Source of the DNA: Bacteriovoracaceae bacterium
GTDB lineage: Bacteria; Bdellovibrionota; Bacteriovoracia; Bacteriovoracales; Bacteriovoracaceae
Assembly: GCA_947451425.1 (NCBI GenBank)
Contig: CANGAC010000005.1
Location: forward strand, 1 to 41,093
Reading direction: 5' to 3'
Length of the DNA: 41,093 nucleotides
Numbering within the stretch: the stretch's first letter is position 1; every line of letters begins with the position of its first letter. The position numbers were made by a program, and so were the translations under genes. Below are positions 1 through 41,093 of this stretch, one piece after another. The notes beneath the pieces were generated by a model. It had not been told where the DNA came from. It was given only the letters and a program-made list of their open reading frames with translations, and did no database searches.

Positions 1-2160
1 CTCAATTACGTTTCCGGTCGTCTCGATGAAGGCTTCTTCTATAAGAATGAAAACATCTACGTCCTGGCGGAAGGTGATTTCTTCTCCGTGAAGAAGAAAA
101 AAACCAAGCAGGTTAAGCGCGCGGACAAAGATCTCTTCGCTGAACAGCTCGCGACCCTGAAAATAAATGATTACGTTATCCACAGGGATTTCGGGATTGG
201 TGTGTACAAGGGTCTCGAAACGATCGAGGCGATGGACCAGAAGAACGACTTCGTCGTCATTCACTATGAAGACGGCGATAAGGTCTACGTCCCCGTCTAC
301 AAACTCAATCTCATCCAGAAACACGCAGATGCCTCGGCAGCACTGAAGCCCGCGTCGTTAAAATCGAAAAAATTCTCTGAGTTAAAGAACAAAGCACGCG
401 GTTCGGTTAAAAAACTCGCCTTCGATCTCCTGAAGCTTCAGGCCGAAAGAAAACTTCACGGGGGGTTCCCTTATTCTCCACCGGATCACCTCTTCAAGGA
501 ATTTGAACTCGCGTTTCCGTTCGAAGAGACCCCTGATCAGGAAAAGGCGATCCACGATGTCCTCGAGGACATGCAGAACCAGTACCCGATGGATCGCCTG
601 GTTTGCGGTGACGTAGGATTCGGAAAAACGGAAGTGGCGATGAGGGCGGCGATGAAGGCTGTTCTCGATAAAAAACAAGTCGTCGTATTGGTTCCCACAA
701 CCGTCCTGGCCCTTCAGCACTATCATTCTTTTAAGAGACGGTTTGAAAATTTCCCGGTCAATATTGATTTCATCTCACGCTTTAAAACTGCGAAACAAAA
801 AACTGAAGTCATGGCGGCGGTTGCTGAAGGAAAAGTTGATATCCTGATCGGCACGCATGCTGTTCTTTCCGACAAGCTGGAGTTCCATGACCTGGGACTT
901 CTGGTCATTGATGAAGAACACCGCTTTGGTGTGGCCCACAAGGAAAAACTTAAAGTCCTGAGATCCGGCATTGATGTTCTCACCATGACTGCAACACCTA
1001 TTCCGCGAACACTCCAGCTTTCTTTTTTGGGCATCAGAGATCTTTCTCTGATCCAGACTGCTCCTCCAAGAAGGCAGTCGATCAAGACTTACATCATTAA
1101 AGATGATGATCTCACGCTGAAGTCTGCGATTGAAAAAGAACTCGGCCGTGGCGGGCAGGTTTATTATGTCCACAACCGTGTTCACGACATTGAAGACCAT
1201 GAACAATATCTGAAGAGCCTTGTTCCACATGCACGGATCAGCGTTACGCACGGGCAGATGAATGAACGCGAACTCGAAAAACGCATCAATGACTTTTACG
1301 ATCACAAAAGTGACATTCTTCTTTCCACCACCATCATCGAATCTGGAATTGATATTCCTAATGCCAACACCATGATCATCGACCGTGCAGACACCTACGG
1401 TCTGGCCCAGCTTCATCAGCTTCGTGGAAGAATCGGGCGCTCTGACCGGAAAGCCTATGCGTATTTCATGGTGCCGGAAAATCGTATTCTCTCAGATCTT
1501 TCGCAGAGAAGACTCCAGGCGCTACAGACCTATGCAGAAATGGGATCTGGGTTTGCGCTCGCTTCAAGTGACATGGAACTTCGTGGAGCCGGGGACATTC
1601 TCGGGGGAGAACAATCAGGTCACATCGAGGCCATCGGACTTGAGTTTTATATGGATCTTTTGCAGGAAGCGATTGAAGAAATTCGTGGAGAGCAGAAAGT
1701 TTCTGTGAAGAACATGGAAATCCAGGCGCCGTTTTCGGCCTTCATTCCCAATAAGTACATTGAAGACCCGGCACTCAGACTTAAATACTACAAACGTCTT
1801 TCCAACACGCGAACACTTCCGCACCTGGAAGAAATTATTTCTGAGATCACAGACTCGTTTGGAATTACTCCGCGTGAGCTCGAAGCTCTGTACTCCATTC
1901 TTCGTGCTCGACTTCAGTTTCAACCCTTGGGTCTTCGTCTGGTCAAAGTTTCCGGAGCCAACATTCATATGTATTTCGCGCAGGAAATACTCGACCACAA
2001 TCATCAGCTACGGGATAAGATGCTGAGTTTCTTCATGAACAAACCAAAACTTTATAAGCTGAACCCTGATAGTTCCGTCACTGCCTTCTTTAAAGAATCT
2101 GTGAATCATCAAATGCTCCTGGAATTTGCGAAACATATTGCGGCAAATGTAGGTGCATGA
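1..2160 (+). CDS. mfd: Transcription-repair coupling factor Mfd, 3' part (5' end outside window)
   Basis: Frame is open from base 1 (LNYVSGRLDEGFFYKNENIYVLAEGDFFSVKKKK...). CarD/RID-like segment 'DYVIHRDFGIGVYKGLE', helicase motifs 'GDVGFGKTEVAMRAA', 'DEEHRFGV', 'TATPIPRTLQLS', 'QLRGRIGRSDRKAYAY'. Confidence 0.96.
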   Translation, partial: LNYVSGRLDEGFFYKNENIYVLAEGDFFSVKKKKTKQVKRADKDLFAEQLATLKINDYVIHRDFGIGVYKGLETIEAMDQKNDFVVIHYEDGDKVYVPVYKLNLIQKHADASAALKPASLKSKKFSELKNKARGSVKKLAFDLLKLQAERKLHGGFPYSPPDHLFKEFELAFPFEETPDQEKAIHDVLEDMQNQYPMDRLVCGDVGFGKTEVAMRAAMKAVLDKKQVVVLVPTTVLALQHYHSFKRRFENFPVNIDFISRFKTAKQKTEVMAAVAEGKVDILIGTHAVLSDKLEFHDLGLLVIDEEHRFGVAHKEKLKVLRSGIDVLTMTATPIPRTLQLSFLGIRDLSLIQTAPPRRQSIKTYIIKDDDLTLKSAIEKELGRGGQVYYVHNRVHDIEDHEQYLKSLVPHARISVTHGQMNERELEKRINDFYDHKSDILLSTTIIESGIDIPNANTMIIDRADTYGLAQLHQLRGRIGRSDRKAYAYFMVPENRILSDLSQRRLQALQTYAEMGSGFALASSDMELRGAGDILGGEQSGHIEAIGLEFYMDLLQEAIEEIRGEQKVSVKNMEIQAPFSAFIPNKYIEDPALRLKYYKRLSNTRTLPHLEEIISEITDSFGITPRELEALYSILRARLQFQPLGLRLVKVSGANIHMYFAQEILDHNHQLRDKMLSFFMNKPKLYKLNPDSSVTAFFKESVNHQMLLEFAKHIAANVGA

Positions 2161-2199
2161 TACCGTTTTTATTAGATTCATTAAAAACCAGGGAAGTGT

Positions 2200-3012
2200 A
2201 TGAAGAAAATGATCTTCGTTTTGGTTGCCTTCATGATGATGGCAGCTGCGTTCGCTCAAAAAGACCAGGTCGTGGCCACAGTTAACGGTCGCTCCATCAC
2301 CAAAAAACAATTTGAAGAATATCACCTTCAAAACCTGAAGTTTGTTGGTCAGAGAAAGATTACCAAAGAAGTTTCTCTTCAGGATCTGATCAAGCGCGAG
2401 CTTGGAATTCAGAAAGCGAAGAAGACTGGACTTGATAAAGATCCAACAGTCGTTGCTCGCCAGGAAGATATTCTTTATCACGCCCAGATCTCAAAAGATC
2501 TCGAGGACGAATTTAAGAAAATCACTGTGACGGATGACGATGTTAAGCGCTACTACGAGACAGAAGGGAATAAAGAGTACCGTACTGCTCATATCCTTTA
2601 CCGTCTTCGTGCAGAACCTACTCCTTCGGAAGTAGAAGCCGCTCTTGATCAGAGTATGGCGATCTATACTCAGCTTCAGAAATCTCCGGAAGACTTCGCG
2701 AAGCTTGCGAACAAATTCTCTCAGACAACAGCAGCTCCTGTGGGCGGAGACCTGGGCTTCCAGCCACCGACCAGACTTGCTCCTGAGTATTTCGAAGCAA
2801 TCAAGGGCCAGAAAGTTGGTTACGTAACGAAGCCAGTCCGCACGCAGATGGGCTATCACGTAATTAAAATCTTGGGCGTGAAGTCGTTAGACCAGATCGA
2901 CAAAAACTTGTACAAGAAAATCATTTACGATAGAAAAAGAGACGCCATGATCGAGAGCTATTTCGCCGGACTTCAGAAGGGCGCAGACGTCAAGATCAAT
3001 GGGAATCTCTAA
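2200..3012 (+). CDS. Peptidylprolyl isomerase, PpiC/SurA-like parvulin, secreted
   Basis: Signal peptide MKKMIFVLVAFMMMAAAFA; parvulin features 'YRTAHILYRLRAEP...DFAKLANKFSQ...GGDLGFQPPTRLAPEYFEAI...VRTQMGYHVIKILG'. Confidence 0.88.
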   Translation: MKKMIFVLVAFMMMAAAFAQKDQVVATVNGRSITKKQFEEYHLQNLKFVGQRKITKEVSLQDLIKRELGIQKAKKTGLDKDPTVVARQEDILYHAQISKDLEDEFKKITVTDDDVKRYYETEGNKEYRTAHILYRLRAEPTPSEVEAALDQSMAIYTQLQKSPEDFAKLANKFSQTTAAPVGGDLGFQPPTRLAPEYFEAIKGQKVGYVTKPVRTQMGYHVIKILGVKSLDQIDKNLYKKIIYDRKRDAMIESYFAGLQKGADVKINGNL

Positions 3013-3025
3013 CACTTGAGAACCT

Positions 3026-3940
3026 GTGAAATTTCTAACTGTTATTCTTTTTCTGGGTATGAGCACTGCTCATGCCCAGGACAAACTTCTCGATAAGATC
3101 GTCGCCGTCGTTAACACCCGCGTTTTCTCTCTCTCCGAATTAAAGCGAATCGAAGACACACTTCCCGCAAGAAGAGAAATTTCTCCCGTTGTTTACAACA
3201 AAGACAAGTATTCAGAAAAAGAACTCCTGAATCTCATGATCCAGGCCTTCATCATCCGCGACAAGATCAATGGCCAGGGCTACGTGATCAACGATGATGC
3301 CGTTGAATCCCGGATCAAGATGACGGAAGAAAGACTGGGGCTTAAGCGCGCTGACCTTCTGACCTTTTTAAAAAGTAAGAGCATTACCTTTGAAGAGTAT
3401 TTTGAAATCATCCGCGAAACGATGGAATACAATCTCTTCGCAACAAAAGTCATTGCTCCGCTTATTTCTGTAACTGAACAGGAAATTAAAAACGAATACT
3501 ACCGCAGGAATAGCTCCAACAACGCACTGGCGTTCAAGTACAACCTCGTGGATTTTTACATCGCCGAGAAAAACCTCATCGATAAGAACAACCAGAAGTT
3601 CCTCGCTGTCCTGAAAGACTACCAGCTCACCGGCAAGCTCCCGGAAGAGTATCGCTCCCTCGAAACCAATCACATTGATAACCTCAACGAAGACGGACTC
3701 AACAAAGAACTCGCGTCTGCCCTCAAGGCTGCTGCTGAAGGTTCATTCTCTGCTCCGGTCAGTTTGCAGGGGCATGTTCACGTCTTCTACGTTCAGAAAA
3801 AAGACCTCGTGGAATCCCAGGACTTCATTCGCGCCAAAGAACAAATCCAGAACGAAATTTTTGTCACCAAGGGCAAAGGCGTAAGCACAAACTGGTTTGA
3901 CCGCGAATACACCAATTACTACATTAAAAATCTCCTCTAA
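3026..3940 (+). CDS. SurA N-domain-like periplasmic chaperone, parvulin domain apparently degenerate (GTG start)
   Basis: Signal peptide; 'KLLDKIVAVVNTRVFSLSELKRIEDTL' SurA_N-like start; C-terminal 'GSFSAPVSLQGHVHVFYVQKK' resembles the end of a parvulin domain without its full catalytic core. Confidence 0.7.
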   Translation: MKFLTVILFLGMSTAHAQDKLLDKIVAVVNTRVFSLSELKRIEDTLPARREISPVVYNKDKYSEKELLNLMIQAFIIRDKINGQGYVINDDAVESRIKMTEERLGLKRADLLTFLKSKSITFEEYFEIIRETMEYNLFATKVIAPLISVTEQEIKNEYYRRNSSNNALAFKYNLVDFYIAEKNLIDKNNQKFLAVLKDYQLTGKLPEEYRSLETNHIDNLNEDGLNKELASALKAAAEGSFSAPVSLQGHVHVFYVQKKDLVESQDFIRAKEQIQNEIFVTKGKGVSTNWFDREYTNYYIKNLL

Positions 3941-4872
3941 TGAAAATCGCCATCAGCCAGGGACACGAAAAGGGAATCGGCCTCGAAGTTCTCTTTAAGT
4001 CCGCGCTGATGCTGGGTTCGCGCACTTCAGATCTTCTTCTGTTTGCGACGAGGCCTGCTGTTGAAGAGACTCTTTCAGCACTCAAGCTTCCTTTTGAGGT
4101 CAAAAATAAATCCATTCTCGTGGCAGGAGTAGAAATACCTGTGAAATGGATCACGACAAAAAAATCGCAAAGCTTTGAATCCCTGAAAGCAGCGATGAAA
4201 TATTGTGAAAAATCAAAATCCATCCTCTTCACCTTACCCACATCCAAAGATCAGTTTCCCGGATATCCCGGACACACGGAATACTTCCGGACATTTTATA
4301 AAAACTCTGACCTCGGGATGTTCTTTTCTTCGCCCGGTCTTCAAGTGCTTCTTCTCACAGATCATGTCGCGATCAAAAATCTCTCTACTACCCTGAGTGA
4401 AGAACTCATTTATGGAAGACTCAAGCTTGCACTCAAGACCCTGAAACTCTGGCATTGGCCGACTGATAAAATTCTGATCTCGGGACTGAATCCTCACGCA
4501 GGAGAAAACGGCTTGATTGGTGACGAAGATTCCCGGATTAAAAAGGCGATGAAACGTCTAAGTCTTGAAGGAGTTTTGAACATGTCAGGACCCTTCCCCG
4601 GTGATACAATGCTTCTGGAACAAAGATCCCCTCGTGATCTTCTGGTTTATCTGTTTCATGATCAGGGTCTCGGTGTCTTCAAAGGACGTCAGGGTTTCAT
4701 CGGATCAAACATCACTTTAGGATTACCTTATCCAAGATTCAGTCCGGATCATGGAACATCCTTCAGTCTGTTCGGAAAAAACCAGGCGGATTATCGGGGC
4801 TGCGCTTTTGCTTTATCGGAAGCGCTTTCTCTCCGGGAGAATTTACGCAATGGAAAAAATTCAGGTCACTAA
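3940..4872 (+). CDS. pdxA: 4-hydroxythreonine-4-phosphate dehydrogenase PdxA
   Basis: 'ISGLNPHAGENGLIGDED' and 'LVYLFHDQGLGVFKGRQGF...LGLPYPRFSPDHGTSFSLFGKNQADYRG' are PdxA signatures. Confidence 0.9.
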   Translation: MKIAISQGHEKGIGLEVLFKSALMLGSRTSDLLLFATRPAVEETLSALKLPFEVKNKSILVAGVEIPVKWITTKKSQSFESLKAAMKYCEKSKSILFTLPTSKDQFPGYPGHTEYFRTFYKNSDLGMFFSSPGLQVLLLTDHVAIKNLSTTLSEELIYGRLKLALKTLKLWHWPTDKILISGLNPHAGENGLIGDEDSRIKKAMKRLSLEGVLNMSGPFPGDTMLLEQRSPRDLLVYLFHDQGLGVFKGRQGFIGSNITLGLPYPRFSPDHGTSFSLFGKNQADYRGCAFALSEALSLRENLRNGKNSGH

Positions 4873-7648
4873 GGCCAAAGTTCATAATTTAAAAAGTATT
4901 GATGTGAGTTTGCCACGGCACTCACTCACCGTAATCACCGGCCCCTCGGGTTCTGGAAAATCTTCGCTCGCCTTTGATACGATCTATGCCGAAGGACAGA
5001 GGCGGTACATTGAATCTCTTTCGAGTTACGCCCGTCAGTTCATTGGCCAGGTTGAAGCTCCCGAAGTTGAAAGCATCACAGGCCTTTCACCGGCCATAGC
5101 TATTGATCAAAAATCAACAACTAAGAATCCACGATCCACTGTGGGTACCATCACGGAAGTTTACGATTATCTGCGCCTCCTTTATGCCCGTCTGGGAGAA
5201 GCCCACTGTCCTGAAACCGGAGAGAAGGTTGCAAAACAAACACCCCAGCAAATAGTAGACCAGATCCTGAAATTCAAGGACGGGACGAAGCTTCAGCTTC
5301 TTTCACCCGTTATCCGAAACAAGAAAGGTGAGCACAAAGAAGAGCTCGCAAAATATGTTTCGATGGGCTTTTCCCGCATTCGTCTGAACGGCGAAATTAT
5401 GAGCCTCGATGACAAAATCTCAATCAACAAGGGCCGCTTCAACAATATCGATATCGTCATTGATCGACTGGTTATTAAAGAGGGTGCTCAATCGCGCCTC
5501 ACGGAATCCGTGGAACATGCACTGAAACTATCTGACGGCTATCTCGTGGCACTGGCAGACGACAAAGAATACTTCTACTCAGAGAAAAACTATTCCTTTA
5601 AAACGGGAAAGAGTTATCCCGATCTTGAGCCCAGACTTTTTTCCTTCAACTCACCACTCGGGGCCTGTCAGGTTTGTAATGGGCTCGGACTCACGAAGAC
5701 TTTTGATATCGACAGTCTTCTTTTTGATGACGCGATTTCTTTAGAAGAGGGAGCGATTCCTATTCTCAAGAAAAACTCTTTTCTTATGCAGATGGTGCGC
5801 TCAGTGGCAGTTGCCGAGAAAACTGATATCGAAAAACCATTCTCAAAGCTTTCCGATAAATTCCGCAGCATTCTCTATGACGGAACCGAGAAGGTTTATA
5901 ACTATAAGTTTGAGTCTGAAAACTCTTCGTGGAACTTTAAAAAAGAGTTCCCCGGAATCGTCGCCTGGCTGGAAAAGAAATATAACGAGTCAGAATCCGA
6001 AAAAACGCGCACCGACCTTGAAGAATACATGATCATCAAGAAATGTCCGGCGTGCAATGGGAAGAAGCTTAATCCGTTCGCCCTGGCGGCGAAAATTGAT
6101 GGCCAGTCTATTATGGACGTTTGTGATCTTTCCATCTCGGACGCCGCTGTCTTTTTCGACAATCTGAAATTCACCGGTAACCGTGCCATCATTGCCAACA
6201 AAGTATTAAAAGAAATCCGCGACCGGATCAAATTCCTTCTGAACGTGGGACTTAATTATCTCACTCTCAATCGTGATGCCATGACTCTGTCTGGTGGTGA
6301 ATCTCAGCGTATTCGTCTCGCTACCCAGATTGGCTCGGCTCTCTCTGGAGTTCTCTATGTGTTAGATGAGCCAAGTATCGGCCTTCACCAGCGGGACAAT
6401 GAAAAGCTCATTCAAACACTGATTGATCTGAGAAACATCGGGAACACTGTTCTCGTGGTTGAGCATGACGAAGATACTATGAGAGCCGCTGATTATCTGA
6501 TCGACATGGGTCCGCACGCTGGCCTTCATGGAGGGGAAGTCGTTTCGGCGGGAACTCCTGAAGAAGTGATGAAAGACAAAGCATCAATTACCGGAAAATA
6601 TCTCTCTGGCACGTTGAAAATTGAAGTTCCAAAAGTGAGAAAGACTCTCACGAATAAAATTACGCTCAACAAGGCCAAAGAACATAACTTAAAAGACGTC
6701 ACAGTTAACATTCCCCTCGGTGGGCTGACCTGTGTTACGGGCGTATCCGGATCAGGCAAATCCACACTCATCCACAAGATCCTGGTTCCCGCGATTAAGA
6801 ACCAGTTGACTCGCGGAAGACGTGGGTCTCAGGCAAATTATCAGTCCATTGTGGGAGTTGATCAGATTCTCTCTTTGATCGAGCTTGACCAGTCTCCCAT
6901 CGGAAGAACGCCACACTCAAATCCTGCGACCTACACCGGTCTCTTCGATGACATTCGGAACATTTTTTCTCTCACCAATGAATCCAAGGTCCGTGGCTAC
7001 AAGCCGGGAAGATTTTCATTCAACGTGAAAGGTGGACGCTGCGAAACCTGTGAAGGAAACGGCATGCTCAAAATTGAGATGCACTTCCTGCCTGACGTAT
7101 ATGTGAATTGCACTGAATGTCGGGGTTCCCGCTATAACAACGAAACTCTCTCAATCCTTTATCGCGGAAAAAATATTGCCGACGTCCTGGCGATGTCGAT
7201 TGAAGAAGCAGAACCTTATTTTGAAAATCATCCGAAAATAAATCGCGCACTCAAAGTCATGAATGCCGTGGGTCTCGGTTACATAAAACTCGGGCAGCCA
7301 GCGACCACACTTTCCGGCGGAGAAGCGCAGAGATTAAAGCTCTCTCGGGAGCTAGCCAAGAGCGTGAAGGGAAATACTCTCTACGTTCTGGATGAGCCAA
7401 CGACGGGACTTCATTTTGAAGACATTAAAATTCTTCTCAGGGCCCTGAACAAGCTCGTTGATCTGGGTCACTCACTTCTTATCATCGAACATAATCTCGA
7501 CGTGATTAAGACAGCCGATTGGGTTATTGATCTCGGTCCGGATGGTGGTAAAGGCGGAGGAATGATTGTGGCGGAGGGAACTCCGGAGCAAGTGGCGAAG
7601 GTGAAGGGATCATTCACCGGAAAATATCTCGCAAAAGTCCTCAAATAA
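4850..7648 (+). CDS. uvrA: Excinuclease ABC subunit A; start taken as internal ATG at 4850, overlapping the pdxA end
   Basis: Tandem ABC ATPase: '[34 protein letters not shown]', two 'LSGGE(S/A)QR', zinc motifs 'CxxC..CxxC', '[15 protein letters not shown]'. [15 protein letters not shown] is the typical UvrA N-terminus. Confidence 0.97.
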
Positions 7649-7650
7649 AA

Positions 7651-7678
7651 AAGGGCTCCTTTCGGAGCCCTTTTCTTT
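7651..7678. terminator. Bidirectional Rho-independent terminator between convergent uvrA and atpE
   Basis: Hairpin GGGCTCC-TTTC-GGAGCCC (7653-7670) with T-rich 3' flank and A-rich 5' flank. Confidence 0.9.
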
Positions 7679-7696
7679 GTTTTCTAATCTTAAAGA

Positions 7697-7930
7697 TTAA
7701 CCAACAGCTGGTTTGATAAGGAACGCGATAACGAACGCGTAGATTACTAGTGACTCGATAAGTGCCAGAGCAATAATCATTGGAGTAAAGAGTTTATCAG
7801 CAGCAGCAGGGTTACGAGCGATCCCTTCGAGAGCAACTGAAGCAGCTTTACCTTGGGCCATAGCACCGCCGATAGCAGCGAAAGAGATAGCACCAGCAGC
7901 AGCAAATCCGAGAGCAGCATTAACTTCCAT
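7697..7930 (-). CDS. atpE: F0F1 ATP synthase subunit c
   Basis: 77-aa hairpin protein with 'EGIARNPAA' loop and TM2 carboxylate in 'ALIESLVIY'. Confidence 0.95.
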   Translation of the reverse strand: MEVNAALGFAAAGAISFAAIGGAMAQGKAASVALEGIARNPAAADKLFTPMIIALALIESLVIYAFVIAFLIKPAVG

Positions 7931-7980
7931 AAAAATCCTTCCTTTATATAAAGGTGTTAGTTAGTTGTCCGCAGTACGCC

Positions 7981-8751
7981 TCAGTGATGTCCATGAGCTT
8001 CATCATGATCGTGATGAGCTGTGGCCAGACTGATATACACCATGGTCAACAGGGTAAATACAAACGCTTGCATGAAACACACGAAGAGCCCGATCACGTA
8101 AAACGGGATAGGCACAATGTACGGCACGAGACCGGAGAAGATCGAGAGAACCAAGTGATCTCCTTCCATGTTTCCTTTCAGACGAAGGCCGAGAGAAAGG
8201 GGACGTACAGCGTGTGAAATAAGTTCGATAGGGAAGATGAGAACAGCGAGATACCAAACCGGGCCCATGAAGTGCTTGATGTGTCCGACAATTCCCTGAG
8301 CACGGATACCCTGGAAGTTGTAATAGAGGAACACGAAGACACCAAGAGCGAGAGTGGTGTTGAAGTTATCAGTTGGCGGGAGAAATCCTGGAAGCAAACC
8401 AATGAGGTTGTTCAGGAAAACGAGAGTAAAGAGGAGCATGATCACGGAGTAATATCTCTTCGCTTCTTCTTCACCCATGATGTTTCTGGCGAGGTTATAG
8501 ATAAACTGCCCGAGAGCTTCGAAGATGTTTCTGAAAGTGATGCCACGATCAGGAACGATATTGTTTTTAATGGATGAAAGTTTCGCCCGGTAAGCAACGC
8601 CTACGAGAACGAAAAGGGCCGAAACGACTGCAAAAGTAATCACGTGCTGTTTGACGTGAAGAGAGTGCTCGAGTTGACCGATGAAAGTATATCCGCTTGC
8701 CAGAGCAGCAGCGGGGATCAAGCCAGCAAGAAGCGCGATGAGGCGGATCAT
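7981..8751 (-). CDS. atpB: F0F1 ATP synthase subunit a
   Basis: 'LPGFLPPTDNFNTTLALGVFVFL', 'ISHAVRPLSLGLRLKGNMEGDHL' (conserved Arg helix), C-terminal 'AFVFTLLTMVYISLA'. Confidence 0.95.
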   Translation of the reverse strand: MIRLIALLAGLIPAAALASGYTFIGQLEHSLHVKQHVITFAVVSALFVLVGVAYRAKLSSIKNNIVPDRGITFRNIFEALGQFIYNLARNIMGEEEAKRYYSVIMLLFTLVFLNNLIGLLPGFLPPTDNFNTTLALGVFVFLYYNFQGIRAQGIVGHIKHFMGPVWYLAVLIFPIELISHAVRPLSLGLRLKGNMEGDHLVLSIFSGLVPYIVPIPFYVIGLFVCFMQAFVFTLLTMVYISLATAHHDHDEAHGHH

Positions 8752-9146
8752 TCTGAAGGACCTTTTTTGATTAAGTGTTCAATGTTTTTAATACTTAAGC
8801 CGAGAATTATCAACTGGAAAATGTACAACATGATGCCCTTGGGCACGAGGTTTCTGGCATAGCTGACCAAAAGAGCGAAGGCCAGGATGAGCGACGCAAT
8901 CTTAAGCAGGAGGAAGAAAGTAAGCTTCTTCTTATCAACTGGTCCGGAGCGGTCAGTCATTTGCGCTTCAATCAGCGAAGTCACCACATAGACACTTGAA
9001 TAATGGTTGATGATGGCTCCTAGCTGAACCATGCCCAGCCAGAGAATAGAAGTCAGATCGGGGTATCCAAAAAAGACGGCCACCGCGAGGTTAACAAGCG
9101 AACCAAGAACGTAGATTTTACTGTTTATCTTTTTTGACCAGGACAT
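8748..9146 (-). CDS. ATP synthase subunit I (AtpI)-like membrane protein
   Basis: Four hydrophobic helices, 132 aa, immediately upstream of atpB with start/stop overlap; position and size fit AtpI. Confidence 0.6.
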   Translation of the reverse strand: MSWSKKINSKIYVLGSLVNLAVAVFFGYPDLTSILWLGMVQLGAIINHYSSVYVVTSLIEAQMTDRSGPVDKKKLTFFLLLKIASLILAFALLVSYARNLVPKGIMLYIFQLIILGLSIKNIEHLIKKGPSE

Positions 9147-9333
9147 TTCTCACCATCAGTACGAGGAAATATAAAATCACTAAAAGAAGTATGACGAGAA
9201 GCATATTCCAGGAAATAAGCCCGCTCTTCACCATCTGATACAGCAGAAAAAAAACTCCCACAATTGTCGACGGAAGCCCAATTGCGAGTCCCATCACCAA
9301 CACGAGTTTCTGCATCGGAGTTTTTTCGCTCAT
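9118..9333 (-). CDS. Small two-TM membrane protein, AtpZ-like (F0F1 assembly-associated)
   Basis: 71 aa, two TM segments 'LVLVMGLAIGLPSTIVGVFFLLYQ' and 'MLLVILLLVILYFLVLMV', upstream of atpI-like/atpB. Confidence 0.5.
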   Translation of the reverse strand: MSEKTPMQKLVLVMGLAIGLPSTIVGVFFLLYQMVKSGLISWNMLLVILLLVILYFLVLMVRNVLVKKDKQ

Positions 9334-10127
9334 CGCTTGCGGGCCACACGTCGGGCGTAAAGGGATTTTAGTCTTGCTCTTAATACATCAGGATTGGGAT
9401 ATGTTGAAAGAAGAGAATAGTAAATATTGTAGGCTTCTTTGAGTTTTTCATTCGATTCATAGGCATTGGCGATGAGAAACTTCACCTTCACAATCTGATC
9501 TTTGCGTTTTTCGCGCTTCAGATACTCCAGCCAGTAATCAACCGCCTTGTCCCAGTTCTTGTTATAAAACTCAATCAGCGCCATCTGGTTGTAGGCTTCG
9601 ACATAGTAAGGATTCGTCGGCTGGTTAATGATCTGGTTGAAAATCTCGCGGGCCTTATCATAGCGGCCCATTTCAAAATACGATTCCCCCACGCGGAGAT
9701 AATAATAATCGTAGTTCGAAAGCCGGGGCTTCACCTGCATGAGAATCTGATAGGCCCGAATCGACTCGTTAAAATTCCGCGCAAAGCTGTAGTTAATATC
9801 AGCAATTTTTTCGAGAGATTTTACCTGCCACAAAGGCTCGTCAACATTATCCACGATGAACTGGTAATACTTGAGGGCCTTCACCTGTTGATCGAGATAG
9901 AGATAATAAATTTCTGCGAGCTGGTAGTTGATCTTGGTCTTGATGACCTTCGAAGGATTCTTCACGAGAATCCGCTCATAGAGTTCAACCGCTTTATCAA
10001 ACTGCTGGTTATCAACGTACTTTTGAGCGGAGAGAATATCCTGGTTCAGTCCCGAGGTGAAATCACACCCCAGGACGAACAGGAAAATAAGAAATTTACT
10101 GAACAGGAGTTTCAGATGTTTCGCCAT
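9330..10127 (-). CDS. TPR-repeat lipoprotein (BamD/YfiO-like architecture)
   Basis: From ATG at 10127: [21 protein letters not shown] lipobox, then multiple TPR-like helices ('AQKYVDNQQFDKAVELYERILVKNP', 'VGESYFEMGRYDKAREIFNQIINQP'). An ATG at 10136 is an alternative start. Confidence 0.75.
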   Translation of the reverse strand: MAKHLKLLFSKFLIFLFVLGCDFTSGLNQDILSAQKYVDNQQFDKAVELYERILVKNPSKVIKTKINYQLAEIYYLYLDQQVKALKYYQFIVDNVDEPLWQVKSLEKIADINYSFARNFNESIRAYQILMQVKPRLSNYDYYYLRVGESYFEMGRYDKAREIFNQIINQPTNPYYVEAYNQMALIEFYNKNWDKAVDYWLEYLKREKRKDQIVKVKFLIANAYESNEKLKEAYNIYYSLLSTYPNPDVLRARLKSLYARRVARKR

Positions 10128-12579
10128 CGGATCCATCATCCTCTGACTCCGCGATTTTCTCAACTGCCACAACTTTTTCGTCAGGCTTAACATTGATGAG
10201 GCGGACACCCTGAGTGTTTCTTCCGAGGAGAGAAATACCAGAGATCTTCGTTCTGATTACCTGACCCTTGTCGGTAATAATCATGAGATCGTCTTTGTCG
10301 CTCACAGGAAGGATCGCCATGATCTCGCCGGTTTTCTCCGTGAGTTTCATCGCGAGAATCCCTTTACCACCGCGAGACTGTTTACGATATTCTTCAGCGG
10401 CTGAACGCTTACCGTATCCGCGTGACGTAACAGTCAGGATCTCTGACTTGTCATCGATCACTTCCATACCAATAACCCATTCATTCTCGTCGATGCTCAT
10501 ACCCTTCACACCCTGAGACACGCGACCCTGAGCGCGACAGTCATCTTCGTGGAAACGGATAGATTTACCAGCGGAAGAGGCGAGGAGTACGTCTTTCTTA
10601 CCGTCAGTAATTCTGACTGCGAGAATTTCGTCACCATCAACAACCTTGATCGCCTTGAGACCGTTCTGTCTCATGTTCTTATACTCAGAGAGTTCTGATT
10701 TTTTCACAATCCCGTGCTTCGTCGCAAATACCAGGAAGTGTCCTTCAGCTTCTTTCGGAACAGTGATGATTTCTTTCACCACTTCGCCGGCAGGAACGTT
10801 GATGATGTTCACCACGTTTCGGCCTTTCGATGTGCGAAGACCTTCAGGAATCTGATAAACCTTGATAGAGAACACTGTTCCCTTATCAGTGAAGATCATC
10901 AACGTATCGTGAGTGTCAGCGGTGAAGATCGACGTGTAGAAGTCTTCGTCGAGATCGGCACCTTTGACACCTTTACCGCCACGTTTTTGCGCGCGATAAG
11001 TATCAGTCGCCATGCGCTTCAGATAACCCTTCTGGGTAATCGTCACGATGACTTCTTCGTTCTTGATGAGATCTTCCATCTGAATTTCGTCGGCCTGGGC
11101 AATGATCTCAGTGCGGCGTTCATCACCGTAGTTTTCTTTTACTTCAGCAAATTCGGTTTTGATGATCGCCCTGATCTGTTCTTCAGATCCGAGAATACCT
11201 TCGAGGCGGGCGATTTCTTTCATGATGGCTTCGTAGTCAGCAATAATCTTATCGCGCTCAAGACCCGTGAGGCGCTGGAGACGCATGTCGAGAATTGCCT
11301 GCGCCTGGATTGCCGAGAGAGTGAATCTCGACATCAACTGGTCTTTGGCCTGCGCCGGACCTTCAGCTGCTTTGATCATGTTCACGATCTCGTCGATGTT
11401 TTCGACGGCGATCTTGAGACCCTCTAAGATGTGAGCGCGCTCTTTGGCTTTCTTTAATTCGTAGGTGGTACGACGGATAACGATTTCACGACGGTGCTCG
11501 ATGAAACACTGGAGCTGTTCCTTGAGGTCCATGACTTTCGGTTGACCGTTGTAGATCGAGAGGAAAATGATCCCGAAAGAAACCTGCATCTGAGTCTGCT
11601 TGTATAGACGGTTCAGAATCACGGCACCCTGTTCACCTTTCTTGATATCGATAACAACGCGAATACCTTCACGAGAAGATTCATCGCGGATATCAGAAAT
11701 ACCTTCAATCGCTTTTTCCGTTACGAGTTCGGCAATTTTCTCAATGAGTTTTGCCTTGTTCACCTGATAAGGAAGTTCTGTGATCACGATCATCTCGCGA
11801 TCATTCTTCTTAATTTCCACTTCGGCTTTCGCACGAATCTGAATGACACCCTTACCGGTGTGATACGCCTGCTGAATTCCCGCTGTTCCGATAATTGAAC
11901 CAGAAGTCGGGAAATCCGGACCTGGAATAATTTTTAGAAGTTCATGAACCGTCATGCCTGGATTTTCAATCAGGGCCTCAAGGCCATTCATCACTTCCGT
12001 TAAGTTGTGCGGAGGAATGTTGGTCGCCATACCAACGGCAATACCAGCAGATCCGTTAATGAGGAGGTTCGGAACTTTTGTCGGAAGAACTGTTGGTTCC
12101 TGGAGGGATCCATCATAGTTGTCCTGCCAATCAACGGTTTCTTTGTCGATATCACCCATCATGTCGTTGGTGAGCTTCTGCATTCTCACTTCGGTGTATC
12201 GCATGGCCGCGGCGTTATCTCCGTCAATCGAACCGAAGTTCCCCTGACCATCAATGATCGGATATCTCATAGAGAAATCCTGCGCGAGTCGAACCATGGC
12301 CCCGTAAACGGCAGAGTCCCCGTGAGGGTGATACTTACCGATAACGTCACCGACCACACGGGCAGACTTTAAGTAAGGTCTGTTGTGGTAGTTATTTAAC
12401 ATGTGCATCGCGAATAATACGCGTCTGTGCACGGGCTTTAATCCATCACGAACATCCGGAAGCGCACGGCCAACGATTACCGACATGGCGTAATCGAGGT
12501 AACAGCTTCTCATCTCGTCCTGAATCAGGAGGGGAGTGATATTGCCGTGGTTAGGAACGTTGTTGTTTTCGTCGCTCAT
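10096..12579 (-). CDS. gyrA: DNA gyrase subunit A
   Basis: '[33 protein letters not shown]', '[48 protein letters not shown]', GyrA-box 'QKRGGKG'. Confidence 0.98.
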
Positions 12580-12594
12580 TCAATCATCCTTAAA

Positions 12595-15042
<2,448 letters not shown>

Positions 15043-15052
15043 TCATTGGCTC

Positions 15053-16153
15053 CTAGCCGGGGGCCTTGAGTCCCCCATGTTCGATAAAAAACTTCTTGGA
15101 ATTTGGTATCCGTTCCAATTCTTTCCCAAAATTCTCGTTGGCGGTCGTGATTAAAACCTGGAAGTTTTTTGTTTCCAGATATTCGATCAAGTTTTTCCAT
15201 CTCCGGCTATCTAACTCGCCTGAAACGTCGTCTATGAGAACAATAGGATAAGAGCTAAATTTATACCGAAAAAGCTCTATATAGGCAAATATAAGGCTCA
15301 GAAACGCCATTTTCTGTTGGCCTAAGGAACAGAACTCAAACGCGTTGAGTCCATTGAAACTAAATATGAAGTCGTCGCGATGAATTCCTACCTGTGTAAT
15401 TTCAGCTTTTATGTCGTTTGATTCCTGATGACGATAAAAGTCAAAAATCTTTTTAGCGTCCCAATGAACGAAAAGACTGTCGAGATCCATCTGCAGAGTG
15501 TTTTCCTCTGCAAAAATGGCCCGAAAAGTCGGTGTTATAAATTGATTCAATTGATTGAGGAATTCATGTCTTTTGGCGGTGAGAATCGCAGAATATTCTG
15601 AAACCTGCTCATCAATTGCACGCAGCTGGAAGGAAGCATTTTTCCCACCCATGCCCAGGACAGAATTTCTGAAGCGCATGGATTTTTGAAAACGTCCAAG
15701 GATCTGACGGAATTCTTTATCCATGAGGGACATATGCGAATCCATCCACTGGCGGCGAAACGTACTGCTCGTATGGAAAGAATAAGAATCAAAAGGATTG
15801 ATAAACACAGAACTGGAAGGAGTTTTAGATTTTTCCGGTGAACTGTTGAGAAATCTTTCTTCTAGTTCTTCGCCCATTCTCAAAGAATAGGAAACAAGCT
15901 CGCCTTCTTTTTCAAACGCAGATTGAAGGATCAGTTGCGACTGTCCACCCTCAATGTCGATCATCTGTGCAAAACCAGTGTTTTTACGGAATGATTTTTT
16001 ATTGGTGAGAAGGTAAACGGCTTCGAGGAGATTGGTTTTCCCGTTACCGTTCTGGCCAAAAATGCAATTTATCCCAGAGGTGAATTCAAAAACAGAGGAG
16101 GCGAGATTTCGGAAGTTTTGTGCCTGTAATTTCTTAACTTTTCCAAAATCCAT
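15053..16153 (-). CDS. recF: DNA replication/repair protein RecF
   Basis: 'LQAQNFRNL...GINCIFGQNGNGKTNLLEAVYLL', 'SLGQQKMAFLSLIFAYIELF', 'PIVLIDDVSGELDSRRW'; located between dnaN and gyrB. Confidence 0.92.
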   Translation of the reverse strand: MDFGKVKKLQAQNFRNLASSVFEFTSGINCIFGQNGNGKTNLLEAVYLLTNKKSFRKNTGFAQMIDIEGGQSQLILQSAFEKEGELVSYSLRMGEELEERFLNSSPEKSKTPSSSVFINPFDSYSFHTSSTFRRQWMDSHMSLMDKEFRQILGRFQKSMRFRNSVLGMGGKNASFQLRAIDEQVSEYSAILTAKRHEFLNQLNQFITPTFRAIFAEENTLQMDLDSLFVHWDAKKIFDFYRHQESNDIKAEITQVGIHRDDFIFSFNGLNAFEFCSLGQQKMAFLSLIFAYIELFRYKFSSYPIVLIDDVSGELDSRRWKNLIEYLETKNFQVLITTANENFGKELERIPNSKKFFIEHGGLKAPG

Positions 16154-16156
16154 CCA

Positions 16157-17269
16157 CTACAGCTTCAGAGGCATAATGATGCCCAGGAACTCCGGAATAT
16201 CTTCAGCTTTAATGACGACGGGAGAAAGCTCATTATTAAACTCGAAGGTCACATCCGTTTCATTGAGAACGGACAGGCTTTCCGTGAGATATTTAGCGTT
16301 AAACCCGATCTCTGTCGCTTTTCCGTCATAAGAGATTGGAAGATTTTCTGAGGCCTGACCCAGGGCCGGATGATTCGTAGAAATCACCAGCTCGTTCTTC
16401 TGGATATTAAGCTTAATCCCATTGGTTTTTTCATTAGAAAGGATCTTGATGCGTTTTACGGCGTTCAGGATGGCATTCCTGTCAATATGGAAGCGATTGG
16501 TTGTCTTAGCAGGGATGACCGTTTGATATTTAGGATATTCACGGGCAATCAGGCGGATCGAAAGATAGTACTCATTTCGTGCGTTCACGAACATGAAGGA
16601 ATCATCGAGAGAAATGGAAACCTCATCTTCCGGGTAAGAGTCAGCAATCTTTTTGAGCTCGCTGATTCCTTTTTTGGGAACGATAACACCATCCACTAGG
16701 AACTTATTTTCCCCGATAAATTCATGAGTATCGAGAAGTGCCAGGCGGTGACCATCAATCGCAACTGCACGAAGTTTAGAGTCGGTAAGCTGGAAATAAA
16801 TACCATTAAGGTACAGTCTCGTTTCATCCGTAGAAATCGCATGAGAAGTCTTGTTGATGATGTGAGAGATCTGTTTAGTCTTAAGCCGGAATTCTGAGCT
16901 TTGGTTCTGGAATGTGAGCTGAGGAAATTCCTCTGCGCTTGTGATTAAAAGTGAATAGTTAATGTTTTTACAAGTGAGATTTAAAAGGTTGGTGTTATCA
17001 ACACTCATCACCACTTCATCGTTTGGAAGTTCTCTCAGGATCTCTGCAATGTTCTTGCTGTTAATGCAAAAGCTGCCTTCTTTTTCAATTTTGGCATCGA
17101 GAATTATTTTTGCTGATACTTCGAGATCAGTTGCAATCAGTTCTAATTTGTTACCGGCAGTTTTTAAAAGACAGTTCGTCAGGATGGGACGAGAGTTCTT
17201 TTTATCAACGACTGATAAAACTTTATTGATGGCTTCTCTCAGAACCTGTGACGGTATTATCAGCTTCAT
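16157..17269 (-). CDS. dnaN: DNA polymerase III beta subunit (sliding clamp)
   Basis: 'VLSVVDKKNSRPILTNCLLKT', 'VAIDGHRLALLDT', C-terminal 'SPVVIKAEDIPEFLGIIMPLKL'. Confidence 0.95.
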   Translation of the reverse strand: MKLIIPSQVLREAINKVLSVVDKKNSRPILTNCLLKTAGNKLELIATDLEVSAKIILDAKIEKEGSFCINSKNIAEILRELPNDEVVMSVDNTNLLNLTCKNINYSLLITSAEEFPQLTFQNQSSEFRLKTKQISHIINKTSHAISTDETRLYLNGIYFQLTDSKLRAVAIDGHRLALLDTHEFIGENKFLVDGVIVPKKGISELKKIADSYPEDEVSISLDDSFMFVNARNEYYLSIRLIAREYPKYQTVIPAKTTNRFHIDRNAILNAVKRIKILSNEKTNGIKLNIQKNELVISTNHPALGQASENLPISYDGKATEIGFNAKYLTESLSVLNETDVTFEFNNELSPVVIKAEDIPEFLGIIMPLKL

Positions 17270-17360
17270 GAAATTTCCTTAGATGAGACTCAAGGTTTTA
17301 ACTTTTCTCCCTCAGATGTTCAAGGGAAGCTCTTGCTGTTTCTTTTCCCCAAAAAGGACT

Positions 17361-17671
17361 CTATATATATTCTTTTTTAATTCTTTATTCTTATTAGCCG
17401 GGATGGTGTGGATAGATTGGGGCGTGATGAGTAATATTGAAGAGTTAACCTTAAATTTACCTAAAGTATTCCACGTACAGTGTTAGACTAAAAATTCCCT
17501 GATTCGTATATCATGATCTTTGGCTGCGCTTTAGGTGTGCCCATCCACGGCCTTCAACAGAGTTTCCCTTTGTGCGTGCAGCAAACAAGAAATCCTTTTT
17601 ATAAACACGTCCATTTCTGAAAAACGCTTCCACAATTTTCTCCACAATGTGGACAGATGATTTGTGGACAG
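17361..17671. other. oriC: Probable oriC: AT-rich unwinding-like tract plus DnaA-box-like cluster in the dnaA-dnaN intergenic region
   Basis: AT-rich 'ctatatatattcttttttaattctttattcttatt' (17361-17395). DnaA-box-like TGTGGATAG (17407-17415), GCTTCCACA (17626-17634), TTCTCCACA (17638-17646), TGTGGACAG (17648-17656), TGTGGACAG (17663-17671). Confidence 0.72.
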
Positions 17672-17718
17672 CAATCCATGAACATTTAGTTCTGTTGAAA
17701 TGTTAGGAACTCTTCAAA

Positions 17719-19317
17719 TTAAAGTGATTTTTCGATGTCGAGAACTTGCTGAGCAAGTAGAGATTCAGTTTTGATGCGGTCTTTGATCGTGTTGATCGCG
17801 TGAAGAACTGTGGAATGATCGCGGCCGGAGAAATATTGCCCATTTTCCTTCAAGGTTGGCTTAATGAGCTTATTCACCAGATACATGGAAACCTGGCGAG
17901 GGAGGGTTACTTCCTTCGTCTTGGCCTTCCCGCGAAGGTCTCCAATCGGAATTTTGTAATAGCCCGCAACGGTTTTAGCAATTGAGTCAATTGTGATGTT
18001 TTTCTGATTCTCGAGTTCTTCGTTGAGCTTTAAGTGCTCTTTAGCAACTTCGAGATCGATGTCCACTTTGAGAAGGGACGTAACGAGACCTAGCTTCACC
18101 AGGCATCCCTCGAGCTCTCTGATGTTGCTCTTCACGCATTTCGCGATGAGGTTCACAACATCCGGAGAGAGATAAATGTCTCTTTCAACGGCTTTTTTCT
18201 TAAGAATAGCGATACGTGTTTCAAGATCCGGCTGCTGAACTTCTACCGGAAGGGCAGAGGAAAGACGCGATTTGATCCTGTCTTCGATCCCTTCGATTTC
18301 TTTGGGCTGTTTATCCGACGTAAACACGAGCTGCTTGTCTCTCGACATAAGTTCGTTGAACACGTCAAAGAATGCATTCTGTGTTCCCGCACGGTTTTTT
18401 AATTCGTGAATATCATCAATGATAAGAACGTCAGTCTGCTCAGTGTATTTTCTCTTGAAGTCGAAAAGCTTGTTGATCTGCATGCTGTCGACCATCTCGC
18501 TCATGAAGCGATTCGCCGAGGTGATACAGATGCGAAGGTGCGGTTTTGTGGCCTGGATGTGGTTGGCAATCGCATGGATCAGGTGGGTTTTTCCGAGGCC
18601 CGAGTTTCCATAGATATAAAGAGCTGGGAAGTTCTTCCCTGGCTCGCGCGCAACCGCGAGAGAAGCCGCACATGCCATGTTGTTTGATGGACCAATAATA
18701 AAATTGTCAAAAGTCTTGGTGATATCCACCTGGACGTTTGGCGACGCCGCCATATGCTCGAGAACTCTTGAGTCGACCGTTTTGATGAGGTCTTCTTTTG
18801 TCGGCTGGAGTTCTTCGATAAAGAAGGTGGCCTGCTTCGGAGTTTCTACTTTTCTAGTCTCTTTTTTCAGTATGCTTTCTGTATTGGAGCTTTGAGAAAG
18901 ACTCGATCCAATAACCTGGAGCTCAATCCGGAATGATTTCCCGAGAATTTCAAACAGGGCCTTTTTAATAGTCTCTGTATAATGGATCTCGATCATGTTT
19001 TTGATGAAGTTCGTCGTGACAACAAATTCCACCGTTTCTTGATTGATGGCCGCCACGGTAAAGGTATTAGCGAAGTAAGCGTGAAACTTGTTGGCGTTGA
19101 TGAGGTTCTTGATCTGCTCAAGCAGGGCCTCAGTCGTAGTCTTAAGTTCTTCTGATGAGAACTCAGGGGCGGGCTTGGCAATGGCACAAGCCTCGATCGC
19201 CTTCATCGTCTTCTCTATGATCACAGGATGGGCCATGTGGTTCACCGGTTTGGACGCGGCGCTCTCTGAGAGACCGTCGAGCTTTAGAAAATGATTAAAA
19301 GGAAACTTTTGAGTCAT
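17719..19317 (-). CDS. dnaA: Chromosomal replication initiator DnaA (start could be a downstream Met)
   Basis: 'FDNFIIGPSNNMACAASLAVAREPGKNFPALYIYGNSGLGKTHLIHAIANHI', 'VLIIDDIHELKNRAGTQNAFFDVFNEL', DNA-binding 'FSGRDHSTVLHAINTIKD'. Confidence 0.96.
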   Translation of the reverse strand: MTQKFPFNHFLKLDGLSESAASKPVNHMAHPVIIEKTMKAIEACAIAKPAPEFSSEELKTTTEALLEQIKNLINANKFHAYFANTFTVAAINQETVEFVVTTNFIKNMIEIHYTETIKKALFEILGKSFRIELQVIGSSLSQSSNTESILKKETRKVETPKQATFFIEELQPTKEDLIKTVDSRVLEHMAASPNVQVDITKTFDNFIIGPSNNMACAASLAVAREPGKNFPALYIYGNSGLGKTHLIHAIANHIQATKPHLRICITSANRFMSEMVDSMQINKLFDFKRKYTEQTDVLIIDDIHELKNRAGTQNAFFDVFNELMSRDKQLVFTSDKQPKEIEGIEDRIKSRLSSALPVEVQQPDLETRIAILKKKAVERDIYLSPDVVNLIAKCVKSNIRELEGCLVKLGLVTSLLKVDIDLEVAKEHLKLNEELENQKNITIDSIAKTVAGYYKIPIGDLRGKAKTKEVTLPRQVSMYLVNKLIKPTLKENGQYFSGRDHSTVLHAINTIKDRIKTESLLAQQVLDIEKSL

Positions 19318-19521
19318 TATATAAAAGTAATTTAGCTGAGTTAAAAAGTTAGGATGGTATTAACAGGGGCACTGGACGTTAATCAATGTTGGGCCTCTTA
19401 CATCTACTTACTCTAAAGATTGAACATGTTATAACGTACAAATCTTATTGACCCATATGGGTAAATCCTGTAATTAAGGTGCTTCCCAAAATTACAAAGC
19501 TACTTCTCGAAGGACTTCAAT

Positions 19522-19680
19522 ATGAGTATGCAGAAAAGAACTTGGCAACCGAAGAAACTCAAGCGCCTCCGCGATCACGGGTTTCTCGCTCGCATGGCCA
19601 CTGTTGGTGGAAAGAAAGTGATTAACCGCCGCCGCGCTAAGGGCCGCAAAGCACTTACTGTTTCAACAGGAACGAAGTAA
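19522..19680 (+). CDS. rpmH: 50S ribosomal protein L34 (absent from the supplied ORF track because it is short)
   Basis: Translation [52 protein letters not shown], between dnaA and rnpA. Confidence 0.96.
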
Positions 19681-19688
19681 TTTTTGAG

Positions 19689-20045
19689 ATGATTCCTGCC
19701 TCTTTTGGCTTTCCGAAATCTCACAAACTTACCCAGAAAATTGATTTTGAATATTTGCGTGAACAGAGCTCTAAAGGCTTTGTTCACCCTCTTATCTGCT
19801 ATTCACGCGCCTCCCGTCTGAATCTCCCTCATTTAAGAATCGGCTTCAGTATTTCCCGGAAAATAGGCAAGGCCCATGATCGCAATCGCTTAAAGCGTAT
19901 TATGAAAGAGTTTTTCCGGCTGAATCCTGAGCTCATCGCGGTTCCACTCGACGTACTCTTTGTCATTGTGGCCAAGCCCGAGAGTGAAGAACAGTTGATG
20001 AAGGCTTTTTCAAAACTGTTTAAAGGACTCCAGGGAAAAAGATGA
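19689..20045 (+). CDS. rnpA: Ribonuclease P protein component
   Basis: '[31 protein letters not shown]' RNase P signature; follows rpmH. Confidence 0.92.
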
Positions 20046-20251
20046 AAACCCTGGCCGATCTTTTTCTCCGTTTTTATCAGTATTTTATCTCACCACTTCT
20101 CGGGAACAATTGCCGCTTCGAACCCACCTGTTCCCAATACGCTCGCGACTGCTTTAAGAAGTTTTCTTTACCCCGAGCTTTATGGTATTCAAGTCGACGA
20201 ATTTGCAAGTGTCATCCTTTTCATCCCGGCGGGCACGACCCCGTTCCTTAA
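20042..20251 (+). CDS. yidD: Membrane protein insertion efficiency factor YidD
   Basis: '[31 protein letters not shown]...[18 protein letters not shown]'. Confidence 0.95.
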
Positions 20252-20275
20252 GCCGCGGAATTTTTGGAGTTTTTC

Positions 20276-21748
20276 ATGGGTTCTTCTGACCAACGTAACG
20301 CTTTATTGGCCGTGGTTTTATCCGGTCTTATTCTCTTTGGATGGCAGTATTATTTCCTCCCGAAAAAAACAGCTGCCCCTGTAGAACCAGTAGCCGTCTC
20401 CACGACTGCCCCTACGGCTGCGAATGGAACAATCACCCCGACTGTTGCCCAGGGCGGTCCTATAGAACCAACTGTTGCTAACGAGATTTTCTCCATTAAC
20501 AACAATGGTGTAGTAGCGGAGTTCTCGAACAAGCTGGAGTTTGTAAATTTCAAAAATCCCCAAGCAAAAAGCAATTTTGACGAACTGGCTGGTGTAAAGA
20601 CTCCTGCTCAGGTTGAGTTTGATTTCGGACAGGGCTTCCGCCCGCTTCAGTTCCAGCGTGCAGACGAGACAAAGTTTCATAGCACGGAATCTGACGTAAC
20701 CCTTACGACCGGTGTTGATGAGAAGGGGATTGCCATTTTTACCCTCACATCCCCTAATCCATTTAAGTACCGCTTCACCTTCAAAGCCGAAAAGAAAGCC
20801 CTCGAAAACAAACAGCACAGGATTTTCTCTGTCTATACAGACAAGCTCATCAATATTGAGCTCGCTGATGATGAAAATGGTGACCGTTCTATCAAGTGGG
20901 CGGGGATTGATTTTAACTATCACCTGTTCGCTGTTGCCCTCGATAAAGAGACTTCGCTTCTCTATAAATCCAATCCTGATTCAACGCTTTCCATGTTCTC
21001 TACCAAGGGTGAAAACTCACTCCGCTTCCACACTGTTTTCGTAAAAAAAGAATACAATTACCTCACAAGTCTCGGACACAATCTTCAGAACTCTGTTGAT
21101 TTCGGGATCTGGGGATTCTTTGCGGTCTGGATTCTTAAGGGCCTTCAATTCTTCTATAAGTTCTTCCCGAACTACGGCGTTTCGATCATTCTCCTGACTC
21201 TTCTCATTCGCTTAATTACGTTTCCTCTCCAGTGGAAATCGACTGTTTCAATGAAAAAGCTCCAGGAAGTTCAGCCGGAGCTCACAAAGATCCGTGAGAA
21301 ATACAAGGAAGATCCGGCACGCCTTCAGAAAGAGTCGATGGAGCTTTTCAAGAAGTCCGGTGCAAACCCGATGGGCGGATGTCTTCCTCTTCTTCTTCAA
21401 ATGCCGGTGTTCTTTGCTTTCTATAAAGTTCTCTATTCCGCAGTAGAACTCGTCGATGCTCCTTTCGTTCTTTGGCTGCACGATCTCTCAAATAAGGATC
21501 CGTACTTTGTTCTTCCGGTTCTTATGACGGGTGCCATGTTCCTTCAGCAAAGACTGACTCCGAACACGATCTCTGATCCTGTTCAGAGAAAAATCATGAT
21601 GTTCATGCCGCTCATTTTTGGTTTCATCATGAAGGATCTTCCTTCTGGTCTTTGCCTTTATATTTTCGTTTCAACTTTGTTCGGAATTCTTCAGCAGGTT
21701 CTCGTTTTCAAAAACGCCGGCAAGAGTACTAAGCTCGCCACTGTATGA
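20276..21748 (+). CDS. yidC: Membrane protein insertase YidC (ORF could start at 20264)
   Basis: 'SSDQRNALLAVVLSGLILFGWQYYF' N-terminus, 'NYGVSIILLTLLIRLITFPLQWKSTVSMKKLQEVQPELTKIREKYKEDPARLQKESMELFKKSGANPMGGCLPLLLQMPVFFAFYKVL'. Confidence 0.96.
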   Translation: MGSSDQRNALLAVVLSGLILFGWQYYFLPKKTAAPVEPVAVSTTAPTAANGTITPTVAQGGPIEPTVANEIFSINNNGVVAEFSNKLEFVNFKNPQAKSNFDELAGVKTPAQVEFDFGQGFRPLQFQRADETKFHSTESDVTLTTGVDEKGIAIFTLTSPNPFKYRFTFKAEKKALENKQHRIFSVYTDKLINIELADDENGDRSIKWAGIDFNYHLFAVALDKETSLLYKSNPDSTLSMFSTKGENSLRFHTVFVKKEYNYLTSLGHNLQNSVDFGIWGFFAVWILKGLQFFYKFFPNYGVSIILLTLLIRLITFPLQWKSTVSMKKLQEVQPELTKIREKYKEDPARLQKESMELFKKSGANPMGGCLPLLLQMPVFFAFYKVLYSAVELVDAPFVLWLHDLSNKDPYFVLPVLMTGAMFLQQRLTPNTISDPVQRKIMMFMPLIFGFIMKDLPSGLCLYIFVSTLFGILQQVLVFKNAGKSTKLATV

Positions 21749-23112
21749 AGTTTCTGTATTCGGATGACCCGATCATTGCCTGTAGTACGTGTAATCACGC
21801 AAACGCAGCCTTGGCGGTCATCCGGATCTCCGGAATCAAGGGTTTCAGTGACTTATCTCGTTTTTTCACACACTCTGGTCCTATAGAACCACGCCGTGTT
21901 TACTTCACCCGCTTGGTCCTACAGGGGCAAACTATCGACGAAGTCTGCCTCACTTATTTTGAAGGCCCGAAAAGTTACAACGGCGAAAACATCCTGGAAC
22001 TTTCCATTCACGGCAACACCCTTAACACCGAAAGGATCATCGATCTTTTTGTGAAAGAGGGCGGAATTCGTCTCGCTGCTCCGGGAGAATTCACTTATCG
22101 CGCGATGAAAAACAAGAAACTCAATCTCTCGCAGGTTGAGGGACTTGATCTTTTTCTCAATGCCAATTCTTCGTACGCTCTTGACCAGGGATTATCTCTT
22201 CTCTCGGGAAATCTTCACGAAATTTATCTCGAGCTCTGGGATCTCTATCTCATTCACAAATCTTCGCTGGAACTTTCCATCGATTTTTCTGATGACGTGG
22301 GGGAAGAGGCTGCACGCAAATATTTCCTCGATTCCCTCGATAATTTCCACAAGAAGTTTTCTTCCCTCGCAAAGCGGGTGGAAAACCAAAATGCGAACCT
22401 TCTCCAGCCGGAGATTGTGATTGCAGGTCTTCCCAATGCCGGGAAAAGTTCTTTTTTCAACATTCTCCTCGGTGACGAGCGGGCGATAGTTTCATCTACC
22501 GCTGGAACGACCAGGGACTATCTCACAGAATATTTTACGGCAGAGGGTGTTCGCTACAAATTGGTGGACACGGCCGGAGTTAGGGATTCTTCAGACTCAA
22601 TCGAGGCGGAAGGTGTAAAAAGAACGAAGAAAAAACTCACTCAGGGATTTTTCAAAATTCTTCTGATCAATCCCTTTGAGATGAGTCCGGGCTTTTCAGA
22701 TCTCGTCGCAGAAGATTTTGATCTTATGTATTTCACGCATGCTGATCTTCCGGGTTTTCTTGAGGCCCGGAAAAATCTCGAAGATAAATTCCGCCAGCTT
22801 GGTTCTATAGGGGCGATTGCTCTCGCCAATTCCGACCAGCCGTGGGAAGAAGACCTCACACAGCGACTAAATAAAAAATACCTACACGCTGTTTCACACC
22901 AACCCTTGCTTCTTGACCGCCACAAGGCATTGATTTTACGGGCACAACAAATTTTATCTAGCTATCGTTTGTTAGCTCAGAATGAGACAGATGTAGCAAT
23001 TCTCTCCTCTGAATTAAACACCTTGGGGCATTGCATTTCAGAAGTCATAGGTATAGTTTCACCCGAACAAGTTTTAAACTCGATCTTCAATAATTTTTGC
23101 ATCGGAAAGTGA
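21745..23112 (+). CDS. mnmE: tRNA modification GTPase MnmE
   Basis: 'GEFTYRAMKNKKLNLSQVEGL', G1 'GLPNAGKSSFFNILLGDERAIVSSTAGTTRDYL', 'LVDTAGVRDSSDSIEAEGV', C-terminal 'LNSIFNNFCIGK'. Confidence 0.95.
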   Translation: MKFLYSDDPIIACSTCNHANAALAVIRISGIKGFSDLSRFFTHSGPIEPRRVYFTRLVLQGQTIDEVCLTYFEGPKSYNGENILELSIHGNTLNTERIIDLFVKEGGIRLAAPGEFTYRAMKNKKLNLSQVEGLDLFLNANSSYALDQGLSLLSGNLHEIYLELWDLYLIHKSSLELSIDFSDDVGEEAARKYFLDSLDNFHKKFSSLAKRVENQNANLLQPEIVIAGLPNAGKSSFFNILLGDERAIVSSTAGTTRDYLTEYFTAEGVRYKLVDTAGVRDSSDSIEAEGVKRTKKKLTQGFFKILLINPFEMSPGFSDLVAEDFDLMYFTHADLPGFLEARKNLEDKFRQLGSIGAIALANSDQPWEEDLTQRLNKKYLHAVSHQPLLLDRHKALILRAQQILSSYRLLAQNETDVAILSSELNTLGHCISEVIGIVSPEQVLNSIFNNFCIGK

Positions 23113-23114
23113 TT

Positions 23115-23130
23115 TGTTCCACGTGGAACA
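23115..23130. promoter_or_regulatory. parS: parS site 1 (perfect 16-bp palindrome TGTTCCACGTGGAACA)
   Basis: Sequence read directly; same class as TGTTYCACGTGRAACA parS; parA/parB are encoded 2.5 kb downstream. Confidence 0.93.
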
Positions 23131-23139
23131 TTTTCAATT

Positions 23140-24978
23140 ATGAAATACGACATCATCGTGGTTGGCGGTGGTCATGCCGGAATCGAAGCGGCGTACATTG
23201 CCTCCCAATTCAATCTTCAGGTCGCCATCATTACTATTCCCGGAGTAGGTCTCGGCTCTGCACCCTGTAATCCCTCCGTAGGTGGAGTGGGCAAGGGACA
23301 AGTGGTTCGGGAGCTCGACGCCCTCGGTGGACTCATGGGAATCCTCGCTGACAAAGCTGGAATACAGTACCGGACACTGAATGACTCCAAGGGCTTTGCT
23401 GTTCAATCCAGCCGCGTCCAGATTGATAAAGAACTCTATTCCATCAAAGCTGAAGAGCTGATTGCCTCTATTCCCAATATCACCGTGATTCGGGAGAAAG
23501 TGACGGCCATCTCCCCAGGGTTTGAGGTGAAAACGGCCGCTGGGTCGTATAGGTCCACCAAGATCATCATGACTGTAGGAACTTTCCTCAATGGAAAGCT
23601 TCACACGGGAAGCGAACAAACAATGGGTGGGAGAGTGGGAGTTGAGCCCTCTTCTGGACTTCAGGATTTATTGGCCGCCATCAAGACCCGGCCCCAAAGA
23701 TTTAAGACCGGAACACCTCCGCGACTGAATAAAGATACGATTGATTATTCAAAACTCGAGGAACAGCCCTCTGATTCCAGTGTTCGGAACTTCCATTGCC
23801 TGAATCAGCCGTTTTCCAGAGAGGCAGAGCAAGTTTCCTGCTATCTCGCGCACACGAATGCCACGACGATGGAGATTATTCGCTTCAATCGCGAAAGATC
23901 ACCTATGTTCAACGGGCAGATCCAGGGTGTGGGTGCCAGGTATTGCCCTTCAATTGAGGATAAAGCATTCCGTTATCCTGATAAATCATCCCATCATGTG
24001 TTCATTGAGCCCGAAGGACTAAATCTCAATACTGTTTACCCATCCGGAATTTCTTCTTCACTCCCGGAAGATGTGCAAGAAGCTTATGTTCGCTCCATGG
24101 AGGGTTTAGAAAAAGCTGAAATCGAAGTTTATGGATACGCAGTCGAATATGATGTTCTTGATACGACAGAGCTGAAAATCACTCTTGAGCATGAACAACT
24201 TGCTGGTTTGTACTTTGCTGGCCAGGTAAACGGCACTTCTGGATACGAAGAAGCAGCCGGGCAAGGGTATATTGCGGGAGTAAATGCGGCTTTGGCCCTT
24301 CTTGGCCTCGAGGCGCTCGTTTTGAGTAGGCATGAGTCTTATATAGGGGTAATGATCGAAGATTTGACCTCAAATACCCGCGATGAACCGTATCGCCTCT
24401 TCACTGCCCGCTCGGAAAACAGATTATTCATCCGCGAAGACAATACGGTTAACAGAATGGCGCCTTATCGCCAGCAGCTTCTCTTGAACACATCGCTTGA
24501 TAAATACCAGCGTGAGTTCCTCGAGAACTATGAGCTCCTGGTGAAATTCTGTGATGAAACCATGATTGTGGAAACATCTCCGCTTCTTCGTGAATTTTCC
24601 GGAGAGGGCGAACTTCAGCAGCTTTCCCGCAGGTTTTCTGTCTCAGAGCTCCTCCGTCAGGGCTGGTTAAATCCCGTCACGACGCTGGAAAGAGTGCTCG
24701 AATCATTCCAGTTAAAGATTGATTATGACCTCGTGAGAACTGTGGCAATTTCCAAGAAATATGATGGCTATATCAAGCGCTCGGAGGGGCAAAATGAGCG
24801 TCTGAAGAAGATGGATGCCATGAGAGTAAACTGGGAAGAAATTGTGGGATCCGGTAACATCTCCTTCGAGTGTAAACAGAGAATTTCCCGTATTCGCCCA
24901 GAGACCTTCGGACAGCTGAAGCTCATAGAGGGAATCCGTCCCGCGACTCTCGCCGTTGTGGCGGCAAAGGCCCTCTGA
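23140..24978 (+). CDS. mnmG: tRNA uridine 5-carboxymethylaminomethyl modification enzyme MnmG (GidA)
   Basis: 'YDIIVVGGGHAGIEAAYIAS', 'CNPSVGGVGKGQVVRELDALGG', 'GRVGVEPSSGLQ', 'NGTSGYEEAAGQGYIAGVNAAL', 'LTSNTRDEPYRLFTARSENRL'. Confidence 0.97.
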   Translation: MKYDIIVVGGGHAGIEAAYIASQFNLQVAIITIPGVGLGSAPCNPSVGGVGKGQVVRELDALGGLMGILADKAGIQYRTLNDSKGFAVQSSRVQIDKELYSIKAEELIASIPNITVIREKVTAISPGFEVKTAAGSYRSTKIIMTVGTFLNGKLHTGSEQTMGGRVGVEPSSGLQDLLAAIKTRPQRFKTGTPPRLNKDTIDYSKLEEQPSDSSVRNFHCLNQPFSREAEQVSCYLAHTNATTMEIIRFNRERSPMFNGQIQGVGARYCPSIEDKAFRYPDKSSHHVFIEPEGLNLNTVYPSGISSSLPEDVQEAYVRSMEGLEKAEIEVYGYAVEYDVLDTTELKITLEHEQLAGLYFAGQVNGTSGYEEAAGQGYIAGVNAALALLGLEALVLSRHESYIGVMIEDLTSNTRDEPYRLFTARSENRLFIREDNTVNRMAPYRQQLLLNTSLDKYQREFLENYELLVKFCDETMIVETSPLLREFSGEGELQQLSRRFSVSELLRQGWLNPVTTLERVLESFQLKIDYDLVRTVAISKKYDGYIKRSEGQNERLKKMDAMRVNWEEIVGSGNISFECKQRISRIRPETFGQLKLIEGIRPATLAVVAAKAL

Positions 24979-25613
24979 TGCTCGACTTTTCTATCCGCTA
25001 TTTAAATGTCCTGAAAACCAAGCTCGCCGGGCTAAATCTCACCAATATCCTGGATCCGGATGAGTTTTATCATAAGCAGATTCTCGATTCGATTAACCCT
25101 TATCTTCAGTCAGAGTCTTTCAAGGATCACGTAGCGAAAACCAAGCTTGTGGTCGACGTAGGTTTCGGGGGCGGGTTTCCGATTCTCCCTCTGGCGAAAC
25201 TCCTTCCTGATGTTCAATTCGTGGGCGTAGAGAGCAAGAGGAAGAAGGTCGATGCGGTGAAACTCATAGCGGAAGAACTGGGTCTCACAAACGTAAAACT
25301 TGTTCATTCGAGACTTGAAGATTTCTTCTTTGATCGTCCCGCTACGATCACGTTCAAAGCTGTTGGAACGGTGGCGGATTATTTGCCCGCCATTCACCGT
25401 TCTTCGAACAATTTTTCAGTCTTTTTTTATAAGGGGCCAAACTTTTTAGAACTAGAAGAAAAGTCTCTGGTGAAAATTTCTGATTGGGTTTTACGTGATA
25501 ATCAGGAGATCAGTGTCCCCGGCACACAGCAGCGTTTCCTTGTAAGCTTTAGTTCGAAGAATGTTCCACGTGGAACACCTAAATACCTTGTCAAACTCTC
25601 GGATTTTCTCTAA
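24978..25613 (+). CDS. rsmG: 16S rRNA m7G527 methyltransferase RsmG (GidB)
   Basis: 'VVDVGFGGGFPILPLAKLLPDVQFVGVESKRKKVDAV...LGLTNVKLVHSRLEDF'; directly follows mnmG. Confidence 0.9.
   Translation: MLDFSIRYLNVLKTKLAGLNLTNILDPDEFYHKQILDSINPYLQSESFKDHVAKTKLVVDVGFGGGFPILPLAKLLPDVQFVGVESKRKKVDAVKLIAEELGLTNVKLVHSRLEDFFFDRPATITFKAVGTVADYLPAIHRSSNNFSVFFYKGPNFLELEEKSLVKISDWVLRDNQEISVPGTQQRFLVSFSSKNVPRGTPKYLVKLSDFL
25562..25577. promoter_or_regulatory. parS: parS site 2 (TGTTCCACGTGGAACA) inside the 3' end of rsmG
   Basis: Perfect 16-bp palindrome identical to 23115-23130, encoding N-VPRGT-P in rsmG. Confidence 0.93.
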
Positions 25614-25650
25614 AAATTAACCTCTCAGAAACATCTAAAGCAGGGACTAA

Positions 25651-26487
25651 ATGGCTAAAATCATTGCGATTGCTAACCAGAAAGGTGGCGTTGGAAAGAC
25701 GACCACTTCCGTCAACTTAAGTGCATGCCTCGCCGCGGCAGAAAAGCGCACACTCCTAATAGATTTGGATCCACAGGGGAACGCTAGTTCTTGCCTCGGA
25801 GTAGAGAAAGAAACCTTCGCCAAGGCCAACGTTTATCACGCTCTTATTAATGAAGAGAGTTTTGAAAATTGTATCTATCCGACAGAACTTCCTCTTCTGG
25901 AGCTTTGTCCTTCGAATAATGATCTCGTGGGTGCGGAACTTGAACTCGTTCACATGTTCGCTCGCGAATCAAAATTAAAAACGGCGCTCGAAGCGATTGC
26001 TCACAAATATGATTACATCATTATTGATTGCGCTCCTTCGCTGAATCTTCTTACTGTGAATGCGCTCTCAGCTGCTCACACTTATCTTATTCCGATGCAG
26101 ACAGAATATCTTGCGATGGAAGGATTAGCTCAGCTCTTAAATACCGTGCGCCTGATCAGAGCATCTCTGAATCCGAAGCTTGCTCTCGAGGGAATTCTCC
26201 TCACGATGTATGACTCGAGAAATAATCTTTGTAAGCTCGTTGCCAATGACCTCATGACCCACTTTAAGGACGATATCCTGAAGTCGATCATTCCAAGAAA
26301 CGTCAAACTTTCTGAGTGCACGAGCTTCGGTAAGCCGATCATTCTTTACGACATCACATCCAAAGGCTCTGAGGCTTATCTCTCTCTTGCTCGCGAGATC
26401 ATTTTGAAGTCGGAAAAGAAACCAGAAGTGAAGATGCCACTTGCGACACAAATTCCAAAATTCGAAGACTATCAGGTTAATCAATAG
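25651..26487 (+). CDS. parA: Chromosome partitioning ATPase ParA (Soj)
   Basis: 'IIAIANQKGGVGKTTTSVNLSACLAAAEKRTLLIDLDPQGNASSCLG', 'YIIIDCAPSLNLLTVNAL'. Confidence 0.95.
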   Translation: MAKIIAIANQKGGVGKTTTSVNLSACLAAAEKRTLLIDLDPQGNASSCLGVEKETFAKANVYHALINEESFENCIYPTELPLLELCPSNNDLVGAELELVHMFARESKLKTALEAIAHKYDYIIIDCAPSLNLLTVNALSAAHTYLIPMQTEYLAMEGLAQLLNTVRLIRASLNPKLALEGILLTMYDSRNNLCKLVANDLMTHFKDDILKSIIPRNVKLSECTSFGKPIILYDITSKGSEAYLSLAREIILKSEKKPEVKMPLATQIPKFEDYQVNQ

Positions 26488-26492
26488 GAGCG

Positions 26493-27395
26493 ATGAGTAT
26501 GCAAAAGAATAAACCACAGCTTGGTAAAGGTATGGCAGCTCTCCTTGGTGGACACCCGGGTTTACACGCGGATATGCCTGCCCCTATAGAACCGAAGATC
26601 GAAACACGCATCGAAACTCAACCGATGCTCGTAGACGTGGAAAAGCTTGTTGCTAACAAGGGACAGCCGCGGAAAATATTCAAAGAAAAAGACCTTCTCG
26701 AACTCGCAGAATCGATCAAAGAAAATGGCGTGATCCAGCCGCTCCTGGTTGTCGAAAAAGACGGCATGTTTGAAATCGTCGCGGGAGAAAGAAGATTCCG
26801 TGCTTCTAAACTTGCGGGCCTTACGAAAGTTCCTGTGATCATCAAGCGCGCGACTAAGCGTGATGCCATGGTCATGTCGATCATCGAAAACGTTCAGCGC
26901 TCGGATCTCAATTGCGTGGAAGAAGCTCTCGCATACTTCCAGCTCATGAATGAGTTTGAACTTACCCAGGAAGAAGTGGCGAAGAAGATCGGAAAAGAGC
27001 GCTCAACGATCGCGAACTTCCTCCGGATCCTGAAGCTTCCGAAAGACGTCATCGTTTCTCTTCAAAAAGATCTTCTCTCTTTTGGTCACGCCAAAGTTCT
27101 CTGCGCGATCGGGGATGAAGAGCTGGTCAAGCGCCTGTCGAACGAAGTGATCGCTAAAAACCTTTCCGTCCGTGAACTGGAAGAGCTTGCGAAGCAATCC
27201 AAGAAGCCGGCGAAGAAGAGTGGCATGGTCAACAAATTCATCGCAGAGCAATACACACAACTCAGAAATAAGCTTGAGCAGAAGACCGGCTACCACTTCG
27301 ATCTGAAATCGAAGAAGAACGGAGCTGGCGAGATCACCATCAAATTTAGCAACGAAGCTGAATTTAATGATATATTTGCTTATCTCATGAAGTAA
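26493..27395 (+). CDS. parB: Chromosome partitioning protein ParB (Spo0J)
   Basis: 'LGKGMAALLG', 'NKGQPRKIFKEKDLLELAESIKENGVIQPLLV', 'EIVAGERRFRASKLAGLTKVPVI', HTH 'LTQEEVAKKIGKERSTIANFLRILKLP'. Confidence 0.96.
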   Translation: MSMQKNKPQLGKGMAALLGGHPGLHADMPAPIEPKIETRIETQPMLVDVEKLVANKGQPRKIFKEKDLLELAESIKENGVIQPLLVVEKDGMFEIVAGERRFRASKLAGLTKVPVIIKRATKRDAMVMSIIENVQRSDLNCVEEALAYFQLMNEFELTQEEVAKKIGKERSTIANFLRILKLPKDVIVSLQKDLLSFGHAKVLCAIGDEELVKRLSNEVIAKNLSVRELEELAKQSKKPAKKSGMVNKFIAEQYTQLRNKLEQKTGYHFDLKSKKNGAGEITIKFSNEAEFNDIFAYLMK

Positions 27396-27411
27396 TTGTC
27401 CTGGAGGACGC

Positions 27412-27747
27412 TTGGCCCGTAAGAACGATATTTGCGCCATCATCGAAGAAGGCTGCAAATTTGAAGGAAATCTATCCTTTAGCGGCACGGTTCGTATCGC
27501 GGGCTTTGTTACCGGAAGTATTTTTTCCAACGACACCCTTATCATTTCAGAGGGTGCCGTAATCAACGCCGACATCAACGCCAACATTGTTATCATCTCG
27601 GGTTCCGTGAAAGGAACGATCAAAGCCTCTTCCCGAGTTGAGATTAGACGCCCAGCAAGATTCGAAGGGACGGTTACAAGTCCGAGTCTCATTGTCGAAG
27701 AAGGCGTTATCTTCCACGGAATAACGAAAATGAAAGACAAAAAATAG
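27412..27747 (+). CDS. Bactofilin family cytoskeletal protein (TTG start)
   Basis: 'CKFEGNLSFSGTVRIAGFVTGSIFSNDTLIISEGAVINADINANIVIISGSVKGTIKASSRVEIRRPARFEGTVTSPSLIVEEGVIFHG' is the bactofilin beta-helix pattern; 16 bp after parB. Confidence 0.9.
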   Translation: MARKNDICAIIEEGCKFEGNLSFSGTVRIAGFVTGSIFSNDTLIISEGAVINADINANIVIISGSVKGTIKASSRVEIRRPARFEGTVTSPSLIVEEGVIFHGITKMKDKK

Positions 27748-27758
27748 CCTCTAACTTC

Positions 27759-27787
27759 TTGACGAAAATCCCCCTAAAGCTTACAAA
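27759..27787 (+). promoter_or_regulatory. Candidate sigma70-type promoter for the atpF' operon
   Basis: TTGACG (27759-27764), 17-bp spacer, TACAAA (27782-27787), upstream of the 27825 ATG. Confidence 0.4.
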
Positions 27788-27824
27788 TTACTGCAATTAA
27801 AATCGCTTCATTAAGGTAAAAAGA

Positions 27825-28268
27825 ATGGAAACCGTTCAGGCCATTTTCACACAACTTGGTGTGGATTCGTCTCTCGCTCCTCAGTTCGTTATCGTTTGTA
27901 TTGTCTTCATCCTCGCGCAATTTCTTTTCTTAGGTCGTCTTCAGGAAGTTCTTGAGACACGTGAAGAAAAGACAGTGAAGCTCGAGAGCTCTGCTGACGA
28001 GACAATCGAAAAAGTTTCGCGCATGAAAGCCGAGTACAAGGCGAAGATTGATGAAACTCAACGTAAGACTTTAAAAGAGTCGACTGACAAAAAACAAAAG
28101 ATCACTCAAAAGTTCACGGATCAATACAAGCAAGCTGAAAAAGAAGTCAGCGCTCACGTTGATTCTTCCCGTAACACTTTTTCAAATGAAGTGGCGGGCA
28201 ATCGCGAGAAGTATATGGCGGAAGCTGATACTCTTGCCCAGTCTCTCGTTAACAAGATTCTTCAATAA
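27825..28268 (+). CDS. atpF': F0F1 ATP synthase subunit b' (peripheral stalk)
   Basis: Single N-terminal TM followed by long charged coiled coil; first of two consecutive b-type genes before atpH. Confidence 0.8.
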   Translation: METVQAIFTQLGVDSSLAPQFVIVCIVFILAQFLFLGRLQEVLETREEKTVKLESSADETIEKVSRMKAEYKAKIDETQRKTLKESTDKKQKITQKFTDQYKQAEKEVSAHVDSSRNTFSNEVAGNREKYMAEADTLAQSLVNKILQ

Positions 28269-28276
28269 GGACAAAC

Positions 28277-28813
28277 ATGCGTTACTTAGCTACATACGCA
28301 CTTTTCTTCTCGGCTGCGGCCCTCGCTTCTGGAAACGGCGGACATCACGGTTCAGCAGGTGATCTTGTTGCTCCGGCCGTGAACGTTGCTCTCCTCGTGG
28401 GTTTTCTCGTTTGGAAACTCAAGAAGCCCCTGAACGATATGTTCACGAAGAAAGCTGAAGAGATCACGAACACTCTTGAGCGCGCGAGCCTGAAAGCAAA
28501 AGAAGCTCAGATGATGCTCGAAAACGAGCAGAGAAAAATCACGAATCTTTCTACGGAAATGAAAACTCTCGCTGATCAGTCTGATGCTGACGTTAAGACA
28601 TACGAAAAAAATCTCGCCCGCGAGACAGAAGAAAAAATCCAGAAGATGAAAACAGACGCAACTTCAAAAATTGCTGCTGATAAAAAAGCCATCATGGATG
28701 AGCTCAATGCGGAACTTCTGAACCAGGTGATCGCGAAGACAAAAACGACAATCAAGACAAACAAAGATTTCCAGAGCAAAGCTTCGAACAAGCTTCTTCA
28801 AGGACTTAAATAA
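28277..28813 (+). CDS. atpF: F0F1 ATP synthase subunit b
   Basis: 'APAVNVALLVGFLVWKLKKPLNDMFTKKAEEITNTLERASLKAKEAQ...' followed directly by atpH. Confidence 0.88.
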   Translation: MRYLATYALFFSAAALASGNGGHHGSAGDLVAPAVNVALLVGFLVWKLKKPLNDMFTKKAEEITNTLERASLKAKEAQMMLENEQRKITNLSTEMKTLADQSDADVKTYEKNLARETEEKIQKMKTDATSKIAADKKAIMDELNAELLNQVIAKTKTTIKTNKDFQSKASNKLLQGLK

Positions 28814-29352
28814 TGAGAGAGCAAGCCGTTGCCCGCGTTTACGCCAAGTCACTTCTTGAGCTTGGAGATGAAAAGAAAATCAATATCGCTGATGAGCTCA
28901 CAAAACTCACAGAGGTCATCAATAAGTCTAACGACCTTGAGAACATCATGTTTCTCGAACTCTTCACGATGGAAGAGAAGAAAGGGGTTTTTGGCGAAGT
29001 GGCCAAGAAGCTCAACCTTTCTCCCATCACGACTGAGACGATTCGTTATCTGATCGACGAAAAAAGAATCGGCATCCTTCCTCTCATTATTAAAGAGGTG
29101 ATTGTGATGGACGATGAACGTCGTGGTTTCATGAAGGGAACAATCGAAGGCTCTGATGCCCAGATTGATCCTGCCTTCAAGGCGAAGATCGAATCATTCC
29201 TCAAGGGGAAACTCGGTCGCGATCCGCACCTTGAATACGTTCAGAATCCGAAACTCTCTGCAGGTTACAAAGTCACAGTAGAAGATCTGCAGCTGGACGC
29301 GTCTCTCGACAACCAACTTGAACAATTTAAACAATCCGTTTTAGGCGAATAA
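28813..29352 (+). CDS. atpH: F0F1 ATP synthase subunit delta
   Basis: 'AVARVYAKSLLELGDEKKI', C-terminal 'KLGRDPHLEYVQNPKLSAGYKVTVEDLQLDASLDNQLEQFKQSVLG'. Confidence 0.93.
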   Translation: MREQAVARVYAKSLLELGDEKKINIADELTKLTEVINKSNDLENIMFLELFTMEEKKGVFGEVAKKLNLSPITTETIRYLIDEKRIGILPLIIKEVIVMDDERRGFMKGTIEGSDAQIDPAFKAKIESFLKGKLGRDPHLEYVQNPKLSAGYKVTVEDLQLDASLDNQLEQFKQSVLGE

Positions 29353-29380
29353 TTTTACCCACAAAAGGGAAGGATTTTAG

Positions 29381-30895
29381 ATGAGCACATCAATTAGACC
29401 TGAAGAAATCACAGGAATCATCAAGGATAGAATCGCGAATTTCGAATCGCGCCTCCAGATGAACGAAATCGGTACCGTTCTCACCATCGGTGATGGTGTG
29501 GCCCGCGTTTTCGGTCTCAAGAACGTTCTCGCTGGAGAGCTCGTTGAGTTCGAAGGTGGAGTTAAGGGAATGGTTCTTAACCTTGAATCAAATAACGTAG
29601 GTATCGTTGTTCTCGGTAACGACGAATCTATTAAAGAAGGCTCAACTGTTAAGCGTACAGAAAAAATCGTTTCTGTTCCGGTTGGCGACGCTCTTCTTGG
29701 CCGCGTAGTAAACGCAATCGGCGAGCCGATCGATGGTCAGGGCGAAATCAAGACAACTACTTTCCGTAACGTGGAAATCAAGGCTCCGGGAATTATTGCC
29801 CGTAAGTCAGTTCACGAGCCAATGCAGACAGGGATCAAAGCAATCGATGCCATGATTCCGATCGGTCGTGGTCAGCGCGAACTTATCATTGGTGACCGTA
29901 AGACTGGTAAGACAGCAGTTGCCGTCGATACGATCATCAACCAGAAAGGCAAAGACGTTGTTTGTGTATACGTGGCCATCGGTCAGAAGCAATCAACAGT
30001 TCGTCAGGTTTATCAAAAGCTCCTCGAAGCAGGCGCTCTTGAATATACAATCATCGTATCAGCGACAGCTTCTCACTCAGCTCCGCTTCAGTACCTCGCT
30101 CCGTACACTGGCTGTACAATGGGCGAATTCTACCGCGACCAGGGCAAGCACGCTCTCATCGTCTATGATGATCTTACAAAACAATCTCAGGCTTATCGTC
30201 AGCTCTCTCTCCTTCTTCGCCGTCCACCAGGGCGTGAAGCATTCCCGGGAGACGTTTTCTACATTCACTCAAGACTTCTTGAGCGCGCATGTAAGGTGAA
30301 CGATGAACTTGGTGCCGGTTCACTCACAGCTCTTCCGATCATCGAAACTCAGGAAGGCGACGTTGCTGCTTACATTCCAACAAACGTAATTTCGATCACA
30401 GATGGTCAGATCTATCTCGAGTCGGATCTCTTCAACTCCGGTATCCGTCCAGCGGTTAACGTTGGTCTCTCGGTATCGCGCGTGGGTGGTTCTGCTCAGA
30501 TTAAAGCGATGAAGAAAGTTGCGGGTACACTCCGTCTAGATCTCGCTCAGTACCGCGAGCTCGCAGCGTTTGCTCAGTTCGGTTCAGATCTCGACGAAGC
30601 GACTCAGCGTCAGCTGAATCGTGGTGCTCGCCTGGTTGAACTTCTCAAGCAAGCTCAGTACTCACCTATGGATGTTATCGATCAATCAGTTTCGATCTTC
30701 GCAGCAACTAAAGGTTACTTCGATGCGATTCCGGTTTCTAAAATCCGTCAGGTTGAAACTGATCTCCTCGCCATGCTCAACAGCCGCCATGCGGACCTGA
30801 TGAACGGCATGAGAAAAGACAAGCAGATGTCTCCTGAGGCCGAAGCGAAAGTGACAGACCTCATTAAGGGTTTTGTTTCTAGCTACAAGGTTTAA
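29381..30895 (+). CDS. atpA: F0F1 ATP synthase subunit alpha
   Basis: '[15 protein letters not shown]', '[33 protein letters not shown]', '[49 protein letters not shown]'. Confidence 0.98.
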
Positions 30896-30912
30896 TTTAA
30901 GGATTTAAGACC

Positions 30913-31782
30913 ATGGCAAATATTAAAGAGCTTAAAAAGAAGATCAAAAGTACCAAAGGTACTTTCAAGATCACGAAAGCGATGAAGCTGGTTTCAGCTT
31001 CAAAGCTCAATAAGGCTCAAGCCAGAATCTTAGGTCTCCGTCCTTACTCGACTGAACTTGAAGAAACTGTTCGCACAGTTGCTGCCCTCGCTACGGACTA
31101 TACAAATACGTATTTCACCCAGCGGGAAAACAAGCAGTCGGTAGTTCTCGTGATTTCTTCAGACAAGGGCCTTGCTGGTGGTTACAACTCTCAGCTCGGA
31201 AAAACAGTCAGAAGATTTATTGCCGAGAAGCCGGATGAAGATCTTAAGTTTTTCTGGATTGGGAAAAAAGTCAGAGACCTTCTTGCAAAAGAAGTGAACG
31301 CTGGCAAAACATTTACTTTTGCGAAGGCAGAGCCGACTTACGAAGAAATTCGGAAAGTTGCTGATGAACTCGGACAGATGTTTATGACTGGTGAAGTGGG
31401 CAAGGTGTACGTCGCGTACAACTCATTCATTTCAGCGATCGCATTTGATTCGAAAGTCAGACAGCTTCTTCCGATGCAGGTTTCTGCTCACGACAAAGAT
31501 ACCATCAAGACGAAATATCCTTACGATTTCAAGTATGAGCCGGGTGCAGCTGAAATCCTGGATACTCTGGTGCCGGAAGTTTATCTCACGACTGTTTATA
31601 CCTGCATGCTCGATGCGATTGCGTCTGAACACGGCTCTCGTATGAACGCGATGGAAAATGCCTCGAAGAACAGTAAAGAAGTGATTAAGAAGTTATCTTT
31701 AAAAATGAATAAGATGAGACAGGCCCGTATTACAACTGAGTTGATCGAAGTTGTTTCCGGTGCTGAATCTCTCAACGGTTAA
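30913..31782 (+). CDS. atpG: F0F1 ATP synthase subunit gamma
   Basis: 'LKKKIKSTKGTFKITKAMKLVSASKLNKAQ', 'SDKGLAGGYNSQLGK', C-terminal 'NKMRQARITTELIEVVSGAESL'. Confidence 0.97.
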   Translation: MANIKELKKKIKSTKGTFKITKAMKLVSASKLNKAQARILGLRPYSTELEETVRTVAALATDYTNTYFTQRENKQSVVLVISSDKGLAGGYNSQLGKTVRRFIAEKPDEDLKFFWIGKKVRDLLAKEVNAGKTFTFAKAEPTYEEIRKVADELGQMFMTGEVGKVYVAYNSFISAIAFDSKVRQLLPMQVSAHDKDTIKTKYPYDFKYEPGAAEILDTLVPEVYLTTVYTCMLDAIASEHGSRMNAMENASKNSKEVIKKLSLKMNKMRQARITTELIEVVSGAESLNG

Positions 31783-33213
<1,431 letters not shown>

Positions 33214-33215
33214 TT

Positions 33216-33629
33216 ATGGCATCAGCCTTTAAGCTCAACCTCTATACACCTAAAGGTGTCGTGATTAGAGACCTTGAGTGTAACGACATTGTGATCCCAA
33301 CTGTTCGCGGGGAGATTAACATTCTCCCCGAACACACTCACATCCTCACGGAGTTGAGCACGGGAATCCTTACGGCGAAGACTGTGAATGGAGTACGTCA
33401 TTTCTCGGTAACTGCGGGCCTCTGCCGCGTACTTGCCGATACTGTGACCATTCTTTCATTCACATCAGAGCGCGCTGAGGATGTTGATCTCGAGCGGGCA
33501 AAATCTGCCAAGGCTAAAGCCATGGACAGACTTTCCGGCAAGGAATCGCTTACTGATGTAGATCTTCTTAAGTTCCGCCGTAAGCTCGAGAGAGCTGAAA
33601 TGCGCTTAAGAGCTGCAAACTTACGTTAA
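33216..33629 (+). CDS. atpC: F0F1 ATP synthase subunit epsilon
   Basis: 'FKLNLYTPKGVVIRDLECNDIVIPTVRGEINILPEHTHILTELSTGIL'; last gene of the atp operon. Confidence 0.94.
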   Translation: MASAFKLNLYTPKGVVIRDLECNDIVIPTVRGEINILPEHTHILTELSTGILTAKTVNGVRHFSVTAGLCRVLADTVTILSFTSERAEDVDLERAKSAKAKAMDRLSGKESLTDVDLLKFRRKLERAEMRLRAANLR

Positions 33630-33633
33630 TCTT

Positions 33634-33662
33634 AAAGGGTCCCTCACGGGACCCTTTTTTTT
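33634..33662 (+). terminator. Rho-independent terminator of the atp operon
   Basis: AAAGGGTCCC-TCAC-GGGACCCTTT followed by a T run. Confidence 0.94.
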
Positions 33663-33733
33663 GTAAATTTTTCAATTTCTCTCCCCAAAATTCAAATCCT
33701 CGTATAATCGGCCCACTTCAAAACGAGGTCCCT

Positions 33734-34222
33734 GTGAAAAATGCATTCCTGACTCTCGCTCTTAGCATCTCCTTCTCTGCGCTCGCGGGTCAGCACGAGG
33801 TGCCGGGATTCAAGGTGAGCACAGTTGATTTTGAAGGTTCTCAGAAAGTTTCACAGGATGGCAGATGTACTCTCAAGCGGGAAGACTGGACGGGTGAGGC
33901 CTGGTACTCGCTCTATCTCTATGATCAGAGAGACAGCAATTTCCAGGGAAGCCTTGCAATCAGAAATATTGAAAACGGAATTGAGCTTATTGCCGCTGAA
34001 GATATTAACGAAAACTGCTCTATCGAAGTCACGAAAAACGGAAATCAAAAAACGGTAACGGAAAAGTGTGACCGGTTTGTGGCCCACGAAAAGATTTCTC
34101 TGACGACGGATAGTGAAGGCTTGATTCAAGTAATCGCGATTGAGAAAAATGAAGCGGGAATCGGCGGGCACAGTATTCCCTTCCCTTACGTTTATAATAA
34201 AAAAATCACCTGTAAATTTTAG
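33734..34222 (+). CDS. Secreted protein of unknown function (GTG start), preceded by a TATAAT element (33703-33708)
   Basis: Signal peptide 'MKNAFLTLALSISFSALA'; no family recognised. Confidence 0.65.
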   Translation: MKNAFLTLALSISFSALAGQHEVPGFKVSTVDFEGSQKVSQDGRCTLKREDWTGEAWYSLYLYDQRDSNFQGSLAIRNIENGIELIAAEDINENCSIEVTKNGNQKTVTEKCDRFVAHEKISLTTDSEGLIQVIAIEKNEAGIGGHSIPFPYVYNKKITCKF

Positions 34223-34228
34223 GACCAT

Positions 34229-34720
34229 ATGAAAACCATGATGACTGCCATTCTTCTTTCACTTTCCTTTGCTGCTGTTTCGGCACCAGTGAAAACCTGT
34301 AACACGACTCTTTCCATGCCGGGTGAAACTCCGGTTCCGACGAAGATGGAAATTTTTGATGTCGGAGGAACACTAAAAGCAACTGTAACCCAGACGGTTG
34401 ACGGGCAGACCAATTCCTATGATGACAAGGCCACAATTGGTGACTATCCGGTAAGAGAGGGGCTAACAGAAGAGACGGATGTGGAAGATCTCAATCCCGC
34501 TGAGTCCCTGGTGGTTCATGCCATGACCCTTGAAAACGATCCCGTGTTTGAAGGAAAGATCAGATCGGGTGTTGCCCTCAAGAAAGTCCGTGCAGCGAAG
34601 GTCTACACTGTTGGTGAAACCACGAACATGGGTGGAACAGCTATCGTTGAGGCCCGCGATTCAAGAGGCAAGGCCCTCGGATCTTATCTCGGTGGCTTTC
34701 TCGTCAGTCCCTGCAAGTAA
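34229..34720 (+). CDS. Secreted protein of unknown function
   Basis: Signal peptide 'MKTMMTAILLSLSFAAVSA'; 6 bp after the preceding secreted-protein gene. Confidence 0.65.
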   Translation: MKTMMTAILLSLSFAAVSAPVKTCNTTLSMPGETPVPTKMEIFDVGGTLKATVTQTVDGQTNSYDDKATIGDYPVREGLTEETDVEDLNPAESLVVHAMTLENDPVFEGKIRSGVALKKVRAAKVYTVGETTNMGGTAIVEARDSRGKALGSYLGGFLVSPCK

Positions 34721-34737
34721 TTGGTCCTATGGGGGCA

Positions 34738-34757
34738 TGCCTACTCGTGAGTAGGCA
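34738..34757. repeat. Inverted repeat TGCCTACTC-GT-GAGTAGGCA in intergenic region
   Basis: 9-bp perfect arms; no downstream T-tract. Confidence 0.7.
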
Positions 34758-34837
34758 GCCGTGGCTAATCAAAAACGAACATCAAGCATAAGAGAATGTG
34801 ACGCTTTACGAGCAATGTACCTTAAACTTCTAGGTAT

Positions 34838-36820
34838 ATGTCTCTTCTGTTGTCACGGATGATAACTTCTATCACGCTTGTATTCTGCCTCGTCGTAGGT
34901 GTGGCAGGCGTTCGTATTCTTTCAACAGACAATACTGAAATCACATTTGATTCAAGCTACATGGACCTTTTCGAAACTCCTTCAGTAGAAGCTTCGAATG
35001 TCATTGCTCTATCTGCTCCGGAAATGAGCTTTTCTGAAATCAAGATTCCGGTTGCTCCACGAGCTGTGGCAGTGAAGAGAAAACCGATTATGAAAAGAGT
35101 GGTTGTTGCGGCAGTTGAGCCGGTGGAAATTAAGGTTCAGCCCTCTGAACTTCCGTTCCATGAGCCAGTGAAGCTTAAGCGGATTGAATTCAACGGAGAG
35201 CTTCTGGTCAACATCGCGTCTCTTTATAGAGATGTTGCAGTTGAAGAAAAAGTTCTGGTAGCTGATGTAGTAAAAGAAGAAATCAAAGACGAAGTGAAGA
35301 CGGTTCAGTCAGCAGACAAGGCTGCGGTTGCTGATGCTGCCGATCCTGAGTTCTTTGAATATGAAGAAAAGATTGCTCCGGCCGAAGAAACGGTTGTTGG
35401 TTCAGCAGCTCCAGAAAAAATCATTAAAGAAGAAATTGTTGTTCATAACACTGAGATGAAAAAAGAAGTCGTTCAGGAAAGCAACCTGATCGCTTTTGAC
35501 TACTCAGGGTTAAAGCAGGATATCCAGGACAACAAAGTGCCGACGGTATCCATGGTGGATACTCACAAGAAAGGTAAGTCGCCTTCTCAGGGACAATCGA
35601 CCGATAAGCTGGTGGCCCAGGAAGAAGACGATCAACCAGAAAAGTCTCTTGCTCCTAAGTCTCCGGTCTACAATGCGCAGATGACTATCCTCGGGATGGC
35701 CACCGATCTTAAACACACAGATTCTATTAGTAGTTTTGAAGTCCGCTTCCAGGATAATACTTCTGAAGTCATTGAAGACTATGGTGATGGAGAAGTAACT
35801 CTCTCTGTAGCAATGGCCCATCCAAAAATGACGAGATCCATGGTTCTTTTAAAGAGAGGCTTTGCCCCTACAAACACTGACCTTATCTTAGAAGATGGCG
35901 CCAGCCGAGTTTCTCTCCCGGTCATGGGACAGGAACAGTTTGACGAACTTCTGAATGCTTTTGAAAGCCGTGGCCCTATAGGGGCAGTACTTGTTGAACT
36001 TGCCGATGAAACGGAAATGGCCCAACTGGATGTTCCGTTCGGAAAAGTCATCACACTTGATGGCGACATGAAAGAAACAACGAGTGATGATTTCCGCTAT
36101 CAGCTCTTCCTGGGTGTGAAGGCCGGGAACGCGCTTCTTTCTTATGTTCACGGGAACGAAAAAACTTCAAAAATCATCCACGTTCATGAGCGCGAACTTA
36201 CGTATGAGTCGAATTTCTTTGAAAAAGAAAATCTAAAGAAAGTCAGCCTGTTCCAGGAAGACCTTCTTACTCGCGAAAAAACACCTCTCATTATTGCGTC
36301 TGAAAACGTAAAAGTCTTTGCGACCAACATCCAGGGTGAAAAGCTGAATCAGAATACCTATAAAATCGATTTCGGCAGAAAGCTTCTTGGTGGGCGCAAC
36401 TATCTTGAGCTCACGCATGAAGCTGAACCGGTATTTGTCGGGACAACGGATATTTCTGATCTTTCTGTTCCCACAGAAAGCTTTATGAGACATGTTCTTA
36501 GCTCGCTCCCTGATAATAAGCTTGGGAACCGCTGCTCGATCCAGGTCAATGTGAAGAGACCTGTTTCAGAAGTGGTTGTGGCATCTGAATCTGTTGGTGA
36601 TGCCCTCATGACAACGTCTCAGTATCTGGATGCTGACGGAAAATTCTATGATTCCGCGAGCGAGAAGACCCGCAAGGTCATCATTTTCGGCGAAAATCAG
36701 AATTCTGATTCTCACTATATGGATGGCAAAGTGAATGTGCGGATTGATTACATGGATGGAAGTACTGACTTCCTGGGGACTTACTGCTCCCCGAATTCTT
36801 ATCTCGTCGAGCAGCTCTGA
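34838..36820 (+). CDS. Large N-terminally anchored/secreted protein of unknown function
   Basis: N-terminal TM 'MITSITLVFCLVVGVAGV', long V/P/E-rich low-complexity segment, then beta-rich region 'NAQMTILGMATDLKHTDSISSFEVRFQDN...'. Confidence 0.7.
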   Translation: MSLLLSRMITSITLVFCLVVGVAGVRILSTDNTEITFDSSYMDLFETPSVEASNVIALSAPEMSFSEIKIPVAPRAVAVKRKPIMKRVVVAAVEPVEIKVQPSELPFHEPVKLKRIEFNGELLVNIASLYRDVAVEEKVLVADVVKEEIKDEVKTVQSADKAAVADAADPEFFEYEEKIAPAEETVVGSAAPEKIIKEEIVVHNTEMKKEVVQESNLIAFDYSGLKQDIQDNKVPTVSMVDTHKKGKSPSQGQSTDKLVAQEEDDQPEKSLAPKSPVYNAQMTILGMATDLKHTDSISSFEVRFQDNTSEVIEDYGDGEVTLSVAMAHPKMTRSMVLLKRGFAPTNTDLILEDGASRVSLPVMGQEQFDELLNAFESRGPIGAVLVELADETEMAQLDVPFGKVITLDGDMKETTSDDFRYQLFLGVKAGNALLSYVHGNEKTSKIIHVHERELTYESNFFEKENLKKVSLFQEDLLTREKTPLIIASENVKVFATNIQGEKLNQNTYKIDFGRKLLGGRNYLELTHEAEPVFVGTTDISDLSVPTESFMRHVLSSLPDNKLGNRCSIQVNVKRPVSEVVVASESVGDALMTTSQYLDADGKFYDSASEKTRKVIIFGENQNSDSHYMDGKVNVRIDYMDGSTDFLGTYCSPNSYLVEQL

Positions 36821-38163
36821 TTTTTTAAATACCCCGACCATTCCTTAGGTTTCTTCTTGATGATCGTCTGATCATCCAGCTTCAAGAATTTAGATGCGGG
36901 CAAGCGCGACTTCGTTGAGATGATGGTTCCACGAGGATAGATCTTCTTAAAGTCGCGGATGTGATCATTATAAAAGGCAATTTCATCGAGGTGAATCGCT
37001 CCCACTTCTTTATCAATTCGCATCGGGCATTTTGTGAGGGAGAACTGCAGGTTTTCTTCTCCATCAGGTCTTTCTGTCTGGCGGATCCCGGGAAAGAGTT
37101 CCTCTTCGTAGGCGAGAACATGGGCGAGGGCGAGAAACTCGGAGAAGAAATTCTTCGAAGCAAATCCAAAGGTTTCGGACTGACTGCTTCGGATAATATC
37201 TTCGAGTCTCACATCCAGTGAGGCGAGTTTTCTGCGGGAATTCAGGAGATGCTTTGTTCCGGAATTATAGGAGGTAACCGTGAGATCCCATTTTTTCATG
37301 ATCTTATGATTTTCGAAAAGTAGGTTGGCCGCCGCGATGGAAGAGAGACCCACGTTAGAACGATAGTCCATAAGTGTAGAACGTCGCGGAAGATAGTAGC
37401 TCGAGATAAGGGGCATGAACTGCCAGACCCCAAGAGCACTGACTTTTGAATGGGCCTTGGGATTAAAACTCGATTCGAGGAAAGGAATCGATGTGAGTTC
37501 TGAGGGAAGGCCGCGCTTCTCGAAATAGGCCTTGAGAAAAGTCTGATAGGGAAGAGAGCGAATGAGTCCGGCTTGGATGAAATCTCTTTGCCCGGTCTGA
37601 ACCCGCAGATGATCACGAAGCTTTGTAAAAAATGAAATCCGCGAAGCTTTTTCTGAGGGAAGTTCAGTTCCGCTGTTTTTAATCGCTTTGAATATTTCCC
37701 GCGAAGCTGGCTCCATGTTGAAAGGATCTTTCGTCAGAAGCTCGAGTGTTGACCTGATATCATCCTGTCTCTCGCGGGAAAGTTTCTGCTGAAGAACATA
37801 AAGCGTATTTGAGTTGAGACCTTTCTTCTTCAGTGCCGAAAAATCGAGAACCTTGTAAATGATAGAGAGGTTATTCTTGTCGTGAATCGCAACCTGGGTG
37901 GAATCCAGGCGCGTGTAAATGAGAAACCAGAAGCGGACATTGGGATAATAGAATTTTGAGACATGAAAAACAGGATTTACTCTTTTGTCGTAGTCATTCA
38001 GGTACGGATCGACAACCTTGGGTGAGTAAAATGGAAGTTCCACCACATCGTCTTCACTTTTAGATGGTGAGACTCGGCCGCCCAGCTCAAACCCAAAAAA
38101 CGGGTCAGAAGATGTGACAAAAAAGAGCGCGAGAATTGTAAGGGTAACGTACTTCGCGATCAT
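36799..38163 (-). CDS. Lytic transglycosylase, MltD/Slt-like
   Basis: Signal peptide; SLT motif 'LPSELTSIPFLESSFNPKAHSKVSALGVWQFMPLISSYY' and 'AAANLLFENHKIMKKWDLTVTSYNSG'. Confidence 0.88.
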   Translation of the reverse strand: MIAKYVTLTILALFFVTSSDPFFGFELGGRVSPSKSEDDVVELPFYSPKVVDPYLNDYDKRVNPVFHVSKFYYPNVRFWFLIYTRLDSTQVAIHDKNNLSIIYKVLDFSALKKKGLNSNTLYVLQQKLSRERQDDIRSTLELLTKDPFNMEPASREIFKAIKNSGTELPSEKASRISFFTKLRDHLRVQTGQRDFIQAGLIRSLPYQTFLKAYFEKRGLPSELTSIPFLESSFNPKAHSKVSALGVWQFMPLISSYYLPRRSTLMDYRSNVGLSSIAAANLLFENHKIMKKWDLTVTSYNSGTKHLLNSRRKLASLDVRLEDIIRSSQSETFGFASKNFFSEFLALAHVLAYEEELFPGIRQTERPDGEENLQFSLTKCPMRIDKEVGAIHLDEIAFYNDHIRDFKKIYPRGTIISTKSRLPASKFLKLDDQTIIKKKPKEWSGYLKNQSCSTR

Positions 38164-39335
38164 TTCTGTCCAAGAATCTGCATGGTGCGCTTGTAGCCTG
38201 ATTCCACAGCATGTGTGGAAACTTTCGGGTTGAGCGAGAAAGAATTCGAGAAGAAGAGTTTATAGTCGTGATGGTCGGGATAGATATCGATGAGCTTAAC
38301 CTTAGGGTTGATGTTGAGCTTTCTCTGGAGGATCGCCATGATCTCGCGACGATGGGTCTGCGAAAACTTTTCCATTTTCATGTAATCGTTCACGGTATCC
38401 ATAATGTCGATCGCCTTGGCCCGTTCAGCACGGCTGGCGATAATCTTTTTCTGGATCATAAGATAGATCGACTGGATCGCAATCGGGGGAAGCCCATAAT
38501 TCACGAGCGAACCCACTTCATCATGAAAGTGATAAGGAGTGTGAGTCCATGAACTGATGATGACGTCGCATCCATTGTCTTCGGCCACGTGAGTAGAAAG
38601 AGTCTCCCGGATTTCTCCGTCGATGTAGTAATCCACTTCATTGGTCTGCCGATTCTTGATGGGATAGGGGCAATAGAACGGCGGAACACTCATGGTAGCG
38701 GCGGTTGCATAGGAAACGTTGGTTCCGGTGTAATAGACCGATGTACTGTCGTGGCTGGGATTCGGGTAATTATATTTTGAGAAAATTACCTTCCGCGAGT
38801 GATCGAGCTGAGTCGCGACGATAAAAAGATCCGAGTTGAAATCCTCGAACTTATCCTGAACGATTACGTTATCGACGAGATACTGCCGAAGGCCTTCCGT
38901 GGTAAAAAATCCAGGAAGCGAAATGATGGGCTTCAGGAAATTCTTCATCAGCGCTGGAAGACCATCCAGGGGATAATAAAGATCCTGTTTCGGCGCCCGC
39001 AGTTCAGGGCGCTTGATCGTGAACATTTCCTTGTAGGTAATGCCTTTGAGTTTTGAACCCTTAATGCCGATCGTGGCCTGAATCACATCCTGGGGCGTGT
39101 ATCCGCTGGCGAGGTAAACACAAATGAGAGCGCCGGCACTTGATCCGACATAGGTTCCGATCTCGAGACTTCTCGGATTCAGATCCTGCGGGGATGATTT
39201 ATTGTTTTTGAGATAGAAACCCAGCTCTTCGAGCGCAAGTGTTACGCCCAGATGCCAGGCAGCTGCTTTCACCACACCTCCGGAGAGGACGAGGGCGATT
39301 TTTTTATTTTTAAGCTCGTTTAGGTCAACCGACAT
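38160..39335 (-). CDS. Patatin-like phospholipase family protein
   Basis: 'KIALVLSGGVVKAAAWHLGVTLALEELG' oxyanion region, 'GSSAGAL' GxSxG nucleophile, 'DYYIDGEIRETL' Asp motif. Confidence 0.88.
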   Translation of the reverse strand: MSVDLNELKNKKIALVLSGGVVKAAAWHLGVTLALEELGFYLKNNKSSPQDLNPRSLEIGTYVGSSAGALICVYLASGYTPQDVIQATIGIKGSKLKGITYKEMFTIKRPELRAPKQDLYYPLDGLPALMKNFLKPIISLPGFFTTEGLRQYLVDNVIVQDKFEDFNSDLFIVATQLDHSRKVIFSKYNYPNPSHDSTSVYYTGTNVSYATAATMSVPPFYCPYPIKNRQTNEVDYYIDGEIRETLSTHVAEDNGCDVIISSWTHTPYHFHDEVGSLVNYGLPPIAIQSIYLMIQKKIIASRAERAKAIDIMDTVNDYMKMEKFSQTHRREIMAILQRKLNINPKVKLIDIYPDHHDYKLFFSNSFSLNPKVSTHAVESGYKRTMQILGQK

Positions 39336-39368
39336 GATTACTCAGTTAAAGGGTTTACATTTTTGATT

Positions 39369-39397
39369 TTGCACATCTAGATCGGTTTCTTTATCAT
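39369..39397 (+). promoter_or_regulatory. Candidate promoter for the 39421 gene
   Basis: TTGCAC (39369-39374), 17-bp spacer, TATCAT (39392-39397), then AGGAG SD before the ATG. Confidence 0.35.
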
Positions 39398-39420
39398 AAA
39401 GTTTAAGAGAAGGAGTATCA

Positions 39421-39750
39421 ATGAGCACCACGGATTCGGTCTGGTTATCCATCAGTGACTATTCACGCTATAAAAGCGTCTCCATCTCAACTATCCGAAG
39501 ACACATCAAAAACAACATTCTGAAGCACAAGGAAGAGAACGGAAAGTATTTTATCTACGTTCCGTCTTCGGAGCGCGTAAAGATTCGCGAAGAAGAGGAT
39601 CTTCTTCGCGCTAAGCTTGAGCTTGAGTTGTTGAGAGGAAGAATCAGGAGCCTTCAGGAAGAGAATCATGAGCTGCGCATGCTGGTTGATCTCTACGAGG
39701 GCAATTCGAAACTCACCACTCCACCGGAGCTTCCGCATTTTTATGATTAA
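39421..39750 (+). CDS. Small protein with N-terminal HTH-like segment and C-terminal coiled coil
   Basis: 'ISDYSRYKSVSISTIRRHIKNNILKHKEENGKYFIYV' resembles excisionase/MerR-type HTH, then 'LLRAKLELELLRGRIRSLQEENHELRMLVDLYE' heptads. Confidence 0.65.
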   Translation: MSTTDSVWLSISDYSRYKSVSISTIRRHIKNNILKHKEENGKYFIYVPSSERVKIREEEDLLRAKLELELLRGRIRSLQEENHELRMLVDLYEGNSKLTTPPELPHFYD

Positions 39751-41093
39751 GCTCTTCGCCATTCTCTTTGTTCTCACTTCTCAGTTCGCATGGTCGCAAT
39801 CTTCTATGCGGAGATGCACGCTTCTTCCTGTCACTGACAGTGTTGGTGGCGCCATTGGGTTTAAGGTTTTTGAGGAAGTTGAAAACTCACTCCGTAAAAG
39901 TAACTGGTGCACGTACGTTTCCAACTCAAGCATGATCAGTGTCTTCAGTCGCTATCGCGAGAATCTTCCACAGTATCTGAAAACAAAAGAAGTCCTTTCC
40001 ACCGTCGCGGATAAATTAAAGGTCGGCTCTCTCATTCGCGTGGGTATTGTGAACGAAGTGAAAGGTGTCGAAGTCCAGATGGAAGTTTACGGTGAGTCCG
40101 GTGACGATATCTATTTCAGTGAGAAAACCGTTCTCCAGTCAGATGACATTGAAGTCATCTCTTCAACCGTTCAGAACTGGCTGGATACATATTCTAAGAT
40201 GATTCCTTACGATGCAACGGTCACGGGAATTCTGGGCGATCAGATTACTCTAGATGTGGGTAAGGGTTATCCGATTCAGATCGGCCAGAAATTTATTGTC
40301 AAACGTCTGATGACGAAGAAAAAACACCCACTTCTCAAAAAAGTCGTGGACTGGGAAACGAAGCTTCTCGCTGAAGGAAGTGTGTTTAATATTTCCGATA
40401 ATCAGGCATTGGGAATGATTAAGGTCTATAAGGATGACCAGAAGCTCATGCCAGGAGACTGGGTGAGGCTCGAAGAATTCCGCGAAAGTGATATCTCCGA
40501 AAAAGCGCTGAAAAAAGAAGAAGAGGAAAAACTCGGAACTTTGGGGCTTCTGTCTGTCGCTCTTTTTGGCTCAAGTTCCAGTGTTGACACAAATACTCCG
40601 TCAGGATCAAACCGCTGGAGCGGAAATCTTTTTGGCATTGATCTTCGCGCGGAAGGATGGATCACCAGACAATATTTCGCGGCGATTGAGCTCATGCGTT
40701 CACTGGGAAGTGTAGATAAAACTTCCGGAAGCCCTACGAAAAAAACGGCGAACGTAAACAATGGCTCATTCAAGCTCCTCGGAGGATATAAATATCTTCC
40801 GATCGGTTTCTTCTATGGCCCACAGATTGATCTTTACGGCGGATACGCCAGCAAAAGTTACGATGTGGATTATTCAGGCCCGGATGGATTGGGTCAGACA
40901 ACGTTTTCGGGTCTGGTTTTCGGCGTGGGCGCCAATATTCCCATTAACCGGGAATTCCGCTTCTTCACTAATGCCGACTTCATGCCTTTTCCGACCTTCA
41001 CAGACGACGATAACATCTACGGATCGGCCAAGAATGCGTCATCTCTCGAGCTCGAAGTCGGGATGAAATACCAATACACTGTCCGCATGACCC
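39743..41093 (+). CDS. Secreted envelope protein, probable C-terminal beta-barrel; truncated by window end and not in the ORF track
   Basis: Open frame from ATG 39743 to the end: MIKLFAILFVLTSQFAWSQSSMRRCTLLPVTDSVGGAIGF...; middle 'VTGILGDQITLDVGKGYPIQIGQKFIVKR'; C-terminal alternating pattern 'FFYGPQIDLYGGYASKSYDVDYSG...FGVGANIPINREFRFFTNADFMPF'. Confidence 0.72.
   Translation, partial: MIKLFAILFVLTSQFAWSQSSMRRCTLLPVTDSVGGAIGFKVFEEVENSLRKSNWCTYVSNSSMISVFSRYRENLPQYLKTKEVLSTVADKLKVGSLIRVGIVNEVKGVEVQMEVYGESGDDIYFSEKTVLQSDDIEVISSTVQNWLDTYSKMIPYDATVTGILGDQITLDVGKGYPIQIGQKFIVKRLMTKKKHPLLKKVVDWETKLLAEGSVFNISDNQALGMIKVYKDDQKLMPGDWVRLEEFRESDISEKALKKEEEEKLGTLGLLSVALFGSSSSVDTNTPSGSNRWSGNLFGIDLRAEGWITRQYFAAIELMRSLGSVDKTSGSPTKKTANVNNGSFKLLGGYKYLPIGFFYGPQIDLYGGYASKSYDVDYSGPDGLGQTTFSGLVFGVGANIPINREFRFFTNADFMPFPTFTDDDNIYGSAKNASSLELEVGMKYQYTVRMT

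Follow-up and report, generated by a model that had tools for sequence, protein, structure and literature searches.

Origin-proximal palindromes as the probable centromere of a second chromosomal ParABS system in Bacteriovoracaceae

A family of palindromes found next to the replication origin of Bacteriovoracaceae probably serves, judging from comparative sequence analyses, as the centromere (parS2) for an additional ParABS system on the chromosome, which also includes a separate parA2-parB2 operon. It is close to certain that the site family itself exists, i.e. that these origin-proximal, parS-like sites are conserved and selected at the DNA level. With rather more reserve, we also consider it likely that the single chromosome of the whole family is segregated or organised by two independent ParABS systems whose distinct centromeres are interleaved at one origin. 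The second centromere would consist of in-frame arrays in housekeeping genes (mnmE, yidC, mnmG and parB); the ParA-ParB pair acting on it would be encoded approximately 370 kb away and would have a third ParB-family DNA specificity beside those for parS and NBS.

Sites and genes of the origin region

The window (the whole stretch of DNA analysed, 41,093 nt) opens contig C5 of a draft genome of 3.29 Mb; relatives of this genome carry the label Bacteriovoracaceae (Bdellovibrionota). The origin, oriC, presumably lies at 19318-19521, before rpmH, with dnaA and rpmH as its flanking genes. Downstream of rpmH, the gene order is rnpA, yidC, mnmE, mnmG, rsmG, parA, parB, a bactofilin gene and the atp genes; we take the names rpmH, rnpA, mnmG, rsmG and atp from gene order and general knowledge rather than from family searches. 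The features relevant here are the following.

17719..19317, minus strand: dnaA (Pfam Bac_DnaA)
20375..20388, plus strand: site GCCCCTGTAGAACC in yidC, frame 0, peptide APVEP, one core mismatch
20456..20469, plus strand: site GGTCCTATAGAACC in yidC, frame 0, peptide GPIEP
21877..21890, plus strand: site GGTCCTATAGAACC in mnmE, frame 0, peptide GPIEP
21915..21928, plus strand: site GGTCCTACAGGGGC in mnmE, frame 2, peptide VLQG
22801..22814, plus strand: site GGTTCTATAGGGGC in mnmE, frame 0, peptide GSIGA
23115..23130, plus strand: canonical parS TGTTCCACGTGGAACA at the mnmE-mnmG junction
23543..23556, plus strand: degenerate copy GGTCGTATAGGTCC in mnmG, frame 1, peptide GSYRS
25562..25577, plus strand: canonical parS TGTTCCACGTGGAACA at the 3' end of rsmG
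25651..26487, plus strand: canonical parA (ParA1; Pfam AAA_31 / CbiA)
26493..27395, plus strand: canonical parB (ParB1; Pfam HTH_ParB, ParB_N)
26580..26593, plus strand: site GCCCCTATAGAACC in the parB N-terminal linker, frame 0, peptide APIEP
34723..34736, plus strand: intergenic site GGTCCTATGGGGGC after ORF 34229-34720, one core mismatch
35972..35985, plus strand: site GGCCCTATAGGGGC in ORF 34838-36820, which has no Pfam match

A preliminary description of this DNA had reported a family of 14-mers without strong copies in the first 20,000 nucleotides, and our scan bears this out. With GNNYCTATAGRNNC and at most one mismatch, we found nine sites in the window, compared with a mean of 1.93 in shuffled sequences (largest value 6 in 100 shuffles), and the first match is that at 20375. 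Five of the nine are exact copies of GSYYCTATAGRRSC (20456, 21877, 22801, 26580 and 35972), three deviate from it at one position (20375, 21915 and 34723), and the degenerate copy in mnmG (23543) has two mismatches. The CTATAG core by itself is not enriched in the window (five seen, 2.98 expected); the enrichment is therefore a property of the whole 14-mer. Similarly, the relaxed core CTRYAG is not enriched across the genome (seven occurrences versus 11 for the control), indicating that the TATA core matters. All five exact copies of GSYYCTATAGRRSC present in the genome are in this window, within a 15.5-kb span beside dnaA and rpmH, which makes them an origin-local cluster and not a dispersed repeat. 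The two canonical parS are interspersed among them. The CTACAG variant at 21915 is explained by its reading frame, since the exact core in frame 2 would generate a TAG stop codon. Neither ORF 34229-34720 nor ORF 34838-36820 has a Pfam match; counterparts of the latter from several genera likewise carry sites, as seen in loci L081, L091 and L098.

The family-wide alignment extends the site to 16 bp, TGGTYCTATAGRACCA. Alignment of 509 CTATAG cores gave outer bases converging on half-sites TGGTYCTA and TAGRACCA, the flanking positions being, from the outermost inward, T (72%), G (73%), G (62%), T (64%) and Y (87%). The site is thus in register with parS (TGTTYCACGTGRAACA, half-sites TGTTYCAC and GTGRAACA). 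T, G, T, Y and C, i.e. five of the eight half-site positions, are common to both, and bases 3, 7 and 8 differ. Only 23115 and 25562 are listed as parS in the window, and the new consensus lies outside the one-mismatch range of TGTTNCACGTGNAACA that defines parS. As the preliminary description had proposed, half-sites are freely mixed: mismatched combinations are frequent, including GGTCC/GGTTC (181 copies) and GGTTC/GCCCC (66 copies), so that what is conserved is not a hairpin. The simplest reading is that of a site for a symmetric dimer.

Conservation and selection at the DNA level

In the genus, site positions are strongly conserved. The 20375 position is kept in all ten yidC genes and the 20456 site is exact in all ten; the 21877 site is exact in 20 of 21 mnmE genes, and the 21915 site is identical in 11 of 21. 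The parB site at 26580 is present in 21 of 22 parB genes (exact in 19), and at the position of the degenerate mnmG copy other members of the genus have an intact frame-1 site coding for RSYRT. Among the motif matches listed within the genus, most are in the yidC-parB stretch.

The codons are frozen beyond what the amino acids require. At the single-copy sites of the genus, the dominant codon accounts for a fraction of 0.87-0.93, compared with 0.60-0.64 elsewhere (p values from 9e-4 to 4e-5). At site columns, isoleucine is encoded by ATA without exception, whereas in other isoleucine columns the dominant codon has a mean fraction of 0.60-0.71. The codon-preserving null model, in which synonymous codons were permuted within genes (n=100), yielded 17.2 exact sites on average, and never more than 25, in the yidC-to-parB coding sequence, versus 284 observed in 77 ParB loci, a count that tandem arrays inflate; the single-copy sites of the genus are free of that problem. 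One DNA motif is moreover read in three frames, as GPIEP, APIEP or GSIGA (frame 0), RSYRT (frame 1, in mnmG) and VLQG (frame 2, in mnmE), and copies are found in the intergenic gap between parB and the bactofilin gene in 32 of 77 loci. Taken together, the three frames, frozen codons and intergenic copies mean that neither a peptide function nor common ancestry of the genes can explain the sites, the latter point having already been made from the unrelated genes in the window.

We determined the spread of the motif in a phylum sample of 241 genomes, 72 from Bacteriovoracaceae and 169 from other families, with the backward pattern as a control. At least one exact copy is present in 70 of the 72 Bacteriovoracaceae genomes (364 copies in all, mean 5.1; control mean 0.8). 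The 169 genomes of other families contain zero to two copies, not above controls. The two Bacteriovoracaceae genomes devoid of the motif (G144 and G225) have no canonical parB match either, and their parB locus is thus probably missing from the assembly. The backward control CSRRGAYRTCYYSG is itself frequent in three members of the genus (47, 30 and 11 copies in G022, G006 and G000, respectively), perhaps owing to composition or to another motif.

In most other genera, the sites form arrays of three to eleven copies with a spacing of 24-30 bp, mostly multiples of three. These arrays keep the reading frame and occupy the 3' portion of mnmE, with extra copies near the end of parB and farther downstream.

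The ParA2-ParB2 pair

A search with ParB_N revealed a second ParB of approximately 280 residues in the genus. The ParB2 profile detects it in 69 of 72 Bacteriovoracaceae genomes at E<1e-80; in the 169 other genomes it yields matches of 75-87 bits, which we read as canonical ParBs. Over the 241 genomes, motif and ParB2 therefore co-occur (70/72 and 69/72 in Bacteriovoracaceae, neither above background elsewhere), a pattern limited to one clade that any other core gene of Bacteriovoracaceae would show as well. The apparent exceptions are mostly assembly gaps. One genome without ParB2 (G117) has a ParA2 fragment (residues 1-101, 67% identical) cut off by the edge of a contig, and another without full-length ParB2 (G005) retains a 30-residue C-terminal fragment of it. 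A third (G234, 84% complete) lacks ParB2 and counts against the involvement of this protein.

In all 45 loci examined, parB2 is directly preceded by parA2, which codes for a ParA-type ATPase with a KGGVGKT Walker motif (Pfam AAA_31 for ParA2, ParB_N for ParB2). A Walker ATPase and a ParB protein are thus encoded together, as in ParABS systems. The operon is chromosomal and remote from the origin cluster: ~372 kb separate the two in G032, whose assembly is a single 4.15-Mb contig, and the distance is ~373 kb in G033 and ~395 kb in G064. The similar distance of parAB2 (L129:8832-10474 in our locus set) from the cluster, ~370-395 kb, recurs in these three genera. The stretches examined around the operon contain none of the sites, including autoregulatory ones, a difference from most ParABS loci.

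The best matches of ParB2 in the PDB by sequence and by Foldseek are Spo0J and Noc, with Noc as the best fold match, and its fold matches ParB/Noc structures with nucleotide. The CTP motifs GERR and ENxxRE are invariant in the ParB2 alignment (A3), and the protein combines a CTP-binding N domain (GxRR, ENxxRxD-type) with an HTH domain. The structure was predicted with moderate confidence (pLDDT 74, pTM 0.49); the N-terminus, where the confidence of the model is low, is basic with a conserved M-K-F-R-K. A plasmid or phage origin of ParB2 was considered and rejected, as the search gave only distant matches (26-35% identity among those listed).

The DNA contacts of ParB with parS involve Q162, G170, K171, S172, N178 and R204, common to ParB and Noc, and specificity is switched by residues R173, T179, A184 and G201, replaced by Q, K, K and R in Noc; Q173 reads adenine 1 and R201 cytosine 6 of NBS (Jalal et al., PMC7383237). 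ParB2 has E162, G170, I171, S172, K173, R178, C179, K184, K201 and L204, mostly invariant (n=32). At Caulobacter positions 162, 173, 178, 201 and 204, it has invariant E, K, R, K and L (n=32), compared with Q, R, N, G and R in ParB and Q, Q, N, R and R in Noc (PMC7383237). Instead of the Noc signature Q173, K179, K184 and R201, ParB2 displays K173, C179 (or S, G), K184 (or R) and K201, and its score against the Noc family TIGR04285 (NCBIfam) is 91.3 bits, below the cut-off of 315. In contrast, ParB1 is of the parS type, with R173 and G201 by Caulobacter numbering (alignment to 6t1f). The new site keeps G1 and has T6, versus A6 in parS and C6 in NBS. These residues are consistent with the predicted pairing: G1 would fit a basic residue at 173, and T6 would fit K201, which is neither G nor R.

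We propose that ParB2 dimers would bind TGGTYCTATAGRACCA, load as CTP clamps and spread over the yidC-parB stretch, and that ParA2 may move or anchor the resulting complexes. The origin region would then harbour a pair of partition complexes with distinct addresses: ParB1 would occupy TGTTCCACGTGGAACA, and ParB2 the new site. The second system may serve to position origins in long filaments, to provide a polar anchor or to load SMC.

Alternative binders and related systems

The binder might instead be another family-specific DNA-binding protein, such as an origin regulator, a RacA-like polar anchor or an iteron-type initiator, since origin proximity and direct arrays of 24-30 bp would suit iterons or RacA-like anchors too and a co-occurrence limited to one clade does not point to any gene in particular. 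We find this rather unlikely, given that the site has the length and register of parS, sharing T, G, T, Y and C in each half-site, and that the same genomes encode a ParB-fold protein that has its own ParA and a new combination of contact residues. A third chromosomal ParB-like protein, ParB3 (~300 residues, GARR motif; L135:2844-3719 and relatives, alignment A2), was considered and rejected: it is an unlikely binder as it occurs patchily, in only 46 of 72 Bacteriovoracaceae genomes and in one genome of another family (G212). That ParB1 reads both sequences, the palindromes being accessory parS sites, would account for their clustering around parS and parAB1 and for the five common half-site positions. 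However, ParB1 retains parS-type residues, two core base pairs differ (TA/TA versus AC/GT), and relatives outside Bacteriovoracaceae that have a canonical ParB lack the motif, so that we give dual specificity very little credence.

The majority of coding copies are in frame 0 and specify GPIEP-type peptides, and the mnmE arrays resemble amino-acid repeats, yet a by-product of protein linkers or of chance codon usage is scarcely conceivable in view of the other two frames, the unrelated genes, the intergenic copies, the ATA-only isoleucines and the excess over synonymous shuffles. The palindromic nature of the sequence might also evoke a methyltransferase target, an uptake signal or an RNA hairpin or attenuator. 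The first two had been suggested in the preliminary description; both predict a genome-wide spread, contrary to the confinement of the sites to the origin region, and the frequent mismatches between half-sites imply that hairpins are not maintained. We thus attach virtually no weight to these readings, and origin restriction, mismatched half-sites, frames and intergenic copies led us to reject them along with the peptide repeat. The broader suggestion of an undescribed chromosome-organisation site, located near the origin and parS and recognised by a symmetric dimer, is supported by the positional conservation, the use of all three frames, the frozen synonymous codons, the parS-like register and the co-occurrence with a second ParAB operon. 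The analogies drawn there with KOPS, matS, SeqA and SlmA sites are weaker than the likeness to parS or NBS.

The proposed parS2-ParAB2 system resembles chromosomal ParB-parS in its 16-bp palindromes clustered near oriC, the T-G-.-T-Y-C half-site, the CTP motifs and a candidate binder of ParB fold whose gene follows that of a ParA ATPase. It differs in the site (third half-site base T to G, core ACGT to TATA), in the ParB2 contacts E162, K173, R178, K201 and L204, in sites remote from parAB2, in the mnmE-embedded arrays and in that the chromosome also has a canonical ParABS; chromosomal ParABS usually occurs as one system per replicon. Noc-NBS of Firmicutes is likewise a ParB paralogue of altered specificity with its own 16-bp site, but neither the NBS sequence nor the QKKR residues of Noc are shared here, and the new sites cluster at the origin. 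Unlike Noc, in which a membrane helix replaces the ParA-stimulating peptide (PMC7333895), ParB2 is encoded with a ParA. As the new site does not conform to the defining sequences of parS or NBS, we classify it as belonging to a new ParABS variant, neither parS nor NBS.

Second-replicon systems (parS2-ParAB2, such as those of Vibrio chromosome 2 and of Deinococcus secondary replicons) also provide a cell with a second ParAB and its own centromere. However, each serves its own replicon, whereas here the two centromere types share a single chromosome and a single origin region. RacA recognises ram, short origin-proximal inverted repeats like those described here, but RacA is not ParB-like. Bdellovibrio bacteriovorus has one parAB and, in addition, orphan parA genes with no ParB encoded next to them (PMC7186360); its parS sites number two (PMC10547168). 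A search of the open-access literature yielded no paper about ParB or parS in Bacteriovorax, nor any describing a chromosome with two ParABS systems.

The family consists of predatory bacteria, including Bacteriovorax and Halobacteriovorax. If confirmed, an additional ParA-ParB pair that has a centromere of its own at the one origin and is retained family-wide would offer an uncommon natural experiment, with possible implications for origin placement in cells that divide by non-binary fission, for ParB specificity beyond parS and NBS and for centromeres hidden in coding DNA. It would also supply a new orthogonal ParB-site pair for labelling chromosomes.

The arrays bear a likeness, and a likeness only, to iterons. 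sopC of the F plasmid is an iteron-like centromere made of a direct array of ParB sites, as here, but the arrays described here are 24-30-bp in-frame repeats inside a chromosomal housekeeping gene. The mnmE repeats represent an insertion into a tRNA-modification GTPase that is conserved apart from it, and apparently serve to host the DNA sites. In-frame GPIEPxxxx repeats in the 3' part of mnmE are seen in other genera at L121:5983-6253, L090:5789-6059 and L091:6026-6161.
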